In this document: positions 1-64,000 of the stretch, piece after piece
Layout of the letters: each line of letters starts with the position of its first letter
Position numbering within the stretch: the stretch's first letter is position 1
Origin: Haloglomus litoreum
Lineage (GTDB): Archaea > Halobacteriota > Halobacteria > Halobacteriales > Haloarculaceae
Reading direction: 5' to 3'
Length of the DNA stretch: 64,000 nt
NCBI RefSeq assembly: GCF_029338515.1
Contig: NZ_CP119988.1
Location: 1,426,001-1,490,000, forward strand
The notes under the pieces: model-generated
What the model saw: the letters and a program-made list of their open reading frames with translations, nothing else
Databases searched by the model: none
What the model was told of the DNA's origin: nothing
Translations under genes and position numbers: made by a program

Positions 1-364
1 CGCCGTCGTAGGTGAGCCCCGTGATGTCGCTGTTCTCACACCCCTGGAAGTCCCCACGGCGGCAGGGCTCGCACTCGAAGCAGTGGCCGCCGTGCCAGCC
101 CGCGCCGACGCGGTCGCCTTCGGTCCACTGTGAAACGCGCTCGCCCACGGCGTCGACGCGTCCGGCGATCTCGTGGCCCGGAACCCGGGGGTAGGAGATG
201 CCCGGATAGGTGCCCTCCTTCACGAACGCGTCGCTGTGGCAGATGCCACAGGCCTCGACCGCGACCCGGACCGCCTCCGGGCCGGGGTCGGGCACGTCGC
301 GCTCGACCAGTTCGAACTCGCCGCCCGCCTCCGGGACCTGCACCGCGCGCATCTGTTCGGTCAT
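1..364 (-). CDS. Zinc-dependent alcohol dehydrogenase, N-terminal part
   Basis: Only about the first 121 residues lie in the window; the rest runs off the left edge. The sequence is a GroES-like domain of the medium-chain dehydrogenase family. It has catalytic-zinc ligands Cys42 and His64-Glu65 (GHE), with His43 and Asp45 after Cys42. Four structural-zinc cysteines sit at about 95, 98, 101 and 109 in a CxxCxxC...C pattern. Members oxidise alcohols or reduce aldehydes with NAD(P) in the cytoplasm; the substrate cannot be told from this fragment. The start reads MTEQMRA; a second Met at residue 5 is an alternative. Confidence 0.9.
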   Translation of the reverse strand, partial: MTEQMRAVQVPEAGGEFELVERDVPDPGPEAVRVAVEACGICHSDAFVKEGTYPGISYPRVPGHEIAGRVDAVGERVSQWTEGDRVGAGWHGGHCFECEPCRRGDFQGCENSDITGLTYDG

Positions 365-459
365 CGTCCGGGATAGCGGGCGCGACGAGGGTGGGTGTGT
401 CTCCCGGCGACCGACGGGGGCTACCGGAACGAGAATGAGGGTGGGGCCGTCGAGTCCGG

Positions 460-630
460 TCAGGCGTCGACGCCGGTATCGACGGCGTCGCCGATGCGGA
501 CGAACCCGTAGTCACACTCCCCGCAGTGCCACTTGACCTTCTCACCGAGGTGGAGCTCCGTGCTCGCCGCGCGCCAGAACGTCCGCTCCTCGCCGCAGTC
601 CGGGCAGTATCGCTCCGTTTCGAGGCTCAT
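460..630 (-). CDS. Small zinc-ribbon protein
   Basis: A 56-residue acidic protein with two knuckles, CPDCGEE at about 8-14 and CGECDYG at about 38-44, so four cysteines can hold one zinc. A short hydrophobic-basic stretch lies between them. Very small single zinc-ribbon proteins are common in haloarchaea, and most have no assigned role. The ATG at 628-630 is the only good start and gives a compact domain with no extra tail. It stands alone between the dehydrogenase and the CNNM gene. Function unknown. Confidence 0.75.
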   Translation of the reverse strand: MSLETERYCPDCGEERTFWRAASTELHLGEKVKWHCGECDYGFVRIGDAVDTGVDA

Positions 631-879
631 GCACCCGTCTCGGACCGCGTCGCTGTTGAAGCTACTGGTCCGTCCGAACCGGTGGTCGCCGGGACCGACC
701 GGGTTGCGCCGAGGGCGTAAACCACATACGACGATACCGAACGGTTCCCGGCGAGCGGCCGGCGGCGAAGAGCGCCCGGTGGCAAACGATGCCTGGCGGC
801 GGCGACGCCGCGGCGTCCGGCGGTCCGGACTTCGGACACGCCAAGCGTTACGTCCACTGCCGCGAAATACACGCTAGCG

Positions 880-2268
880 ATGATGTCATCCATGCCCGCA
901 GCGGCATCTGTCGCCGGACTCGTCCTGTCGACCGTACCCGGCATCGGTGTCGAACTGGGGCAGACACAGGTCACCGCCATCGGCATCTGTCTGATCGTGT
1001 TGCTCCTCGTGGGGTCGGGGTTCTTCTCGTCGTCGGAGATCGCCCTGTTCTCCCTGCCGAACCACCAGATCGATGCGATGGTCGAGCGGGGGCTCCCCGG
1101 TGCGCAGGCGGTGAAGACGCTCAAGGAGGACCCCCATCGGCTGCTCGTGACCATCCTCGTCGGGAACAACATGGTCAACATCACGATGTCCTCCATCTCG
1201 ACGACCATCGTCGGCTTCTACTTCGACGCGGGCACGGCGGTCATCGTCTCCTCGCTCGGCATCACGTCGATGGTCCTGATATTCGGCGAGAGCGCCCCGA
1301 AGTCCTACGCCGTCGAGAACACCGAGGTCCACGCACGGCGTGTCGCCCGGGGCCTGAAGGTCGTCGAGAAGGTGCTGTGGCCGCTCATCACCCTGTTCTA
1401 CTACCTGACGAGCGTCGTGAACCGGATCACCGGCGGCAACGCGTCCATCGAGTCCTCGTACGTCACGCGCGACGAGCTCCGGAACATGATCAGGACCGGC
1501 GAGCGCGAGGGCGTCCTCGACGAGGAGGAGCGGCAGATGCTCCAGCGCACGCTGCGGTTCACCGACGCGACGGCCAAGGAGGTGATGACGCCCCGCCTCG
1601 ACATGGCAGCGGTTTCCAGCGAGGCGACCGTCCAGGAGGCCATCGAGCGGTGCATCCAGTCCGGGCACGCACGCCTGCCGGCCTACGAGGGGTCGCTGGA
1701 CAACGTGATCGGCGTCTTCGACATCCGGGACCTGGAGGCGGCGGACTACGACACCTTCGCCGACCTCGAGGTCGGCGACGCGGTCAGCCCGACGCTGCAC
1801 GTCCCGGAGTCGAAGAACGTCGACGAACTCCTCTCGGAGATGCGGCGCAACCGGATGCACATGGTCATCGTCCTCGACGAGTTCGGTGCGACGGAGGGCC
1901 TCATCACGATGGAGGACCTCACCGAGGAGATCGTCGGCGAGATACTGGTCGGCGACGAGGAACACCCAATCGAGTTCGTCGACGACACGGAGGCGCTGGT
2001 CCGGGGCGATGTCAACATCGACGTGGTCAACGAGGCGCTCGATATCGATCTCCCGGAGGGCGAGGAGTTCGAGACCATCGCGGGCTTCATCTTCAACCGC
2101 GCCGGCCGGCTCGTCGAGCAGGGCGAGGAGTTCGACGACGAGCACGTGACGCTCCGAGTCGAACGGGTCGAGGACACCCGCATCCGGAAGGTCCGGGTGA
2201 CCGTCGACCGCGACGCCGCCGGGCCGGCCGGGGCGGACTCGCCGGCCGCCGGGGGTGACATCGACTGA
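880..2268 (+). CDS. CNNM/CorC (HlyC) family transport-related membrane protein
   Basis: A 462-residue protein with the CNNM layout. A DUF21 membrane domain with about four hydrophobic segments covers roughly residues 20-190 and contains the signature GSGFFSSSEIALFSLP. A tandem CBS pair follows at about 225-350, beginning after the typical TPRLDM motif. A CorC/HlyC C-terminal domain lies at about 365-445. CNNM/CorC proteins move or sense divalent cations such as magnesium, with nucleotide binding in the CBS pair; no function has been shown for this one. The start is the first of several close ATG codons. The gene is monocistronic. Confidence 0.9.
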   Translation: MMSSMPAAASVAGLVLSTVPGIGVELGQTQVTAIGICLIVLLLVGSGFFSSSEIALFSLPNHQIDAMVERGLPGAQAVKTLKEDPHRLLVTILVGNNMVNITMSSISTTIVGFYFDAGTAVIVSSLGITSMVLIFGESAPKSYAVENTEVHARRVARGLKVVEKVLWPLITLFYYLTSVVNRITGGNASIESSYVTRDELRNMIRTGEREGVLDEEERQMLQRTLRFTDATAKEVMTPRLDMAAVSSEATVQEAIERCIQSGHARLPAYEGSLDNVIGVFDIRDLEAADYDTFADLEVGDAVSPTLHVPESKNVDELLSEMRRNRMHMVIVLDEFGATEGLITMEDLTEEIVGEILVGDEEHPIEFVDDTEALVRGDVNIDVVNEALDIDLPEGEEFETIAGFIFNRAGRLVEQGEEFDDEHVTLRVERVEDTRIRKVRVTVDRDAAGPAGADSPAAGGDID

Positions 2269-2385
2269 CTGGGTGACGGGGCGGGGGCTGCCCGCCGACC
2301 GGCGGCATCGACCGACCGGCGGCCGTCGCGCGACTGGGCTCGTGGCGTGACAAACGATTTGAACGGCAGCCACGAGACCGTAGGT

Positions 2386-3255
2386 ATGTACGACACCATC
2401 CTGCTCCCGTTCGATGGCAGCGAGGGGGCGGCCGAGGCGCTCCACCACGCCGGCGAGATCGCCCACTGGGCCGACGCGACCATCCAGGTGCTCTACGTCG
2501 CCGACACGGCGCGCGACAGTGTCACCGTCGTCGAGGGCCGGACCGTGGATGCGCTCGTGCGGGAGGGCGAGAGCGTCGTCGAGGAGGCGGCGAAGACCCT
2601 CGACACGCTCGGTGTGGAGTGCGAGACCGACGTCGTCCAGGGGAACCCCGCTCCGACCATCGCCGAGTACGCCGAGCGCTACGAGCAGGACCTCGTCGTG
2701 ATGCCGACACACGGCCGCGAGGGGCTCTCGCGGTACCTCATCGGGAGCGTGGCCGAGAAGGTCGTCCGGCTCTGCTCGGTGCCCGTCCTCAGCGTCCGGA
2801 TGCAGGAAGACGAGACGCTCACCTTCCCGTACGAGCGCATCCTGGTCCCGACGGACGGGAGCGATGCGGCGATGTACGCTGCCGAGCACACGCTCTCGCT
2901 CGCGGCCGCGCTCGACGCGACCGTCCACGTCTGCTCGGTCGTGGACGACGCCGCCCTCGGGCTGGATGTCAGGTCGGCGCGGGCCGGCGCCGAGGACGAG
3001 ACGGCCGCGACAGAAGCCGTCGAGGCGGTCGTCTCCGCCGCCCGGGAGCGGGGCGTCCCGGAGACCGTCACCCACGTCGAGCACGGGACGCCGGTCGAGG
3101 GCATCCTCGACTGCATCGAGGCCAACGACGTCCACGCAGTCGGTATGGGGACGACCGGCCGACGCGGGACCGACCGCATCCTGCTCGGGAGCGTCGCCGA
3201 GAAGACCGTCCGTTCGGCCCCGGTTCCCGTCCTCACGGTCGCCAGCCCCGAGTAG
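2386..3255 (+). CDS. Tandem universal stress protein (two UspA domains)
   Basis: A 289-residue cytoplasmic protein made of two UspA repeats, about residues 1-145 and 150-289. Both begin with the strand-loop pattern ILxPxDGS (ILLPFDGSEGA and ILVPTDGSDAA). Both keep the ATP-loop G-x2-G-x9-G(S/T): MPTHGREGLSRYLIGSV in the first half and MGTTGRRGTDRILLGSV in the second. The frame is open back to a GTG at 2347, but the ATG at 2386 (MYDTILLPF) puts the first strand at the N terminus as in the family. A 26-bp tandem repeat array follows the stop codon. Confidence 0.92.
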   Translation: MYDTILLPFDGSEGAAEALHHAGEIAHWADATIQVLYVADTARDSVTVVEGRTVDALVREGESVVEEAAKTLDTLGVECETDVVQGNPAPTIAEYAERYEQDLVVMPTHGREGLSRYLIGSVAEKVVRLCSVPVLSVRMQEDETLTFPYERILVPTDGSDAAMYAAEHTLSLAAALDATVHVCSVVDDAALGLDVRSARAGAEDETAATEAVEAVVSAARERGVPETVTHVEHGTPVEGILDCIEANDVHAVGMGTTGRRGTDRILLGSVAEKTVRSAPVPVLTVASPE

Positions 3256-3330
3256 GGCCGCCACCCGAATTCCGACGCCAGCCGGCGCGGAGGTGTCGGG
3301 CATCGGAGCGGGTGCCTGCCGGGGTCGTCC

Positions 3331-3466
3331 GTGGTGGTGGGCCGGTAGTGGGTGCCGTGGTGGTGGGCCGGTAGTGGGTGCCGTGGTGGTGGGCCGGTAG
3401 TGGGTGCCGTGGTGGTGGGCCGGTAGTGGGTGCCGTGGTGGTGGGCCGGTAGTGGGTGCCGTGGTT
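3331..3466. repeat. 26-bp tandem repeat, five perfect copies plus a partial one
   Basis: Copies start at 3331, 3357, 3383, 3409 and 3435, and a degenerate sixth starts at 3461. The unit begins GTGGTGGTGGGCC and contains GGTAGTGGGTGCC. The five full copies are identical base for base. Since 26 is not a multiple of three, the array cannot be one repeated peptide motif. It lies between the stress-protein stop codon and the thiolase promoter, in the 329-bp gap 3256-3584. The rest of that gap shows only the AT-richer thiolase promoter just before 3585. Confidence 0.95.
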
Positions 3467-3584
3467 GGCCGCCGACTCAGGGGTGCGGGGCCCTCGATGG
3501 GACCGACGGGCTGGCCGTGGTCGTGCGCGCACGGTCCGTCATACCACAACACACAAGTTGGAGCTTACCATCGTTAAACGCACA

Positions 3585-4736
3585 ATGGAAGATGCATACA
3601 TCGTAGACGCAGTCCGAACTCCGTTCGGCAAGCAGGGCGGTTCGTTCCAGGATATGCATCCGCAGGATCTGGCCGCAGAGCCGCTGCAGGCGCTGGAGGA
3701 GCGCAACGGCTTCACCGGAAGCGAGGACATCGAGGACGTCATCTACGGCTGTGTCACCCCCTCCGACGAGCAGGCCAACAACATCGGCCGGCTCGCGCCG
3801 ATGGTGGCCGGCTGGGGCGACGACGTGCCCGGCGTCCAGCTCGACCGGATGTGTGGCTCCGGCCAGCAGGCCATCAACTTCGCCGCCGCGCAGACGGCGG
3901 CCGGCGCGCACGACGTCATCATCGGCGGCGGCGTCGAGCACATGACCCGTGTCCCGATGGGGTCGGCCGGGAGCTCCATCACCGACACGTACTTCGAGTA
4001 CTTCGACGAGCTGACGACGCAGGGCGAGGGCGCCGAGCGCATCGCCGAGCAGTGGGGCTTCTCGCGTGACGACGTCGACCAGATCGCCGCCGACTCCCAG
4101 TCACGGTGGGGCGAGGCCGCCGAGGCCGGTCACTACGACACCCACGTCGTCCCCGTCGAGACCGAACTCGACGACGAGTCCGTCGTCGTCGAGGAGGACG
4201 AGCACCCCCGGCCGGGGACGGACACGGAGACGCTCGCGAACCTCCCGCTCGCGTTCCGCGGCGAGGGCGACGGCGTCATCCATGCCGGCAACTCCTCGGG
4301 CATCGTCGACGGCTCCGCGGCGGCGCTCATCGCCAGCGAGGACGGCATGGACGAGCACGGCTGGGACCCGATGGCCCGCATCGTCGACACGCACGTCGTC
4401 GGCGTGGACCCGGTCACGATGCTCACGGGGCCGATCCCGGCCACGCAGGAGATCCTCGAGCAGAACGACATGTCCATCGGCGACATCGACCGCTTCGAGG
4501 TCAACGAGGCGTTCGCCTCCGTCATCACGGCGTGGCTGGAGGAGACCGGCGCCGACTGGGACCGCACCAACACCTGGGGCGGCGCCATCGCGCACGGGCA
4601 CCCGCTGGGCGCCACCGGCGCGGCGCTCCTGCCGAAGCTGGCCTACCAGCTGGAGGAGTACGACGAGCAGTACGGTCTCTGCACGATGTGCATCGGCTTC
4701 GGGCAGGGCGTCGCGACGATCATCGAGCGGGTGTAA
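3585..4736 (+). CDS. Thiolase (acetyl-CoA C-acyltransferase)
   Basis: A 383-residue thiolase that condenses or cleaves acyl-CoA and acetyl-CoA in fatty-acid or polyester metabolism. The nucleophilic Cys90 lies in DRMCGSGQQA. The catalytic NEAFA motif, the GHPLGATGA histidine motif and the second cysteine in CTMCIGFGQG are all present. The family start MEDAYIVDAVRTPFG matches the ATG at 3585; the open frame upstream to 3456 crosses the repeat array and looks non-coding. Chain-length preference cannot be read from sequence. The last codons are echoed just after the stop, at 4739-4760. Confidence 0.93.
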   Translation: MEDAYIVDAVRTPFGKQGGSFQDMHPQDLAAEPLQALEERNGFTGSEDIEDVIYGCVTPSDEQANNIGRLAPMVAGWGDDVPGVQLDRMCGSGQQAINFAAAQTAAGAHDVIIGGGVEHMTRVPMGSAGSSITDTYFEYFDELTTQGEGAERIAEQWGFSRDDVDQIAADSQSRWGEAAEAGHYDTHVVPVETELDDESVVVEEDEHPRPGTDTETLANLPLAFRGEGDGVIHAGNSSGIVDGSAAALIASEDGMDEHGWDPMARIVDTHVVGVDPVTMLTGPIPATQEILEQNDMSIGDIDRFEVNEAFASVITAWLEETGADWDRTNTWGGAIAHGHPLGATGAALLPKLAYQLEEYDEQYGLCTMCIGFGQGVATIIERV

Positions 4737-4760
4737 GCCGCGACGAGGATCATCGAGCGG
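4712..4760 (+). repeat. Thiolase 3' end duplicated just after its stop codon
   Basis: The 19 nt at 4712-4730, encoding the end of ...ATIIERV, recur at 4739-4760 beyond the TAA with only a 3-nt (AGG) insertion. The downstream copy would read ATRIIERI. It looks like a tandem duplication of the end of the gene that is now untranslated. Confidence 0.7.
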
Positions 4761-4920
4761 ATCCGACCCCGCGAGGGCGCGACTGCATCGGCCACCACCC
4801 ACCTCCCCGTTCTTTCACCCGCCGAGTAGCGACGCCCGGCTCCCGGGGATGATGCCCGGCTCCGAGGGGGCGCTCGGCTCCGACGACGACCCCGAGGCCG
4901 GTGCGCTCGACGGCGCCCGT

Positions 4921-5997
4921 TCAGGCCCGCTGCAGCTCGATGACGAAGACGGCGCCATCGGGGTCGTTGTCCTCGATCCAGACGTCGCCGCCGTAGCTGT
5001 CGACGAGCGACTGGACGAGGTACAGGCCGATGCCGGTCCCGGCGCTTTCGAGCCCCTTCTCGCCCTTGCCGAACACGACCTCCTTGTGCTCGTCCGGGAC
5101 GCCGGGGCCGTTGTCGGCGACGCGGACCGTGACGCGGTCTGCGTCCGCTGTCGCAGAGACGACCACCTCGGCGACAGCCTCGTCGTTGTGCTGGATGGCG
5201 TTCTTCAGCACGTTCCGGAACACCGAGCCGAGCATCGAGTTGGCGACGACCCTCACCGACGGGAGCGAGCCGTCCACGCGCACGCTGGCGTCCTGGTGGG
5301 TGCCCCGGATCTCCTCGATCTGCTGTTCGACCACCATCCCGAGCGGGACGGACGTGTTCTCGACGTTCGACTGGAGGATCACCTCCGAGAGGTTCCGGGC
5401 CGTGGTGGTGAGTTCGACCGCGTTCTCGACGCTCTCGTCGATGGCCGCCAGGTACTCTCGCCCCTCCTCGTCGACGTGGTCCGCGAGCAGGTCGGCGTAC
5501 GCCATCACCAGCTGGAGGTCGTTGCGCATGTCGTGGCGCAGCACCTGGTTCAGCAGTTCGAGGTCGTCGCGCTGTTCCTCGAGCCGGCGCTGCCGGCTCT
5601 TGCGGTCGGTGACGTCCTGGGCCACCGCGACGAACCGCTCGACCTCGCCGTCCTCGGTCGTCAGGGGGGAGATCGTCTGGTCGAGGATGACTTGGTCGCC
5701 GTCGCGCGTCTCGTCGACGATCTCGGCCTCCCACTGCTCGCCGTCGAGGATGGTGTCCCACAGCTCCTCGTAGAACGTCTGATCGTGCTCGCCCGACTGG
5801 AGCAGGCTCGTCCGCCGACCCAGCGCCTCCGACTCGCTGTAGCCCGTCAGCTCCTCGAACGCCGGGTTGACGTACTCGATGACGCCCTCCGTGTCCGTGA
5901 TGTAGACGGCGTGAGCGGTCTGCTCGATGGCGTCCTCGAAGCGCCCGCCGCGGCCGTCCTGTCCCCCCTCGTCGGCCCCCCCGCTCTCGGTACCCAT
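4921..5997 (-). CDS. PAS-domain sensor histidine kinase
   Basis: A 358-residue soluble kinase. A PAS domain occupies about residues 18-135 (AVYITDTEGVIEYVNPAFEE). The phosphoacceptor region reads LRHDMRNDLQ at about 153-162, the haloarchaeal form of the HisKA H-box, with His as the expected phosphorylation site. An HATPase_c domain follows with an N-box (NVLKNAIQHN), G1 (DNGPGVP) and G2 (GTGIGLYLV). There are no membrane segments, so it senses an internal cue. No response regulator gene lies nearby. Confidence 0.92.
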   Translation of the reverse strand: MGTESGGADEGGQDGRGGRFEDAIEQTAHAVYITDTEGVIEYVNPAFEELTGYSESEALGRRTSLLQSGEHDQTFYEELWDTILDGEQWEAEIVDETRDGDQVILDQTISPLTTEDGEVERFVAVAQDVTDRKSRQRRLEEQRDDLELLNQVLRHDMRNDLQLVMAYADLLADHVDEEGREYLAAIDESVENAVELTTTARNLSEVILQSNVENTSVPLGMVVEQQIEEIRGTHQDASVRVDGSLPSVRVVANSMLGSVFRNVLKNAIQHNDEAVAEVVVSATADADRVTVRVADNGPGVPDEHKEVVFGKGEKGLESAGTGIGLYLVQSLVDSYGGDVWIEDNDPDGAVFVIELQRA

Positions 5998-6132
5998 GAC
6001 ATCCGGAGAGTACGCCCGCGGGAGATAAAACTCGCTCGCTATGGTCGGTATCGAAACACCCTCTCGGTTTAATCCGAAATATCGAATATTAGGTAGTAAT
6101 GTGTGGCACAGACGGATTGTGTCGGGATACGC

Positions 6133-7407
6133 TCACTCCCCGTCGAACCGCCGCTCGACGCTCGCGGCGTGGGCCTCCAGCCCCTCGGCCTCGGCGAGCG
6201 TCGTGATGGTGTCGCGCAGGTCGCCCAGCGCGTCCTCGTCGAGGCGCTGGACGGTCGTCGAGCGGAGGAAGTGATCGACCGAGAGGCCGCCGACGCGTCG
6301 CGCGGCCCCGCCCGTCGGCAGGACGTGGTTCGGGCCGCTGGCGTAGTCGCCCGCGGCGACCGGCGAGAACTCGCCGAGGAAGACGCTCCCGGCCGAGTCG
6401 ATGCGGTCCAGCAGCGCCTCGTCGTCGTCGGCCATGATGGCCAGGTGCTCGGCGCCGTACTCCTCGGTGAACAGCACGGCCTCGGGCATCGAGCGCGCGA
6501 GGAGGACGCCGCTGGCGTCGTTGTCGAGGGCCTCGCGGATGGTGTCCTCGCGCTCGCGCTGGGGCACCTGCGCCGCGACGGCGTCGACGACGGCCTCGGC
6601 CAGGTCCGCGTCGTCGGTCACGGCCACGCAGCTCGCGTTCGGGTCGTGTTCGGCCTGCGTGACGAGTTCGGCGGCCACGAGTTCGGGATCGGCGGTCCCG
6701 TCGGCCAGCACGCAGACCTCCGAGGGGCCCGCGAGGAAGTCGATCTCGACGTCGCCCCGGACCGCCGCCTTCGCCGCGGTCACGAAGGCGTTGCCCGGGC
6801 CGACCACCTTGTCGACGGCGTTGACCGTCTCGGTGCCGTACGCGAGCGCGGCGACGGCCTGCGCGCCGCCGATCTGGTAGACGGCGTCCGCACCCGCGAC
6901 GTGGGCGGCCGCCAATGTCGCGTCGGGGAGGTCGTCGGCGGGTGGGGTACAGACGGCGATGTGTTCGACGCCCGCGACCTTGGCGGGGACGACGCCCATC
7001 AGGACGCTGGAGGGGTAGGCGGCGGTGCCACCGGGGGCGTAGACGCCGACGCGTTCGAGGGGCCGGTAGCGCCGGCCGAGTTCCCGGCCGTCGAAGTCCG
7101 CGCGCCAGTCCTCGGGCGCCGAGCGGGCGTGGAACGCCTCGATGTTGTCGGCCGCGGCCTCGATGGCGTCGCGCAGGTCGTCGTCGAGGCGGTCGTACGC
7201 GCGTTCGGCCTCGTCGGTCACCTCTATATTCCCGACCGACACCCCGTCGAACTCCTCGGCGAACTCCCGCACCGCCACGTCGCCCTCCGTGCGCACGCGC
7301 TCGACGATGTCACGGGCCGCGTCCCGGGCGTCGGCGACCCCGGCGTCCCGGTCGAACAGGGCAGCCCGCTCGTCGGTGGAGAGGTCCGGTAGCCGGCGTA
7401 CGTTCAT
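6133..7407 (-). CDS. hisD: Histidinol dehydrogenase
   Basis: A 424-residue enzyme for the last two NAD-dependent oxidations of histidine biosynthesis, L-histidinol to L-histidine. Family blocks in order: GGAQAVAALAYGTETV, VVGPGNAFVTAAK, DFLAGPSEVCVLAD, the zinc-region EHDPNA, and the C-terminal SGPNHVLPTGGAA. The start MNVRRLPDL at 7405-7407 fits homologues; an open extension to 7503 reads as low-quality sequence. No other his gene is adjacent, which is common in archaea, where his genes are often scattered. Confidence 0.95.
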   Translation of the reverse strand: MNVRRLPDLSTDERAALFDRDAGVADARDAARDIVERVRTEGDVAVREFAEEFDGVSVGNIEVTDEAERAYDRLDDDLRDAIEAAADNIEAFHARSAPEDWRADFDGRELGRRYRPLERVGVYAPGGTAAYPSSVLMGVVPAKVAGVEHIAVCTPPADDLPDATLAAAHVAGADAVYQIGGAQAVAALAYGTETVNAVDKVVGPGNAFVTAAKAAVRGDVEIDFLAGPSEVCVLADGTADPELVAAELVTQAEHDPNASCVAVTDDADLAEAVVDAVAAQVPQREREDTIREALDNDASGVLLARSMPEAVLFTEEYGAEHLAIMADDDEALLDRIDSAGSVFLGEFSPVAAGDYASGPNHVLPTGGAARRVGGLSVDHFLRSTTVQRLDEDALGDLRDTITTLAEAEGLEAHAASVERRFDGE

Positions 7408-7531
7408 GGTCGCGGTTCGGCGCGGCGGCGAAAAACGGTTTCCATCGGGGTCCCCGGCTGTCCCCGTGTCCCCGGCCGACGACGGCGGTGGGTGTGGACA
7501 CACGCTCGATGTTGAGGGGGCACACTTATGA

Positions 7532-7547
7532 ATTAGACTAGTCTAAT
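7532..7547. promoter_or_regulatory. 16-bp perfect palindrome, DtxR/SirR-type operator
   Basis: ATTAGACTAGTCTAAT is a perfect palindrome whose TTAG-N6-CTAA core matches the form of boxes bound by DtxR/IdeR/SirR metalloregulators. A TATA-like TTATGAA lies at its upstream edge, and the first ATG (7554) follows 6 nt after its end. A bound repressor would therefore sit between TATA box and transcription start. A DtxR-family gene ends the gene block at 13941. Confidence 0.75.
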
Positions 7548-7553
7548 CCTTGT

Positions 7554-7601
7554 ATGCGAACTATCGAATCTTCGGCCACGCTGCGGGGGGATCGACCGTG
7601 A
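7554..7601 (+). CDS. Possible 15-codon leader ORF before the multicopper oxidase
   Basis: ATG at 7554 opens a 15-codon frame (MRTIESSATLRGDRP) whose TGA overlaps the GTG start of the oxidase as GTGA. It starts just after the operator, where a leaderless transcript would begin. It may couple translation to the downstream gene. Alternatively a one-base frameshift may have separated an original ATG from the oxidase. No homology can be judged at this length. Confidence 0.3.
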   Translation: MRTIESSATLRGDRP

Positions 7602-8860
7602 GTCCCTCGCTCGACTACGAACGGGCGCGTGAGTACACCGACGCCCTCGAGGGGCGGCTCGTCGACGCGCTCGACGGCGACCAGGGCGTCAGCCGCCGGG
7701 CCGTCCTCGGGAGCCTCGGCCTGGCCGGTGGCGCCGCGCTGATGGGCACCGGTGGGGCCGACGACGGCCACGCCGGCGCCGGCGGCGGCGAGAGCCACGG
7801 GAACTTCGGGGCTCGCGGCGAGTTCGACGAGGGGTTCGACCCCCACGAGTTCCTCCGGACGTTCAACACCGGCTTCGATGGCCAGGACAACCTGACCCAG
7901 GAGGTGTTCGAGGAGGACGGCGAGCGGGTCCGCTACTTCGAGCTGACCGCCGTCGACACCACCATCGAAGTGGCGCCGGGCGTCGAGTTCTCGGCGTGGG
8001 CCTACCAGGGACAGGTCCCCGGGCCGACGCTGCGGGTGACCGAGGGCGACCGCATCCGGGTGCAGTTCACCAACGGGAGCCGACACGCACACACCATCCA
8101 CCCGCACCTGAAGAACCTCGACCCGCGGATGGACGGCATTCCGCAGAACGGCCCCGGCGTCCTCGAACAGGGGGAGTCGTTCACCTACGAGTGGAAGGCC
8201 CAGCCCGCGGGCGTCCACTTCTACCACTGCCACTCGCTCCCGCTGAAGGCCCACATCCACCGGGGGCTCTACGGGAGCATCATCGTCGACCCGGACCCAG
8301 AGCGGGTCCGCGAGCGGCCCGAGGAGTACTGTGACTTCCACGAGTCACAGATCACGCCCGAACTGACCGAGGAACTCGTCGCCCGCGCGAAGTCGCGCAA
8401 CCACGAGTACGACGAGAACGACGAGGTGCAGGAGCTGGTCGTCGTCATGAACAGCTTCGACACCAACTTCGACGGCGGCAACGAGGTGTACGCCGCGAAC
8501 ACGCGGGCCTTCGCCTACGGTGTCGGCGAGACCGACGGCAAGGGCAACTGGGCCCCGGGCGAGACCAAGCGGCCCATCCAGGTCGACGGCCAGCGACCGG
8601 TCCGGGTGTACCTGGTCAACGCGACGGAGTTCGACCTCATCAACTCGTTCCACACCCACTCGCAGTTCTTCGACTACTACGACCACGGGACGACGCTGCT
8701 CCCGACCAACCAGACGGTGGACACGGTCATGCAGTGTCAGGCACAGCGCGGCATCATCGAACTGGACTACTCCGACCACGAGCCGGGACTGTACATGTTC
8801 CACGCGCACCAGTCGGAGTTCGCGGAACTGGGCTGGATGAGCTTCTTCGAGGTGGTCTGA
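7598..8860 (+). CDS. Exported two-domain multicopper oxidase
   Basis: A 420-residue exported protein. A twin-arginine signal (SRRAVLG, then a hydrophobic stretch) lies at about residues 41-62. Two cupredoxin domains follow. Domain 1 has HTIHPH and YHCHS, the latter with the type-1 copper cysteine. Domain 2 has FHTHS and FHAHQ but no cysteine. Four HxH motifs suggest a trinuclear copper centre, and a blue copper only in domain 1 is the 'type C' two-domain arrangement. The residue expected as the axial methionine appears to be Leu (HRGLYG). It sits 1 nt before the ZIP gene, and an operator upstream suggests metal control. The start is uncertain: GTG 7598 is in frame, while the only nearby ATG belongs to another frame. 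Confidence 0.85.
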   Translation: MSPSLDYERAREYTDALEGRLVDALDGDQGVSRRAVLGSLGLAGGAALMGTGGADDGHAGAGGGESHGNFGARGEFDEGFDPHEFLRTFNTGFDGQDNLTQEVFEEDGERVRYFELTAVDTTIEVAPGVEFSAWAYQGQVPGPTLRVTEGDRIRVQFTNGSRHAHTIHPHLKNLDPRMDGIPQNGPGVLEQGESFTYEWKAQPAGVHFYHCHSLPLKAHIHRGLYGSIIVDPDPERVRERPEEYCDFHESQITPELTEELVARAKSRNHEYDENDEVQELVVVMNSFDTNFDGGNEVYAANTRAFAYGVGETDGKGNWAPGETKRPIQVDGQRPVRVYLVNATEFDLINSFHTHSQFFDYYDHGTTLLPTNQTVDTVMQCQAQRGIIELDYSDHEPGLYMFHAHQSEFAELGWMSFFEVV

Positions 8861-8861
8861 G

Positions 8862-10091
8862 ATGCAGGATTCCGATACGACAGAGACAGACGGCGGCGTG
8901 ACGGTGCAGGACCAGCCCTTCGGCCTCCCGCGGTGGGCGGTCGCCGTGATACCGCTGGTGCTGCTGGCCATCGTGCTGGGGTACCTGTTCCTCGGGTCGC
9001 CGTTCGCCGCGCTGGCGACCGGGGGCGCGGCGCTGCCTGACGTGACGGTCTCGTACACCACGTTGCCGGACGACCAGACGGTGCTGGTCCACGTGACCAA
9101 CAACGGCCCGGGGACGGTGACCGTCGAGCAGGTGCTCGTCGACGAGGCCTACTGGTCGTTCTCGATGACCGGCGGCGATAGGACGCTCGGGCCACTGGAG
9201 AGTTCGACGGTCCAGATCCCCTACCACTGGGAGCCCGGCTGGGACCTGGAGGTGGCGCTCGTCCTCTCGGACGGCGCGACCATCCACCACACCATCGTCG
9301 CGCCCGCGACGAGCCCTGGCGTGACGGGCGAGGTCGTCGGGACGCTCGCGGTCGTCGGGCTGTTCGTCGGCGTCATCCCGGTCGTGCTGGGGATGCTGTG
9401 GCTCCCGTACCTGCGGTCGGTCTCCGACCGCGCGCTCCACGCCGTCCTCGTGTTCGCGGTGGGCGTCCTCGCCTTCCTCGGCTTCGACGCCCTCGTGGAC
9501 GTCGGGGAGTTCATGGAGGCGGTGCCGGGCGCGTACGAGGGGCCGTTCCTCTTCGCGCTCGGCGTGGCCGGGTCGGTGCTGGTCATCCAGGCGGTCAGCG
9601 CCTGGCAGGAGTCCCGGACCGAGGGCGAGACGAGTCGCCTCCGGACGGCGTATCTGGTGGCGGTCTCCATCGGCCTGCACAACCTCGCGGAGGGGCTGGC
9701 CATCGGGACCGCGTTCGCGCTCGGCCGGGTCGAACTCGGCGCGTTCCTCGTGGTCGGCTTCCTCGTCCACAACGTGACCGAGGGACCGGCCATCGTGGGG
9801 CCGCTCGCACGCGGTCGCCGCCCCGGCATCGAGCACTTCGCGGCGCTCGGGCTCATCGGCGGCGCGCCGGTCATCGCCGGCGCGTGGATCGGGAGCTACG
9901 CGTTCTCGCCCACGCTCGGCGTGTTCTTCCTCGCCATCGGTGTGGGAGCCATCCTCCAAGTCGTCTGGGAGATGGCGGACCTCGTCCGCGGCGAGGACGG
10001 CCTCGCCAGCATCGGGACGCCCGTCAACGCGGGGGCGTTCCTGTTCGGCGCCGTCTTCATGTACGTGACCGGGCTGTTCATCGCGCTCTGA
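8862..10091 (+). CDS. ZIP-family metal transporter with an extra N-terminal domain
   Basis: A 409-residue membrane protein, unusually long for a ZIP transporter. A first hydrophobic segment lies at about 23-45. About 100 residues of beta-rich, non-membrane sequence follow (roughly 50-150), then a polytopic ZIP core. The core carries the metal-site motif HNLAEGLAIG and a second HNVTEGPAI helix, both of the HN-x2-EG type. ZIP proteins carry zinc, iron or manganese toward the cytoplasm. It follows the multicopper oxidase by 1 nt, so the two probably work as a unit, the oxidase perhaps changing metal redox state outside the cell. Metal identity is unknown. Confidence 0.85.
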   Translation: MQDSDTTETDGGVTVQDQPFGLPRWAVAVIPLVLLAIVLGYLFLGSPFAALATGGAALPDVTVSYTTLPDDQTVLVHVTNNGPGTVTVEQVLVDEAYWSFSMTGGDRTLGPLESSTVQIPYHWEPGWDLEVALVLSDGATIHHTIVAPATSPGVTGEVVGTLAVVGLFVGVIPVVLGMLWLPYLRSVSDRALHAVLVFAVGVLAFLGFDALVDVGEFMEAVPGAYEGPFLFALGVAGSVLVIQAVSAWQESRTEGETSRLRTAYLVAVSIGLHNLAEGLAIGTAFALGRVELGAFLVVGFLVHNVTEGPAIVGPLARGRRPGIEHFAALGLIGGAPVIAGAWIGSYAFSPTLGVFFLAIGVGAILQVVWEMADLVRGEDGLASIGTPVNAGAFLFGAVFMYVTGLFIAL

Positions 10092-10172
10092 GCGCGGTCC
10101 TACGCTCGTGTCCCGTCTCTGCATCGGCGTCCGAGGTGGGAAGGATTAAATGTGGGCTGTAACTACAATAGA

Positions 10173-10186
10173 TTAGACGACGCTAA
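10173..10186. promoter_or_regulatory. Second DtxR/SirR-type operator before the metal ABC importer
   Basis: TTAGACGACGCTAA keeps the TTAG-N6-CTAA frame of the 7532 palindrome, with inner bases less symmetric. It begins 22 nt after a TATA-like TTAAAT at 10146-10151 and ends 14 nt before the start codon. Binding there would cover the transcription start. Confidence 0.65.
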
Positions 10187-10200
10187 ACCTTCGATTCGAT

Positions 10201-11301
10201 ATGCATTCCTCAGACGAGACACGCGACGACGGTCGAGCGGTGACGCGACGAGACGCCCTACGCGCCGGCGGTGCGGCGGCGGCACTGGCGGGGCTGGCAG
10301 GTTGTACGGCGCTCCCGAGTGCCCCCGGACAGGCCGGAAGCGACGGTGACGGTGACGGCGAGAGCGACGGCCCGGTCGCCGTGGCCTCCTTCTTCAGCTT
10401 CTTCGACTTCGGGCGGGAGATCGCCGAGGGGACGCCCCTGACGGTGGAGAACCTCGTGCCGACGGGGCTGCACGGGCACGGCTGGGAGCCCAACGCCAGT
10501 ATCACCCAGCGCATCATCGAGGCGGACGCCTTCGTCCACGTCGGGAAGGACTTCCAGCCGTGGGCCGACCGCGCCATCGAGACCATCGAGGGCGACGACG
10601 TCGACACGGCGCTCATCAACGTCCGGGCGGGTATCGAGCTCGTGGACCTCGCCGAGACCCTCGACCGCGAGGAGGAGGGCGTCGGCGCCCAGCGCGGCAA
10701 GGACCCGCACTTCTGGCTGGACCCCCGGCGCGCGAAGCAGTCGGTCGACAACATCGCCGAGGGGTTCGCCGACCTGCTGCCCGACCACGCCGAGGCCTTC
10801 CGGGAGAACGCCGAGACCTACAAATCGGACGTGCTCGACCGCATCGACGCCGACTACGAGGCCATCTTCGACGCCGCCGAGCGCGACATCGTCCAGTTGG
10901 CCGCGCACAACGCCTTCCAGTACATCGGGGTGCGCTACGGCGTGCGGATGCGGCCGCTGGTGACGAACCTCGCCGCCAGCGGCGACGTCAAGCCCGCGGA
11001 CATCCGCGAGGCCGCGGAGGTCATCCGCGAGAACGACATCCGGTACATCGCCAACGGCGTGTTCGAGTCCCAGCGCCCGGCCCAACAGCTCGTCCGGGAG
11101 ACGGGCGTCGAGGCGTACTTCCCCGTGACGCCGTACGCCGGCGTCCGGAAGGAGTGGGTCGCGGAGAACTGGGGGTACGAGGAGATCGCCGACAACATCA
11201 ACATGCCCACGTTCGAGATCGTCCTCGGCAACAAGACGCCGGAGGAGGCCGCGCCGTCGCCCGAGTGGCTCGAACAGTGGCGGAACTTCGAGCCGGTATG
11301 A
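10201..11301 (+). CDS. Metal ABC transporter substrate-binding lipoprotein (ZnuA/MntA-like)
   Basis: A 366-residue protein of the cluster A-I metal-binding family. The N terminus has a twin-arginine motif (TRRDALRAGG) and lipobox LAGC at about residues 33-36, so it is a Tat-exported lipoprotein. Likely metal ligands: His in GLHGHGWEP, the GKDPHFWLDP His, an AAHNAFQY His and a C-terminal acidic residue. It lacks a long His-rich loop, so zinc, manganese and iron all remain possible. It overlaps the ATPase gene by 4 nt (ATGA) and heads the operon. Confidence 0.9.
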   Translation: MHSSDETRDDGRAVTRRDALRAGGAAAALAGLAGCTALPSAPGQAGSDGDGDGESDGPVAVASFFSFFDFGREIAEGTPLTVENLVPTGLHGHGWEPNASITQRIIEADAFVHVGKDFQPWADRAIETIEGDDVDTALINVRAGIELVDLAETLDREEEGVGAQRGKDPHFWLDPRRAKQSVDNIAEGFADLLPDHAEAFRENAETYKSDVLDRIDADYEAIFDAAERDIVQLAAHNAFQYIGVRYGVRMRPLVTNLAASGDVKPADIREAAEVIRENDIRYIANGVFESQRPAQQLVRETGVEAYFPVTPYAGVRKEWVAENWGYEEIADNINMPTFEIVLGNKTPEEAAPSPEWLEQWRNFEPV

Positions 11302-12092
11302 GCACGTCCGACACCGACACCACGGCGGACGCGGCGGGCGCCGAGACGGCCGACGAGCCCGTCATCGACCTCGCGAACGTGACCTTCGGCTACACCGCGA
11401 CACCGGTGGTCGAGGACATCTCGCTGACGGTCGAGCCCGGCGAGTACGTCGCCGTCGTCGGGCCGAACGGTTCCGGCAAGTCGACGCTGATGCAACTGAT
11501 GCTCGGGTTGCTGGAGCCCGACACCGGGACGGCTCGCCTGTTCGGCGAGCGCGCGGGCCGGTTCGACGATGGCGAGCGGGTCGGCTACGTCGCCCAGCAC
11601 GCCAGCGCCGCGAAGGAGATGCCCATCACCGTCCGCGAGGTGGTCAAGATGGGCCGGTTCCCCCACGTCGGCTTCGGCCGGCTGTCGAGCGAGGACTGGA
11701 CCATCGTCGACGACGCGCTCGACACGGTCGGCATGACCGCGTTCGCGGACCGCCGTATCACCCAGCTTTCGGGCGGCCAGCGCCAGCGCGCGTTCATCGC
11801 CCGGGCGCTCGCCAGTGAAGCCGACCTGCTCGTGCTGGACGAACCGACCGTCGGCGTCGACGCCGAGTCGGTCGACGCGTTCTACGACCTGCTCGGGGCG
11901 CTCAACGACCAGGGCATCACCGTCCTTCTCATCGAGCACGACCTCGGGGCGGTCGTCGAGCACGCCGACCGGGTCGTCTGTCTCAACCGCGAGCTCTACT
12001 TCGACGGCCCGACCGACGAGTTCGTGGAGAGCGACGCGCTGGCGCGGGCGTTCGGGACCAGCGCGGGCTTCCTGACGGGGGTGGACGGATGA
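11298..12092 (+). CDS. Metal ABC transporter ATP-binding protein (ZnuC-like)
   Basis: A 264-residue ATPase powering the importer. Walker A GPNGSGKST lies at about residue 56, the Q-loop at YVAQHAS, the signature LSGGQRQR at about 157, Walker B LLVLDEPTVG, and the H-loop IEHDL. An acidic N-terminal extension of about 22 residues precedes the domain, a common halophile addition. ATGA overlaps with both the binding-protein gene and the permease gene indicate translational coupling. Confidence 0.93.
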   Translation: MSTSDTDTTADAAGAETADEPVIDLANVTFGYTATPVVEDISLTVEPGEYVAVVGPNGSGKSTLMQLMLGLLEPDTGTARLFGERAGRFDDGERVGYVAQHASAAKEMPITVREVVKMGRFPHVGFGRLSSEDWTIVDDALDTVGMTAFADRRITQLSGGQRQRAFIARALASEADLLVLDEPTVGVDAESVDAFYDLLGALNDQGITVLLIEHDLGAVVEHADRVVCLNRELYFDGPTDEFVESDALARAFGTSAGFLTGVDG

Positions 12093-13180
12093 GCGCGAGC
12101 GCCGGCCTGCTGGCCACCGTCCTGACGGGTCTCCTCGCGGCCGTCGACCCGTCGCTGCTGCTCCCCCTGCAGGGCGGCCTGGGTGCCGTCGGTGATCTCG
12201 TCTTCGGCGTCCTGCTGTGGTTCCTGGAGCAGTGGTACTGGCTCATGGACTGGGTGTACTACTTCACCGGGCTGGAGATGCTGAACCCGGACTACCGGTA
12301 CATGCACCGTGCCGTCCTGGTCGGGCTCTGCGTCGGCGTGATGGCGCCGCTCATCGGGACCTTCCTCGTCCACAGACAGCTCGCGCTCATCGGAGACGCG
12401 CTGGCCCACACGGCCTTCGCCGGAGTCGCCGTCGGCCTGTTCCTGAACGCCGTCATCGACCTCGGGGTGTCGCCGTACCTGACCGCGGTCGTGGTGGCGA
12501 TGATCGCGGCGCTGTTCATCGAGCTCATCTCCGAGACGACCGACGCGTACAACGACGTCTCGATGGCCATCGTCCTCTCGACGGGGTTCGCACTCGGGAC
12601 CACGCTCATCAGCCTCAATGCCGGCGGGCTGGCCGTCGGGGTCAACCAGTTCCTCTTCGGCAACCTCGCGACGGTCTCCCCGCAGAGCGCGGCCATCCTG
12701 CTCGTGCTGTTCGCCGTCATCGTCGGCACCATCGCGGTGACGCGCAACCAGCTGCTGTACGTCACCTTCGACGAGACCGCCGCCGAGGTCTCGGGCATCC
12801 CCGTCAACTGGTACAACCGCGTGATGGTGATGCTGACGGCGATGGTCGTCGTCGGCGCGATGCAGATCATGGGCGTCATCCTCGTCGCCGCGATGCTCGT
12901 GGTCCCGGTGGCGGGCGCGACGCAGGTGTCGCGCTCGTTCTCGGAGTCGCTGATCGTCTCGGTCGTCCTCGCGGAGCTGGCGGTGCTACTCGGCATCGGC
13001 GTCTCCTACTACGGCGGCGTCACCGCGGGCGGCGTCATCGTCCTCGTCGCGGTGGGCATCTACGTCTGTGCGGTCGCGCTGGGCAAGCTCCAGTCCGCCC
13101 GTGGCGAGCGGACCACGCCCGACATGGGGAGCATCGAGGCCGAGGGTGCCGAGTCCGGCGCCGGGACCGGGGGTGACTGA
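12089..13180 (+). CDS. Metal ABC transporter permease (ABC-3 family)
   Basis: A 363-residue polytopic membrane protein of the ABC-3 family, with about eight to nine hydrophobic segments. The conserved HRQLALIGDALAHTAFAGVA block lies at about residues 92-111, and the GMQIMGVILVAA-type loop is close to MQIMGVILVAAMLVVPVA. The first 70 residues contain extra hydrophobic segments and a Trp-rich stretch (LWFLEQWYWLMDW) not usual in bacterial ZnuB. Its stop codon overlaps the start of the regulator gene by 1 nt, so importer and regulator are probably one transcript. Confidence 0.92.
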   Translation: MSASAGLLATVLTGLLAAVDPSLLLPLQGGLGAVGDLVFGVLLWFLEQWYWLMDWVYYFTGLEMLNPDYRYMHRAVLVGLCVGVMAPLIGTFLVHRQLALIGDALAHTAFAGVAVGLFLNAVIDLGVSPYLTAVVVAMIAALFIELISETTDAYNDVSMAIVLSTGFALGTTLISLNAGGLAVGVNQFLFGNLATVSPQSAAILLVLFAVIVGTIAVTRNQLLYVTFDETAAEVSGIPVNWYNRVMVMLTAMVVVGAMQIMGVILVAAMLVVPVAGATQVSRSFSESLIVSVVLAELAVLLGIGVSYYGGVTAGGVIVLVAVGIYVCAVALGKLQSARGERTTPDMGSIEAEGAESGAGTGGD

Positions 13181-13941
13181 TGCCGGCCACTGGCTCCGAC
13201 CCATCGGAGGGCGGTGACACCCGAAGACCGAAGGGCGACCGGTCGGAAGTGGCGGTAGGCATGCTGAGCGCCGTCATGGAGGACTACATCAAGGCCATCT
13301 ACGCCATCGGCGGCGACGGCGAGGAGCGGGTCTCCACGTCGGCGCTCGCCGACTACCTCGACGTGACCTCCCCCACGGTCTCCTCGATGCTGAAGAAGCT
13401 GGAGGAGCGCGGCCTCGTCGACCGCGAGGAGTACAAGGGCGTCACGCTGACCGAGGAGGGTGAACTGGTCGCCCTGGAGATCCTCCGGCACCACCGCCTG
13501 CTGGAGGCGTTCCTCACGGAGCAACTGGACTACGACTGGGCCGACGTCCACGACGAGGCCGACCGCCTCGAACACCACGTCTCCGACGAGTTGACCGACC
13601 GCATCGCCGAGGCGCTGGGCAACCCACCCGTGGACCCGCACGGCGACCCCATCCCGGACGCGGACCTCTCGCTCCCGGAGGCCGGCGAGACGACCCGACT
13701 GGCGGAGGCCGGCGAGGGCGAGCGCGTCGTCGTCCGGCGCATCCGCCACCAGGGCGACGAGGAACTGCGCTACCTCGCGGATGCGGGCATCCGCCCGGAC
13801 GTCGAGGTGACGGTCGTCGACGTCGCACCGTTCGGGATGGTCACCGTCGAGACGCCCGACGGCGAGCAGAGCCTCCCGGAGGAGATCGCCCAGCTCATCG
13901 AGGTCGTTCCGGCCGCCGAGACCGACGGGCTCGAGGCCTGA
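13180..13941 (+). CDS. DtxR/SirR-family metal-dependent transcriptional regulator
   Basis: A 253-residue regulator. The winged helix starts at MEDYIKAIYAI (about residues 33-43), with recognition-helix region VTSPTVSSMLKKL. The dimerisation and metal domain has LRHHRLLEAFL and EADRLEHHVSDEL, which supply the usual His/Glu ligands. A FeoA/SH3-like C-terminal domain spans about 170-245. The ATG at 13180 overlaps the permease stop; an internal ATG at 13261 (MLSAVMEDY) matches most homologues and may be the true start. It is the natural candidate to bind the operators at 7532 and 10173. Confidence 0.9.
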   Translation: MPATGSDPSEGGDTRRPKGDRSEVAVGMLSAVMEDYIKAIYAIGGDGEERVSTSALADYLDVTSPTVSSMLKKLEERGLVDREEYKGVTLTEEGELVALEILRHHRLLEAFLTEQLDYDWADVHDEADRLEHHVSDELTDRIAEALGNPPVDPHGDPIPDADLSLPEAGETTRLAEAGEGERVVVRRIRHQGDEELRYLADAGIRPDVEVTVVDVAPFGMVTVETPDGEQSLPEEIAQLIEVVPAAETDGLEA

Positions 13942-14072
13942 GGGCACTGCCCGATAGTCTTCGGGAAGTGGGTATTACTGCTGTAGGTGGAAGATTATCA
14001 GACAAGTACGGCGTTTCGAAGGGAATCTGCGACAACATTCGATAATCTCCCGTCTGCTGCCCGCGCCGTCCG

Positions 14073-14693
14073 TCACCGTTCGGCGAGGTACCAGTAGGCG
14101 GTCACCCCACAGAGGGCGACCAGGCCGCCGAGGAAGAACACGACCGTCGGGTCGAGGGCCAGACCGCCGCCGCTCGCGGCCGCGTCGCCGACGCGTTCGA
14201 CGGCCGGCTGGGCCTGGTCCGCGGTGAATCCTCCACTCTGCTGCGCTGGGTCGCTGGCGAGCCACTGGCGGAGGTAGTAGAACGCGATGGTCGCGAGCGC
14301 GAGCACGAAGTACAGTCCCAGCACGCGCCCGACCAGTCGTTCGAGGCGCGAGCGCTCGTGGTCCTGTCCGGCGAACAGGACGACGGCCTCGCTCGCGGGT
14401 GCGTAGACGGTCATCTCGTTGCCCTTCTCCGAGTAGCCCACCCCGGCCTCCTTCACCAGGTCGGCGTCCTCCAGCTTGTCGAGGTGATAGTGGACGTTCT
14501 GGAGGGAGGTCCCGACCTCCTCGCGGATCTCGACGGGCGTGCGCGGTTGCTCGTAGACGGCCGCCATGATGCGCCGGGCCGTCTCGGAGCCGAGCGCGTC
14601 GAAGGTCGCCGAGGCCTCCTCGCCGCTCACGTCCAGCACCTTCGCGGCGTCCGGTCGTTCCTCGGGTTCCGCGCGACGCGGTAACAGTCCCAT
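14073..14693 (-). CDS. ArsR-like winged-helix protein with two membrane segments
   Basis: A 206-residue protein. A winged-helix domain (about 30-105) contains SETARRIMAAVYE and the recognition region TSLQNVHYHLDKLEDADLV. Two hydrophobic segments follow, about 128-147 (VLGLYFVLALATIAFYYL) and 182-203, with a short outside loop between. The layout suggests a DNA-binding domain tethered to the cytoplasmic membrane. A similar HTH-plus-membrane organisation is frequent among haloarchaeal regulators. Nearby genes do not indicate a target. Confidence 0.85.
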   Translation of the reverse strand: MGLLPRRAEPEERPDAAKVLDVSGEEASATFDALGSETARRIMAAVYEQPRTPVEIREEVGTSLQNVHYHLDKLEDADLVKEAGVGYSEKGNEMTVYAPASEAVVLFAGQDHERSRLERLVGRVLGLYFVLALATIAFYYLRQWLASDPAQQSGGFTADQAQPAVERVGDAAASGGGLALDPTVVFFLGGLVALCGVTAYWYLAER

Positions 14694-14864
14694 CGAGACG
14701 ACGTACCACCGGAGAGGGGTTCCCCCTTGCGATAGGTCAAATCCCGATTTGAGTGACGTCGTCTGGCGGTCGGTCCCGCGAGTCCAGCCGTCGGGTGCTC
14801 CGTTCCGCGAGTGCTGCGGCTCGACGACGGTGGCGTCGCGAAAGAAGCGTGGTTGGTCGAGGCC

Positions 14865-15119
14865 TCAGAGGTAGCCCTGGTCCTCGAGCCCCTCCATGAT
14901 GTCGTCGACGAGGTCGTCGACGTTCTCGTAGGGGAACTCCTGGTTCCCGCCGCCCTTGGTGTTGAGTTCCATGGCGGTCATGGAGAAGTCGCCCGACTCG
15001 AACGTCGTGCCCGGCCCGTTCGGGAGCGCGGGGACGAGGTCCATCGGGGAGTTGACCGGGTAGTCGGCGCCTTCGAACGCCTCGGTGAACTGCTGTCGCA
15101 GGTCTTCCTTGTCGACCAT
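14865..15119 (-). CDS. MTH865-like small protein
   Basis: An 84-residue acidic protein resembling the MTH865 family (an EF-hand-like archaeal fold without known function). The pattern is an N-terminal helix (KEDLRQQFTEAFEGADYPV), then SPMDLVPALPNGPGT and a C-terminal helix (VDDLVDDIMEGLEDQGY). The start MVDKEDL is preferred to an extension to 15140, because the sequence before it (CHARVV) is non-acidic. It is transcribed away from the dehydrogenase at 15244. Confidence 0.75.
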   Translation of the reverse strand: MVDKEDLRQQFTEAFEGADYPVNSPMDLVPALPNGPGTTFESGDFSMTAMELNTKGGGNQEFPYENVDDLVDDIMEGLEDQGYL

Positions 15120-15243
15120 TACAACTCTTGCGTGACACACACACCCAATTGAACGTTTCGGGACGCCGTCGGCCGGGAACTCCGTCCCTACCGCCCGGTA
15201 TGCACCGCCGAAGGTTCATGTGCCGGCCGGACCCCCTCCCTGC

Positions 15244-16377
15244 ATGACCGGACGGACGACGGGCGTCGTGGGTGCCGGCCTGATGGGCGCCGACATCGCC
15301 GCGATGCTCGCCAACGGCGGATACGAGGTCGTGCTGGTGGACGTGGACCCGGACGCGCTGGCCGCGGCGCGCGAACGACACGCCGGGGGTGCGCCCGAGG
15401 CCCTGGTCGAGGCCGGCCTCCGGGAGGCGGGCGCCCCGCCACTCGCCGAGCGCATCACCTACACCGACGACCTCGCGGCACTGGCCGACTGCGAGTTCGT
15501 CGTCGAGGCCGTCAGCGAGGATCTGGACCTGAAGCGTACCCTCCTGGCGGACATCGAGGCCGTGGTCGCCGAGGACGCCGTCCTCGCCACGAACACCTCC
15601 TCGCTCACGCCGACGGACGTGGCCGCCGACCTCCAGCATCCCGGGCGCGTGACGTTCTTCCACTTCGCCAACCCGCCCATCAAGCGCGACGTGGTCGAGG
15701 TCGGCGGCGTGAACGCCACCGAGGAGGCCTACCGGACCACCGTCGAGGTGGGCGAGGGGATGGGCAAGTGGGTGGCCGAACTTGCCGGCGAGGGCCGGGC
15801 ACACTGCCTCTCGCGCATCTCGGCGGCCATCAAGTGCGCCGGGACGTGGGAGCTGCTCGAGGCGGAGCCGGCGGCCATCAACGTCGCCGCCAGCAACCTC
15901 GGGTTCCCCCGCGGCCCGCTGGAACTCATCGACCTCATCGGCATCGACGTCCACCTCGCGACCGTCGACAACCTCCACGACTCATACGACGGGCGGTTCG
16001 ACCCGCCCGCCGACCTCCGGGAGCGGATGGAGCGGATGGTCGACGAGGACCGCATGGGCAAGAAGAGCGGCACGGGATTCTACGAGTGGGACGGCGACGA
16101 CCCCGTCGTCCCCGAGGTCGAGAGCGGCCACGACATCGCGCCCATCGTCGGCGCGATGGTCAGCGAGGCCCACCGCATCGTCGCGGACGGCATCACGGAC
16201 GCCGACACGCTGGACGAGATCCTCCAGCGCGGGGGCGGGGGCGACCTCGGCCCGTTCGGAGCGCAGGAACTGCTGGGTGCAGGGTACCTGGTCGACGTGC
16301 TCGAAGCGCGGTACGAGGCGACGGGGGCGGCCATCTACGAGCCGGCGGCCGGACTGCGCGGGGCGGCCGGGGAGTGA
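15244..16377 (+). CDS. 3-hydroxyacyl-CoA dehydrogenase
   Basis: A 377-residue NAD-dependent dehydrogenase of the 3-hydroxybutyryl-CoA type. The Rossmann motif VVGAGLMGADIA is at about residues 8-19, with an acidic cofactor residue in VDVDP. Catalytic blocks are EAVSEDLDLKR, NTSSL and FHFANPP, where the usual FFNP is altered but the His is kept. The C-terminal helical domain contains FPRGPLELIDLIGID and KKSGTGFYEW. It has no fused hydratase, unlike the protein at 39541. It likely serves beta-oxidation or related CoA-thioester steps. Confidence 0.9.
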   Translation: MTGRTTGVVGAGLMGADIAAMLANGGYEVVLVDVDPDALAAARERHAGGAPEALVEAGLREAGAPPLAERITYTDDLAALADCEFVVEAVSEDLDLKRTLLADIEAVVAEDAVLATNTSSLTPTDVAADLQHPGRVTFFHFANPPIKRDVVEVGGVNATEEAYRTTVEVGEGMGKWVAELAGEGRAHCLSRISAAIKCAGTWELLEAEPAAINVAASNLGFPRGPLELIDLIGIDVHLATVDNLHDSYDGRFDPPADLRERMERMVDEDRMGKKSGTGFYEWDGDDPVVPEVESGHDIAPIVGAMVSEAHRIVADGITDADTLDEILQRGGGGDLGPFGAQELLGAGYLVDVLEARYEATGAAIYEPAAGLRGAAGE

Positions 16378-16465
16378 GGCAGGGGGTCGGGTCGCCAGCC
16401 GGGGGTGTTCTCGGTCCCCGGGGCCGCCCTGGTGAACTTTAGCCCGTCCTGTTCGAGGCCCCAGT

Positions 16466-18178
16466 ATGGACGACTCCGACACCGGGACGGCCATCCCTCC
16501 GGACGTGGAGATCGCGCGGAACGCGTCGTTGCGGCCCATCGCGGACGTCGCCGGCGACCTGGGACTCGACGAGGCGGACCTCGACCACCGCGGTCCGGGC
16601 ATCGCGAAGCTGACACGGGACTGTATCCGCCGGGTGCAGGACGAGCCGGCCGACGGGAACCTGGTCCTCGTGACGGCGATGACGCCGACGCGCCGAGGGG
16701 CTGGCAAGACGGTCACCACGGTCGGCCTCGGGCAGGCGCTCGCACGACTTGGCGAGTCGAGCGTCGTCGCCGTCCGGGAACCGTCGCAGGGCCCGGTGTT
16801 CGGCATCAAGGGCGGCGCGGCGGGTGGCGGCTACAGCCAGGTCCTCCCGATGGAGGAGATCAACCTGCACTTCACCGGCGACATCCACGCGGTCACGGCG
16901 GCACACAACCTCCTCGCGGCGATGGTCGACGCCGAGCGGACCCACGGCAACGACCTCGATATCGAACCGGATAGCGTCGTCTGGGGCCGCGCGCTCGATG
17001 TCAACGACCGCGCGCTGCGCGAGACCGTCGTCGGGCTCGGTGGCCGGAAGAACGGACCACCGCGCGAGGACTCCGTTCTCATCACGGCGGCCTCGGAACT
17101 GATGGCCATCCTCTGTCTGTCGACCGACCTCGCGGACCTCAAAGCGCGGATTGCTCGCATCGTCGTCGCCTACGACACGGACGGCGACCCGGTCACCGCT
17201 GCGGACCTCGAGTGTGTGGGGGCCGTGACCGCGCTGCTGAAGGACGCGTTGCGGCCGAACCTCGTCCAGACGCTCGAGGGGACGCCCGCGTTCGTCCACG
17301 GGGGGCCGTTCGCGAACATCGCCATCGGCACGAACTCGATCCTCGCGGACCAGGTCGGCCTGCGCCTGGGCGACTACCTCGTCACCGAGGCCGGCTTCGG
17401 CGCCGACCTCGGCGCGGAGAAGTTCGTCAACATCGTCGCCCGTGAGGGGCTCGCTCCCGACGTGGCCGTCGTCGTCGCGACCATCGACGCGCTCGAAAAG
17501 CACGGCGAGGCGATGCTCGAACGACAGGGGTGGTCCCGGGACGATACCGACGCCGTCGCCGCCGTCCGCACGGGCTGTGCGAACCTCGATCACCACGTCG
17601 ACAACCTCCGGGCGATGGGGCTCCCGGTCGTCGTCGCGATCAACCGGTTCCCAGGTGACACCGACGCCGAGGTCGAGGCGGTGCTCGACCACTGCGACCA
17701 GCGCGAGGTCCCGGCCGCCGTCTCCACCGTCCACCCCGATGGCGGCGCGGGCGGCCTCGGCCTGGCCGAGCACGTGCGCGATGCGGCCGAGTCCGGGACG
17801 GCGTCGCTCGAACACTCCTACGACCTGTCCGCGCCGCTGGACGAGAAGATCCGTGCCGTCGCCGAGCAGGTGTACGGTGCCGACGGGGTCGAGTTCACTC
17901 CCGAGGCGCGGGCGGACATCGAGGAGCTGACCGACCTCGGACTCGGCGACCTGCCCGTCTGCCTCTCGAAGACGCCCGCCTCGCTCTCGGACGACCCCGA
18001 CGAAGCCGGCGTCCCGCACGGCTGGGAGCTGACGGTCCGGGAACTCTACCCCTCGGCCGGCGCGGGGTTCGTCGTCGCGCTCACCGGCGACGTGCTGACG
18101 ATGCCCGGCCTGCCCAGCGAACCCGCCGCGAAGCGCATCACGGTCGACGACGACGGGACCGTCCACGGCCTGTACTGA
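16466..18178 (+). CDS. fhs: Formate--tetrahydrofolate ligase
   Basis: A 570-residue protein of the formyltetrahydrofolate synthetase family, which makes 10-formyl-THF from formate, THF and ATP. Blocks: TPTRRGAGKTVTTVGLG (P-loop), EPSQGPVFGIKGGAAGGGY, INLHFTGD, HGGPFANIAIGTNS, TEAGFGADLGAEKF. Two deviations stand out. The P-loop reads GAGKT where bacterial enzymes have GEGKT, and NIAIGTNS replaces the usual NIAHGCNS, losing a His and a Cys. It could supply one-carbon units in a haloarchaeon. Homology is certain; full activity is less so. Confidence 0.92.
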   Translation: MDDSDTGTAIPPDVEIARNASLRPIADVAGDLGLDEADLDHRGPGIAKLTRDCIRRVQDEPADGNLVLVTAMTPTRRGAGKTVTTVGLGQALARLGESSVVAVREPSQGPVFGIKGGAAGGGYSQVLPMEEINLHFTGDIHAVTAAHNLLAAMVDAERTHGNDLDIEPDSVVWGRALDVNDRALRETVVGLGGRKNGPPREDSVLITAASELMAILCLSTDLADLKARIARIVVAYDTDGDPVTAADLECVGAVTALLKDALRPNLVQTLEGTPAFVHGGPFANIAIGTNSILADQVGLRLGDYLVTEAGFGADLGAEKFVNIVAREGLAPDVAVVVATIDALEKHGEAMLERQGWSRDDTDAVAAVRTGCANLDHHVDNLRAMGLPVVVAINRFPGDTDAEVEAVLDHCDQREVPAAVSTVHPDGGAGGLGLAEHVRDAAESGTASLEHSYDLSAPLDEKIRAVAEQVYGADGVEFTPEARADIEELTDLGLGDLPVCLSKTPASLSDDPDEAGVPHGWELTVRELYPSAGAGFVVALTGDVLTMPGLPSEPAAKRITVDDDGTVHGLY

Positions 18179-18215
18179 GCCGGCGGGCCGCTACATCGGT
18201 ACCGGGGAACGTCTC

Positions 18216-18273
18216 CTACACCAGCGCCGGCGGCGTGGCGTCCCCCCTACACCAGCACCGGCGGCGTGGCGTA
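18216..18273 (-). repeat. Duplicated 3' end of the TPP enzyme beyond its stop codon
   Basis: On the minus strand the last codons of the TPP enzyme (ATPPVLV, stop; 18247-18273) are repeated 31 bp downstream at 18216-18242 as ATPPALV followed by a stop. Only two of about 27 bases differ. The extra copy lies outside the reading frame's end and is not translated from the main gene. Confidence 0.75.
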
Positions 18274-19899
18274 CAGCTCGACGCGCACGTCGAGCACGGT
18301 GGGGGTGTCCGAGGCGACGGCCGCGGCCATCGCCTCGGGCAACTCGTCGGGGTCCTCGATGACCTGGCCGTCGCAGCCGAATCCCTCGGCGACCGCGGCG
18401 TAGTCCGTTCCGGGGTCGAGGTCGGTGGAGTTGTCGACGTTGCTGGTCGCCATCTGGCTCATCTTCGAGGAGCCGAAGGCCTGGTTGTTGACGACGACGA
18501 GCGTGATGGGGAGGTCCTCGCGGACGGCCGTCTCCAGTTCGGCGATGTGGTAGCCGATGGCGCCGTCGCCGGACGCGGCGACGACGGGTGTGTCCGGCCG
18601 TGCGGCCTGCACGCCGAGTGCCTGCGGCAGGCAGTAGTTGATGCCGTCGCTGCCGCGGGCCTGGATGTACCCGACGCCGGGTTCGCGGACGCGGTAGAAC
18701 GCGCCCGTGAAGAAGCCCGTGAACGAGGTGGCCGAGACGAGGACGCCCTCGGGCGGGAGTGCGGTCTCGATCTCGTGGAAGACACGCTGGGGCTTGATGG
18801 GCACGTCGTCGCTCGTCAGGGCGTCCATGTGGCCCTCGTACCACTCCTCACGCTCGCGGGCGATGCGTTCCATGCGCTCGGTGCGCGCGTCCGTGGCGCT
18901 CACGCGCTCTGCCAGCGCGCTGGCGGCCGCGCCCACGTCGGCCTGGATGGGGATGTCGACCGCCTGGGTCTTGCCCAGCCACTCCGGGTCGAGGTCGACG
19001 TGGACGATGGTTGCGTCCTCTGGGTAGAGCGACCAGCCGACGGTCGAGAGCTCGCCCATCCGCGCGCCGAGGACGAGGATGACGTCGGCCGCCTCCACCG
19101 CATCGTTGGCGACCTGGCAGTAGCCCCACCGGCCCGCGACGCCGGCCGCGTAGTCGCTCGTCTCGTCCACGATGCCCTTCCCGTTCATCGAGGTGACGAC
19201 GGGTGCCTCGAGGGTGCGCGCGAGGTCGTCGACGGCGTCGAACGCCTTCGAGCGGAGTGACCCCTCGCCGGAGACGATGACCGGTGCCTCGCTCCCGTCG
19301 AGCGCGTCGGCGGCCGCGTCGAGCGCGTCGGCGTCGGGCGCCGGGCGGCCCGTCGGGAACGCACGGTCGAACGACGGTATCGACGGGGCGTCACCGTCGT
19401 CGAACTCGTGGGCGATGAGGTCGCCCGTGAGGTTCAGGTGGGTCGGAGCGGGGACGCCGGCGAGGGCCTCGCGGATGGCGGCGGCGGCGTCCTCGACGGC
19501 CCGCTCGGGCGTCGCCGGGTCGTAGCTCGACTTCACGTACGGGTCGAGGATGGCCCCGTTGTCGCCGTCCTGGATGACCTCGTTGCCGCGGGTCGCGCGC
19601 GGGTTGTCGCCGGTGATGGCCAGCACCGGCGAGCTGGCGCCGTCGGCCTCGACGAGCCCGATGCCGAGTTGGGAGGCCCCCGGGCCGCCGACGCCGTCGG
19701 CGACGCCGAGGCCGCCGCTGGCACGGGCGTACCCGTCGGCCATGATGGCCGCGCTCGCCTCGCTCCGGGCGAGGATGTGGCGGACCTCGCTCTCGTCGAG
19801 GGCGGCGTAGTAGGGGTCCATCTGCTCGCAGGGCAGCCCGAACACGGTGTCGACGCCGGCGTCCTCCAGAGCGCCGACGATGGTGTCGGTCAGGCGCAT
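18247..19899 (-). CDS. Thiamine-pyrophosphate enzyme (acetolactate synthase-like)
   Basis: A 550-residue member of the acetolactate synthase / pyruvate oxidase / benzoylformate decarboxylase superfamily. An N-terminal Pyr domain (MRLTDTIVGALEDAGVDTVFG) has the catalytic Glu in RSEASAAIMADGYARA. A central Rossmann domain follows, then a C-terminal PP domain with TPP/Mg motif GDGAIGY...NNQAFG at about residues 455-490. The FAD-site features of true IlvB are not obvious and no small subunit is near, so the 2-oxoacid substrate is unknown. The start MRLTDTI fits the family better than the frame-open start at 19938. Confidence 0.85.
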   Translation of the reverse strand: MRLTDTIVGALEDAGVDTVFGLPCEQMDPYYAALDESEVRHILARSEASAAIMADGYARASGGLGVADGVGGPGASQLGIGLVEADGASSPVLAITGDNPRATRGNEVIQDGDNGAILDPYVKSSYDPATPERAVEDAAAAIREALAGVPAPTHLNLTGDLIAHEFDDGDAPSIPSFDRAFPTGRPAPDADALDAAADALDGSEAPVIVSGEGSLRSKAFDAVDDLARTLEAPVVTSMNGKGIVDETSDYAAGVAGRWGYCQVANDAVEAADVILVLGARMGELSTVGWSLYPEDATIVHVDLDPEWLGKTQAVDIPIQADVGAAASALAERVSATDARTERMERIAREREEWYEGHMDALTSDDVPIKPQRVFHEIETALPPEGVLVSATSFTGFFTGAFYRVREPGVGYIQARGSDGINYCLPQALGVQAARPDTPVVAASGDGAIGYHIAELETAVREDLPITLVVVNNQAFGSSKMSQMATSNVDNSTDLDPGTDYAAVAEGFGCDGQVIEDPDELPEAMAAAVASDTPTVLDVRVELYATPPVLV

Positions 19900-19987
19900 G
19901 GGGTCGCCTCCACGGGGTCTCGTGCCATGGCCGTGCATCCGGTGACGGCAGTATAAACGTCCCGCCGGCCATCCGGGGACCGCCGGT

Positions 19988-20416
19988 TCAGCGCCGGAGG
20001 GCCCCGGTGACGAACGCGACGATGGGGACGGCCACGACCGCGTGGAACGCCACGAGGACGGCCTGGCCGACGGCGGTCACGCCCAGCGTCGGGGCGAACG
20101 CCACGACCGGAACCAGCATGAGCGTGAAGACGGCCGCCGCGAGCGCGGTGAAGTTCCGCGCCGGGCGGGCGGTGAACCGGTCGAGTACCGCATACGCGAC
20201 GGCTGCGCCCACGCCCGCGACGACGGTGGTCGCCAGCAGGGGGAGGACCGCGAACGGGTCGTTCGTGCCGCCGGCGCCGACCGCGAGCCCGGCGAGGTCG
20301 ACGGCAGCACGCAGCACCAGGACGGAGACGACGGCCGTCAGGATGCCGAGTGTCGTCCGGCGGGTCAGGTCGCTCGCGTCCACCGGGCGTGTGAATCGGG
20401 TTGTTGTCGTTGCCAT
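19988..20416 (-). CDS. Four-segment membrane protein, DUF6069-like
   Basis: A 142-residue membrane protein with four hydrophobic segments, at about 24-45, 55-80, 88-108 and 114-138, and an arginine-rich cytoplasmic start. Its pattern (TTVVAGVGAAVAYAVLDRF, then ARNFTALAAAVF) resembles small DUF6069-type proteins; this assignment comes from memory of the family pattern. The start MATTTTRF at 20414-20416 lies 8 nt from an operator-like CTAC-N7-GTAG and is divergent from the HxlR gene, so it is the likely target of that regulator. Confidence 0.7.
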   Translation of the reverse strand: MATTTTRFTRPVDASDLTRRTTLGILTAVVSVLVLRAAVDLAGLAVGAGGTNDPFAVLPLLATTVVAGVGAAVAYAVLDRFTARPARNFTALAAAVFTLMLVPVVAFAPTLGVTAVGQAVLVAFHAVVAVPIVAFVTGALRR

Positions 20417-20424
20417 GGCTATCC

Positions 20425-20439
20425 CTACGCTTTCCGTAG
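20425..20439. promoter_or_regulatory. CTAC-N7-GTAG operator before the membrane protein gene
   Basis: CTACGCTTTCCGTAG is an inverted repeat (CTACG...CGTAG) ending 8 nt before the start of the leftward gene. The same CTAC-N7-GTAG frame occurs 7 nt before the HxlR start at 20504-20518. Confidence 0.65.
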
Positions 20440-20465
20440 CGATAAGCAGGGAACTCCCCGGATGC

Positions 20466-20476
20466 GTAGTCACTAC
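20466..20476. promoter_or_regulatory. GTAG-TCA-CTAC inverted repeat in the divergent promoter
   Basis: Between the two CTAC-N7-GTAG sites the half-sites recur in the opposite arrangement, GTAG then CTAC with a 3-nt spacer (extended CGTAG-TCA-CTACG). This may be an extra half-site pair for cooperative binding. Confidence 0.45.
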
Positions 20477-20503
20477 GGACCTCTGGAGTGATCGAGGTTA
20501 ATA

Positions 20504-20518
20504 CTACAGCTAGCGTAG
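20504..20518. promoter_or_regulatory. CTAC-N7-GTAG operator before the HxlR gene
   Basis: CTACAGCTAGCGTAG ends 7 nt before the HxlR start codon and matches the frame of the site at 20425. HxlR/YodB-type regulators bind such short inverted repeats with a 7-base spacer (TACT-N7-AGTA for bacterial YodB). This suggests autoregulation plus control of the divergent gene. Confidence 0.65.
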
Positions 20519-20525
20519 TGAGTGG

Positions 20526-20906
20526 ATGGAACCGACATCGCGTGACGGTGGTACTCGCCCGCCTGCCGAGTGCCCGCCCATCGGCCGGGACGGTGCGGAC
20601 AGTGCGGTCGCGGCGCTGCTGGCGCTGCTGGGCAAGCGCCACACGCTGGCGATCCTCTACCGGTTCGCCAGCGACCCGACCCCGTGGCGGTTCGGCGAGC
20701 TGGAGGCGGAGCTGGGCATCTCGCCGACGACGCTCTCCGAACGCCTGGCCGAACTCACCGCCGCGGGTTTCCTCGACCGCCACTCGTACGACGAGCGACC
20801 GCCCCGCGTCGAGTACATCGCGACGCCACGGCTGGAGGGGCTGAAGCCAGCGTTCACGGAGCTCTACCGCTGGTCCAGCGAGTACGGTCCTGTGACGGTG
20901 GACTGA
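20526..20906 (+). CDS. HxlR-family transcriptional regulator
   Basis: A 126-residue winged-helix protein. Family blocks: LLALLGKRHTLAILYRF (about 31-47, resembling the LxGKW-type block), RFGELEAELGISPTTLSERLAEL (HTH, about 55-77), and the wing DRHSYDERPPRVEYIATPRL. A cysteine near residue 16 (AECPPIG) is at a place where redox-sensing HxlR/YodB proteins often carry one; sensing here is inferred only. The gene is divergent from the membrane protein at 19988, and both promoters carry the same inverted repeat. Confidence 0.9.
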   Translation: MEPTSRDGGTRPPAECPPIGRDGADSAVAALLALLGKRHTLAILYRFASDPTPWRFGELEAELGISPTTLSERLAELTAAGFLDRHSYDERPPRVEYIATPRLEGLKPAFTELYRWSSEYGPVTVD

Positions 20907-21401
20907 CCGGCGGGATACTCGCCGCTCCTGGCTCGTGGTGGTGTGTCGCCCGGAACACTAACGTCCGGTCTCATCCCGTGGCGGCGTGCCGCGTCGACCG
21001 GGAAACCCTCGTGCCGGGCGGTGGGCGCGGAGCGCCCACGGATGGCGAGACGGCGTAAGCCGTCGAGCCGGAGCGCGCGACGCGCGCTCGAGTGCCGAGG
21101 CGGTGTGAACCGCCGAGGCGGAAGGCGCTCGGCGCCTTCGACTGCCGTGACCCGAGTTGGTGGGTCACGGCGACCGCGTGCCGCCCCTTCGTGGCGGACG
21201 GCGGTTCCTGTCGCGTGCCCGGGTTCTCCGCGCGTCATCGCGCCCTGCTGGGGTCTCGGGCGGGGACTGAAGGCACGCGTCGGGGCTAGTCCGCGCCACG
21301 GTATCCGTGTTTCGGGGCGCGCGCAGTCTCGGCTCTCGCACCGACCTTCGCGGGCCCTCCGCGCCGGAAGCGTCAGGAGGTGCGAACGCCTAGCCGTGGA
21401 T
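20907..21401. repeat. Gene-free stretch with an array of short-loop hairpins
   Basis: No convincing gene is present; the frame open through it is Arg/Ser/Pro-rich, unlike the acidic proteins around it. Six strong inverted repeats follow one another. They are 21021-21039 (8-bp stem, GGA loop), 21049-21064 (6 bp, GTAA), 21071-21089 (8 bp, GAC), 21099-21114 (6 bp, GTGA), 21121-21139 (8 bp, TCG) and 21144-21171 (10 bp, 8-nt loop). A weaker 5-bp one lies at 21181-21197. CGAG occurs at 21046, 21064, 21089, 21096 and 21114, flanking the stems. Further on, GGGCGGGGACTGAAGG resembles a module of the dispersed repeats at 26, 38 and 49 kb. Confidence 0.8.
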
Positions 21402-21899
21402 ATGAGCGAGTCCACGCCCTCGGTCGACGTGATGGAGACGCCGGTGGTGCTGTTCGACGGCGTCTGCAACTTCTGCTCCTCGTCGGTCCGGTTCATCCAC
21501 CGGCACGACGACGGGCGGCTCCGGTTCGCGCCGCTCCAGTCCGAGGTGGCGACCGAACTGCTCGCCGAGCGCGGGATGGACCCGGACTACTTCGACTCGC
21601 TGGTCTACATCGGGCCGGAGGGCGTCCATACGAAGTCCGACGGCGCCGTCCACATCGCCCGGTACATGGACGTTCCCTACCGGCTGGGGTGGCACCTCCG
21701 ATTCGTGCCCCGGCTGCTGCGGGACGCTGGATACGATCTCATCGCGCGCATCCGCTACCGGGTCTGGGGGAAGAAGGAGGAGTGCATGGTCCCCGATGCC
21801 GAACTGCGCGACCGGTTCCTCGCGACGAGCGATGGCGACGAGGCCGTCATGGGTGCGGCCGGGGGGGAGGCGGGCGGGGAGGCCGCGGCGGACGACTGA
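21402..21899 (+). CDS. DCC-family thiol-disulfide oxidoreductase-like protein
   Basis: A 165-residue protein of the DCC family (DUF393), defined by the N-terminal DGVCNFC motif (D-x2-C-x2-C) at about residues 19-25. It is followed by a thioredoxin-like alpha/beta pattern (RFAPLQSEVATELL; YIGPEGVHTKSDGAVHIARY). An aromatic-basic helix (GYDLIARIRYRVWGKKEEC) ends the conserved part, and the last 20 residues are low-complexity Gly/Ala/Asp. A redox role is inferred from the CxxC. The start at 21402 (MSESTP) is where acidic halophilic composition begins. Confidence 0.88.
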   Translation: MSESTPSVDVMETPVVLFDGVCNFCSSSVRFIHRHDDGRLRFAPLQSEVATELLAERGMDPDYFDSLVYIGPEGVHTKSDGAVHIARYMDVPYRLGWHLRFVPRLLRDAGYDLIARIRYRVWGKKEECMVPDAELRDRFLATSDGDEAVMGAAGGEAGGEAAADD

Positions 21900-21902
21900 G
21901 CC

Positions 21903-23261
21903 TCAGACGGAGTAGTCGTCCTCGCGGATCTGGCAGTAGCCGCCGTCGCGGTTCTGGAACTTGCCGTACTGGTACTGCGCGAACAGTTTGAGCGCACCCG
22001 GCCCGGCGCGGATGGCGTCGAGCCAGTCCGTCCGCCCGCCCTCGTCGGGTTGCATCGCGCTCGCGAGGCCGAAGACGCGGTCCCAGTCCGACGGGCCGTA
22101 GTCCCGGACCATGTCCGCGAGGACGACGTTGCGCCGGACCTCCTCGCCGATGGCGCGCTTCCACTCGTAGTTGTACGCCCGGAGCGCCCCCAGGCCGGCG
22201 AGGCGCCCGGCCTCCTTCCCCGAGCGGATGGCGACGTGGTCGCCGCCCTCGTGGAACGCCGACGTGGCGCCCATCGCGCCCCCGACGACCGCCACGTTCG
22301 CCTTCGTCGGTGACTCGATGGGCCGCGTCGAGGAGATGGGGTACGTCTCGGTCCCCTTCGCCTTGCCGCGGTCCTCGAGCAGCGGGAAATCCTCGGCGTC
22401 GTACTCGGGGTAGGCGTACTCCAGCAGGCGGCTGATGTACTCCTTGCCGGCGGGGACGCGCTCGTCCTCGGGCCGGAGGAGGGCGTAGTCCTCGCGGTTC
22501 TCGACGGTGTCGAGGTCGAGGCCGATGGGCATCGTCAGGCCGACGCGCGCGACCTGGCCGTCGTTGGGGAACACCCACGGGTACGCGGTGTGGCCTGGCA
22601 TGTGGCCCCACCAGAACTTCAGGCGGTCCGTCTCCAGCAGTTCCTCGGGGATTTCGCGGTACTCCTGGTAGGCGATGTGGTTGGCCGTCGTCGAGGCGAG
22701 GCCGTCGAACTGGCCGTCCGGGAGGAGCGGTTCGAGCACCTGCCCGGTGACGGTGCGCTGGGGGCCGTCCGCGAGCACGAGGTAGTCGGCCTCGATCTCG
22801 GTGCCGTCCTTCAGCGTCAGCTGGTGGGTTGGTGCGCCCGTGAGGTCGCTCTCGACCTCGCGGACGCCGGTCCCGACGCGGTACTCGGCGCCGGCGTCCT
22901 CGGCGCGCTCGCGGAGCCAGTCGTCCATCCGGGCGCGCTGGAAGGTGAACCCGAAGTTGGGGTAGGAGGCGTCGATGCCGGTCTCGTCCAGCTCGACGGA
23001 GGCGTTCGGCCCGATGAAGTCGGCGCCGGTCAGCTCGCGGAGCTTGACGTGCTCCGGGATGGGCACGTCGAGGTCCATGATGTCGACCCAGTAGTCGAGG
23101 ATGCCCGCGGCGTCCGTCGAGTCCGGGCCCAGCCCCTCGCGGTCGGCGCGCGGGACGCCCTTCTCGATGACGAGGGCGTCGGCCCCCTCGGCGGCCGCGG
23201 CGCGTCCGGCGGAACTGCCGGCCGGCCCGCCGCCGACGACGGCCACGTCGACTCGTTGCAT
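21903..23261 (-). CDS. Geranylgeranyl reductase family flavoprotein
   Basis: A 452-residue FAD-dependent enzyme of the geranylgeranyl reductase family. The N terminus has VVGGGPAGSSAGRAAAAEG (dinucleotide fold). FQRARMDDWLRERAEDAG (about 110-127) and the second FAD block GGAMGATSAFHEGGDHVAIRSG (about 318-339) follow. In archaea such enzymes saturate the isoprenoid chains of membrane lipids or quinone tails, and menaquinone genes lie elsewhere in the window. Which prenyl substrate it uses is not shown. The start MQRVDVAVVGGG is typical; the open upstream extension is not. Confidence 0.88.
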   Translation of the reverse strand: MQRVDVAVVGGGPAGSSAGRAAAAEGADALVIEKGVPRADREGLGPDSTDAAGILDYWVDIMDLDVPIPEHVKLRELTGADFIGPNASVELDETGIDASYPNFGFTFQRARMDDWLRERAEDAGAEYRVGTGVREVESDLTGAPTHQLTLKDGTEIEADYLVLADGPQRTVTGQVLEPLLPDGQFDGLASTTANHIAYQEYREIPEELLETDRLKFWWGHMPGHTAYPWVFPNDGQVARVGLTMPIGLDLDTVENREDYALLRPEDERVPAGKEYISRLLEYAYPEYDAEDFPLLEDRGKAKGTETYPISSTRPIESPTKANVAVVGGAMGATSAFHEGGDHVAIRSGKEAGRLAGLGALRAYNYEWKRAIGEEVRRNVVLADMVRDYGPSDWDRVFGLASAMQPDEGGRTDWLDAIRAGPGALKLFAQYQYGKFQNRDGGYCQIREDDYSV

Positions 23262-23485
23262 GGTATCGCTCCCGGCTCCGGTCGGTATAAATGGCGTGAC
23301 ACGGGCGCGACGGGAGCGGCATGGGGGGCCAGATATCCGTACGTGCCGCTGCTGGAATCTCCTCCGGCTGACAGTACTGGGATGCGAGATACAGCGGGGA
23401 GGTTCAGCAAATCGGCCTCGACGGTATGGTCGATCTCGAGGGGGCGGAGGAATTATCACTGAACGATGCCAAAACAATCGTCACC

Positions 23486-23845
23486 ATGTCTCAAACAGAG
23501 TGTTATCCGGACAAGGCCCCGACGACGAACAGATTGCTGGACACGCTTCGTCATCACCTCCGTCGGGAGCTCATCCACTATTTCGAGAACATCCAATCGA
23601 CGAATACAGCCACGCTGGAGGAGGTGACCGAGCACATTGCCCGGCGCGTCCCCGAGATGGACCGAGAGCGAGTCGTTCTCGAACTGACGCACAAACACCT
23701 CCCGAAGCTCGAATCGAACGGGTGGGTCGAGTACGACACCCGTACTCGCCACATCCGATACCGTGGTCATGATTCGGCAGAGTCACTACTGACCGAACTC
23801 GCTGTGATGCTCTCGAACCAACCGGATTCCGCTCACTCGGGCTGA
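23486..23845 (+). CDS. DUF7344-like winged-helix protein
   Basis: A 119-residue protein. The pattern TTNRLLDTLRHHLRRELIHYFEN, then TATLEEVTEHIARR, ELTHKHLPKLESNGWVEYD and HIRYRG is a winged helix, resembling haloarchaeal DUF7344 proteins. It is more basic and of lower GC than its neighbours, which hints at transfer. The ATG at 23486 is preferred because an AT-rich, TATA-like stretch (GAATTATCA near 23450) precedes it at promoter distance. An upstream ATG at 23426 lies before that promoter. Target genes unknown. Confidence 0.7.
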   Translation: MSQTECYPDKAPTTNRLLDTLRHHLRRELIHYFENIQSTNTATLEEVTEHIARRVPEMDRERVVLELTHKHLPKLESNGWVEYDTRTRHIRYRGHDSAESLLTELAVMLSNQPDSAHSG

Positions 23846-24054
23846 GAAGAGTCGGGCCACCGAGACGGCGCACCGGAGAAGTGCCACTCGTCGGCATGCT
23901 GTAGATGCGCTCTGGATGCAGCAACAACGTGATGAACTGTCAGACACCTGGTAGTAGCGGTCTGCGAGATATCGAGGGAGTGTGCAGCCCCGTGCTTCGG
24001 TCGATTCGTGCCCAAAGGGGGCATCCTCTTGTGGATTCCGGGGGAGGGTTCGGT

Positions 24055-24225
24055 ATGGTCTCCCCGCGGGTGCGCCTCATCGCAGCTGCCCTCCTGACGG
24101 GAGCACTATTCAGAGCGGTTGACTCGCAGGAACCGCTTTCTGGGGCATGGCTCGCGCTTCTCGCTGGTAGTCTCTTCTCCGCCCTTCTACTGATCAGGGA
24201 GGTTCGGGAATACCGATCTGCATAA
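24055..24225 (+). CDS. Small two-segment membrane protein
   Basis: A 56-residue protein with two hydrophobic segments, LIAAALLTGALF at about 8-19 and SGAWLALLAGSLFSALLLI at about 29-47, and a charged tail REVREYRSA. It resembles many unassigned haloarchaeal small membrane proteins. The frame is open upstream to 23905, but that part is Cys/Gly/Ser-rich and unlike coding sequence. No partner is evident. Confidence 0.45.
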   Translation: MVSPRVRLIAAALLTGALFRAVDSQEPLSGAWLALLAGSLFSALLLIREVREYRSA

Positions 24226-24313
24226 GCGCCCGCTATCCAGCAGCGTCGCCGAAACCCATCACCGCCCGAGGGATTCGACAGGCGATCGCGCTCCACGAGG
24301 CCGGACCTCCGTC

Positions 24314-26032
24314 TCACTCCCCCTCGCGCAGTTCCCTCCGTCGGATCTTCCCGGTCGAGGTGGTCGGTAACTCGTCGACGAAGTGGATCTCGCGGGGATA
24401 CTCGTACTCCGCCAGCCGCTCCCGGCACGAGGCCCGCAGCTCCTCGCGGACGCGGTCGTGGTCGGCGGCGTCGAGGTCCTCGACGGGCTGGATGTACGCC
24501 CGGATGGCCTCGCCACGGGTGTCGTCGGGGACCCCGACCACGCCGGCCTGCTCGACGGCCGGGTGGTCCAGCAGCACGCGCTCGACCTCCAGCGGGCCGA
24601 CGCGGTAGCCCGCCGTCAGGATGACGTCGTCCGTCCGCGAGCGGAACCGGACGTAGCCTGCCTCGTCCCGCGTCGCGAGGTCGTCGGTGAGGAACCAAGT
24701 CTCCGTCTCCTCCGTGCCGTCGACCACGCCCGCCGGCAGTTCGACGGTCTTCTCGGCCGTCGCCTCGGGGCGGTTCCAGTACTCGTCGAAGAAGACGCGG
24801 CGGTCACCCGGGTGCAGGGCGATCTCCCCCACCTCGCCCTGTGCGACGGGGTCGCGCGTCTCCGGGTCCAGCAGCGCCAGGTCGTAGCCCGGGAAGGGTT
24901 TGCCCATGCTCCCGGGTTCGGCGTCGAACCAGCGCCGGTTGTTCCCGACGACGAGGTTGAGTTCGGTCTGGCCGTAGAACTCGTTGACAGACACCGCCGG
25001 GAGTTCCGCATCGCCCCACTCCAGGATCTCCGGGGTCAGCGGCTCGCCGGCCGAGCCGATGGCGGACAGCGAGAGGTCCCACCGCTCGGCGGGCGCGTCG
25101 ACGGTCATCAGCATCCGGATGGCGGTCGGCGGGAGGAAGGCGTGGGTCACGTCGAAGCGCTCCATGAGCCCGAACGCCCACTCCGGGTCGAACGACCCCC
25201 GCGGCGCGCCGACGATGCGATGGCCGTGGTGCCACGCGCCCAGCAGCGTCCCGCCCAGCGCCGCGCCCCAGGCCCAGTCGGCGGGCGTCCAGACCGTCAC
25301 GTCGTCGGCCGGAACGTCGTCGCGCACCCGATACCCCTCGAAGAACTGCTGGGCGGCGGCCGCGCGCCCGAGCCAGAGCGCGTGCGAGTGGAGCACTCCC
25401 TTCGGCGGCCCCGTCGACCCGCTCGTGTACATGATGGCCGTCCGGGTCGCGGGCGTGGCGTCGTGGGCGTCGAGGTCACCGGCCGCGGCCCCGTCCCCGA
25501 TGTCGTCGAACGGCTCGTGTTCCGCGCCGAGCGCCGCGGCGACGGCCGCGGCCGCGTCCGGGTCGGCGTCGACGGTGAACAGCGAGTCGAGTGCGGGGAG
25601 GGCCGTCGCTTCGAGGTCCTCGAGGACGCTCCCGGCGGCGACGACGGCCACCGCGTCGGCGTCGCCGAGCCGGTGTTCCAGCGCGTCCCGGCCGAACAGC
25701 GTCGTCAGCGGCACCGAGACGGCGCCGGCCTTCCAGCACGCGAGGTGGGCCAGGGGGGTCGCGGCCACCTGCGGAAGACAGACTCCGACGCGGTCGCCCG
25801 GCTCGACGCCGCGCTCGCGGAGCCCGGCCGCCAGCGCGTCCGAGCGCGCGTCGAGATCGCCCCACGAGTAACGTTCGACCGGGCCGCCGTTCGCGGCGTC
25901 CTCGCTCGCGACGACGAGTCCTGTCGCGTCGGCGTCGTGCTTGCGGACCATGTCGACGCCGGGGTTGTACGCGTCGGGGAGGTCCCACTCGAAGTCGCCG
26001 CGGGCCGCCTCGTAGTCGTCGTAGGTCGGCAT
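24314..26032 (-). CDS. AMP-forming acyl-CoA synthetase
   Basis: A protein of about 572 residues of the ANL superfamily that activates a carboxylic acid to its CoA thioester with ATP. Motifs: P-loop-like YTSGSTGPPKGV, YGQTEL, TDDLATRDEAGYVRFRSRTDD (A7/A8 region), and the C-terminal lysine in TSTGKIRRREL. It resembles medium-chain or acetate-type synthetases (WTPADWAWGAALGG). Two starts are possible, MPTYDDY at 26032 and MWQVMPTY at 26044. It could feed fatty acids to the beta-oxidation genes found in this window. Confidence 0.88.
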   Translation of the reverse strand: MPTYDDYEAARGDFEWDLPDAYNPGVDMVRKHDADATGLVVASEDAANGGPVERYSWGDLDARSDALAAGLRERGVEPGDRVGVCLPQVAATPLAHLACWKAGAVSVPLTTLFGRDALEHRLGDADAVAVVAAGSVLEDLEATALPALDSLFTVDADPDAAAAVAAALGAEHEPFDDIGDGAAAGDLDAHDATPATRTAIMYTSGSTGPPKGVLHSHALWLGRAAAAQQFFEGYRVRDDVPADDVTVWTPADWAWGAALGGTLLGAWHHGHRIVGAPRGSFDPEWAFGLMERFDVTHAFLPPTAIRMLMTVDAPAERWDLSLSAIGSAGEPLTPEILEWGDAELPAVSVNEFYGQTELNLVVGNNRRWFDAEPGSMGKPFPGYDLALLDPETRDPVAQGEVGEIALHPGDRRVFFDEYWNRPEATAEKTVELPAGVVDGTEETETWFLTDDLATRDEAGYVRFRSRTDDVILTAGYRVGPLEVERVLLDHPAVEQAGVVGVPDDTRGEAIRAYIQPVEDLDAADHDRVREELRASCRERLAEYEYPREIHFVDELPTTSTGKIRRRELREGE

Positions 26033-26104
26033 CACCTGCCACATGGACGGGGTGTCGCGCGGGGCGGGTTTGGCCGTTGTGGGCCGGCGCCTGGTTGGGA
26101 GGAT

Positions 26105-26210
26105 GGACCGAATTGCGTAAGAAAGGTGTGATAATTGTAATTTGGTTACTATTTGTATATTGTATTGATTTTATATAATTTATTCTGCTCATTCAGAGTC
26201 AATTCTGCCT
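26105..26210. other. AT-rich patch at the edge of the dispersed repeat
   Basis: About 100 bp rich in A/T (TTTATATAATTTATT and similar) in an otherwise GC-rich region. It separates the acyl-CoA synthetase promoter from repeat copy A. Comparable AT-rich patches edge copies B and C. No gene is seen in it. Confidence 0.8.
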
Positions 26211-26237
26211 CTTCACGGCGGCCTGAGACTGCCGGAC

Positions 26238-26803
26238 GGAACCGGGTAGAAAGCCCCCGCCCGCTCGACGTTCCGGGGCTCGCTGTGCTCCTCGCTCGCT
26301 CACTGCGTTCGCTCCCTGCGGTGCTTACTTCGCCCGGGAACGGTCGAGCGGGCGGCCCCTTTCAGTCCCGCCCTGTGGCTTGTTCGGCCGAGCGTTCGCG
26401 CGTGGTGGTTCCATCGGAGTGCTCGTGGCCCCACACCTCCCCGCGCCAGCGGCGGGGTGTTCCGGCACGCTCGCTGTCGCGAGCGGCCTCCACGGTGGGC
26501 CGCTGGCGCGCTTCCTGCTTCCGGAACCGGGCGGCCGACCAACCGTTCCTGGGCCGGGAGCGCGTGGCGAGCGAAAGCGAGCCCGCGCGACCCGGGGAAG
26601 GGCAGGGCCGTAGCGCCCGTGACACAGACCATGTCCCTGGTGGACTCGAAGGGCGAGCGCTCTCGACGAAGGCGGCCGAAGTAAGCACCACAGCGACCGT
26701 AGGGAGCGAGGAGCGCAGCGAGGCTCCCGAGTCGAGAGCGCGAGGGCTTCGTAGGTGTCTCCGTCGTCGCTGTCACCGTGAGAGAGCGCGAGGGCTTCGT
26801 GGT
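26238..26803 (+). repeat. Dispersed non-coding repeat, copy A
   Basis: About 520 bp without a plausible gene. It begins GGAACCGGGTAGAAAGCCCC and ends GCGCGAGGGCTTCGTAGG (26738-26755). Arms 26249-26277 and 26333-26363 form an imperfect inverted repeat of about 29 bp (GCCCGCTCGAC / GTCGAGCGGGC). After it comes the module CAGTCCCGCCCTGTGG. The right half holds GACCCGGGGAAGGGCAGGG and GGACTCGAAGGGCGAG, shared with copies B and C. The right end is repeated once more at 26782-26802, 48 bp further on. The rest of the gap, to 26858, shows nothing else. Confidence 0.85.
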
Positions 26804-26858
26804 CGCTCTCGTCCCCGTCACCACCATGAGGGAGGACTGCCGGTTCGGGGGCAGGAAT

Positions 26859-27851
26859 TCACTCCCCGAGCCGCCCGTCCAGAAACCGTCGCACGTCGGC
26901 CGCCGTGCGCTCGGGGATCTCCTCCATCGGCGTGTGACCCGCATCCTCGTAGGTGACCAGCTCGGCGTCCGGAATCGCCTCGGCGAAGTCCTCGCCGAAC
27001 CAGGGCGGGATGAGGTAGTCCTCCTCGCCCCAGAGCACGAGCGTCGGCGTTCCGAGGTCGGCGAGTTCCTCGTGGCGGTGCGTGGCGTTCACGTCCCGGC
27101 GGACGAGTTCGACGCCCGCGTCGCGGTTCCCCTCCCGGCGGACGAGGTCGTGGTAGCGGTCCACCAGTTCCTCGGAGACCCGCGAGGGGTCGCCGTACAC
27201 GTCACGGACGCTCCGGCGGACGAGCCGTCGGGGCGTCAGACGGGCGATGGCGTTCGGGAGCCACGGCAACTCGATGATGCCGAACGGGCTCTCGAACGCC
27301 ATCGGGAAGCCCATCGAGTCGACGAGGACGAGCGCGGGGGTGCGCTCGGGGTGGTCCAGCGCGTACCGCCAGGCGATCTCGCCGCCCCGCGAGTTCCCCG
27401 CGACGACCCATTCGTCGATGTCGAGCCGCTCCCGGAACGCCTCGACGAACGCGACGTACGCCGCCATCGAGTAGTCGTCCTCGGGGTGCGGACCGGTCAG
27501 GCCGTGGCCCGGGAGGTCCGGCCGGACGACGCGGTACTCCCCGGCGAGCGCGTCGACCCAGCCGTCCCAGGTGTGGAGCGAGGAGAAGGTCCCGTGCAGG
27601 CACAGCAGGACCGGCGCGTCGCGTGGCCCCTCGTCGCGGTAGTGGACGCGCAGGCCGTCCACGTCGAGGAAGTCGTCCTCGCCCTCGGCGTACTCCGGTT
27701 CGAGTTCGGCGGGTGGCAGGTCGTGGTGGTGGGCCCACGCCAGTCCCGCGGCCGCCGCGCCCCCGAGGGCCAGCCCGCCGAGCGCGAGCGGGCGGCGCCA
27801 CCGGCCGCAGCGAGCGCCCGCGCCGTCGTCGTCATCGTCGCTTCCGGACAC
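26859..27851 (-). CDS. Alpha/beta hydrolase
   Basis: A 330-residue hydrolase. An acidic start is followed by a hydrophobic segment at about residues 19-40 (PLALGGLALGGAAAAGLAWA), so it may be membrane-anchored. The fold blocks are LCLHGTF (oxyanion region), RPDLPGHGLT, the nucleophile elbow GNSRGGE (Ser in GxSxG), an acid in LVLWGEEDYLIPP, and the catalytic His in DAGHTPMEE. This is the full triad. The substrate is unknown. Confidence 0.9.
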   Translation of the reverse strand: MSGSDDDDDGAGARCGRWRRPLALGGLALGGAAAAGLAWAHHHDLPPAELEPEYAEGEDDFLDVDGLRVHYRDEGPRDAPVLLCLHGTFSSLHTWDGWVDALAGEYRVVRPDLPGHGLTGPHPEDDYSMAAYVAFVEAFRERLDIDEWVVAGNSRGGEIAWRYALDHPERTPALVLVDSMGFPMAFESPFGIIELPWLPNAIARLTPRRLVRRSVRDVYGDPSRVSEELVDRYHDLVRREGNRDAGVELVRRDVNATHRHEELADLGTPTLVLWGEEDYLIPPWFGEDFAEAIPDAELVTYEDAGHTPMEEIPERTAADVRRFLDGRLGE

Positions 27852-27890
27852 GGCCGATGGGGCGCGTCCGGGAATGAAAAGCCTCGTGCC

Positions 27891-28757
27891 TCACATCCGG
27901 CGTTCGATACGGCGCAGCGCGACGCGCCCGGCCTCGCTCACGGCGTGGAGCCGGTGTCCGCCGTCGTTGAGTCGGCCCTCGACGCGGTCGCGCCGCGCCC
28001 GTCCGCCCGTCAGGTCGAGGTCCGAACTGACTCGCCCCTCGGCCTCGGCCAGCACGTCCAGGTCTAGGTCGTCGGCCACGCCGACCACCACCTCGCCCAT
28101 CCCGGAACTGATCTCGACGTCCCCGCGAGCCCCGAGCAGTTCCACCTGCACCCGGCCGAGGTCGGTGCGGGCCTCGTCGAGCCCGGTCACGTCGGCGGCC
28201 TCGATACGGCCCGCGCTCGCCCGCAGCGAGAGGTACCCGTCGACGCGGTTCGCGACGATGGCGCCGGCCACGGCCTCGACGGCGGTGTCGCCCCGCGTAT
28301 CGGTCAGCGTCACCTCGCCCGCGCCGGTTCGGACGGTGTCGACATCCGGCCCTCCAGTCCCTGCCGGGACCACGACCGTCACGTCGGCGCGTGGGGTCCG
28401 CGGCGTGTCGACCGGGCCGCCGTCCACCGTCGAGACGACCGTCAGGGTGCCCTCCCGTACGGTCGCCGTCACGTCCACCCGGTCGAGGCCGCGCTGACCG
28501 TTCCACGAGCGCGCCACCGCGGTCACGTCCACCGTGTCGGTCTCCCGGCCGACGACGGTCACGTCGCCCACGTCGCTGTCCACCCGAACCACGTCGACCT
28601 CCGCCGCGGGGAACGTCCAGTCCCGGCGACGGCTCGTCTCGCCGGCCGGGACGCCACGCACCGTACAGCCAGCGAGGGCCGCCGCCGCGGCGAGCGCGCC
28701 CGCACCGAGGAAGGTTCGTCGGTCCATCCGGCCGTCGGAGGTCGTCGTCGTGTCCAT
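27891..28757 (-). CDS. Tat lipoprotein with DUF4097-type beta repeats
   Basis: A 288-residue exported protein. The twin-arginine signal is DRRTFLGAGALAAAAALAGC, with the lipobox cysteine at about residue 31. The remainder is a run of short beta strands rich in V, D, T and G (VRVDSDVGDVTVVG; VDTVRTGAGEVTLTDTRGD; LRASAGRIEAADV), the beta-helix-like DUF4097 pattern. Bacterial relatives such as YvlB/LiaG-type proteins belong to envelope-stress systems. The promoter carries the 16-bp palindrome at 28793, shared with the exporter and CPBP protease genes. Confidence 0.85.
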   Translation of the reverse strand: MDTTTTSDGRMDRRTFLGAGALAAAAALAGCTVRGVPAGETSRRRDWTFPAAEVDVVRVDSDVGDVTVVGRETDTVDVTAVARSWNGQRGLDRVDVTATVREGTLTVVSTVDGGPVDTPRTPRADVTVVVPAGTGGPDVDTVRTGAGEVTLTDTRGDTAVEAVAGAIVANRVDGYLSLRASAGRIEAADVTGLDEARTDLGRVQVELLGARGDVEISSGMGEVVVGVADDLDLDVLAEAEGRVSSDLDLTGGRARRDRVEGRLNDGGHRLHAVSEAGRVALRRIERRM

Positions 28758-28792
28758 ACACTGTGGAGGCTGTCTCGTTGCTTAACCGGTCC

Positions 28793-28808
28793 CAGAAGCC
28801 CGCTTCTG
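28793..28808 (-). promoter_or_regulatory. 16-bp palindrome, site 1 of a shared operator
   Basis: CAGAAGC-CC-GCTTCTG, 35 nt before the start codon of the lipoprotein gene. A TTAA TATA-like box follows about 8 nt inside it on the coding strand (28785-28782). It is one of four such sites at 28.8-32.8 kb with the frame CAGAA-N6-TTCTG. Confidence 0.75.
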
Positions 28809-28843
28809 TACGCGAGAGTGTGTCTCGCTGCGCGGTACGGTGA

Positions 28844-29740
28844 CTACGCGCTCGTCCGCTCGACGCTGCTGACGCTCGCGTCAGCCTCCAGGGTCGCGGT
28901 GACCCGCTCGTCCCCGTGCTCCAGCCGGACCGCCATCCGCGGCGGGGATTCGGCCAGGAGTTCCCCCCTCGGGAGGCCGACCTCCCCGAGTTCCCACGTC
29001 GGGGTCCGACCACTCTCGAAGCCGTGGTCGTAGAGGAACCCCGCGACGGCGGGATGGTGCATCATGGGCGCAGCGCCGGAGGTGGTCGCGGTACTCCCAC
29101 AGCGGTCGCACTCGAACTCCGCGTGGGCGGGCAGTCCACCCATCTTCCCGTCCGGCTCGTCGACGACCAGCCGGCCGCTCATGCGCCCGGCACAGGTGTA
29201 GCAGAAGCCGTCGATGACGCCGCCGATGACGTGGTTCATCCACCGGTCGAACGCGAGCGGTAGCTCCGTCCGGTCGAACTGGTCGAGGCTCCCCGGCGGG
29301 AACGCGAAGTCGTTCCGGAACGCGTCGCACGCCGTGCAGTCGACGCGTGCGGTCTCCGCAGCGTATTCGGCGACCAGGTCGCCGCCACAGGCCGGGCAGC
29401 CCTCCTCGACCGGGATGGCATCGACGGTCGCGTTCGCGGTGTAGACGCCGGCGTACATCGCACCGATGACCTGGCGCCCGGCGTAGGTGAGTTCGTAGCC
29501 GTCGTCGGTCCGGCGGACGAAGGTCCCGCGGAGCTTGCCGAGGTGGTAGTTGAACCGGCCACTGTCGGCCACCTCCGACCGGCGGTGCAGTTCAGCGAAG
29601 GGCACGGGTTCGTCGGGCGTCTCACCAAGCGCCTGCAGGATGCGCAGGCGGCTCTCGTCGCCCAGCAGCCCGAAGACCGCCTCCGGGGAGCGCCGCTCGA
29701 CGCTGATGGCGCCGCTCCCGGTGTCGTACTCGCCACTCAT
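28844..29740 (-). CDS. ArsR-like regulator with zinc-binding C-terminal domain (DUF7351-like)
   Basis: A 298-residue protein. An N-terminal winged helix (about 15-85) has GDESRLRILQAL and a recognition region GRFNYHLGKL. A large C-terminal domain follows with CPACGGD...CTAC at about 112-134 and CYTC / CDRCGS at about 173-206, consistent with zinc binding. It resembles haloarchaeal ArsR-type proteins with a DUF7351 domain. It lies within the group of genes that share the 16-bp palindrome and is the nearest candidate to bind it, though its own promoter lacks a copy. Confidence 0.85.
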   Translation of the reverse strand: MSGEYDTGSGAISVERRSPEAVFGLLGDESRLRILQALGETPDEPVPFAELHRRSEVADSGRFNYHLGKLRGTFVRRTDDGYELTYAGRQVIGAMYAGVYTANATVDAIPVEEGCPACGGDLVAEYAAETARVDCTACDAFRNDFAFPPGSLDQFDRTELPLAFDRWMNHVIGGVIDGFCYTCAGRMSGRLVVDEPDGKMGGLPAHAEFECDRCGSTATTSGAAPMMHHPAVAGFLYDHGFESGRTPTWELGEVGLPRGELLAESPPRMAVRLEHGDERVTATLEADASVSSVERTSA

Positions 29741-29832
29741 ATGTCACCAATCGGCGCCGTAGTATAAGGCTGTATCGCCGTGAAAGGAACTGTCTCGGTC
29801 GGTGAGCCCCGGCCCCGAGCCGACCTCGGGAC

Positions 29833-30687
29833 TCAGAGGTCTGCGCGCGCGAAGCGGCGGTAGCCCAGCGCCAGCGGGACGACCAGCCACGCCGCGAGGA
29901 CGGCCATGCTGGCCCAGCCGGTCAGGTAGAACGGGACCGGGCCGGCGAGCTGTGCGCCCAGTGCCGCCGCGGTCGCGGTGCCGTCACCGAGGAACCAGCC
30001 CAGGGCGTTCGTGTACGCCGCGCTCGGGGTGACGACGTTCAGGAAGGCGACCCAGCCGGGAACCGCCGCGCCGCCGGGCATCGCGAAGCCGTTGACGACG
30101 AACAGCGCCGCCAGCGGGACGACGTCCGCGAGGACCTCGAGGACGACGAACGCGCCGATCCCGAACGCCATCGCGCGGCCGCCGCTCCCCGTCGTTGCGG
30201 AGATGGCGACCATGATGCCGATGTACACCAGCGCGAGCACGAGCGTCATCGCGGTGAAGACCGCGTAGTCGACGGGCGCGAACGAGTCGAACAGGACCAG
30301 CGCCACGACGAGCGTGATGGCCAGCCCGACCACGATGGCCGCGCCGAGGACGGCGGTCCGTCCGACCAGCTTCCCGAGGACCACGTCCGCGCGGCTGTGC
30401 GGGAAGCCCAGGAGGAGCTTGCCCGAGCCGCTGGCGCGTTCACCGGCGATGGCGCCGGCCCCGATGACGATGGCGGCGATGGAGACGAACAGCGTCACCG
30501 CGCCGATGAGCAGCGTCAGGAACCCCAGCGTGCTCACCTCGCCGATGTCCTGGCTCACGGCCGGGACCGTGCCGTACAGCACCGCGAAGCCGACCGACAT
30601 GAGGACGAACAGGCCCGTGACGGCCCACAGGCCCCGCGAGAGGCGGGCGTCCCGGAAGTCCTTGCGCGCGACGACGACCCAGCTCAT
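29833..30687 (-). CDS. ABC-2 type exporter permease
   Basis: A 284-residue membrane protein with six hydrophobic segments, starting WVVVARKDFRDARLSRGLWAV, the usual amphipathic start of haloarchaeal ABC-2 permeases. Segment 2 ends with IAGERASGSGKLLLGFPHSR, the conserved cytoplasmic block of this family, and the last segment closes at LALGYRRFARADL. Its ATG overlaps the ATPase stop by 4 nt. With the ATPase it forms an exporter of unknown substrate. Control is probably through the palindrome at 31699. Confidence 0.88.
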   Translation of the reverse strand: MSWVVVARKDFRDARLSRGLWAVTGLFVLMSVGFAVLYGTVPAVSQDIGEVSTLGFLTLLIGAVTLFVSIAAIVIGAGAIAGERASGSGKLLLGFPHSRADVVLGKLVGRTAVLGAAIVVGLAITLVVALVLFDSFAPVDYAVFTAMTLVLALVYIGIMVAISATTGSGGRAMAFGIGAFVVLEVLADVVPLAALFVVNGFAMPGGAAVPGWVAFLNVVTPSAAYTNALGWFLGDGTATAAALGAQLAGPVPFYLTGWASMAVLAAWLVVPLALGYRRFARADL

Positions 30688-31661
30688 GCGCGCACCTCCG
30701 GGGCCTCGTCGTCGGCTGCTGGCGCGTCTGCCTCCGTCTCCCCGGCCGCGTCCGGTGCGTCCTCGGTGTAGGCGGCGAACAGCTCCTCCAGCGACACGTC
30801 CTCGGTGTCGAAGTCGAGCAGGCGGGCGCCGGCGGCCTCGACCGCGGCGAGGACCGCCGTCTTCGCGGCCTCCTCACAGGCGACCGAGAGCTGGCCCTCG
30901 CCGTCCTCGCGGACGCTGGAGACGCCCTCGACCGCCGCGACCGCCGCAACCAGGTCCTCGCTGACGGGGTCGACGGTGAGGGTGAGCCGGGCCTCGCTGC
31001 CCAGCGCGCCCCGCAGCGCGTCGATGGTGTCGACCGCGACGAGGCGACCCTCGCGGAGGATGCCGACGCGGTCACAGACCGCCTCGACCTGCTCGAGGAT
31101 GTGCGAGGAGAAGAAGACGGTCGCGCCGCGGTCGCGCTCCTCGCGGATGATTTCGCGCATCCGGCGCGCTCCATTCGGGTCCAGCCCGGTCGTCGGCTCG
31201 TCCAGGACGAGAACGTCGGGCTCACCCACGAGCGCCATCGCGAGGACGAGGCGCTGTTTCATCCCCTTCGAGAAGCCGCCCGCCTTCCGGTCGGCCGCGT
31301 CCGCGAGGCCGACGCGCTCGAGGACGGCGTCGATGTCGTCGGTCGCGCGCTTCGAGTCGACCGCGAACTCGAGGTGCTGGCGGGCGGTCAGCCGGTCGTA
31401 GAGGTGGTAGCCGTCCGGGAGGACGCCGACCCGTCGCCGGACCGCCAGCGAGTCGGCCTGCGCGTCGTACCCGAGGACCGCCGCCGAGCCCGCGGTCGGG
31501 CGCACGAAGTCGAGCAGGATGTCGATGGTCGTCGACTTCCCGGCACCGTTCGGTCCGAGGAAGCCGAATATCTCGCCCTCCGCCACGGAGAGGCTCACGT
31601 CGTCGAGTGCGGTCACGTCGCCGTACCGCTTCGTTACACCGCGCAGTTCGATTGCACTCAT
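30684..31661 (-). CDS. ABC transporter ATP-binding protein (ABC-2 exporter)
   Basis: A 325-residue ATPase. Walker A GPNGAGKST is at about residue 38, the Q-loop at GVLPDGYHLYDRL, the signature FSKGMKQRL at about 130, Walker B VLVLDEPTTGLDP and H-loop SSHILEQ. A C-terminal regulatory part of about 110 residues (LTLTVDPVSEDLVAAVAAVE...) and an acidic tail follow, the architecture of exporter ATPases paired with ABC-2 permeases. The start at 31659-31661 is supported by the palindrome 37 nt upstream and a TATA-like GCTATA between. Confidence 0.92.
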   Translation of the reverse strand: MSAIELRGVTKRYGDVTALDDVSLSVAEGEIFGFLGPNGAGKSTTIDILLDFVRPTAGSAAVLGYDAQADSLAVRRRVGVLPDGYHLYDRLTARQHLEFAVDSKRATDDIDAVLERVGLADAADRKAGGFSKGMKQRLVLAMALVGEPDVLVLDEPTTGLDPNGARRMREIIREERDRGATVFFSSHILEQVEAVCDRVGILREGRLVAVDTIDALRGALGSEARLTLTVDPVSEDLVAAVAAVEGVSSVREDGEGQLSVACEEAAKTAVLAAVEAAGARLLDFDTEDVSLEELFAAYTEDAPDAAGETEADAPAADDEAPEVRA

Positions 31662-31698
31662 CGGTCGAGAGATTGCTGCAAGCGGATATAGCCACTCG

Positions 31699-31714
31699 CA
31701 GAAGCCGGCTTCTG
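31699..31714 (-). promoter_or_regulatory. 16-bp palindrome, site 2 of a shared operator
   Basis: CAGAAGC-CG-GCTTCTG, perfect over all 16 bp, 37 nt before the exporter ATPase start. GCTATATCC follows on the coding strand as the TATA-like element. Confidence 0.8.
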
Positions 31715-31802
31715 TGTGCGATAGCATGGCGCCCGCGACAGCTGCCTGGCGGACCGGCTGGGGTCCCGCACGCCGGTTTCCCCTGTCTGTCCTCGTCCCG
31801 TA

Positions 31803-31818
31803 CAGAACGGCGCTTCTG
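31803..31818 (+). promoter_or_regulatory. 16-bp palindrome, site 3 of a shared operator
   Basis: CAGAACG-GC-GCTTCTG, 36 nt before the CPBP protease start; the outer A/T pair extends it to ACAGAA...TTCTGT. GAGCAGTTATCC follows, almost the same as at site 4. Confidence 0.75.
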
Positions 31819-31854
31819 TGAGCAGTTATCCCCTCCCTCGGCGTCCCTGGCGTC

Positions 31855-32619
31855 ATGGAGACCACCACTCGTACGGAACTCTCCGGAATCGACCCGACCA
31901 CCGAAGCACCGAGCCGGCTCCGCGCCGTCCTCTTCGCCATCGCCGTCACGCTGGGCGCCGCGCTGTACGTCCCGCTCGTGGTCGGCTCCGTCGCGGAGGC
32001 GTGGGCGCTGCTCGGGAACGACGGCTTCCTCGTCCCGTTCGCCGTCGGCGGCACCCTCGCGACGCTCTCGCTCGGCGCGATGGCGTACTACTACGTCCGC
32101 TACACCTCGCTGACGGTTCCCGTTCGCGTGCCGACCCGGCGCGACCTCGGGTGGGTCGTCGTCGGCATCGTCGTCCCGCTCGCGGTCCAGGTGGGACTGG
32201 TCCTCCTCGGCAGCCGGTTCGGCGTCGAACCCGTCGGCGGCGGCATCGATGCGGCCGCGGCGGCGGATCCGGTGCTGGTCTACTCGCTGGCGCTCGTCTC
32301 CGCCCTGTTCCTCATCGGCCCCGTCGAGGAGCTGCTGTACCGCGGCGTCGTGCAGGGCAGGCTCCGGCAGTCCTTCGGGCCCGTCGCGGCCATCGGCCTC
32401 ACCTCGCTGGGGTTCGCAGCCGGCCACGTCGCAACGCTCGTCTGGGGCGGCGGTGACCCGTTCACCCTCGGCTTCGGTCTCTCGCTGGCCGCCATCGCGG
32501 CGGGCTCGGTCGTCCTCGGTGTCGTCTACGAGCGTACCGGGAACCTCGTCCCGGCCGTCCTCGCGCACAGCCTGTTCAACGGCCTCCTCATCGCGACGGC
32601 GCTGGCGGCGGTACTCTGA
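31855..32619 (+). CDS. CPBP-family intramembrane metalloprotease
   Basis: A 254-residue membrane protein with about seven hydrophobic segments. The CPBP (Abi/Rce1) motifs are all there: EELLYRG at about 158-164, FAAGHV with a metal-ligand His at about 185-190, and the final HSLFNG near 241-246. The family includes CAAX-type prenyl endopeptidases and bacteriocin-immunity proteins. It is divergent from the ABC exporter, and both promoters carry the same palindrome, which favours a linked role in export or self-protection; this is inference. Confidence 0.9.
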   Translation: METTTRTELSGIDPTTEAPSRLRAVLFAIAVTLGAALYVPLVVGSVAEAWALLGNDGFLVPFAVGGTLATLSLGAMAYYYVRYTSLTVPVRVPTRRDLGWVVVGIVVPLAVQVGLVLLGSRFGVEPVGGGIDAAAAADPVLVYSLALVSALFLIGPVEELLYRGVVQGRLRQSFGPVAAIGLTSLGFAAGHVATLVWGGGDPFTLGFGLSLAAIAAGSVVLGVVYERTGNLVPAVLAHSLFNGLLIATALAAVL

Positions 32620-32728
32620 GGCGGCCTCCACGGGGGGTTCCGGTGTCCATGCAAGTTCCTTGTGCCCGTCTCAATCCGTGTATGGCTACACTTCGATGCT
32701 TATGTGTGGCATCTGGTGCCAACCGCCA

Positions 32729-32744
32729 CAGAATCGGATTTCTG
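32729..32744 (+). promoter_or_regulatory. 16-bp palindrome, site 4 of a shared operator
   Basis: CAGAATC-GG-ATTTCTG, 35 nt before the ATG at 32780. GAGCAGTTATGTC follows, matching site 3. The constant distance to the start codon supports 32780 as the true start. Confidence 0.75.
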
Positions 32745-32779
32745 CGAGCAGTTATGTCGATAGCTGCCCTCCCGAAGCC

Positions 32780-33295
32780 ATGATACCGAGATGGTTCGCC
32801 GTGGTTCCGGCGGTGCTGCTCCTCGCGCTCGGCGGTGCGGTACTCGTCGGCGCGGGCACGGACGCGCCGGCCCCGACTGACGCCAGGGCGGTGCCGGGGA
32901 CGACGCCCACCGGCGGGGTCCCCGAGAACCCCACCGAGGCGGTGGTCCGTCAGTTCGTCTCCGGGGCGGGGGTCTGTGAGCCCGCCGTCCCGGTAGGCGT
33001 GACGATGCACACGAACGCCTCCGGCGCCGTCACACTGGTCGTCACCGGCGGGCTCGCGACCGACGACGCCGCCCGCTTCGCACCGCCGGCCGCCCTGACC
33101 GAGCCCGAACCCGGGGAGTACGTCCTCTGGACCTCGACGCGGGCGGACGCGGACCGACGGCCGCGCCCGTGTGCCGACGCGGGCCACGTCCCGTACGAGG
33201 CCACCATCGAACTCCCGGCCGGTACCGAGCCCGTGACGCTGACCGTGATGCACGAGGGCGGGGCCGCGGCGACGTGGAGGGCTCCGGGCTCGTGA
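32780..33295 (+). CDS. Secreted or membrane-anchored protein of unknown function
   Basis: A 171-residue protein with an N-terminal hydrophobic segment (FAVVPAVLLLALGGAVLVGA, about residues 6-25), then a Pro/Thr-rich linker and a beta-rich domain at about 50-165. The domain has two cysteines, GVCEPAVPVGV and PRPCADAG, which could pair outside the cell. No family recognised. The start is fixed by the upstream palindrome at the same distance as its three sister sites. Its stop overlaps the GTG start of the next gene (GTGA), so the two are coupled. Confidence 0.75.
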   Translation: MIPRWFAVVPAVLLLALGGAVLVGAGTDAPAPTDARAVPGTTPTGGVPENPTEAVVRQFVSGAGVCEPAVPVGVTMHTNASGAVTLVVTGGLATDDAARFAPPAALTEPEPGEYVLWTSTRADADRRPRPCADAGHVPYEATIELPAGTEPVTLTVMHEGGAAATWRAPGS

Positions 33296-33651
33296 CCACG
33301 ACTCAGCTGACGGATGCGGTTCCGACAGACATCTCGCGGCGGGCCCGTGACCTCGTCGTCCCGGTGGCGGCCATCGGCGTCGCCCTCCTCGGACTCGCCG
33401 CCTCGACGCTCGCGGCGAACACCGCCCTCGCGATGGGGGAGATACCGGTCACACTCCTTCCGGGTGGCCGGTGGCTCGCGGCTCGCGGCCTCCCGGCGCT
33501 CGTCGCGTCCCGCCTGGCGGTGGTGCTGCTCGCCTACGGCCTGGCCGCCCGCCTCGCACCCCGCTACCGGTTGCACGCCCTCGCAGCAACGGGGCTGTGC
33601 TGGCTCCTGTGGGCCGGCTGGCAGTTCTGGGTGCTGCTGGCGCTGACGTGA
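33292..33651 (+). CDS. Three-segment membrane protein, unknown
   Basis: A 119-residue protein with hydrophobic segments at about 22-42, 66-84 and 95-117 and no recognised family. The GTG start overlaps the preceding stop codon, which argues that it is made together with the secreted protein. The pair might form a producer/anchor or toxin/immunity unit, but nothing in the sequence shows it. The 254 bp after it hold no clear gene. Confidence 0.7.
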   Translation: MTTTQLTDAVPTDISRRARDLVVPVAAIGVALLGLAASTLAANTALAMGEIPVTLLPGGRWLAARGLPALVASRLAVVLLAYGLAARLAPRYRLHALAATGLCWLLWAGWQFWVLLALT

Positions 33652-33905
33652 CCCCCGATCCCCCGGCCGATGCACCGTACGAGACCAACACCCGGTCGAC
33701 GCCCTCGCAGTCGATCTCGACGCGACGCTGAGCGAGCCCGGCCTGGCCGGACGGCGGCGCCATCGGGTCCGCCGGGTCAGCGAGTTCCCGCTGGTCCGCG
33801 AAGCCGCGGAGTAGGCCCGAAGGCGGTCGCCTGTCCCCGATTCGAGCTACCGGCCGGTCCGTACGCGGCCGGGAGACACTTACCGGCGCGGCCGCTAGCG
33901 AATCC

Positions 33906-34115
33906 GTGCCCGACAACACCGACGAGCGGGTCGACAGCGGTGACGGCCCCACCGCCTGCATCCCGCCGCAGACCGAGGCGGTGGCGGCGAAGCTCCGCGA
34001 GGGGGACCACCAGCTCCTCCACTGTCTCGACTGCGGTCGCCAGATGGTCGCCCGGCGTCACGCCGACGGCTGTATGCTCTGTGGCTCCGAGGCGGTCGTC
34101 ATCGAGACGCCCTGA
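33906..34115 (+). CDS. Small zinc-ribbon protein
   Basis: A 69-residue protein with CLDCGRQM and CMLCGSE (two CxxC, about residues 40-62), able to bind one zinc, and a leading acidic stretch. The GTG start at 33906 is the only start that keeps an acidic N terminus. It ends next to menD and is convergent with it. Function unknown. Confidence 0.7.
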   Translation: MPDNTDERVDSGDGPTACIPPQTEAVAAKLREGDHQLLHCLDCGRQMVARRHADGCMLCGSEAVVIETP

Positions 34116-36005
34116 TTACTCCGCTTCCGGCGCCAGCGCCCCGTCGACGGCCTCGCGGACGCGCTCGTGCAGCGCCTCGCGCGTGCGATGCGACGCCTCG
34201 CCGTCGAGGACCACCTCCACGACGTGCCCGCCGGGGGCGCCGACGGCGGCGTCGAACAGGTCCACGAAGGCGTCCAGCCCGTCGGCCGCGGCGTGGACGC
34301 GCCCGAAGTCGTAGCCGTACATCGCCGCGAGGTGCGAGAGGTCCACGCCCAGCGGCGTCCGGAAGAACTCCGTGAACGACTCGTGGGCCTCGATGGGGAG
34401 GACGTGGAAGATGCCGCCGCCGTCGTTGTTGACGACGACGACGGTGGCGTCGAGGTCGTTGCGCGGGAGCGCGAGCAGGCCGTTCGCGTCGTGGTAGCAC
34501 GCGAGGTCGCCCGTCACGAGCACGAGGGGGCCGTCGTCCCCCGCGCCGGCGCCGAGCGCCGAGGAGGTGATGCCGTCGATGCCCGAGGCGCCGCGGTTGC
34601 CCAGCACGCGCAGGTCGGCCGCCCGCGGCGCGGCGAACCGGTCGAGGTCGCGGACCGGCATCGAGTTCGAGACGAACAGCGTCGCCGGGCCCGGCGTCCG
34701 CTCGGCCACCGTCGCGAGCACCTGCCCCTCGTACGGGGCCTCGCCGGCCGCGGGCGCGTCGGCGACCGTCTCCCAGTGCGCGCGCTCGGCGGCCCGGAAC
34801 CGTTCGCGCCACGCCGGGTCCGTCCCCGACTCGACGCGGCCGGAGACCGAGGCGGCCAGGGGTGTCGGGTCCGCCACGACGAGGTCCGACGCCGTGAACG
34901 ACGCCTCCCGCCAGCCACCCGCCGGGTCGACGACGACCTGCTGCGTGCCCGCCTCCCGCGTCGCGTCCCGGAGGTAGTGCCGGAGCGGCTTCGAGGTGGG
35001 GGAGGCGCCGAACCGGATGACGAGGTCGGGTGCGGAGGTGTGCTCGGGGGCGAACGCCGGCGCGTCGAGGAACGAGTCGTAGCCGCCACAGACCAGCACG
35101 CCGTCGGCGGCGACGTGGTCGCCGAAGCGGAGCCCGGAGAGCGGGTCCGCGAGCACCGGGAACCCCGTCGCGCGGGCGAGGCCGAGCAGCGCGTCCCGGT
35201 CCGGTGTCGGCGCGTCCGCGGGGCCGGCGACGATGAGCCCCCGCTCCGCGTCCTCGACGGCCTCGACCACGCGGGCGCGGTCGGCCGCCGAGAGGTCCAC
35301 ACGCCCGGGTGTCGTCGCCACGTACGGGCGTTCGTCCCCGCGCCCGGTCGCGGCCAGGGCGTGCGACTCGTCGGCCCAGTCCGCGGGCACGTCGCCCTCG
35401 ACGGGCGTCGGCTCCAGCGGCTTCTCGAACGGGACGTTCAGGTGGACCGGCCCGGGTGGCCCGGCGTCGCGGGTCGAGGTGGCGACGGCCCGCGCGACGG
35501 CCGTCCGGAGGGCGCGGACCTTCCGATCCTCGACCTCGGGTTCCGGGAGGGTGCGATACGCCCGGACCGCGCCGCCGTACAGTTTCTCCTGGTCGACGGT
35601 CTGGTTGGCGCCCGAATCCTGCAGCACGCGGGGCCGGTCCGCCGTCAGCAGGAGCATCGGGACCCGGGCGTTGGCGGCCTCCATCACCGCCGGGTGGTAG
35701 TTGGCGAGCGCGGTCCCCGACGTGCAGACGAGCGGCGTCGGGCGGCCCGTCGCCTTCGCCCGGCCCAGCGCGAAGAAGGCCGACGAGCGCTCGTCGATGT
35801 GGGTGAACGTCCGCACCGCCGGATGCTCGGCGAAGGCGTTCGTCAGCGGCGTACAGCGGCTCCCGGGCGTGAGGCAGACGTCGCTGACGCCGCTCCGGAC
35901 GAGTTCCTGCACGATGACACGCCCCCAGAGCGTGTTCCGGTTGGGCGCGTCGGTGGTCGGGGGCTCGTCGGTCGGTTGGCCGGGCGCGGCCGGGTCGTCG
36001 GTCAC
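34116..36005 (-). CDS. menD: SEPHCHC synthase (menaquinone biosynthesis)
   Basis: A 629-residue TPP enzyme that adds the succinic-semialdehyde carbanion from 2-oxoglutarate to isochorismate. Conserved parts: VCLTPGSRCTPLTNAF, HIDERSSAFFALGRAKATG (catalytic Glu region), TSGTALANYHPAVMEA, NSMPVRDLDRF, and the TPP/Mg motif GDLACYHDANGL...NNDGGGIF at about residues 498-530. It is longer than bacterial MenD through acidic insertions and a 20-residue leader. It lies downstream of menF on the same strand, with a small membrane-protein gene between. Confidence 0.95.
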   Translation of the reverse strand: MTDDPAAPGQPTDEPPTTDAPNRNTLWGRVIVQELVRSGVSDVCLTPGSRCTPLTNAFAEHPAVRTFTHIDERSSAFFALGRAKATGRPTPLVCTSGTALANYHPAVMEAANARVPMLLLTADRPRVLQDSGANQTVDQEKLYGGAVRAYRTLPEPEVEDRKVRALRTAVARAVATSTRDAGPPGPVHLNVPFEKPLEPTPVEGDVPADWADESHALAATGRGDERPYVATTPGRVDLSAADRARVVEAVEDAERGLIVAGPADAPTPDRDALLGLARATGFPVLADPLSGLRFGDHVAADGVLVCGGYDSFLDAPAFAPEHTSAPDLVIRFGASPTSKPLRHYLRDATREAGTQQVVVDPAGGWREASFTASDLVVADPTPLAASVSGRVESGTDPAWRERFRAAERAHWETVADAPAAGEAPYEGQVLATVAERTPGPATLFVSNSMPVRDLDRFAAPRAADLRVLGNRGASGIDGITSSALGAGAGDDGPLVLVTGDLACYHDANGLLALPRNDLDATVVVVNNDGGGIFHVLPIEAHESFTEFFRTPLGVDLSHLAAMYGYDFGRVHAAADGLDAFVDLFDAAVGAPGGHVVEVVLDGEASHRTREALHERVREAVDGALAPEAE

Positions 36006-36140
36006 GGCTGTCGACCTCCCGCCTGGTCGCGCGGCGACCGGTCGTGCGTGGCCTGGTGCATACGCCCGGCTAGGGACGGTCGCCGCTAAGAACCTCCGGA
36101 CGGGTGCCGGTGGCAGGGCTGCCGACGCGACCGGACTGTG

Positions 36141-36503
36141 TCAGGCCGCCGCCGCGGCCCCGTCGGCGATCTCGTTGATCCCGGTCTGGACGAGGTACCA
36201 CACGATGGGGGTGAAGACGATGAACGCGAGGAACAGGATGAGTTCGTCGTGGTCCGTCACCGCCGTGATATCGTTCGAGAACCGCCAGATGACGACCAGG
36301 TTGTAGAGCGGAATCAGGATGCCGATGGTCCGGAGTCCCGGGCTGATGTCCGCGCTCGTGCCCGCGCCGAGTTGCTCGTTCGTCTTGTACCACCAGTACA
36401 GGCCGTAGAGGCCGAACGTCACGACGAACAGGATGACCTGCGTCGTCAGCGAGCCGTGCGTGAACGCCGACGGGTCGGTCACCTCGGGTGAGTCGTCCGT
36501 CAT
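36141..36503 (-). CDS. DUF4234-like small membrane protein
   Basis: A 120-residue protein with three hydrophobic segments, and the typical DUF4234 opening LFVVTFGLYGLYWWYKTNEQL at about residues 25-45. IPLYNLVVIWRFSNDI and a last segment FIVFTPIVWYLVQTGINE follow. The start MTDDSPEV is chosen over the 36560 extension, which has non-halophilic composition. It sits between menF and menD; a role in the quinone pathway is not implied by the family. Confidence 0.8.
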   Translation of the reverse strand: MTDDSPEVTDPSAFTHGSLTTQVILFVVTFGLYGLYWWYKTNEQLGAGTSADISPGLRTIGILIPLYNLVVIWRFSNDITAVTDHDELILFLAFIVFTPIVWYLVQTGINEIADGAAAAA

Positions 36504-36597
36504 CACCCGCGGGTTCTCGCATCGGCGGAATAAGTCATGGGGCGCGGTGCGGGCCCCCACCCGTCGGGGGTGGTGGGGCCGCTCGCTCGTCCGGGCG

Positions 36598-38046
36598 CTA
36601 CTCCAGTTCGTCCAGGATCGGCCGGTACTTGAGCTGGACCTCGTCCCACTCGCGGTCGGGGTTCGAGTCCGCCACGAGCCCCACGCCGGCGAACATCGTC
36701 ACCTGCTCGTCGTCCGGGCTCGCCACCGCGGAGCGGATGGCGACCGCGAACGAGCCGTAGCCGGCGGCGTCGAACCAGCCGACGGGTGCGGCGTACCAGC
36801 CGCGGTCGAACGGCTCCGTGTCACGGATGGTCTGCAGCGCGCGGTCCGGCGGCAGCCCGCCGACCGCCGGGGTGGGGTGGAGTGCCTCCACGAGGTCGAG
36901 GACGTGGTGGTCGGCGGCCAGTTCCGCCGTGATGGGCGTCTCGATGTGCTGGACCGTCGCGAGCCGGCGGATGCGGCGCTTGCCCGCCGCGACCGAGGCC
37001 GCGTACGGCGCCAGCTGGTCTCGGATGGCGTCCGCCACGAGTTCGTGCTCGTGGACGTTCTTGTCGTCGTGCAGCAGTTCCTCGGCGAGCCACTCGTCCT
37101 CGGCGGGCGTCTCGCCGCGCCCGGTCGTCCCCGCGAGCGCGCCCGTCTCGACCGTGCGCCCCGTGAGGTCCACGAGGCGCTCGGGCGTCGCACCGAAGAA
37201 GCCCGGCCGGGGAGTATCGGCCGCGGAATCGGCCGTGCCGTCGTCCTGGTGAATCGGCTCCAGCAGGAAGCGATAGCAGTCCGGGTAGCGCTCGGCGAGT
37301 CGCGCCAGTGTATCGGGGAGGTCGAGCGGCCGTTCGAGGTCGGCCTCCAGCGCCTGTGCGAGGACGACCTTCCGGAGGTCGCCGGCCTCGATGCGGGCGA
37401 GTGCGGCGTTGACGGACTCGCGCCACGCGTCGCGGTCGGTGGTCCGGCGGCGGTCGGCGACCCCCGGCGGTTCGGCGACCGGTCCCGGCGCCGGCAGTGA
37501 CTCGACCGTCTCGCGGGCCTCGTCCAGCCGCGTCTCGACGGCCTCGGCCGAGGCATCCGGACCGACCGCGGTGACCGTGAGCCACGCCTCGGACCCGGCG
37601 TCCGGGTCGCCCGTGGTCGGGTCGGTCCCGGTGTAGGTGAGCTGCACGCGCGGCAGGAGAAAGCCCGCCGACGGGTACTCGTCCCACGGCGGCTCGCCGT
37701 CGTGTCGGTCGTGCTCCTCGTGGAAGGCGAAGCCGCCGAACAGGCGGGGCCGCGCGGCCAGCGTCCCGGCGTGGACGTCACCGCTGGCGAACAGGTCGGC
37801 GGCCGCCTCGCGGATCGCCGCGAAGCGGTCGCCGCCGGTCGCCGTGAGGGCCGCCGCCGCACCGCTCCCGACCACGGTCGCCTCGCCCGGCGCCGCCCAG
37901 ACGGTGCGGGGACTCGTGGCGGCGTCGACGACGGCGCGGAACGGCGGCGCCTCGACGCGGACGGATCGACTGACGAGGTCGGCGTCCATCGATGGCTCCG
38001 CCGACCGACCCCCGCGAACCGACGACTCGCCGCGCGGTGGTTCCAT
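36598..38046 (-). CDS. menF: Isochorismate synthase
   Basis: A 482-residue chorismate-utilising enzyme that makes isochorismate for menaquinone. Core motifs are LRKVVLAQALE (catalytic Lys), FFGATPERLV, TGALAGTTGRG, HDDKNVHEHELV, VQHIETPITAEL and LHPTPAVGGLP, ending in the Mg-site block FAVAIRSAVA...MFAGVGLVADSNP. A later Met at 37989 (MDADLVSRS) is a possible start, giving 463 residues. Repeat copy B lies just upstream (38118-38293). Confidence 0.93.
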   Translation of the reverse strand: MEPPRGESSVRGGRSAEPSMDADLVSRSVRVEAPPFRAVVDAATSPRTVWAAPGEATVVGSGAAAALTATGGDRFAAIREAAADLFASGDVHAGTLAARPRLFGGFAFHEEHDRHDGEPPWDEYPSAGFLLPRVQLTYTGTDPTTGDPDAGSEAWLTVTAVGPDASAEAVETRLDEARETVESLPAPGPVAEPPGVADRRRTTDRDAWRESVNAALARIEAGDLRKVVLAQALEADLERPLDLPDTLARLAERYPDCYRFLLEPIHQDDGTADSAADTPRPGFFGATPERLVDLTGRTVETGALAGTTGRGETPAEDEWLAEELLHDDKNVHEHELVADAIRDQLAPYAASVAAGKRRIRRLATVQHIETPITAELAADHHVLDLVEALHPTPAVGGLPPDRALQTIRDTEPFDRGWYAAPVGWFDAAGYGSFAVAIRSAVASPDDEQVTMFAGVGLVADSNPDREWDEVQLKYRPILDELE

Positions 38047-38117
38047 CGCTACCGTGTACGGGTTCCAGTGGTTTGAGGCTAGCCCTCTCGGATGGCCGGG
38101 ATACTGACGACGGAACC

Positions 38118-38293
38118 ACCTACGAAGCCCTCGCGCACTCGCCCTTCGAGTCCGCCAGGGTTCGGCTGTTCGGCGGGTGCTGCGACCCTGCCCTTCCCCA
38201 GGTCGCACGGGCTCCACTTCGTTCCGCCACGCGGCTCGCGGTGGCGGAGCCACCGCTCGCTCGGGGCGCCGGGGGCTTTCTACCCAGTTCCGT
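38118..38293 (-). repeat. Dispersed non-coding repeat, shortened copy B
   Basis: About 175 bp in reverse orientation. Its right end CCTACGAAGCCCTCGCGC is at 38119-38136 and its left end GGCTTTCTACCCAGTTCC at 38275-38292 (plus strand). Between them are CTCGCCCTTCGAGTCCGCCAGGG, CCTGCCCTTCCCCAGGTCGCACGGG and a perfect hairpin at 38238-38256 (8-bp stem, GGA loop). The large inverted-repeat middle of copies A and C is missing. AT-rich DNA follows at 38310-38390. The 344-bp gap 38047-38390 holds no gene. Confidence 0.8.
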
Positions 38294-38390
38294 CGTTGCT
38301 GCCGCCGTCAATAATAACCAAAGAGGAAGGGAAGTCAGAAAATTGGCGATATTACAGATTTAAGCTGGAAATAAGAAAACAGCGAACGCC

Positions 38391-38855
38391 CTACTTCACT
38401 AGCGACAGCATCGAGCAGGAGATAGCCGTGGAGCCGTCCTGCTTGACGACCTCCACGTCGTACCTGATGGTGCCCGTCGCGGCGGGGTTGTCGGACTCGC
38501 GCTTCTCGACCACCTCGGCCTCGACGTGGATGGTGTCGCCGGCGAAGACGGGCCCGCGGAAGCGCAGGTCGTCGATGCCGTAGAACGCCACCACGGCGTC
38601 GCGCTCTGCGGGCGTGCGGTTCTGCCAGAGGAGGCCGGTCGCGGCCGAGAAGACCAGCATCCCGTGGGCGATGCGCTCGCCGAACATCGAGTCGGCCATC
38701 GCCTCCTCGTCCATGTGGAGGTGGTTGAAGTCGCCGCTCACGCCCGCGAAGTTGGCGATGTCGGCCTCCGTGATGGTCCGGCCGCCGGTGGTGTCGGTAT
38801 CGCCCTCCTCGGTGTTGTGGTAGATGCTGTAGTCGCCGTCGTCTGGTTCTGTCAT
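38391..38855 (-). CDS. MaoC-like (R)-specific enoyl-CoA hydratase / dehydratase
   Basis: A 154-residue hotdog-fold protein with the hydratase-2 motif TITEADIANFAGVSGDFNHLHMDEE (catalytic Asp and His in GDFNHLH) at about residues 27-51, then FGERIAHGMLVFSAATGLL. Such enzymes hydrate 2-enoyl-CoA to (R)-3-hydroxyacyl-CoA for beta-oxidation or polyhydroxyalkanoate supply. It follows the thioesterase gene on the same strand (24-nt gap), in a row of CoA-thioester genes. Confidence 0.9.
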   Translation of the reverse strand: MTEPDDGDYSIYHNTEEGDTDTTGGRTITEADIANFAGVSGDFNHLHMDEEAMADSMFGERIAHGMLVFSAATGLLWQNRTPAERDAVVAFYGIDDLRFRGPVFAGDTIHVEAEVVEKRESDNPAATGTIRYDVEVVKQDGSTAISCSMLSLVK

Positions 38856-38879
38856 CGGTGGTGGTCTCCGTTGTCGGTC

Positions 38880-39539
38880 TCAGTCCTCGCCGCCGTCCGC
38901 GTCGGTGCCCTCGGCACCGGCGTCCCTGAACAGTCGATACGTCGTGCCGCCCGTGGCGACGACCTTGCGCTCGCCCTCGTGCATCGTCGTCACCTCGCAG
39001 TGCGTGACGCCCATGCTCGACCCGGAGCGGACGACCTCGGCCTCGACGCGGAGGTCGTCACGCGCGGGGCGGATGTAGCGCACGTTGAGGTCGGTCGTCG
39101 TCAGCGCCGCGCGGGCCGGGTCCTCGAAGGTCGAGCGGAGGGCGAAGCCACTGGCCGTGTCGATGACGGTCGCGGTGATGCCGCCGTGGACCGTCCCGGA
39201 CGAGAGGTTCGCGAACTTCTCGTCGAACGGCAGGTCGAACACGACGCGGCCGGGTTCGGCCGCGTGGATGGAGAGGTCGAGCCAGCGGAACAGGCCGTGC
39301 TGACGGAGCGCCTCGGTCAGTGCCTCCGGCGTCGGGTCGTCGACGGCCTCGAAGCCGTCGCCCGCGTTGTCGGCGACGGCCGTGCCGCCCGTCCCGTCCT
39401 CGCCGGAGCCTCGCGGCTCCTCGTCCGCCCCGTCCTCGGCCTCGCCGCTGCCCCCGTCGGATGTCCCGACCAGTTCGCGCGAACGGGTCGCCTCGGCCGC
39501 ATCGGGAATCTCGCCGGGGCCGCCTCCCTCCCCGGTCAC
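38880..39539 (-). CDS. PaaI-type hotdog thioesterase
   Basis: A 219-residue protein whose C-terminal 145 residues are a hotdog domain. It contains FANLSSGTVHGGITATVIDTASGFAL (HGG motif at about 118-120) and TTDLNVRYIRPARDD, the PaaI pattern of acyl-CoA thioesterases. The first 65 residues are acidic, Gly/Glu-rich and without structure, longer than usual for the family. The start is a GTG at 39537-39539, 1 nt from the fused dehydrogenase/hydratase gene. It probably hydrolyses CoA esters; the substrate is unknown. Confidence 0.85.
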   Translation of the reverse strand: MTGEGGGPGEIPDAAEATRSRELVGTSDGGSGEAEDGADEEPRGSGEDGTGGTAVADNAGDGFEAVDDPTPEALTEALRQHGLFRWLDLSIHAAEPGRVVFDLPFDEKFANLSSGTVHGGITATVIDTASGFALRSTFEDPARAALTTTDLNVRYIRPARDDLRVEAEVVRSGSSMGVTHCEVTTMHEGERKVVATGGTTYRLFRDAGAEGTDADGGED

Positions 39540-39540
39540 G

Positions 39541-41505
39541 CTACTTGCCCTCGAACTCGGGGTCGCGGTCGCCCATGAACGCCATGGCGCCCTCCTCCAT
39601 GTCGTCGGTGGTCAGGAGGAGGCCGAACGCCTGGGACTCCATCTCGAGGCCGGCCTCCATGTTCTCGTCGGCGCCCTTGTTCATCACCGTCTTCGCCTTG
39701 CGCAGGGCGATGGGCGGGCCGGTGACGAGATCGTCGACGAACTCCTGGCACTTCTCCTCGAGGTCCTCGCTGTCGACGGCACAGTTGATGAGGCCCCACT
39801 TGTGGGCACGCTTCGCGGAGATGCGCTCGCCGCGGAAGACGAGTTCCTTCGCGCGTGCCTCGGGCAGCATCCGCATCGCGCGCTGGGTGCCGCCGCCGCC
39901 CGGGATGAGGCCCAGGTTGATCTCGGGGAAGCCGAACTCGGACTCCTTCGTCGCGATGCGGAGGTCACACGCCAGGGCGAGTTCGTGGCCACCGCCCAGG
40001 CAGAAGCCGTCGATCTTCGCCAGCGTGGGCCGCGGGAAGTCGTTGACCGTCTGGAAGAACTCCGTCACCTCGACCTCGTGGGGTGCGATGCCGGAAAAGC
40101 CGGTGATGTCCGCGCCCGCGGAGAACGCCCGGTCGCCCGCGCCCTCGAACGTCACCGCGCGGACCTCGTCGACGTCGACGTTGTTGAGCAGGTGGACCGT
40201 CTCCTGCATCAGGTCGTCGTTGAGCGCGTTCATCCGGGCCGGCCGGTCGAGTTCGATCTCGAGCAGGCCGTTGTCGTGCAGTTCGTGGTTGATGGTGGTG
40301 TAGTCGCGGGTGCCGTCCTCGCCGCTGCCGTAGTCGAAGAAGCCGCTCCCGGCCTCCTCGCCGGTCTCGCCGGCCTCGACCTTCTCGACGAGCCACGGGT
40401 CCGGCTCGTAGCGGTCGGCGCCCGTCTCCTCGTGGAGGTCCTGCAGCTTCTCGAGGATGGTGTCGAGACCGATCTTGTCCGCGCGGCGGCACGGCCCCTC
40501 GGGGAAGCCGGCGCCGAGGCGCATCCCGGTATCGATGGCCTCGGCCGTGGCAACGTCCTCGCGGATGAGGTAGGCCGCGCGGTTGACCATCCGGGCCTCG
40601 ATGCGGAGCGTGTCGACGCCCTCGCCGTCACCCGGCTCGTAGGTGGTCCCCTCGCCGTCCTCGTAGTCGTAGTAGCCCTTGCCCGTCTTCCGGCCGAGGT
40701 TCTCGTTCTCGACCTTCTCCTCGACGATGGGCGGGACCTCGCGCCCGGCCTCCTTCGCCACGTCGTAGCCGATGTCGATGCCGGTCATGTCCGACAGCTC
40801 GAACGGCCCCATCGGGTAGCCGCGCTGGTGGACCATCGCGGCGTCGATGGCCTCGACGCTCGCGACGCCCTCGCTGGCCATCCACGCGGCCTCGTCGCCG
40901 AACGGCCCCAGCACCGTGTTGACGACGAACCCGCGCACGTCCTTGCGGACGTAGATGGGCGTCTTCTCGATGTCCTCGACGAACTCGTAGGCGAGTTCGG
41001 CGGTCTCGTCGGAGGTCTCCTCCCCGTAGATGACCTCGACGAGGTCCATCTTCACGGGCGGGTTGAAGAAGTGGGTCCCGACGACCTGGTCCTCGCGGTC
41101 GGTCGCCTCGGCGATCTGCGTGATGGGCAGCGACGAGGTGTTCGAGGCGAAGATGGTGTGGTCGGGGGCGTAGTCGTCGAGCTGGCCGTAGATGTCCCGT
41201 TTCAGGTCGAGCTTCTCGGGCGCGGCCTCGATGACGAGGTCCGCGTCCGCGACCGAGTCCTCCAGGTCGACCGCCGTATCGATGCGGTCGAGGACCTCCC
41301 CGGGGTCCTGGTCGACGAGGCCCTTCTCCGCGAGCTTCTCCAGCGACCACTTGATGTCCTGGTAGCCGTCGTCGACGATCTCCTCCTCGATGTCCCGCAT
41401 CGTCACGTCGTAGCCGGCCAGCGCGACCACCTCGGTGATACCGTGGCCCATGCTCCCCGCACCGAGCACGGTCACGCGGTCGACGTCCTCGAGTTCAAGC
41501 GTCAT
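39541..41505 (-). CDS. Fused 3-hydroxyacyl-CoA dehydrogenase / enoyl-CoA hydratase
   Basis: A 654-residue bifunctional beta-oxidation enzyme in the archaeal order, dehydrogenase first. The Rossmann motif VLGAGSMGHGITEVVALAG is at about residues 13-31. NTSSLPITQIA, HFFNPPVKMDLVE and two C-terminal dehydrogenase domains run to about residue 380. A linker leads to a crotonase domain (about 395-654) with FSAGADITGFSG, the oxyanion-hole CLGGGHELALACD, and PEINLGLIPGGGGTQR carrying the second Glu. It heads the cluster with the thioesterase and MaoC genes. Confidence 0.95.
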   Translation of the reverse strand: MTLELEDVDRVTVLGAGSMGHGITEVVALAGYDVTMRDIEEEIVDDGYQDIKWSLEKLAEKGLVDQDPGEVLDRIDTAVDLEDSVADADLVIEAAPEKLDLKRDIYGQLDDYAPDHTIFASNTSSLPITQIAEATDREDQVVGTHFFNPPVKMDLVEVIYGEETSDETAELAYEFVEDIEKTPIYVRKDVRGFVVNTVLGPFGDEAAWMASEGVASVEAIDAAMVHQRGYPMGPFELSDMTGIDIGYDVAKEAGREVPPIVEEKVENENLGRKTGKGYYDYEDGEGTTYEPGDGEGVDTLRIEARMVNRAAYLIREDVATAEAIDTGMRLGAGFPEGPCRRADKIGLDTILEKLQDLHEETGADRYEPDPWLVEKVEAGETGEEAGSGFFDYGSGEDGTRDYTTINHELHDNGLLEIELDRPARMNALNDDLMQETVHLLNNVDVDEVRAVTFEGAGDRAFSAGADITGFSGIAPHEVEVTEFFQTVNDFPRPTLAKIDGFCLGGGHELALACDLRIATKESEFGFPEINLGLIPGGGGTQRAMRMLPEARAKELVFRGERISAKRAHKWGLINCAVDSEDLEEKCQEFVDDLVTGPPIALRKAKTVMNKGADENMEAGLEMESQAFGLLLTTDDMEEGAMAFMGDRDPEFEGK

Positions 41506-41701
41506 GCGGCCACGAGTGGCACACGCTCCGGCTTAATACCACCGCAACGCATTACAGGTGTTAGGTCATGAGGGCCCCCCCATTGACCAGCGTAAACTCC
41601 TTCCCGGCGTGGGGCGTTCCCCGGCGAGCCTCCCGGCAGGGTGTCCGGGCCGGATGGCGGTGCCCGGAAGGTCTTTGGGCGGACCGGTCGGACGGCTGGG
41701 C

Positions 41702-43861
41702 ATGACGACCCGCGCGGTCGCCGAGATGCGCGAGTGGGACCGCCGCCGGTACGACGGCGGGTTCGACGGGCTGCACGACCTCGCCGACCGTGAGTTCACG
41801 GGCGCCGTCGAGGCCGACGGCGCCGTCTGCTTCATGCTCCGCGGGCGCGTGGTCGGGGTCTTCAGCCTCGACGACGAGGCCGACCATGGCCTCCGGCCCG
41901 CCGACATCGAGGCCTTCGAGGACGCCACCGGGGACGCGTACGAGGCGCCCCATCCCGCCCTCCCGCTGCTGTTCACCATGCAGGCCACGGGCGGCGAGGA
42001 GCGCGGCCGCTACTACACCGAGGATACGCCGCTGGAGGAGGTCCACGAGCGCCTCTCGAGCGGCTTCACCGGCTACGTCGAGCTCTCGGAGAACGTCCTC
42101 TCGGGCGACTACTACTCCGTCTACCACGGCGGGCGTGCGAAGCACGCCGCCTTCGTCGGCCAGTCCGGCCGCCTCCTCGAGGACGAGGAGGCGTTCGAGC
42201 GGGCCTGCGACGAGGTCGGCATCTACACCGTCACCGCCGTCGACCTCGACATCACGGAGATCCCCGGCGCCGAGGACCGGGCCAGTGGTGTGGGGGCCGG
42301 GACTGCCGGGGCTGGCGCGGCTGGTGCGGCCGCCGGAGCCGCTGCCGGGACCGGTGGAGCCAGCGGCAAGGACGAGAGCGTGGAGACGGCCGATGGTGGG
42401 GCCACCGTGGAGACGGCCGAACCGGATTCCGACGCCGACACAGCCGACACAGCCGACGCGAGTCTGGACGCCGACATCCCGGATTCCGACGCCGACACAG
42501 CCGACACAGCCGACGCGAGTCTGGACGCCGACATCCCGGATTCCGGTCCCGACCCGTCGACCGAGGGCGAGGACGGCGCGACCCCCGGCTCCCCCGACCC
42601 GCACGAGACGGGCACAGAATCGCTCACCCGGGACGCCATCACCTCCATCGACGATACGACCGGTGGCGAGACCGAGGGGATCGAGGGAGGGGACGGGACG
42701 GCGACCGACGACGCGGTGACGTCTACGGACGAGGACGAAGACGATGAGGAGGTGGCGACCGCCACCGGGACCGGGGCGGGGACCGAGGCGGGGACGGAGC
42801 CACCGTCGCCGGCCGACGGCCCGGCGGACGACGAGGAGATCGAGGCGGCCGTGACTGCCGTCGAGAGTCCGTCGACCGACGTTGACGGGACCAGCGACGA
42901 GGAGGCCGACGAGACAGGGGGAGCAGCGGACCGGGTCCACGAGGACGGGGAATCGGAGGCGTCGGCCGGCGAGGCAGCCGAGGACGCAGCAGCACTCCGG
43001 AGCGCGCTCGAGGCTCGCGAACGGGAGGTCGAACGTCTGGAGGACGAGGTCGACAGCCTGGAGACGGCGCTCCAGAGCGCCCGGGACGAACGCGACGACC
43101 TCGCCGCCCGGGTCGAGGACCTCGAGGGACGGCTCCGCGAACTGGGGTCGGGCGCGGCCGCCCCGGAGACCGCGATGACGCCCGCGGAGGCGCTCGACGG
43201 GACCAGCGTCTTCGTCCGCTACCGCTCGAAGAGCGAGCCGACCCTCGATGACCTTCGAGCGGGTGTCAGCCGCGAGAGCGTGGTCGGGAACCTGCAGCTG
43301 GAACGCCACACGGAGTTCGACGCAAGCACCGTCGCGGTCGACGGCCGCGAGTTCGATGCCTTCCTCGATGACACCCAGGAGTACCAGTTCACCAGGTGGC
43401 TGGTGACCGACCTCCCGCTCGAGATCCGCGATACGGGAAGCGAGAAGGTTCTGGGGGACCTGTACGGGGCGATCCCCGAGATCGACCGCGTGGAGTTCGG
43501 CGCGACCCTCGCCGACGATCGGACGTTCGATCTGGTCGCGCGTAACCGGATGGGCGAGCCGCTGGTGGTCGCGGCTCTCGACGACTCGCGGGAGTCGACG
43601 GGCGAGGAGGAGATGGCCGAGCTGGTCAGGGGTGCGTCGGCTGTCGCCGAGGAGTCGGGGTCACTGGCGGGCGCCATCGCGGTCACGGGTGCCTTCTTCG
43701 AACCGGCGGCGCTCGCCACGGTCGAGGATGCGACTGGCGGGAGTCTGCTGAGCCGGGACAAGCGCGAGAGCTACGTGAAGCTGTCGCGGTCGCGTGGCTT
43801 CCACCTCTGTCTCGCCGAGGACCGTGACGAGTCGTTCTATCTCTCGGTACCCGAACTCTGA
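41702..43861 (+). CDS. Large acidic coiled-coil protein, haloarchaea-type, function unknown
   Basis: A 719-residue protein in three parts. Residues 1-195 form a globular domain (CFMLRGRVVGVFSLDDEAD; YYTEDTPLEEVHERLSSGFTGYVE). Residues 195-465 are low-complexity, Asp/Thr/Ala-rich, with an exact 19-residue repeat twice over. A heptad-like coiled coil covers about 425-480 (LEAREREVERLEDEVDSLETAL). A C-terminal globular domain of about 230 residues (TSVFVRYRSKSEPTLDDL...) ends it. There are no membrane segments or signal peptide. A scaffolding or regulatory role is possible. Confidence 0.85.
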   Translation: MTTRAVAEMREWDRRRYDGGFDGLHDLADREFTGAVEADGAVCFMLRGRVVGVFSLDDEADHGLRPADIEAFEDATGDAYEAPHPALPLLFTMQATGGEERGRYYTEDTPLEEVHERLSSGFTGYVELSENVLSGDYYSVYHGGRAKHAAFVGQSGRLLEDEEAFERACDEVGIYTVTAVDLDITEIPGAEDRASGVGAGTAGAGAAGAAAGAAAGTGGASGKDESVETADGGATVETAEPDSDADTADTADASLDADIPDSDADTADTADASLDADIPDSGPDPSTEGEDGATPGSPDPHETGTESLTRDAITSIDDTTGGETEGIEGGDGTATDDAVTSTDEDEDDEEVATATGTGAGTEAGTEPPSPADGPADDEEIEAAVTAVESPSTDVDGTSDEEADETGGAADRVHEDGESEASAGEAAEDAAALRSALEAREREVERLEDEVDSLETALQSARDERDDLAARVEDLEGRLRELGSGAAAPETAMTPAEALDGTSVFVRYRSKSEPTLDDLRAGVSRESVVGNLQLERHTEFDASTVAVDGREFDAFLDDTQEYQFTRWLVTDLPLEIRDTGSEKVLGDLYGAIPEIDRVEFGATLADDRTFDLVARNRMGEPLVVAALDDSRESTGEEEMAELVRGASAVAEESGSLAGAIAVTGAFFEPAALATVEDATGGSLLSRDKRESYVKLSRSRGFHLCLAEDRDESFYLSVPEL
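42424..42537 (+). repeat. 57-bp in-frame tandem repeat, two identical copies
   Basis: Copies at 42424-42480 and 42481-42537 are identical, and a short part of a third (GGATTCCGG...) follows at 42538. Each encodes DSDADTADTADASLDADIP in the acidic linker of the coiled-coil protein. Identity at synonymous positions implies a recent duplication. Confidence 0.9.
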
Positions 43862-43870
43862 GGCGGCCCC

Positions 43871-44176
43871 TCAGCCCTCGATCTCGGGGATGTCCTCGAT
43901 CTTCATCCCCTCGAGCTTCTCGACGATCTCGTCGATCTTCTCGTCGAGGTCGTCGACGAAGTCGGCGGTGTCCTCGGTGGTGATCGCTCCCTGGCTCGAG
44001 GGCTCGATGAGGTTCTCCTCCTCGAGCACCCGGAGGGAGTAGCGGACCTTGTGGTGGGGGTATCCGGTCTCGTTCGACATCTTCACGATGCCGATGGGTT
44101 CGTTCTCGATCACCATCCGCAGGACCTGCAGATGGCGTTCGAGCATGTCGACTTCCTTCTCGAGCCGATCTATCAT
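43871..44176 (-). CDS. Small winged-helix DNA-binding protein
   Basis: A 101-residue protein. A helical start (MIDRLEKEVDMLERHLQVLRMV) leads into a winged helix (PIGIVKMSNETGYPHHKVRYSLRVLEEENLI; about residues 28-58), and a C-terminal acidic coil (FVDDLDEKIDEIVEKLEGMK) probably mediates dimerisation. Its promoter has TTTAAA at 44204-44209, and between that and the start a CTCGT-AAG-ACGAG inverted repeat, suggesting it controls itself. The start at 44174-44176 follows from that promoter spacing. Confidence 0.8.
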   Translation of the reverse strand: MIDRLEKEVDMLERHLQVLRMVIENEPIGIVKMSNETGYPHHKVRYSLRVLEEENLIEPSSQGAITTEDTADFVDDLDEKIDEIVEKLEGMKIEDIPEIEG

Positions 44177-44188
44177 GGCACGTGTTAA

Positions 44189-44201
44189 CTCGTAAGACGA
44201 G
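44189..44201 (-). promoter_or_regulatory. CTCGT-N3-ACGAG operator between TATA box and start
   Basis: A perfect 5-bp inverted repeat with a 3-nt spacer, 12 nt before the winged-helix start and next to the TATA-like TTTAAA at 44204-44209. Position fits repression by occlusion, most simply by the encoded protein itself. Confidence 0.5.
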
Positions 44202-44427
44202 GGTTTAAAAGTTGCCCTCACGCCGTCGGGGTCGGGGCGGCGTCATCCGACGGATATCCGGAATCGGTACCGCGTATCACGCGGACCATGTTAACCCTTG
44301 CGACCCTGGCAGCGGGGTCGGGAGCGATTCGGACCCGTTCCGGCGGTGAGCGGACGGTTCCGTGCGCGCATCGCTGGCCCCCGGGAACCGCAACCGGTTT
44401 GTTCGGCCACGCCGCACGCTGGGCCGG

Positions 44428-45837
44428 ATGACTGTCACTATCGTCGGTTCGCAGTTCGGCGACGAGGGGAAGGGGGGGATCGTCGACGTCTTCGGCGAGC
44501 GAGCGGACGTGGTCGCGCGGTACCAGGGCGGCGACAACGCCGGCCACACCGTCGTCCACGAGGGCGAGGAGTACAAGCTGTCGCTGGTCCCCTCGGGCGC
44601 GGTCCGGGGGAAGATCGGCGTCCTGGGCAACGGCTGCGTGGTCAACCCGGCGACGCTGTTCGACGAGCTCGACGCGCTCCACGAGCGCGGCCTCGACCCC
44701 GACGTCCGCGTCGCCGAGCGCGCTCACGTCATCATGCCGTTCCATCGCGTCCTCGACGGCCTCGAGGAGGACGTCAAGAGCGAGGACGACATCGCCGTCG
44801 GCACCACCGGCCGCGGCATCGGCCCCACGTACGAGGACAAGGCCGGCCGGCGCGGGGTCCGCATCGGCGACCTGCTCGACCCCGATGTGCTCCGTGACCG
44901 GCTCGCGTACGTCGTCCCGCAGAAGCGAGCCCTCGTCGAGCAGGTGTACGGCCTGGACCTCGACGCGCTCGACGCCGAGGACTTCGGCATCGAGGTCACG
45001 GTCCCGGAGGCGTTCGACGAGGACGCGCTGTTCGAGCGGTACCGCGCGTTCGGCGAGCGCCTCGCCGAGGAGGGGATGACCGTCAACTGTGGCGCCTTCC
45101 TCGCGCGCCGTCGCGCCGAGGGTGAGCAGGTGATGATGGAGGGCGCACAGGGCACCGGAATCGACATCGACCACGGGAGCTACCCCTACGTCACCTCCTC
45201 CAATCCGACGGCGGGCGGTGCGGCCGTCGGGACGGGACTGGGCCCGACCGTCGTCGGGCAGGGGGCGGTCGTCGGCATCGTCAAGGCGTACATCACGCGC
45301 GTCGGGACCGGCCCGCTCCCGACGGAACTCGGCCACGTCGAGGGGCAGACGCCGCCCGAGGGCGGCGACACCTCCGAGCGGGGCCAGGAGCTCGCGACCT
45401 ATATCCGCGACGAGGGCGGCGAGTACGGCACCGTCACCGGCCGCCCGCGCCGGGTCGGCTGGCTCGATATGCCGATGCTCCGCCACGCCGCCACCGCGAG
45501 CGGCTTCACCGGGCTCGCCGTCAACCACGTGGACACGCTCGCCGGCCTGGAGACCGTGAAGGTCGGTCACACGTACGAACTCGACGGTGAGGAGCTGGAG
45601 ACCATCCCGGCGACGACCGAGAAGTGGGCCGAGTGCGAGGCCCAGTACCGCGAGTTCGACGGCTGGCCGGAGGTCGACTGGAGCGAGGTCGCCGACGCCG
45701 GCTACGACGCTATCCCGGAGAACGCCCAGGAGTACCTCGGCTACATCGCCGCCGAACTCGACGCCGACATCTACGCGGTCGGCGTCGGCCCCGGCCGCGA
45801 GGACACGGTCGTCGTCCAGGACCCCTTCGACGCCTGA
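44428..45837 (+). CDS. purA: Adenylosuccinate synthetase
   Basis: A 469-residue enzyme of AMP synthesis (IMP + aspartate + GTP to adenylosuccinate). The P-loop region reads GSQFGDEGKGGIVD, the halophilic variant of the usual QWGDEGKGK. The IMP and catalytic blocks are GGDNAGHTVV, GTTGRGIGPTYEDK, EGAQGTGIDIDHGSYPYVTSSN, TRVGTGPLPTE and GRPRRVGWLD. It is longer than bacterial PurA by about 35 residues. The ATG follows the CGGATGA context, and the next downstream pur gene is purK at 48201. Confidence 0.95.
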   Translation: MTVTIVGSQFGDEGKGGIVDVFGERADVVARYQGGDNAGHTVVHEGEEYKLSLVPSGAVRGKIGVLGNGCVVNPATLFDELDALHERGLDPDVRVAERAHVIMPFHRVLDGLEEDVKSEDDIAVGTTGRGIGPTYEDKAGRRGVRIGDLLDPDVLRDRLAYVVPQKRALVEQVYGLDLDALDAEDFGIEVTVPEAFDEDALFERYRAFGERLAEEGMTVNCGAFLARRRAEGEQVMMEGAQGTGIDIDHGSYPYVTSSNPTAGGAAVGTGLGPTVVGQGAVVGIVKAYITRVGTGPLPTELGHVEGQTPPEGGDTSERGQELATYIRDEGGEYGTVTGRPRRVGWLDMPMLRHAATASGFTGLAVNHVDTLAGLETVKVGHTYELDGEELETIPATTEKWAECEAQYREFDGWPEVDWSEVADAGYDAIPENAQEYLGYIAAELDADIYAVGVGPGREDTVVVQDPFDA

Positions 45838-45965
45838 GCGACCCGCTGTCCCCTTCCGTCGCCCCCGTTCCCTCGTTACCGGGGTCCCGTCGACACGACA
45901 GCACCCGCGCTCCACGCCGGGGGCAACCAGAAGGATTCTAAGGGCTGCGGCAACAGTCCGTAGCG

Positions 45966-48119
45966 ATGGTGGCCGCCCCCGACGACGACGCCCCCGCGCC
46001 CGACGACGGCGAGGGCGATGACGCCGGCGACTCGGAGCCAGCGGATGACCCCGCCGACGGGCCATCCGCGTCCGACGACGGTCCCACGACGGACCCTGCC
46101 CCCGACCCGGACCCGGAGCCGACACCGGACGAGGGCGCGGCGTCCCCGCCCTCCACCGGGACCGCCGCTACCGACCCCGCCCGCTCCGCCCGGCGTCCCG
46201 TCCTCGCCGACTACCTCGGCACCGGCACCGAACGCACCCTCCGGCTCGTGCTGGGCATCACGGTCCTCGCGCTGGTCGCGCGGCTCGTCCTGCTCGGCGA
46301 CCGCGTCCAGCACTTCGACGAGGCCCGGGTCGCCTGGTGGACCCTGGAGTACCAGCGGACCAGCTCGTTCAGCTACCGCTACATCATCCACGGGCCGTTC
46401 ATCCAGCACCTGAACACGTTCCTGTTCTCGGTGCTCGGGACGACCGACTTTGCGACCCGCGTCGTCCCGGCGCTCGTGGGTGGCCTGCTCCCGGCGACGG
46501 CGCTGCTGTTCCGCGAGCACCTCCGCCGGAGCGAACTGGTCGCGCTCGCGCTGTTCCTGAGCTTCAACCCCATCCTCCTGTACTACTCGCGGTTCTCCCG
46601 GTCGACCATCCTCGTCGCCGGGTTCTGCTTCGTCGCGTTCGGCTTCCTCGTCCGCGCGATGGACGCCCGCGGTGCCCCGGTGGAGACGCGGGGCGGCACC
46701 GGGCGCACGGTGGCCGACGGCGGGACGGCCACCCGGACCGCCCCGACCGGCCGGTCGCTGGCGACCCTCCTCCAGCTCGGCCGGACCCGATCGCCCGCGC
46801 TGTACGTCCACGCCGCAGTCCTCTGCTTCGCGCTGGCGTTCGCCGCGAAGGAGAACGCCCTGGTCTACCTCCTCTGCTGGATGGGCGCGAGCGCGCTCGT
46901 CGCCGACCGCATCCTCTCGACGCCCGGGACGAACGGCTTCGACCGGGTCGAGGCGGCACTCGAGCGGTTCGTCCTCCACCCGGGCTACTACCTCGGCCAC
47001 GCGCTCCTCGCGCTGGTCATCCTCGGGGTCGTGACGCTGTTCTTCTACGCGCCCCGCGGCGCCGCGGCCCCGGACAGCGTCGGCCTGTACGCGGTCCTCG
47101 GCCAGCCGGGGCAGTTCCCGGCGCTCGTCGACGCGACGCTGCTCGACATAGAGACCGGGCTGGAGTACTGGTTCGGCGGGAGCGCGGAACCGGGCTGCAA
47201 CAAGGACAACCTCATCGACGGCTACGCCTGCTACCTCGGGCGCTTCCTGGAGTCGATGGTGCTGTACGCGGGCCCGCTGTTCCTCCTCTCGGTCGTGGGT
47301 TTCCTCGCGGACCGCTACACGGACGGCCGTCCCCGTGCGCTGGTGATGTTCGCCGCGTTCTGGGGTTTCGCCTCCGTCCTGGGCTACCCGCTCGGGACCG
47401 ACATCTACGGCGCGTGGATCGTCGTGAACGCGCTGCTCCCGCTCGCCATCCCCGCGGCGGTCGGGGCGGCGCTGCTGTACCGCTGGGGCGTCGACGCCTA
47501 CCGCGAGGACGACGGCATCAGCCTCCTGCTCGTGTTCGTCCTAGCGCTGGTCGCGACCGGCGCGACCGGCTACCAGGGCGCGACGGGCGTCTACGTCAGC
47601 CCGGAGGAGGGGCCGGACTCGCTGGTCCAGTACGCCCAGCCCGAGGGCGAGTGGCGACCCATCCTCGGGGAGATGCAGGCGCTCTCGGCCGGCAACCCGC
47701 CCGGCGAGGACGACGTGCTCGTCCACGGCTCCTACTACGTCGACGGCGACAGCTCCGCGGTCCGGACGCCCGCCTGCATCAAGTGGTTCAAGGCGCTGCC
47801 GTTGCCGTGGTACTTCGAGAAGGACCGGATGCAGGTCACCTGCACCAACCTGACGGCCGACCTCCCGCCACAGGAGGAGCTGCCGCCGGTCGTCATCTCC
47901 CGGACTACCAACGCCGACGCCCTCCAGGAGCGGCTCGGCGACGACTACCGGCAGGAGACCGTGCTGATGCGTCGTGGCGCCATCTCGACGGTCGTCTTCA
48001 TCGACGGGTCCGCGCCCCGCGCGGACATCGAGCCGCCCGCGGACACGCGTGAGGCGGTGCGCGACGCCCGCGCCGACCGTGCGCGGCTGCGGGCCGAACG
48101 CCGGCCTGCCGGCGGGTAG
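45966..48119 (+). CDS. Agl23-like (TIGR03663) polytopic membrane protein
   Basis: A 717-residue protein. The first 75 residues are Pro/Asp-rich and disordered. About twelve hydrophobic segments follow, with the GT-C-like opening HFDEARVAWW (about residue 118) and YRYIIHGPFIQHLN, then a C-terminal soluble domain after about 540. It matches the TIGR03663 pattern, called flippase-activity-associated protein Agl23 in haloarchaea and linked with protein N-glycosylation. The acidic residue in the first loop (DE) fits a lipid-linked-sugar glycosyltransferase fold. No other agl gene is adjacent. Confidence 0.85.
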   Translation: MVAAPDDDAPAPDDGEGDDAGDSEPADDPADGPSASDDGPTTDPAPDPDPEPTPDEGAASPPSTGTAATDPARSARRPVLADYLGTGTERTLRLVLGITVLALVARLVLLGDRVQHFDEARVAWWTLEYQRTSSFSYRYIIHGPFIQHLNTFLFSVLGTTDFATRVVPALVGGLLPATALLFREHLRRSELVALALFLSFNPILLYYSRFSRSTILVAGFCFVAFGFLVRAMDARGAPVETRGGTGRTVADGGTATRTAPTGRSLATLLQLGRTRSPALYVHAAVLCFALAFAAKENALVYLLCWMGASALVADRILSTPGTNGFDRVEAALERFVLHPGYYLGHALLALVILGVVTLFFYAPRGAAAPDSVGLYAVLGQPGQFPALVDATLLDIETGLEYWFGGSAEPGCNKDNLIDGYACYLGRFLESMVLYAGPLFLLSVVGFLADRYTDGRPRALVMFAAFWGFASVLGYPLGTDIYGAWIVVNALLPLAIPAAVGAALLYRWGVDAYREDDGISLLLVFVLALVATGATGYQGATGVYVSPEEGPDSLVQYAQPEGEWRPILGEMQALSAGNPPGEDDVLVHGSYYVDGDSSAVRTPACIKWFKALPLPWYFEKDRMQVTCTNLTADLPPQEELPPVVISRTTNADALQERLGDDYRQETVLMRRGAISTVVFIDGSAPRADIEPPADTREAVRDARADRARLRAERRPAGG

Positions 48120-48200
48120 GACGACGCCGCCCTCTTCCTCGCTCCTCGCTGCTCACCCGGAAGCGAAAGCGGTAGGACCGGGCGCCGAGGACCCTCGCAC

Positions 48201-49409
48201 ATGACCGATTCCGACGGTATCGACGCGCGGACGCTCGCCGCGCCCGGGCCGACGCTGGGCGTGGTCGGCGGCGGCCAACTGGGGCGGATGCTGGGCGAGG
48301 CCGCGGGCCCGCTCGGCGTCGAACTCGTCGTCTCGGACCCGACGCCGGACTGCCCCGCCCGTTCCGTGGTCCGCGACCAGGTCGTCGGCGACTTCGACGA
48401 CTACGAGACGCTCCTGGCGCTGGGGGAGCGCGCCGACGTGCTCACCTTCGAGATCGAACTCGCGGACCCCGACACGCTGGACCGGGTCGCCGAGGAGACC
48501 GGTACGCCCGTCCACCCGGCGCCCGACACCCTCCGCACCATCCAGGACAAGTACGTCCAGAAGGAGGCGCTGGTCGAGCAGGGCATCCCCGTCCCGGCCT
48601 ACCGGCAGGTCGACGGCGCGGAGGACCTCCTGGCGGCCGGCGAGGACCTGGGGTGGCCGCTGATGCTGAAGGCCCGCGAGGGCGGGTACGACGGGCGCGG
48701 GAACGTCCCCGTCTCCGGCCCGGACGATGTCGAGGCCGCGATGGCCGACATCGCCGGCCCGGCGATGGCCGAGGAGATGCTCGACTTCGAGCGGGAACTG
48801 GCCGTGATGGGCGTGCGTGGCGCCGACGAGCGCGACACCTTCCCCGTCACCGAGACGATCCACCGCGAGGAGATTCTCCGCGAGAGCATCTCCCCGGCGC
48901 GGGCCGACGACGGCGTCCGCGCCCGGGCCCGGGAGGTCGCCCACGAGGTGCTCGACGTGATGGACGGGCGCGGCGCGTTCGGCATCGAGCTGTTCCAGGT
49001 CGACCCCGACGCCCACGACGGCGAGGCCATCCTCGTCAACGAGATCGCTCCGCGGCCGCACAACTCCGGCCACTGGACCATCGAGGGCTGTCACGCCTCC
49101 CAGTTCGAGAACCACGTCCGCGCGGTGCTGGGCTGGCCGCTCGGGTCGACTGACCGCCGCGCACCGACGGCGAACGCGAACCTGCTCGGCGACGTGGACG
49201 AGAACCGGCCGGCCGAACTGCGCGGCGTGGACGAGGTGCTGCGCGCGGACGGCGCGGCGCTGCACTGGTACTGCAAACGCGAGGCGCGACCGCTGCGCAA
49301 ACTGGGACACGTCACGCAGGTCGGCTCAGAAGGGGACGATATCGGTGACCTGCTGGAGCGCGTGCGGGGGCTGCGCGACGCGACGACGTTCCGACCCGAC
49401 AGGGAGTAG
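48201..49409 (+). CDS. purK: 5-(carboxyamino)imidazole ribonucleotide synthase
   Basis: A 402-residue ATP-grasp enzyme of purine synthesis that carboxylates AIR with bicarbonate and ATP. VVGGGQLGRMLGEAA lies at about 22-36, DKYVQKEAL starts the ATP-grasp domain, LMLKAREGGYDGRGN gives the nucleotide-binding loop, and NEIAPRPHNSGHWTIEGC the metal/phosphate site. It is slightly longer than bacterial PurK at the N terminus. purE is not adjacent. Confidence 0.95.
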   Translation: MTDSDGIDARTLAAPGPTLGVVGGGQLGRMLGEAAGPLGVELVVSDPTPDCPARSVVRDQVVGDFDDYETLLALGERADVLTFEIELADPDTLDRVAEETGTPVHPAPDTLRTIQDKYVQKEALVEQGIPVPAYRQVDGAEDLLAAGEDLGWPLMLKAREGGYDGRGNVPVSGPDDVEAAMADIAGPAMAEEMLDFERELAVMGVRGADERDTFPVTETIHREEILRESISPARADDGVRARAREVAHEVLDVMDGRGAFGIELFQVDPDAHDGEAILVNEIAPRPHNSGHWTIEGCHASQFENHVRAVLGWPLGSTDRRAPTANANLLGDVDENRPAELRGVDEVLRADGAALHWYCKREARPLRKLGHVTQVGSEGDDIGDLLERVRGLRDATTFRPDRE

Positions 49410-49454
49410 GATTCGTTCTTCTGATTTCTGCTTGATATCGGTAAATACGAACGT

Positions 49455-50144
49455 GGAACCGGGTTGAAAGCTCCCGCGGGCGCTCCCTGCGACAGCGGCG
49501 ATGGAATCCGGTTGAAAGCCCCTGCTCGCTCGACCCGCCGGGCCTCGCTGCGGTCCTCGGGTTCGCTTCGCTCACCCTGCGGTCCTTGCGTCGTCCGGGC
49601 GGGGTCGAGCGATTTCTCGGCTCCGCCGAGAAATGTATCGCTGGCGTTCACGAGAGCGGAGCTCTCGTGCAGCCCATCAGAACGCTTCGCGTTCTGAGGA
49701 CGGCAGAGCCGCCAGCCGAGCGGCCCTTTCAGTCCCGCCCTGTGGTCTGATTACCCGAGTGTTCGCGGTTGGTGGTTCCAGGCTAGCAGGGTGTCCCCAC
49801 CCCTCCCCGCGCGGGCGCCGTGTAGCCAGCGGGCCACTCGCCCGCAAGGGGCTCGGGACCCGCTGACGGGAGGGCGCCCGCGCGCTTCCTTTCCTCGGAA
49901 CCGGCGGCCGACCATCCGCTCTCCGGCCGGGAGCGCGTGGTGAGCCCCTTGCGGGCGAACCCGCGCGACCTGGGGAAGGGCAGGGCCACCGCACTCGTGA
50001 CACGTCCAATCCCCTGGCGGACTCGAAGGGCGAGCGGGCTCAGCGGGTCCCCGGCGACGCAAGCACCGCAGCGGAGGGAGCAGAGCGACCGGAGCGAGGA
50101 GCGCAGCGAGCCGCGGGCCCCTGAGCGCGCGAGGGCTTCGTAGG
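49455..50144 (+). repeat. Dispersed non-coding repeat, copy C with a hairpin-chain insertion
   Basis: About 690 bp without a credible gene. The left end GGAACCGGGTTGAAAGC is present, and a second GGTTGAAAGCCCC starts at 49510. The module CCTTTCAGTCCCGCCCTGTGG (49725-49745) is shared with copy A, and so are GGCGGCCGACCATCCG, GACCTGGGGAAGGGCAGGG and the right end GCGCGAGGGCTTCGTAGG. Relative to A, 105 bp (49612-49716) of perfect hairpins interrupt the inverted-repeat arm between two CGAGCG copies. AT-rich DNA flanks both ends, and the remainder of the gap 49410-50238 is that AT-rich sequence. Confidence 0.85.
49612..49716. repeat. Hairpin chain inserted in repeat copy C
   Basis: Stems: 49612-49634 (10 bp, TCC loop), 49649-49669 (9 bp, GGA loop), 49677-49697 (9 bp, TTC loop), 49701-49711 (4 bp, AGA loop). 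The block is bounded by CGAGCG at 49606-49611 and CGAGCG at 49717-49722. Copy A has a single uninterrupted CGAGCG at the same place (26345-26350). Confidence 0.75.
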
Positions 50145-50238
50145 CGTTCCTGGAAATGAGTCGGAGATAAACTTAGAATTAGGAAGATTAGAGATTTATA
50201 TTAGTGACAAAGGGGTTGCGGGCTGGATACGACTCGAA

Positions 50239-51207
50239 CTACGGCGTCAGAACGACCTTCCCTGAGGACTTGCGGTCCTCGATGTACTGGTGGGCCTCGG
50301 CGGCGTCCTCCAGGTCGAACGTCTCGCCGACCTGGACCTCCAGCGTCCCGTCGCCCAGCATCTCCGTCAGCTCGGGCACCGCGCCCATCACCTTCATCGG
50401 CTTGCGCTCGATGGCGCGGCCGAGGTGGTAGCCCTCGACGGTGATGTTGCCGAAGAGGAGCTTGTCCGTCGACGGCTCGCCCGGCCGGCCGGAGGCGGCG
50501 CCGTAGACGACGAGCGTGCCGAACTCCTTGAGCGCGTCCACGGAGCGCTCGGTGGTGTCGCTCCCGATGCCGTCCAGCACCATGTCCAGGCCGTAGTCCG
50601 TCTCGGCCTTCGCCACCTCGACGAAGTCCTCCTCGGTGTAGTTGATGGGGTGGTCACAGCCCAGGGCGGCCGCCTTGTCGAGCTTCTCCTGGGTCGAGGC
50701 CGTGCCGAACACCTCGGCGCCGGCGTTACTGGCCAGCTGGACGGCCGCGGTGCCGACGCCGCCCGCGGCGGCGTGGATGAGGACCGAGTCGCCCTCCTCC
50801 AGCCCACCCCACTCGAACAGGCAGTTGTGGGCCGTGAGGTACTGGACCGGGAAGCCGGCGGCCTCCTCGAAGCTCATGTCGCCGGGGATGTCCATCAGGC
50901 CCATCGCATCGGCGATGGCGTAGTCGGCGTAGCCGCCGCCGTTGACCATCGAGACGACGCGGTCGCCGACCTCGCGGCCCACGCCGTCGCCGACGGCGTC
51001 GACGACGCCCGCGACCTCCATCCCGGGCGTGTAGGGCGGCTGCGGGCCGCCGTGGTAGTGACCGCGGCGCTGCATGATGTCCGCGAAGTTGATGCCGGCG
51101 GCCTCCACCTCGATCCGGACCTGTCCGTCGCCCGGCTCGGGGACGTCCTGCTCGACGAGTTCGAGTTCGTCCGCGTCGCCGAACTCCGCGATCTGGATTG
51201 CTCGCAT
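50239..51207 (-). CDS. NADPH:quinone oxidoreductase-like (zinc-free MDR)
   Basis: A 322-residue medium-chain reductase without the zinc-ligand cysteines. An N-terminal GroES-like domain with GINFADIMQRRGHY and PGMEVAGVVDAVG precedes a Rossmann domain with IHAAAGGVGTAAVQLA (AAxxGVG motif, about residues 144-159). Both are characteristic of quinone oxidoreductases that use NADPH. The end is SSGKVVLTP. Family members reduce quinones or enones; the substrate here is unknown. It is divergent from the FAD-linked dehydrogenase. Confidence 0.9.
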   Translation of the reverse strand: MRAIQIAEFGDADELELVEQDVPEPGDGQVRIEVEAAGINFADIMQRRGHYHGGPQPPYTPGMEVAGVVDAVGDGVGREVGDRVVSMVNGGGYADYAIADAMGLMDIPGDMSFEEAAGFPVQYLTAHNCLFEWGGLEEGDSVLIHAAAGGVGTAAVQLASNAGAEVFGTASTQEKLDKAAALGCDHPINYTEEDFVEVAKAETDYGLDMVLDGIGSDTTERSVDALKEFGTLVVYGAASGRPGEPSTDKLLFGNITVEGYHLGRAIERKPMKVMGAVPELTEMLGDGTLEVQVGETFDLEDAAEAHQYIEDRKSSGKVVLTP

Positions 51208-51279
51208 ACGACCGCCGTCGCCCGCCTGGCGTATAAACGATACTGTTAGCTGGGGGTGGCCAAACACTTATCATTGTTA

Positions 51280-51289
51280 GGTGTACACC
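51280..51289. promoter_or_regulatory. 10-bp palindrome GGTGTACACC in the divergent promoter region
   Basis: A perfect palindrome in the 365-bp region between the quinone oxidoreductase and the FAD-linked dehydrogenase, 73 nt before the leftward start and just before the hairpin at 51296. It could be an operator for either gene. Confidence 0.4.
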
Positions 51290-51295
51290 CCGAAA

Positions 51296-51328
51296 CGGAG
51301 CACCCGTTTCCCCGTTCCGGGTGCTCCG
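51296..51328. repeat. 11-bp stem inverted repeat in the divergent region
   Basis: CGGAGCACCCG and CGGGTGCTCCG separated by 11 nt, a perfect GC-rich stem. It lies far from either start codon. The remaining sequence to 51572 shows only a TATA-like TTTATGA near 51541, about 30 nt before the dehydrogenase start. Confidence 0.7.
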
Positions 51329-51572
51329 CTCCGTCCCGTGTCGGTGCGGACCCACCACCGCGCCGGCATTCTTTCCCTGTCCCTCTTTGCCGCCGGGGCG
51401 GACGATGCCACCCTGCCTCGCCAGCGACGTCGACACCATCCGGACGACTCCGCCAGCGGCGCCTCGGTGACGCCCGGGCGACGCCGGCCCGACCGCGGGA
51501 CGCGGCCGGAACAAGAACGCCCCTGCGTTCGGGCGGATAGCTTTATGACTGCGTGCCCGTGCACTTCCGGGT

Positions 51573-53003
51573 ATGTCGTACGACTGCGAGTTCCTCACGG
51601 ACCTGCTGCCCGACGAGCAGGTCTCCTTCGGGGAGTCCGACCGCGGGAGCCACGCCGCCGACTGGGGTGCCGAGGAGGCCGGCCGCGGGGTCACGCCGGA
51701 CGCCGTCGTCTGGCCCGAATCCACCGAGGACGTGAGCACCGTCCTCGCGGCCGCCAACGACCGGGGCGTCCCGGTGACGCCGTACGCCGCCGGCACCTCG
51801 CTGGAGGGCAACGCCGTCCCGCAGTTCAAGGGCATCTCGATGGACGTGACCCGGATGAACGACGTCCTCGACGTGCGTCCCGGTGACTTCCAGATCGACG
51901 TCCAGCCCGGCGTGATGGGCTCGAAGGTGAACGAGACCGTCGAATCCGAGGGGATGTTCTTCCCGCCGATGCCGTCCTCCGCGAACATCTCCACCATCGG
52001 CGGGATGATCGTCAACGACGCCTCGGGACAGAAGACGGTGAAGTACGGCGAGGTGGGCGACTGGGTGCTGGAACTGGAGGCCGTCCTCGCGGACGGGACC
52101 GTCATCGAGGCGGGCTCGAAGGCCGTCAAGACGAGCGCCGGCTACAACCTGAAGGACCTGCTGGTCGGCAGCGAGGGGACGCTGGGGGTCGTCACGCGCG
52201 CGACGCTCGAACTGGAGGGCATCCCCGAGCAGATCCGCGGCGGCCGCGCCGTCTTCGACGACCTCGAGGACGCGACGAACGCCATCTACGACGCCGTCCG
52301 CTCGGGTGTCGACGTGGCCAAGATCGAACTCATCGACTCGCTCGCAGCCGAGATGTCGAACCGCTACCTCGATACGGGCCTGCCGGACAAGCCGATGGTG
52401 TTCCTCGAGTTCCACGCCAACCACGGCGTCCAGGAGGAGATCGACTTCTGCGAGACCATCTTCGAGAGCCACGACGTCTCCCTGTTCGACATGAGCGAGG
52501 ACGACGAGCGGATGGCCGAACTGTGGAAGGCCCGCACGGAACTCGCCTTCGCCGTCCAGAGCTACGACCCCGACCTGCGGCCCATCCACCCCGGCGACAT
52601 CACCGTCCCCATCTCGAAGTACCCCGACATCATCCGGTACGCGAAGGAGCTGGGCGCGGAACACGACATCATGGTCCCAGTCTTCGGCCACGCCGGCGAC
52701 GGCAACGTCCACTACTCCGTGATGGTCGACCCCGAGGACGAGGAGATGGTCGAGACCGGTGAGGAGATCTACGCCGCCGTCGTGAAGCGGGCCATCGAGA
52801 TGGGCGGCACCTGCACCGGCGAGCACGGCATCGGCTTCGGCAAGCGCGAGTACCTCGAACTCGAGCACGGCGAGGGGGCCGTCGAGGCGATGCGCCGCAT
52901 CAAGGGCGCGCTCGACCCGAAGGACACGCTCAACCCCGGGAAGATCTTCCCCGAGACCATCGAGGAGGGCGGTCGGGTGCGGCTCGCGGCCGACGACGAC
53001 TGA
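51573..53003 (+). CDS. FAD-linked D-2-hydroxyacid dehydrogenase (GlcD/D-lactate type)
   Basis: A 476-residue flavoenzyme of the vanillyl-alcohol-oxidase fold. The FAD-binding N half has PESTEDVSTVLAAANDRGVPVTPYAAGTSLEGN, PGVMGSKVNE, ISTIGGMIVNDASGQKTVKYG and GYNLKDLLVGSEGTLGVVT. The C-terminal substrate domain ends in FGHAGDGNVHYS and GTCTGEHGIGFGKREYL, whose His residues are conserved in D-lactate and glycolate dehydrogenases. It oxidises D-lactate or glycolate to the oxoacid, passing electrons to a membrane acceptor. It appears leaderless. Confidence 0.92.
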   Translation: MSYDCEFLTDLLPDEQVSFGESDRGSHAADWGAEEAGRGVTPDAVVWPESTEDVSTVLAAANDRGVPVTPYAAGTSLEGNAVPQFKGISMDVTRMNDVLDVRPGDFQIDVQPGVMGSKVNETVESEGMFFPPMPSSANISTIGGMIVNDASGQKTVKYGEVGDWVLELEAVLADGTVIEAGSKAVKTSAGYNLKDLLVGSEGTLGVVTRATLELEGIPEQIRGGRAVFDDLEDATNAIYDAVRSGVDVAKIELIDSLAAEMSNRYLDTGLPDKPMVFLEFHANHGVQEEIDFCETIFESHDVSLFDMSEDDERMAELWKARTELAFAVQSYDPDLRPIHPGDITVPISKYPDIIRYAKELGAEHDIMVPVFGHAGDGNVHYSVMVDPEDEEMVETGEEIYAAVVKRAIEMGGTCTGEHGIGFGKREYLELEHGEGAVEAMRRIKGALDPKDTLNPGKIFPETIEEGGRVRLAADDD

Positions 53004-53036
53004 GGCGGCGGCCGTCGCCACTCCACCCAGCGCCAC

Positions 53037-53234
53037 TCAGGAGAGGATGTCCTTCACGCGTCGCGGCTCGCCCGACAGCGCCGGGTCCGCCTCGATGAGC
53101 TGGAGGACCTCGTGGTCGGTCACGTCGGGGTAGCTCTTCTGGGTGGCCTCCTCGATGAGGTCGGCCTCCAGCCGGAACTCCGTCCCCTCGTAGACCACGT
53201 CGGCGCCCTTCTCGTCGAAGGATAGAACAGTCAT
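53037..53234 (-). CDS. Small acidic protein, DUF5800-like
   Basis: A 65-residue soluble protein: a strand (MTVLSFDEKGADVVYEGTEFRLEADLI) followed by helices (YPDVTDHEVLQLIEADPAL). The pattern resembles haloarchaeal DUF5800 proteins, whose role is unknown. It is convergent with the FAD-linked dehydrogenase (33-nt gap) and reads toward it from the menE side. There is nothing to link it to a pathway. Confidence 0.7.
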   Translation of the reverse strand: MTVLSFDEKGADVVYEGTEFRLEADLIEEATQKSYPDVTDHEVLQLIEADPALSGEPRRVKDILS

Positions 53235-53299
53235 ACCCGCCGGTAGCCGGTCGGTCTACAAAAAGGGCGCGCCGATCGTCGGGGGCCCGGCCCCACTGC

Positions 53300-55003
53300 T
53301 CAGTCGGCGGCGTGGCCGCCCAGTTCGAGCACGTTGAGGCCGTCGTCGGGGGTCTGCAACCGCTCGCGGACCGCCTCGCGGTCGACCGTGTCCGACGGCG
53401 TGCGGGGGAGGCTGTCGGCGACGCCGACCGTGCGGGGGAGTTTGAAGCCCGACAGGCGGTCCCGGCAGTGGCGCTCCAGCGCCGCCGGGTCCACGTCGTC
53501 GGCCGCCACGACCAGCGCCGCGACGCGCTCGCCGTACTCCGGGTCGGGGAGGCCGACGACCGCCGCCTCCGTGATGCCGGGGAACGCGCGCAGCACGTCC
53601 ACGACCTCGCCCGGGTCGACCGTCTCGCCGCCGGGGTTCAGGCGGTCGTCGAGCCGGTTGAGGACCCAGACACGACCGTCCGCGTCCCGGTAGCCGACGT
53701 CGCCGGTGTGGAAGCCGTGTGGGCCGAACGCCCGCTCGGTGGCCCCGCTGTCGTGGTAGTAGCTCGGTGTCACGGCGGGCCCGCTGACCACGAGTTCGCC
53801 CCGCTCGCCGGGGTCGACGGGGGTCCCGCTGTCGATGACGGTGACGTTCGTCGTGAACAGCGGGTACCCGACGGTTCCGGGGTGGTCCCGGGCCTCCGGC
53901 GGTCGCGCCGTCGCGATCTGCGAGGCGGTCTCGGTCATCCCGTAGGTGGGCGCGACGGGGACGCCCCGGTCGAAGCAGCGCTCCAGCAGTTCGTCGCTGG
54001 CGGGGGCGCCCCCCAGCAGGACGAACCGGAGCGAGTCCGGGAGCGAGCCGGCGTCGAGCAGCCGCGACAGCATCGTCGGGACCAGCGAGGTGCAGGTCGC
54101 GCCCGTCCCGTGCATCGCCGCGAGCGCCACCTCGGGGTCGAAGCCGCCGACGCTGTACGCCGCATCCCCGGTTCCCTCGCCGTCAGTTACGTCCTCGGCA
54201 CCCGAATCCGAGCCCTCGCCGCCGCCCTCGGGCCCCGGCAGCGTCACCGTCGTTCCGTAACAGACCGACCGGTAGACGGGCGCGAGGCCGCCCATGTGGC
54301 TCATCGGGAGCGGGTCGAACCAGCGGTCCCCGGGGTCCAGCCCCAGGCGGAAGGCCGAGGCGGTCGCGCTCGCCAGCACGTTGCCCATCCGCAGGTCGAC
54401 CACCTTCGGGTCGCCGGTCGTCCCGGAGGTGAACAGCAGGCAGAGCCGCCGTCCGGGCGACCATGCCGGCAGGTCGAACGTCTCCGGGGTCGCCCCGTCG
54501 ATGCGCGTCGCGCCCTCGCGCGGCGTGTCGACCGTGGCGACGGGCAGGTCGCCGTCGGTCTCGCGGGCGTGGTCCGCGGCGGCCACGACGGTCGCCTCCG
54601 TCGCCGCGCCACAGCAGACGAGCCCGCAGTCGGCGGTGCGGGCCCGTTCGGCGAGTTCCGGCGCGGTCGACCGGGCGTGGAGCGGCACCAGTACCGCCCC
54701 CAGCCGCATCGCGGCGTGGACCAGCTCGACGAACGCCGGCCGGGTCGGGAGACAGACGCCGAGGTGGGTCCCGACGCCGACGCCCAGCGCCGAGAGGCGG
54801 CCGGCGAGTTCCTCGACGCGCTCGTTCAGCTCTCGGTAGGTCCTGGTCGACCCGCCCTCGCGGCCGTCAGGCGCGGCGGGGCCGGCGGCGACGGACAGCG
54901 CCGTCGCTGTCGGTGTTGCGGCCGTCCGGTGGGCCAACCAGTCGCGCACGACATCCGGATTGAGACGTGGGGCTATTTGCAGTTTCGCTCCGCCGTCCGT
55001 CAC
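53300..55003 (-). CDS. menE: o-Succinylbenzoate--CoA ligase
   Basis: A 567-residue ANL-superfamily enzyme that makes o-succinylbenzoyl-CoA for menaquinone. LLFTSGTTGDPKVVD (P-loop-like) is at about residue 188, YGMTETASQIA and the C-terminal hinge NRLDDRLNPGGETV follow, then FKLPRTVGVADSLPRT, where the usual catalytic-lysine region near the end is modified. An acidic insertion sits at about 260-290. The GTG at 55001-55003 is 1 nt from the menC stop, which supports it over the frame-open start at 55072. Confidence 0.9.
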   Translation of the reverse strand: MTDGGAKLQIAPRLNPDVVRDWLAHRTAATPTATALSVAAGPAAPDGREGGSTRTYRELNERVEELAGRLSALGVGVGTHLGVCLPTRPAFVELVHAAMRLGAVLVPLHARSTAPELAERARTADCGLVCCGAATEATVVAAADHARETDGDLPVATVDTPREGATRIDGATPETFDLPAWSPGRRLCLLFTSGTTGDPKVVDLRMGNVLASATASAFRLGLDPGDRWFDPLPMSHMGGLAPVYRSVCYGTTVTLPGPEGGGEGSDSGAEDVTDGEGTGDAAYSVGGFDPEVALAAMHGTGATCTSLVPTMLSRLLDAGSLPDSLRFVLLGGAPASDELLERCFDRGVPVAPTYGMTETASQIATARPPEARDHPGTVGYPLFTTNVTVIDSGTPVDPGERGELVVSGPAVTPSYYHDSGATERAFGPHGFHTGDVGYRDADGRVWVLNRLDDRLNPGGETVDPGEVVDVLRAFPGITEAAVVGLPDPEYGERVAALVVAADDVDPAALERHCRDRLSGFKLPRTVGVADSLPRTPSDTVDREAVRERLQTPDDGLNVLELGGHAAD

Positions 55004-55004
55004 C

Positions 55005-56132
55005 TCACGGCTGGTCGGTTCTCCCGCGGTGCCATCGCGTCCCCCCGGCCACGCCGGGACCCTCCGGAACACGGGCCCGCCCGTCGGACACGGGTGCGGG
55101 GTCGGCGTCGAGCAGGTCGCGTTCGAGCCGGTCGCCGGTCGCGAGGCCGCAGGCCGGAACCGCGGGCACCGCTGCGGCCGCGTGGACCGCGGTCGCGCGT
55201 GCCAGCGCGCCGTCGATGGTCGTCGTAAGGACGGCCTCGACGCCGGCCGCCCGGGCTGCCCGGGCGGCGGCCAGGGCCCGGTCCGGGCCGCCGAGTGCCA
55301 TCGGCTTCAGGACGAGCGCGTCGGCCGCGCTCGCGTCGAGTGCCGCGGTGACCGGGTCAGCCCCGACCGCCAGCGACTCGTCGAGGGCGACCCCGACACC
55401 CCGTCCGCGGAGGGCGGCGTGTGCCCGGAGGTCGTCCCTGGGGCCGTCCGCGCCGTCCGTGTCGGTCGCCGCCGCGGGGAGCGGCTGCTCGACGTACGCC
55501 ACGCCGTGCTCGGCGAACGCCGCCAGCGCTCGCTCGGCCTCGTCGGCGCTCCACGCTCCGTTCGCGTCCGCGCGGAGCGTCACGTCGGGGCAGCGGTCCC
55601 GGACGGCGGCGACGCGCTCGGTGTCGGCCGCGACGGCCCGGGCGCCGACCTTCAGCTTCACCGTCCCGAAGCCGGCGGCGACGGCGTCGGCCGCGGCGTC
55701 GGCCGTCTCTCCGGGCGGGCCGTCGCCGACGGTCGCGTTCACCGGGACCGACTCGACCGGGTCCGGGTGGATGTCGTCCTCCCCGGCCAGTACCCGATAC
55801 AGCGGCTCGCCCGCCGTACGCGCCCGTGCGTCCAGGACCGCGCTGGCGACCGCGTGGCGGGCCGCCGGGGCGTCGCCGAGGTCGACGCGGTGACCGTCCC
55901 CGTCGAGAACCGCATCCGGGTCGATACCGTCGTCGAGTGCCTCGGCGACGCACTCAAGCGCCGCCCGGCAGTCATCGAGCGACTCCGTCCAGCCCGGCAG
56001 CGGCGCGGCCTCGCCGACACCCGCCGTCCCGTCGACCGCGAGCCGGACGACGAACCCCTCGCGCTCGGTGATGGCGCCGCGTGCCGTGGTGAGGGGGCTC
56101 GCCAGGTCGAGCGCGAAGGGGTCGACCCTCAT
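55005..56132 (-). CDS. menC: o-Succinylbenzoate synthase
   Basis: A 375-residue enolase-superfamily enzyme that dehydrates SHCHC to o-succinylbenzoate. Signature residues: the KxK catalytic pair in GTVKLKVG (about 157-164), metal ligands in RADANGAWS, YVEQPLP and ALDESLAVG, and the second-base Lys in ALVLKPMALGG. The capping domain occupies the first 120 residues. It overlaps menA by 4 nt (ATGA) and abuts menE, so the order is menA-menC-menE in one operon. Confidence 0.92.
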   Translation of the reverse strand: MRVDPFALDLASPLTTARGAITEREGFVVRLAVDGTAGVGEAAPLPGWTESLDDCRAALECVAEALDDGIDPDAVLDGDGHRVDLGDAPAARHAVASAVLDARARTAGEPLYRVLAGEDDIHPDPVESVPVNATVGDGPPGETADAAADAVAAGFGTVKLKVGARAVAADTERVAAVRDRCPDVTLRADANGAWSADEAERALAAFAEHGVAYVEQPLPAAATDTDGADGPRDDLRAHAALRGRGVGVALDESLAVGADPVTAALDASAADALVLKPMALGGPDRALAAARAARAAGVEAVLTTTIDGALARATAVHAAAAVPAVPACGLATGDRLERDLLDADPAPVSDGRARVPEGPGVAGGTRWHRGRTDQP

Positions 56133-57109
56133 AGGAAGCGCGGGAGCGCCAGTCCGACGGCGAACAGGACCGAGTGGGCGGCGAGCAGTTTCCCCGTCCG
56201 CTCCAGGGCCGGGTTCAGCGCCGCGCCGTCCGTCCGCTCCAGCAGGGTCGCGACGAGGGGGGCGGCCAGGGGGAGCGTCAGCAGCGGCAGCAGCGCCCAG
56301 GGCCCCCAGCCCGTGGCGGCGAACACCACCGGCACGACGTAGGCCATCCCGACCAATGCGAGGAACTCGACGCGGGAGAAGCGATAGCCAAGCAGCACGG
56401 CGAGCGTCCGCTTGCCCGCCTTCGCGTCCGTCTCGCGGTCGCGGACGTTGTTCACGACGAGGATGGCCGAGGAGAGGCCGGCGGCCGGGAGTGCGGCGAC
56501 CACCGCAGCGAGCGGCACGACCGCGAGCGGCGCGTCGAAGGGTGGGATGCCCGAGACGCTCGCGACGGCCTGCACGTAGTAGGTGCCCGTCACGGCCACG
56601 AGTCCGAAGTAGACGAAGACGAACAGCTCACCCAGCCCGCGGTAGCCGTAGGGGTACGGCCCGCCGGTGTAGAGGATGCCGGCCGCGACCGACGAGAGCC
56701 CGACGAGGACGATGACGGGGCCGCCCACCCACACGAGGTAGGTTCCGAGGAGGATGGCGAGGCCGAACGTGGCGTACATGGCGCGCCTGACCTGCTCGGC
56801 GGGGATGAGCCCCCCGGCGGTGACACGGGTGAATCCCTCGCGCTCGTCGGTGTCGGCGCCCTTGACGGCGTCGTAGTAGTCGTTCGCGAAGTTGGTGCCG
56901 ATCTGCAGGAGCAGCGCCCCCACGAGCGCGCCGAGGGCGGGGAGGGCGGCGAACTCGCCCAGCCGCAGCGCGAGGCCCGTGCCGACGATGACCGGGGCTG
57001 CGCCGGCAGGGAGTGTCTGGGGCCGGGCCGCCATCACCCACGCCTCCCGCTTCGAGATGTCGGCCGGGTCGGTGTCGGGACCACCGCCGCTCTCGACCTC
57101 GGTGCTCAT
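56129..57109 (-). CDS. menA: 1,4-Dihydroxy-2-naphthoate polyprenyltransferase
   Basis: A 326-residue UbiA-family membrane enzyme that attaches the prenyl tail to DHNA, giving demethylmenaquinone. About eight to nine hydrophobic segments are seen. The first Asp-rich site is QIGTNFANDYYDAVKGADTDER at about 67-88 and the second is VVNNVRDRETDAKAGKRTLA at about 210-230. The start MSTEVESGG follows the acidic composition boundary; the frame is open much further up, but that part is shadow sequence. It is the first gene of the men operon here. Confidence 0.92.
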   Translation of the reverse strand: MSTEVESGGGPDTDPADISKREAWVMAARPQTLPAGAAPVIVGTGLALRLGEFAALPALGALVGALLLQIGTNFANDYYDAVKGADTDEREGFTRVTAGGLIPAEQVRRAMYATFGLAILLGTYLVWVGGPVIVLVGLSSVAAGILYTGGPYPYGYRGLGELFVFVYFGLVAVTGTYYVQAVASVSGIPPFDAPLAVVPLAAVVAALPAAGLSSAILVVNNVRDRETDAKAGKRTLAVLLGYRFSRVEFLALVGMAYVVPVVFAATGWGPWALLPLLTLPLAAPLVATLLERTDGAALNPALERTGKLLAAHSVLFAVGLALPRFL

Positions 57110-57237
57110 TGCGTCCGTGTAGGTGGTGGCGGGTTGAAGGGTGTACCGGGGTCGGTCGCTGGGCCGGTCGTGATCGGGCGCTGCCGGTAGCCCGGTGGCC
57201 GCCCGTCGCTGGGGAGGGGTGCCTGCCGTCGTCGAGG

Positions 57238-57909
57238 CTACTTCCCCTGTTCGAGGCGGTCGGCGGTCCGGGCCGGCAGGCCGGCCTCCCGGCACGCCGA
57301 CTGCACCGCGTCGATGTCGTACTCCACGCGGTGGAGGTGGGCCGCCATCGGCTCCGGTGCGGTGTCGATGACCGCGTACGCGGCCCGCGGGTCGCCGTCC
57401 CTGGGCTGGCCGACGCTCCCCGGATTGAGGACCAGCCGGCCGTCCACCGTGGCCTCGTGCTGGACGTGCGTGTGCCCGAGGATACAGGCGTCGTAGTCGT
57501 CGAGGTACCGGCGCATCTTCGGGAACGAGTGGGGCCGGACGTACTGGTCGACGTGTTCGGGGTGGTCGTGGACCATCAGCACGCGGCCCTCCGCCAGGTC
57601 GTACGTCCGGGGGAGGCTTCGGAGCCACTCCCGCTGGGCGTCGCTCAGCTCCTCGGCGGCGAGTTTGAGCCCCTCGTGGGCCATCTCGTTCATCGAGTAC
57701 CGGTTCGGCGTGTCGGCGTTCCGGTCGTGGTTCCCCCGGACCGTCGCGGAACACCGCTCGCGCACCAGCTCGACGCACTCGGCGGGCCACGGGTTGTAGC
57801 CGATGACGTCGCCCGCACAGACGAGTCGGTCGACGGGCGGCATATCCGCCAGAACGGCCTCCAGGGCGACGAGGTTGGCGTGGATATCGGAGATGACGCC
57901 GAGTCGCAT
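57238..57909 (-). CDS. YfcE/MJ0936-type metallophosphoesterase
   Basis: A 223-residue calcineurin-like phosphoesterase with all metal-site blocks: SDIHANLVAL (D-x-H), CAGDVIGYNPWP (GD), VRGNHDR (GNHD), MVHDHPEH and LGHTHV (GHxH). Such enzymes hydrolyse phosphodiesters, often with little specificity known, in the cytoplasm. The start is MRLGVISDIH at 57907-57909. It is downstream of the 403-residue gene at 57989 on the same strand, with an 80-nt gap. Confidence 0.9.
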   Translation of the reverse strand: MRLGVISDIHANLVALEAVLADMPPVDRLVCAGDVIGYNPWPAECVELVRERCSATVRGNHDRNADTPNRYSMNEMAHEGLKLAAEELSDAQREWLRSLPRTYDLAEGRVLMVHDHPEHVDQYVRPHSFPKMRRYLDDYDACILGHTHVQHEATVDGRLVLNPGSVGQPRDGDPRAAYAVIDTAPEPMAAHLHRVEYDIDAVQSACREAGLPARTADRLEQGK

Positions 57910-57988
57910 ATCCCGACCTACCGCCGGGCCCGGTAACCGTCTTGGGGTGGGAAGCGACACCCCCGGACGCCGGTCGGCGCCGGCGGGC

Positions 57989-59200
57989 TCACCGGACGAC
58001 GTCGAGGCCGGAGCCGGCCTCGTCGGCCGCTCCGTTCGCGGTCTCCCCCTCGTCCGGGTCCTCCAGTGACTCCCGCCCCAGGTCGACGTCGGCCCGGTCG
58101 GTCCCGTTCCAGTCGATGTGTGGGAGCGGTTCCCCCTCGGGCTCCTCGGGCGCCTCGACCCGGAACAGGAACAGCCCGTGCGGGCCCCGCTCGGTGAGCC
58201 GGTAGCTGCGGAGCGTCGCCGGTCGGTCGCCGCCGTCGATGTCGGCTGCGTCGTCCAGCGCCGCGCCGGCGGCCTCGACGGCCGCGTCGATGTCGTCGTC
58301 GTCCGGGTCCGGCGTCCGGAGGTGTGCGAGCCACGGGCCGCCCGGCCGCCACTCCGGCGGCTCGTCGGACACCGGCGTCGCGAGTGCGTCTCCCGCCAGC
58401 GCATCGGCGTCGATTCGCGGCCCCTCGTCGTCGCGACCGACGTGAGCGATGACCCGTCCGCGGAGGTGATGGAGGTCGTCCGCGAGGCTCTCGAACTGGG
58501 TGCGGGTGCCCAGCGCCCCGGCCAGTGCGGCGGTCACGTCCTCGGCGACCCGCTCGACGGGGTCCTCGCCGCCGGTCGCAAGCGGGCCGCGGTCGCACGC
58601 CTCCCCCGCAACCACCTCCGTCGCCCGGCCGTGTTCGACGGGGACGACGGCGTCCGGGCCGAACCGGTCACGGGTGTCCGGGAGCCAGCCCGACTCGGCC
58701 CCGAGTAGCGGGGCCGGTGGATTCTCGGGCGCGACCGTCGGCACGCATATGACGGGGCTGGCGATCCCACCGCGGAACGCAGCGGCCAGGTCCGACGCGA
58801 CCGAGACGGCCGCCGGGTCCGTCCCGTCGGCGGCCTCCACGAGCACGTCGTATCGGTCGAGTTCGTCCCCGGCGAACCGACGGAGACGGTCCGTGGCTGC
58901 CGGTGTGAGGTGCGGACGACCGTCGCGGTCGGGCCGCTCCAGCGACTCCACCACGTGCCACGCCGTCGGCGTCCAGTCCTCGACGCTCGTCTCCTCGCCC
59001 GGCAGGTCCACTCCCACCGCGTCGATGTCGGTCGGGACCTGCCCCGAGAAGGCCTCGTCCCGGAGTCGGCGGCCGATGCCGCTCAGTCGTCCCACACCGC
59101 GCCGTCCGACCCCGACGACCGCGACCCGGACGTCCTGGACCTCCCCCGGTGGTGTCCTCTGGTCCCCCCTCGACAGCACCTCCTCGACGATGTCCCGCAT
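57989..59200 (-). CDS. Unknown acidic protein with a dinucleotide- or GTPase-like start
   Basis: A 403-residue soluble protein I could not assign. Residues 20-40 read VRVAVVGVGRRGVGRLSGIGRRL, a glycine-rich loop after a strand. Residues 110-150 (DVLVEAADGTDPAAVSVASDLAAAF...SPVICVPTVAP) have the order of strands and loops seen in FtsZ/tubulin-like N-terminal domains, but the GGGTGTG loop is absent. The second half is acidic and ends in a low-complexity tail. ATG 59200 is preferred over the TTG at 59227. Confidence 0.65.
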   Translation of the reverse strand: MRDIVEEVLSRGDQRTPPGEVQDVRVAVVGVGRRGVGRLSGIGRRLRDEAFSGQVPTDIDAVGVDLPGEETSVEDWTPTAWHVVESLERPDRDGRPHLTPAATDRLRRFAGDELDRYDVLVEAADGTDPAAVSVASDLAAAFRGGIASPVICVPTVAPENPPAPLLGAESGWLPDTRDRFGPDAVVPVEHGRATEVVAGEACDRGPLATGGEDPVERVAEDVTAALAGALGTRTQFESLADDLHHLRGRVIAHVGRDDEGPRIDADALAGDALATPVSDEPPEWRPGGPWLAHLRTPDPDDDDIDAAVEAAGAALDDAADIDGGDRPATLRSYRLTERGPHGLFLFRVEAPEEPEGEPLPHIDWNGTDRADVDLGRESLEDPDEGETANGAADEAGSGLDVVR

Positions 59201-59309
59201 GGTCGGGGTCTGGGCCGCCACGGTCAAGAACCCTCGTCAGACGATACCACGACTCTCCCATCGGTCCGTTCGGTAAATTCTTGCCGCGGACTCACGCAAC
59301 GTGGCATGT

Positions 59310-60104
59310 ATGATCGACATCGACGACTCGCCGCTCTGCCGGGACGGCAAGGTGCTCATCCTCGCGTACGACCACGGCCTCGAGCACGGGCCGGTCGACT
59401 TCGAGGGCGTCCCCGGGAGCGCGGACCCGGCGCGGACCTTCGAGGCGGCGACCCACGACGCTGTCACGTCAATCGCGGTCCAGAAGGGTATCGCGGAGGC
59501 GTTCTACCCCTCCTACGAGGACGACGTCGACCTGCTGATGAAGCTCAACGGGACGTCGAACCTCTGGATGGGCGAGCCGGATTCGGCCGTCAACTGCTCG
59601 GTCGACTACGCCTACGAGGTCGGCGCCTCGTCGGTCGGCTTCACCCTGTACGGCGGCTCCAACCACGAGATCGAGATGGCCGAGGAGTTCCGTGACGCCC
59701 AGGAGCGCGCCCGGGAGTACGAGCTGCCGACGGTCATGTGGTCGTACCCGCGCGGCCAGGGTCTGAAGAACGACACGAAGCCGGGCACCATCGCGTACGC
59801 CTCGCGCCTGGCGCTGGAACTCGGCGCCGACGTGGCGAAGGTCAAGTACCCCGGCTCGCAGGACGCCATGGAGGACGCCGTCCGGATGGCCGGCCCGACG
59901 AAGGTCGTCATGTCCGGGGGTTCGAAGACCTCCGACCGTGACTTCCTCGAATCCGTCAAGTCGGTCATCGACGCCGGCGGGAAGGGGCTCGCGGTCGGGC
60001 GCAACGTCTGGCAGCGCGAGAACCCCCACCGCATCCTCGACGCCCTCGAACAGGTCATCTTTGAGGAGTCGTCGGTGGACGAGGCGCTGGCGGCCGCGGA
60101 GTAA
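59310..60104 (+). CDS. fba: Class I fructose-bisphosphate aldolase, archaeal (DhnA) type
   Basis: A 264-residue Schiff-base aldolase. Family blocks are LAYDHGLEHGP (about 18-28), SIAVQKGI, KLNGTSNLW, GFTLYGGSNHEIEM, MWSYPRGQG, and the lysine-bearing VAKVKYPG (about 174-181), then VVMSGGSKTSDRDFL and GLAVGRNVWQ. The related ADH synthase (AroA') of aromatic synthesis belongs to the same family. Pairing with the FBPase gene 6 nt downstream points to gluconeogenesis. The ATG at 59310 (MIDIDDS) is typical. Confidence 0.9.
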   Translation: MIDIDDSPLCRDGKVLILAYDHGLEHGPVDFEGVPGSADPARTFEAATHDAVTSIAVQKGIAEAFYPSYEDDVDLLMKLNGTSNLWMGEPDSAVNCSVDYAYEVGASSVGFTLYGGSNHEIEMAEEFRDAQERAREYELPTVMWSYPRGQGLKNDTKPGTIAYASRLALELGADVAKVKYPGSQDAMEDAVRMAGPTKVVMSGGSKTSDRDFLESVKSVIDAGGKGLAVGRNVWQRENPHRILDALEQVIFEESSVDEALAAAE

Positions 60105-60110
60105 GCGTCG

Positions 60111-60998
60111 ATGTCGGACCAGGACACGCCCCACGCGCTCGCCCGCGCTGGCCCGACCGTCACGCGGGTCGTCGAGGCGATCGCCGAGACCGCCCCCGAG
60201 GTGCGTGGCGGCCTCGCCGGCCGCCGGATGTACGACCCGGAGGCCGACGAGAACCCGAGCGGCGAGCGCCAGCTCGCCGCCGACCTCTACGCGGACGAAC
60301 TGCTGGAGGACCGCCTGCTCGCCATCGATGGCGTCGGGGGGTACGCCAGCGAGGAGCGCGAGGAGCTGAGCCTCGCCGACGACGAGGGCTACCACGTCGC
60401 GTGCGACCCGCTGGACGGCTCGTCGAACCTCAAGTCCAACAACGCGATGGGGACGATCTTCGGCGTCTACGACGCCGCCCTCCCCGCGGCCGGCGACCAC
60501 CTCGTCGCGGCGGGCTACGTGCTGTACGGTCCCATCACGACGATGGCGCTCGCCGTCGACGGCCACGCCAGCGAGTACGTGGTCACGGACGGCGAACTCG
60601 AACCGGACGCGGTCGACCTCACCATCCCGGACGACCCCGTCGTCTACGGGTTCGGCGGGCGCGTCCCGGACTGGACCGAGGACTTCGCCGCGTACGTCGA
60701 CGCGGTCGAGGACGAACTGAAACTCCGGTACGGCGGCGCGATGATCGCCGACGTGAACCAGGTCGTCACGTACGGCGGCGTCTTCGCCTACCCGGCGCTG
60801 GAGTCCGCGCCGAAGGGGAAGCTCCGGCTCGTCTTCGAGGGGGCACCCATCGCCTACGTCATCGAGGCGGCCGGTGGGGCCTCCTCGAACGGGGAGCGGT
60901 CGCTGCTCGACGTCGAGGCCGATGAACTCCACCAGCGGGTTCCGGTCCACGTGGGCTCGGCCGGGTACATCGAGCGGCTCGAACGGGCGCTGGACTGA
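60111..60998 (+). CDS. fbp: Class 1 fructose-1,6-bisphosphatase
   Basis: A 295-residue phosphatase that makes fructose 6-phosphate for gluconeogenesis. The metal motif [14 protein letters not shown] is at about residues 97-110, preceded by the upstream metal-site acidic residues [33 protein letters not shown] and [21 protein letters not shown] complete the class 1 pattern. It is shorter than bacterial Fbp by about 35 residues. It is translated with the aldolase from the same operon. Confidence 0.93.
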
Positions 60999-61107
60999 CC
61001 CGGCGGGCCGCGCGTGCGCGCTCGCCGTCGGGCGGGTGAACCCTCAACGCCCGGTCAGTTCCCGCCGGAGGGAAAACCCTTTCTCCGGGCCGCGGGAGCA
61101 CCGACGC

Positions 61108-62826
61108 ATGAAGATTCGCATCTCCGGAGAGGCGAGCGCGGAGGAGGCGGCGGCCATCGCGGACGCCTTCTCGCGCCATTCCGGGAGCGACACGGTCGAG
61201 GTGTACGTCGGGGACGCCGAGGAGCCCGCGGCGACCCACGAGGTGACCGAACCCATCGACGACGGGAAGGGGCCGACCGACCGCGAGCGCGAGTTGCTCG
61301 AACAGATCGAGGAGATCCACTCGGGCGGGAAGGAGAAGTACAAGGAGCGGCTCCCCGAGCAGGGCAAGCTGTTCGTCCGGGACCGGCTGGACCTCTGGTT
61401 CGGCGAGGAGGCTGGCGAGGACAGCGAACTCCAGTTCGAGGACGGGACGTTCGCGGAGTTCGACGCCGACGACACCCTGCCGGCCGATGGCCTCCTCACT
61501 GGCGCGGCCACCTTCGAGGGTCGGGACCTGCATTTCATGGCGAACGACTTCACCGTGAAGGCGGGGTCGATGGCCGAGAAGGGCGTCGAGAAGTTCCTCC
61601 GGATGCAACAGCGCGCACTCAAGACCGGGCGCCCGGTGCTGTACCTGATGGACTCCTCCGGCGGGCGCATCGACCAGCAGTCCGGGTTCTTCGCCAATCG
61701 CGAGGGCATCGGGAAGTACTACTACAACCACTCGATGCTGTCCGGCCGGGTGCCACAGATCTGTGTGCTCTACGGCCCGTGTATCGCTGGCGCCGCGTAC
61801 ACGCCCGTCTTCGCCGACTTCACCATCATGGTGCGGGGGATGAGCGCGATGGCCATCGCCTCGCCGCGGATGGTCAAGATGGTGACTGGCGAGGACATCG
61901 ACCTGCAGGAACTGGGTGGCGCCGAGATCCACGCGAAGTACTCCTCGTCGGCCGACCTCATCGCCGAAGACGAGGAGCACGCACGCCAGCTCGTGAGCCA
62001 GCTCGTCACGTACCTGCCGGACAACAGCGACGAGCAGCCGCCCCGGGCCGACGCGAAGCCGCCGAAGTACGCGCCGAAGGGCATCGACGAGGTGGTCCCC
62101 GAGGACCCGAACCGGGCGTACGACATCCGGGACGTGACCGACCGCATCGTCGACCGGAACTCGCTGTTCGAGTTGCAGCCCGAGTACGGCGCCGAGATCG
62201 TCACGGCCTTCGCCCGCATCGACGGGCGGCCGGTCGGCATCGTCGCCAACCAGCCGAACGAACGGGCCGGCGCCATCTTCCCGGACGCCGCCGAGAAGGC
62301 GGCACAGTTCATCTGGAAGTGCGACGCCTACAACATCCCGCTGCTGTACCTGGCGGACACGCCGGGGTTCATGGCCGGCTCGCAGGTCGAGAAGGAGGGC
62401 ATCCTCGAACAGGGCAAGAAGATGATCTACGCCACCTCCTCGGCGACGGTCCCGAAGCAGTGCGTCGTCGTGCGCAAGGCGTACGGGGCGGGTATCTACG
62501 CGATGAGCGGCCCGGCCTACGACCCCGAGTCGACCATCGCACTCCCGTCGGGGGAGATCGCGATCATGGGGCCCGAAGCCGCCATCAACGCCGTCTACGC
62601 CAACAAGCTCGACGCCATCGACGACCCCGAGGAGCGGGCCCAGCGCGAGGCCGAACTCCGCGAGGAGTTCCGCGAGGAGATCGACGTCCGGAAGATGGCC
62701 AGCGACGTGGTCATCGACGAGGTCATCCCGCCGAGCCAGCTCCGCGAGCAACTGGAGCGGCGCTTCGAGTTCTACGAGGGCATCGAGAAGGACCTGCCCG
62801 ACAAGAAGCACGGGACGGTGCTGTAG
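61108..62826 (+). CDS. Acyl-CoA carboxylase beta (carboxyltransferase) subunit with extra N-terminal segment
   Basis: A 572-residue carboxyltransferase of the propionyl/acetyl/methylmalonyl-CoA type, moving CO2 from carboxybiotin to an acyl-CoA. The core (about 65-572) contains GSMAEKGVEKFLRMQQ, DSSGGRIDQQ, LYGPCIAGAAYTP, GIVANQPNERAGAI, DTPGFMAGSQVEKEG and AYGAGIYAMSGPAYDP. The first 55 residues (MKIRISGEASAEEAAAIADA...VEVYVGD) resemble the small epsilon subunit found separately in actinobacterial enzymes; this match is inferred from pattern. No biotin-carboxylase gene is in the window. Confidence 0.92.
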   Translation: MKIRISGEASAEEAAAIADAFSRHSGSDTVEVYVGDAEEPAATHEVTEPIDDGKGPTDRERELLEQIEEIHSGGKEKYKERLPEQGKLFVRDRLDLWFGEEAGEDSELQFEDGTFAEFDADDTLPADGLLTGAATFEGRDLHFMANDFTVKAGSMAEKGVEKFLRMQQRALKTGRPVLYLMDSSGGRIDQQSGFFANREGIGKYYYNHSMLSGRVPQICVLYGPCIAGAAYTPVFADFTIMVRGMSAMAIASPRMVKMVTGEDIDLQELGGAEIHAKYSSSADLIAEDEEHARQLVSQLVTYLPDNSDEQPPRADAKPPKYAPKGIDEVVPEDPNRAYDIRDVTDRIVDRNSLFELQPEYGAEIVTAFARIDGRPVGIVANQPNERAGAIFPDAAEKAAQFIWKCDAYNIPLLYLADTPGFMAGSQVEKEGILEQGKKMIYATSSATVPKQCVVVRKAYGAGIYAMSGPAYDPESTIALPSGEIAIMGPEAAINAVYANKLDAIDDPEERAQREAELREEFREEIDVRKMASDVVIDEVIPPSQLREQLERRFEFYEGIEKDLPDKKHGTVL

Positions 62827-62949
62827 GTCGTCCGGCCGCTCGCCTGTCGGTCCTGTACCCGAGCGAGGGGAGCTGCTCCCCGTCCCGAGTTGTCCGGTGA
62901 CACGCTACCGCCCACAGACATTTGAACGCGTGCCGAGAGGTACGAGGAG

Positions 62950-63600
62950 ATGCCGCCGAACGAGGACGACAGCGACCCACGAACCGTCGTCTACAACGGT
63001 GTCGCCGTTCCGACCACCGCGCCCGAGGAAGGACGCGACTATCGGTCGGAGTTCGAGGCGGGGACGAGTGGCGAGTTACGCCGGGAGGTGCGTCGCGGTG
63101 ACGACGTCGTCGTGGTCGGCGGTGGGAGGGGTATCACGACCGTTGTCGGTGCACGGATGACACGGTCCGACGGGTCCGTCACGACGTTCGAGGCGAACTC
63201 CGAGATGCTGGAGACGCTTCGACGGACGGTCCGGGTGAACCGTGTCGCCAATCACGTGACACTCGAACACGCCGCTGTCGGCCCCATCTCCGAACAGGCC
63301 GAGTCCGTGTTCGGCCCGGGCGATGGTGAGCGAGTGGCTCCGTCCGCCCTTCCCTCGTGTGACGTCCTGGAACTCGACTGCGAGGGGAGCGAGGTGGCGG
63401 TCCTCGAGGGGATGAACTGCCGCCCGCGAGTGGTCATCGTCGAAACACACGAGCCACTCGGGGTGCCCCCGGGGGACGTCGCACCGATACTCGAGGCCCG
63501 GGGTTACGAGATCACGAACCGGACCCCTGCGGGAATGCACGGCGAACTCACGGTTCTCACCGCCGTTCGACAGCAGGGCGGGAGCGGTTCGACGCCGTGA
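62950..63600 (+). CDS. FkbM-like methyltransferase
   Basis: A 216-residue SAM-dependent methyltransferase of FkbM type. VVVVGGGRGITTVVGARM (about 51-68) is the SAM-binding strand-loop, SVTTFEANSEMLETLRRTV carries the ribose-binding acidic position, and LELDCEGSEVAVLEGM (about 138-153) is the hallmark post-II block. FkbM enzymes methylate sugars or polyketide hydroxyls, often in cell-surface glycan synthesis. The substrate is unknown. Confidence 0.85.
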   Translation: MPPNEDDSDPRTVVYNGVAVPTTAPEEGRDYRSEFEAGTSGELRREVRRGDDVVVVGGGRGITTVVGARMTRSDGSVTTFEANSEMLETLRRTVRVNRVANHVTLEHAAVGPISEQAESVFGPGDGERVAPSALPSCDVLELDCEGSEVAVLEGMNCRPRVVIVETHEPLGVPPGDVAPILEARGYEITNRTPAGMHGELTVLTAVRQQGGSGSTP

Positions 63601-63620
63601 AAGACGGGGTTCCGGGACGC

Positions 63621-64000
63621 TCAGAGGTACGATTCGAGGTCCGCCCGGATCGCAGCAGCAGCGCCTTCGACCTCCTCCGGTGAGGCGTCCTTGACCGTCG
63701 GCCACATCTGTAGCAGATGCATCGACCGACAGCGCGAGAGGAGCTCGTAGAGCTCCCGGGTCGCCTCGAGCTGTTCGAGGACGTCGGCCGACCCGGCGTG
63801 CGAGTACCCGTCGAGCAGTGCGTTCCGGATCAGCTCCGAGTTGTCCGGTGCCGACGGGACGAACTGCCACTGCCCACCGTTCAGACTCTCCTCGATCAAC
63901 ACGAGGTCGTACGCTGGCGTCGCAGCGAGGGTGAACGCCCAGTCCAGCATCGCGGTGACCGCTCCTGTTTCCGGGTCGTGGAGCACGTTCTCCAGCGAGT
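63621..64000 (-). CDS. Aminoglycoside-phosphotransferase-like kinase, C-terminal part
   Basis: About the last 126 residues of a protein that begins beyond the right edge. ENVLHDPETGAVTAMLDWAFTLAATPAYDLV matches the APH/choline-kinase loop pattern, with the metal-binding Asp in LDWA. The helical C-terminal lobe follows (EQLEATRELYELLSRC). The upstream catalytic HGD motif lies outside the window. The family phosphorylates small hydroxy compounds; the substrate cannot be told. Confidence 0.75.
   Translation of the reverse strand, partial: SLENVLHDPETGAVTAMLDWAFTLAATPAYDLVLIEESLNGGQWQFVPSAPDNSELIRNALLDGYSHAGSADVLEQLEATRELYELLSRCRSMHLLQMWPTVKDASPEEVEGAAAAIRADLESYL

Follow-up and report, generated by a model that had tools for sequence, protein, structure and literature searches.

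A hairpin array of variable copy number as the likely spacer of a double H/ACA guide RNA in haloarchaea

Locus and features

The DNA analyzed here is a window of 64,000 nucleotides from the genome of Haloglomus litoreum (contig NZ_CP119988.1); by the window we mean this whole stretch, and its positions are used throughout. The intergenic block under study lies between a gene of the HxlR family, which ends at 20906, and a DCC1-like gene, which starts at 21402. The initial annotation had placed six strong short-loop hairpins at 21021-21197, and all of them were found by a span-limited fold along with a less regular seventh; the true unit, 21021-21208, is somewhat longer than that interval. The loops on the plus strand read GGA, GTAA, GAC, GTGA and TCG (3-4 nt), with one more of 8 nt, and CGAG stands at 21046, 21064, 21089, 21096 and 21114, all as had been described; a further CGAG is present at 21153. 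This unit almost certainly separates the two halves of a double H/ACA pseudouridine-guide RNA as its spacer. The RNA is of the minus strand, on which the predicted order is promoter, first guide hairpin (HP1), hairpin array and second guide hairpin (HP2) (Table 1).

Table 1. Predicted parts of the guide RNA in the window (target positions U2621, U1956 and U1958 follow the 23S numbering of Haloarcula marismortui)
Feature	Position	Strand	Remark
H/ACA RNA promoter	21287..21314	-	Column statistics over 156 distinct loci
Promoter elements: A-rich BRE-like (CGAAA), AT-rich TATA-like box, TA promoter-proximal element	21287..21314	-	
HP1, first H/ACA guide hairpin	21209..21278	-	23S target U2621 = E. 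coli 2586
HP1 5' guide GUC	21265-21267	-	
HP1 3' guide AACCC	21221-21225	-	
HP1 ACA box	21209-21211	-	
Structured spacer, seven-hairpin array separating HP1 from HP2	21021..21208	-	
Array hairpin 7, irregular, HP1-proximal	21173..21205	-	Span-limited fold
Array hairpin 6, 10 bp, 8-nt loop	21144..21171	-	Span-limited fold
Array hairpin 5, plain type (B)	21121..21139	-	Span-limited fold
Array hairpin 4, 26-nt type (A), UC/UC internal loop, loop UCAC	21094..21119	-	
Array hairpin 3, plain type (B)	21071..21089	-	Span-limited fold
Array hairpin 2, 26-nt type (A), UC/UC internal loop, loop UUAC	21044..21069	-	
Array hairpin 1, plain type (B), adjoins HP2	21021..21039	-	Span-limited fold
HP2, second H/ACA guide hairpin	20942..21020	-	23S targets U1956, U1958 = E. 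coli 1915/1917
HP2 5' guide GAGGGU	21005-21010	-	
HP2 3' guide GUUAGU	20957-20962	-	
HP2 ACA box	20944-20946	-	

A gene for an FAD-dependent oxidoreductase lies near the RNA locus (21903-23477, minus strand), and in several relatives what appears by eye to be the 3' end of a similar gene adjoins the promoter side of the RNA. On the other side a small DUF6069 (PF19545) gene of unassigned function (19988-20473, minus strand) is divergent from the HxlR regulator (20526-20906) and is perhaps its target.

Identification of the double guide RNA

When 20985-21260 was used as the query, a match was obtained in 138 of 146 genomes of the same family, in most cases to its two ends rather than to the hairpins, and in the relatives two near-invariant blocks flank a variable row of hairpins. 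The comparison of this gap across related species, which the initial annotation had proposed, found the structure to be kept but not the same stems. A total of 190 loci were collected, of which 180 were parsed (10 were unparsed) and 156 are distinct.

AACCC is kept in HP1 of 154 of the 156 distinct loci, and the ANA box stands exactly 14 nt past it, likewise in 154 of 156 (ACA in 140, AUA in 13 and AGA in 1). In HP2 nearly all of the 156 loci have the box 14 or 15 nt away: ACA or AUA is at 14 nt in 81, and elsewhere mostly UAC (56) or CAC (16) is at 14, which places an ANA at 15. The invariance of HP2 is partly by construction since HP2 anchors were used for finding the loci, and it is so by construction in the 80 loci from named genomes, which were fetched with a pattern containing the HP2 guides. 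The stems around the guide pocket carry double-sided changes in both hairpins (156 rows each), with most pairs of the two sets of helices standard in 144-156 of the 156. Both hairpins also have a conserved GAUGA opposite CGAG or UGA, a sequence which would suit a putative K-turn for L7Ae.

The guides fit sites which each occur once in the rRNA locus of the genome. HP2 pairs with 6+4 nt at U1958 (ACUA-UG-ACCCUC) and its second site, at U1956 (UAAC-UA-U-GACCCUC), overlaps the first in helix 69, while HP1 pairs with 5+3 nt at U2621 (GGGUU-UA-GAC) in the peptidyl-transferase loop; the pairing of the HP1 5' guide, at 3 nt only, counts against the identification. Genes for Cbf5 (270.6 bits over cut-off) and Nop10 (66.9 bits over cut-off) are present in the genome. 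Together with Cbf5, Nop10, Gar1 and L7Ae, HP1 and HP2 would turn three uridines of the 23S rRNA, located in the peptidyl-transferase loop and in helix 69, into pseudouridines.

A two-hairpin H/ACA RNA was predicted in Haloferax volcanii by Grosjean 2008 (PMC2584109), with HP1 for Psi2621, HP2 for Psi1956/1958 and a "long spacer" between the hairpins, and PMC4652768 names H. volcanii as one of the archaea in which a guide has been fully validated by experiment. The RNA of H. volcanii resembles the one described here in having two H/ACA hairpins at one locus with the same three 23S targets, and also in the long spacer and its conservation in haloarchaea (PMC2584109). From the targets, the order and layout, the spacer and the distribution, we infer that HP1 and HP2 of the window are those of Grosjean. 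The sequences themselves show the strand of the RNA, its two guide hairpins with their ANA boxes, how the guides fit the rRNA sites and that the array maintains its pairing; the RNA of the window would be expressed and modify its 23S sites, as predicted for its relative H. volcanii. The best explanation of the whole, and one we hold to be quite likely, is a double H/ACA guide RNA with a haloarchaeal modular linker array.

No Rfam family reached its gathering score in the window, and the scan of 20900-21400 gave no match to RNase P at E-values up to 10 and none to HgcG. The archaeal RNase P RNA, which had been suggested as a candidate, was therefore dismissed, and weak Rfam matches (miRNA, ilvB-OMG, BTH_s19) were dismissed as lying far below their cut-offs. 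The RNAs Pf7/Pab40 of Thermococcales (HgcG, RF00064) are similar in their adjacent hairpins with ANA boxes, and their stems II and III are homologous according to Grosjean 2008 (PMC2584109); they differ in having no spacer and a third guide hairpin, besides the lack of an HgcG match in the region. The part of PMC2584109 which deals with this RNA gives "long spacer" only, and the alternating array, the quantum of about 50 nt and the variation from 0 to 10 hairpins come from the present analysis; no description of the structure of this spacer was found in the literature searched. The "long spacer" of 2008 is given its content, and the family, being without an Rfam match, could be added to Rfam at once.

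In Haloquadratum walsbyi, contig KE356560.1 carries two near-identical copies of HP1-spacer-HP2 (L164, 960-1018; L166, 1458-1516) and is the sole named contig which is listed twice.

Strand and promoter

In the core helices of the 156 sequences, read in the sense of the minus strand, G-U and A-C stand at 345:29, and at 101:23 once an invariant G-U pair and a doubtful one are left out, which places the RNA on the minus strand. The array shows an asymmetry of the same direction and smaller size (52 distinct hairpins with G-U and 29 with A-C, p 0.014); nine arrays of the Haloarcula group, with 3 of each, are too small a set to speak on the strand. Upstream of HP1, and numbered from it, the 156 loci have three elements in common: an A-rich one (-35 to -32), an AT-rich box (-28 to -25) and, at -10/-9, an AT dinucleotide, with A/T at 81% at -33, 58-95% from -28 to -25 and 81/72% at -10/-9. 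We take this layout to be a haloarchaeal promoter, and its parts are named accordingly as BRE-like, TATA-like and promoter-proximal elements.

The proposal of a stable non-coding RNA was right in kind, but the RNA almost certainly belongs to the opposite strand and the hairpins form the linker of an H/ACA guide RNA. The GNRA loops (GTAA, GTGA) reported before are real on the plus strand, whereas the RNA itself has UUAC and UCAC at these places; likewise the CGAG letters at the stem borders are there, but most of them are UC/UC internal loops of the RNA read on the complementary strand. Taken as RNA, the tetraloops are most often UGAC or UCAC; of 251 in all, 89 are UNAC and 149 are UNNC. UNAC loops are mimics of GNRA loops. 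That a functional RNA is also made from the plus strand, with GNRA loops and tandem G-A pairs, is very improbable: GA/GA would there give sheared pairs and 53 of the 251 tetraloops are GNRA on that strand, fewer than the UNAC consensus of the minus strand, and both the excess of G-U over A-C in core and array and the promoter signature belong to the minus strand. This reading was dismissed on these three grounds.

Distribution and origin

A covariance model of HP2 found a match in 102 of 294 genomes of the phylum, with 9 of 9 in the family, 43 at the level of the order (one order-level miss is listed) and 50 beyond the order, the last being weak (E-values 1.4e-6 to 0.01). Among 18 loci examined beyond the order, HP1 lies directly upstream of HP2 in 17 and was not seen in 1; as judged by eye, the 17 adjacent HP1 have AACCC in 14 cases and AACCUC in 3. 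This adjacency is probably ancestral, and the array is thus probably a haloarchaeal insertion between hairpins which adjoin elsewhere in the phylum. Two loci at the level of the order differ, the hairpins being adjacent in L277 and separated by an array in L278. In the family of the window itself, one genus has a spacer of 0-2 nt in all 7 of its genomes, and spacer length varies within most genera which were sampled more than once.

Structure of the array

The region 21010-21215 has a fold energy of -139.4 kcal/mol; 200 dinucleotide shuffles lie at -111.8 +/- 4.45 and none of them is as good (z -6.2). The exact spacer in RNA sense gives z -8.0. Over the 121 spacers of at least 38 nt the median fold z is -4.63, with 108 below -2 and four above -1. 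The spacer of the window consists of seven hairpins, of which the five nearest to HP2 alternate between the plain 19-nt and the 26-nt type, so that the stems start at an exact period of 50 nt (21021, 21071, 21121; 21044, 21094). The same pattern is found across the loci, where plain hairpins of about 19 nt alternate with hairpins of 26 nt, which often have the UC/UC internal loop, at a median centre-to-centre pitch of 26 nt (269 gaps). The spacer ranges from 0 to 261 nt in the 156 distinct loci and the hairpins from 0 to 10 per genome.

The positions of the UC/UC loop were counted in slots from HP2 in the family loci, with hairpins defined by the span-limited fold; the locus group called "other" in the slot and hairpin counts includes some loci titled Haloarcula or Natronomonas. 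The loop is absent at the odd slots 1, 3 and 5 (0/87, 0/66 and 0/43; 0/196 in total) and present at the even slots 2 and 4 in 32/86 and 18/59 (50/145 in total). UC/UC accounts for 55 of the 73 symmetric 2x2 internal loops, in many different surrounding stems.

In nine distinct arrays of the Haloarcula group, all of one length class, standard pairs fill 429 of the 432 pair cells; both sides of the pair have changed in 9 cases and one side in 3, and there are 3 breaks. The variable columns are 18 of 50 unpaired against 13 of 96 paired ones. The pairing is maintained by compensatory changes and is under selection at the level of RNA.

Change in copy number

Loci with guide cores at least 96% identical were compared in 147 pairs, which, like the loci, share ancestry and are not independent: the spacers differ by 0-9 nt in 69, by 46-53 in 33 and by 97-108 in 18, and the remaining 27 show other differences, including about half units of 22-28 and 78-84 nt. 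As an instance, L086 and L069 have identical guide cores and spacers 50 nt apart in length, and the alignment of the Haloarcula group holds arrays of 41, 91 and 140 nt which differ by whole modules. Internal direct repeats are found in 13 of the 76 spacers of at least 60 nt, at shifts of 51-53, 100-106 and 151-152 and none near 26. Taken over all 121 spacers, length shows a modest periodicity near 49-50 nt (resultant 0.33), and the clear evidence for the step of 50 nt comes from the close pairs. Since half-unit changes occur, the step of about 50 nt, one plain 19-nt plus one 26-nt hairpin, is a tendency and not a law.

The array mostly gains or loses one hairpin pair of about 50 nt, the probable source being slippage or recombination of units that resemble each other, and selection maintains the self-folding of every unit. 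The idea that neighbouring units are kept different against mispairing was not supported, as identity between hairpins of the same type is 0.585 for adjacent ones and 0.607 at a distance of two units (42 arrays, paired test p 0.79). The guide ends stay near constant and the insert jumps by hairpin-pair modules between sister species with pairing strictly kept, so that nature itself provides the experiment of lengthening a structured RNA without harm to its function. The rule of the modules (add about 50 nt, keep the alternation) can be tested in genetically tractable haloarchaea.

The serial insertion of palindromic units, which the initial annotation had offered as the other explanation, holds in so far as units of hairpin pairs are gained and lost, but these are not dispersed palindromes. 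A mobile element of the MITE or REP type inserted several times is hardly credible here. The spacer of one Haloferax locus (L135) does carry an extra inverted repeat of about 80 nt in comparison with another (L127), yet the 26-nt hairpin has two matches in the genome of the window with 3 mismatches allowed, both within the array, where a dispersed palindrome would have many copies, and this candidate was dismissed. With one mismatch allowed, 15 of 142 genomes of the family matched, once each, and 13 of these places are known loci; of the other 2, one is the same locus and one is not.

The extra repeat of L135 (Haloferax profundi, around 2151-2444), set against L127 of Haloferax marinum, is near-perfect and is perhaps a small palindromic insertion. 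Arrays of a second module type, GUGGA..GACAC in RNA sense, were seen in another genus (L115, where the modules carry GUCA loops in RNA sense) and in another family (L278), which suggests independent growth of arrays.

Possible role of the array

The role which we favour, as rather more probable than the others together, is that of a linker or insulator. The array would act as a modular, self-contained linker which holds the two guide RNPs apart, and it would prevent the guide pockets from being caught up in misfolds of the GC-rich transcript. The length of the array is nearly free. The UC/UC motif survives the turnover of both flanking stems, which counts against neutral filler, and this persistence together with the strict alternation weighs against mere filler and favours a specific function; the absence or reduction of the array in whole lineages weighs against a vital device.

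A dedicated module for protein binding or scaffolding, in which the 26-nt hairpins with UC/UC loops would be the binding sites of a protein or would stack as a regular rod, is a tentative possibility to which we give limited weight. The number of hairpins would then set dosage, as in sponge RNAs of the CsrB type or scaffolds of tandem hairpins. The way in which the two hairpin types strictly alternate from HP2 onward, the regular pitch and the share of UC/UC among the 2x2 loops despite change in both stems speak for it. On the other side, the array is missing in every genome of the genus with the 0-2 nt spacer (g4), one or zero hairpins are found in 21 of the 54 distinct loci known only from the scan of named genomes, the even slots too are mostly without UC/UC (95/145), and common descent through duplication also explains its preservation. 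It is doubtful, though conceivable, that the copy-variable array of double-hairpin modules of about 50 nt, often with a conserved tandem U-C/C-U mismatch, sets the geometry or dosage of the two pseudouridylation RNPs through the binding of a haloarchaeal protein or the packing of a regular rod. If this were true, the number of modules would be an evolvable parameter. Sponge RNAs of the CsrB/RsmY type carry a variable number of short tandem hairpins in one RNA; the array differs from them in having no conserved GGA-like loop motif and in sitting within a modification guide RNA.

That the array hairpins are extra H/ACA guides for further sites is the least probable of the readings. Three guide hairpins do occur in another archaeal H/ACA RNA (Pf7; PMC2584109), but internal loops are lacking in most of the plain hairpins (at slot 1, in 81 of 87), those of the 26-nt hairpins, with 2 nt per side, would by the rules for H/ACA RNAs be too small for a guide pocket, and the loops and stems of the array turn over fast.

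Follow-up and report, generated by a model that had tools for sequence, protein, structure and literature searches.

The 64,000-nt stretch of the Haloglomus litoreum genome analysed here (the window) carries a gene cluster with four copies of the palindrome CAGAA-N6-TTCTG, and this raises the questions of whether the palindrome is an operator, which protein reads it and what the genes behind it do. A pattern search found exactly four matches in the window and none in each of 100 dinucleotide-preserving shuffles of the window. The whole genome (4,695,480 bp) contained five matches, and none of a reversed control pattern; four of the five were those of this cluster, within 4 kb, for which a scan approximation gave a rough chance probability of ~1e-7. 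On the minus strand, CAGAAGCGGGCTTCTG (28793-28808) was found 35 nt before the ATG of a lipoprotein gene, with the TATA-like GGTTAA at 28782-28787, and CAGAAGCCGGCTTCTG (31699-31714), a perfect palindrome, 37 nt before that of an ABC ATPase gene, with the TATA-like CTATAT at 31686-31691. On the plus strand, CAGAACGGCGCTTCTG (31803-31818) was 36 nt before the ATG of a CPBP gene and CAGAATCGGATTTCTG (32729-32744) 35 nt before that of an exported-protein gene, with a TATA-like TTAT at 31826-31829 and 32752-32755, respectively. These positions and recomputed distances agree with an earlier sequence-only reading of this DNA, as does the presence of N-G-A and then a TTA/TATA-like element at all four sites. 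The gap between palindrome and TATA-like element was 7-8 nt throughout, the spacers differed at every site, and none of the four is preceded, at 28 bp, by a second palindrome (up to two mismatches). Given the spacing from palindrome to TATA-like element and to ATG, the window promoters fit the leaderless or short-leader type, with the site directly upstream of the BRE. We consider CAGAA-N6-TTCTG, as judged from the DNA, to be very probably a regulatory operator and not a chance pattern.

The proteins encoded behind these sites make export and envelope function a plausible role of the cluster. The minus strand encodes an ABC-2 permease (29833-30687; PF12679, E=3.2e-44) and a DrrA-type ABC exporter ATPase (30684-31661; PF00005 and a weak PF13732 match). 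The plus strand encodes a CPBP/Rce1-like intramembrane protease (31855-32619; PF02517, E=1.2e-18) and an exported protein with an N-terminal hydrophobic segment (32780-33295), which is conserved in G001, a genome of the same genus, and in G018, one of another genus of the same family, and which matched no family among the Pfam and NCBIfam profiles. Its gene is overlapped by that of a small membrane protein (33292-33651, plus strand), and the two are probably co-transcribed. The remaining site precedes the gene of a TAT-signal lipoprotein (27891-28757, minus strand) with operator-bearing homologues in G018, in G365 (a genome of another family), in G339 and in G361. Its previous description as a DUF4097-type lipoprotein is approximate: it resembled NCBIfam LiaG below threshold (E = 1.5e-8, 34.2 bits, cut-off 285) and DUF4097 was found among other operator-linked targets, but the lipoprotein itself scored below the Pfam DUF4097 cut-off.

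Between the lipoprotein and permease genes lies the gene of the candidate regulator (28844-29740, minus strand), which consists of a DUF7347 winged helix (PF24038, E=2.6e-31, 108.1 bits, cut-off 27.6) and a DUF7351 domain (PF24042, E=1.1e-45, 156 bits, cut-off 31.2). Both domains exceed the curated Pfam cut-offs and both are uncharacterised. The recognition helix of its DUF7347 domain is DSGRFNYHL, and an alignment revealed that DSG(R/Q/K)FNYHL is near-constant among the site-linked regulators. The cysteine pairs of DUF7351 are also conserved in the alignment, which suggests that this domain binds zinc. The DNA-binding domain resembles the ArsR/SmtB winged-helix regulators in weak matches to HTH_20 and NCBIfam HTH_metalloreg, but the latter reached 19.2 bits, below the cut-off of 55, and the regulator has the cysteine-rich DUF7351 in addition. 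A sequence search of solved structures returned only weak matches (ArsR, LysW-like zinc ribbon), and a structure prediction from four sequences (mean pLDDT 46.6) was too poor for use. The regulator's own promoter has a TATA-like TTATAC ~27 nt before the ATG, with a similar element in G001 and G365, and its upstream region was free of the palindrome. In a tree of the family, for which some sequences were chosen by site and others by homology, the site-linked members were spread over several clades, and the label was clustered.

Whether this protein and the palindrome belong together was addressed by a DNA-first search, independent of regulator homology, for the palindrome followed by N8 and TAT in 293 genomes of the order, which gave 79 matches in 58 genomes, compared to 1 for the reversed control. 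We examined 69 loci, i.e., most of the TATA-linked sites, and a regulator homologue was present in 44 of them. Homologues were found at 2 of 20 loci with palindromes selected without the TATA requirement, at both of which the palindrome directly adjoins the regulator gene (L010 lies in L118, and L014 in L095), and at 1 of 16 near-random loci of the H. litoreum genome; the expected background, roughly estimated from the homologues per genome, is about one or two per cent. At 33 of the 69 loci (counted from the table), the site was located within ~200 nt of the regulator stop codon, on the same strand and before the next gene, which was most often that of an MFS exporter. Among regulator homologues in the family, the interval from the stop codon to the following gene often contains such a palindrome or two of them at a distance of 28 bp, and loci that lacked an exact downstream site contained 14 relaxed sites, compared to 0 in the control. 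No exact or one-mismatch site was found within 8 kb of the close regulator homologues in G095 (60% identity) and Halorubellus (57%). Far from being randomly distributed in related genomes, the TATA-linked sites of the order adjoin homologous regulators and precede start codons by 35-37 nt. The cluster is less isolated than the sequence-only reading assumed and represents one instance of a regulator-operator arrangement that extends across the order.

A second layout of what appears to be the same regulator-operator system was also observed, in which the regulator is divergent (about eight of the 69 loci, counted from the table). At L136, L147, L158, L159, L167, L174 and L192, the sites adjoin a divergently transcribed and more distant regulator homologue, and the downstream genes there encode alpha-amylase, an oxidoreductase or another ABC ATPase.

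Transcription terminators, a dispersed repeat or chance are further conceivable explanations of the palindromes, and a location immediately behind a stop codon, as seen for many sites, would be in their favour. Three of the window sites, however, do not follow the regulator gene, and spacers that differ at every site argue against a copied repeat. We rejected these explanations, which we regard as very improbable, on the basis of the fixed distances to the start codon and the TATA-like element, the varied spacers, the 79 matches versus 1 in the control and the absence of matches from all 100 shuffles.

The cluster and its operators are kept in G001, G018 and G365. In G001, sites precede the genes of the ATPase, the CPBP protein and the exported protein; the vicinity of the cluster gave no lipoprotein match, and the regulator gene is not followed by a site. 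All four sites are kept in G018. The module of G365 (L193, G365:C1:1444001-1462000, 8600-12750) has sites before the ATPase and lipoprotein genes, and in the place of the missing CPBP gene stands a divergent MFS exporter gene with its own site; these three palindromes are all that the G365 genome contains. Its ATPase, permease and regulator are 88, 95 and 83% identical to those of the window, respectively. The permease identity to this other family thus exceeds that to G018 (76%), from which horizontal transfer of the module appears probable. In G002, another genome of the same genus, we found neither a palindrome nor a close orthologue of the permease, and the regulator paralogues there are all distant. 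LiaG-like lipoprotein genes of G339 and G361 have a site 37 nt upstream, and the 18 kb around them contain none of the regulator homologues; a regulator-linked palindrome pair is located elsewhere in the G339 genome. This pattern suggests control in trans.

These comparisons support the sites, their geometry, their conservation and their link to the regulator family, and we hold with good confidence, from sequence comparison, that the 28844-29740 regulator, the palindromic operator and the four-promoter regulon belong together. Comparative genomics, with homologues beside the palindrome across the order, likewise makes it probable that a single regulator serves the whole group and that it is the protein to which the sequence-only reading had assigned this part. 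The palindrome might be read instead by another DUF7351 paralogue or a global regulator, with the nearby gene incidental. The H. litoreum genome encodes 13 DUF7351 proteins, so another paralogue could be the binder, 25 of the 69 TATA-linked loci had no regulator homologue within the fetched flank, and the lipoprotein genes of G339 and G361 carry a site at a distance from any such gene. We consider this improbable, given that sites directly adjoin regulators of the 28844-29740 type in many genera and families, that the cluster with this regulator clade contains every one of the three sites in G365 and four of the five in H. litoreum, and that remote sites are to be expected of a regulator with additional action in trans.

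The geometry was further analysed for the 92 distinct sites collected across the order. A downstream ATG reading frame was present at 77 of them, and the distance from site to ATG, which was not a selection criterion (the TATA-like element was part of the search), was 35, 36 or 37 nt in 56 of the 77 and 35-40 nt in 66. A second palindrome (up to two mismatches) was found 28 bp upstream of 46 of the 92 sites. The G-A after the palindrome is not general across the order (G at position 18 in 29 of 92, A at position 19 in 45 of 92). A near-identical longer sequence around CAGAACGAACGTTCTG-GACCATATTAT is shared by L132, L177 and L182, from genomes of several families, where no obvious downstream ATG frame was seen.

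Among the 65 target proteins were 33 MFS proteins, 6 ABC ATPases, 4 M29 peptidases and 2 DUF4097 proteins, with one or two each of others; the M29 peptidase and alpha-amylase targets seem unrelated to export. At L146, L151, L175 and L176, the palindrome and a TATA-like box are located 35-36 nt before the ATG of an M29-type metallopeptidase, mostly without a close regulator homologue, and the M29 genes could be a separate target class or be under another regulator.

How the operator would act is best considered from its position. Exporter genes are often controlled by repressors that are released by the exporter substrate, and ArsR proteins are mostly repressors. The same regulator at the same operator could accordingly block TFB next to the BRE/TATA and be released by the substrate of the exporter, like the TetR and MarR control of efflux; with no more than 7-8 nt between palindrome and TATA-like element, the BRE would be covered or touched by a bound dimer, and the weak ArsR-family resemblance of the DNA-binding domain points the same way. 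Such repression is a real possibility, to which we give somewhat less than an even chance. Against it, a palindrome precedes the regulator gene itself in only 4 of 85 cases, which is not the layout usual for auto-repression, and in the archaeal cases reviewed, repressor sites are located downstream of the BRE/TATA and activator sites upstream (PMC4158304, PMC5937170). Since the operator lies directly upstream of the BRE/TATA, we lean slightly to the reading that the regulator is an activator that recruits TFB/TBP, by analogy to TFB-RF1 (PF1088) of Pyrococcus furiosus, which activates the ABC exporter operon pf1011/1012 through a palindrome that immediately precedes a weak BRE (PMC5937170).

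The likeness to TFB-RF1 includes a local regulator with a small regulon, conserved spacing between palindrome and BRE/TATA, and an ABC-2 drug-type exporter as target, whose ATPase also has PF13732. The TFB-RF1 palindrome is, however, TCTGAA-N-TTCAGA (13 nt) and not the 16-nt CAGAA-N6-TTCTG, and its operon is auto-activated, whereas the regulator described here has no operator upstream of its own gene. TFB recruitment was demonstrated for TFB-RF1 and is proposed here by analogy. Regulators of the TrmB family (PMC4158304) and EarA (PMC5512572) are also winged-helix proteins for which sites upstream of the BRE/TATA go with activation, but they belong to other Pfam families and recognize other motifs (e.g., TACT-N7-8-GAGTA for Halobacterium TrmB).

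In our favoured reading, in which binding, dimerisation, sign and signal are what we infer, the regulator would be made from its own palindrome-free promoter and bind as a dimer immediately upstream of the BRE/TATA at four promoters that are probably leaderless. Its DUF7351 domain would sense a signal, upon which the output of the four promoters, i.e., the ABC-2 exporter, the CPBP membrane protein, the LiaG-like lipoprotein and the secreted/membrane pair, would change together. From the nature of these outputs, the regulon likely responds to a compound that is toxic or acts on membranes. The envelope-stress or export module proposed earlier is plausible in this light, given the DrrA-type ABC-2 exporter, the LiaG/DUF4097-like lipoprotein, the CPBP protein and the MFS exporters elsewhere. 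Its other version, a halocin-like export and immunity module, is unsupported, because neither a halocin-like gene nor a known immunity family was found among the cluster proteins (Pfam, NCBIfam); we also found no literature that links the families of the cluster to halocins. A LiaG/DUF4097-like envelope protein beside a drug-type ABC exporter recalls the bacterial Lia envelope-stress system as an analogy only: the lipoprotein is below the LiaG cut-off, no LiaS-type sensor kinase or LiaF was recognised among the scanned cluster proteins, and the regulator is one-component.

A one-component regulator of exporters is of a known kind; the new part is the family-wide operator with its strict geometry. 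The operator appears to be real and well conserved and to belong to the regulator family, and no description of the CAGAA-N6-TTCTG motif, nor any mention of DUF7351 or DUF7347, was found in the open-access literature, an absence that is weak evidence. More tentatively, the DUF7347-DUF7351 proteins may be order-wide sensor-activators that recruit TFB to exporter and envelope-defence genes through a shared operator code (CAGAA-N6-TTCTG, alone or as a pair at 28 bp, with TATA ~8 nt and the start codon ~36 nt downstream), and so an archaeal counterpart of bacterial antibiotic-response modules. The proposed DNA target and function of two uncharacterised Pfam domains, which have many copies per haloarchaeal genome, are testable, and the sequence by itself becomes sufficient to predict regulons in a group of organisms about whose response to toxic compounds little is known. 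The case is also a test of the archaeal rule linking activation to sites upstream of the BRE/TATA. Genetic work may be feasible in Haloferax volcanii, whose genome, included as a control, was reported to have a DUF7351 match.

In addition to the exact palindrome, the variant CAGAAATGTAATTCAG was observed at L113 (11743-11758) and at L115 (12166-12181), the latter in the window's own genome; at both it is followed by a TATA-like box, and a regulator paralogue lies at a distance of 2 kb. Regulator paralogues may read slightly different operators.
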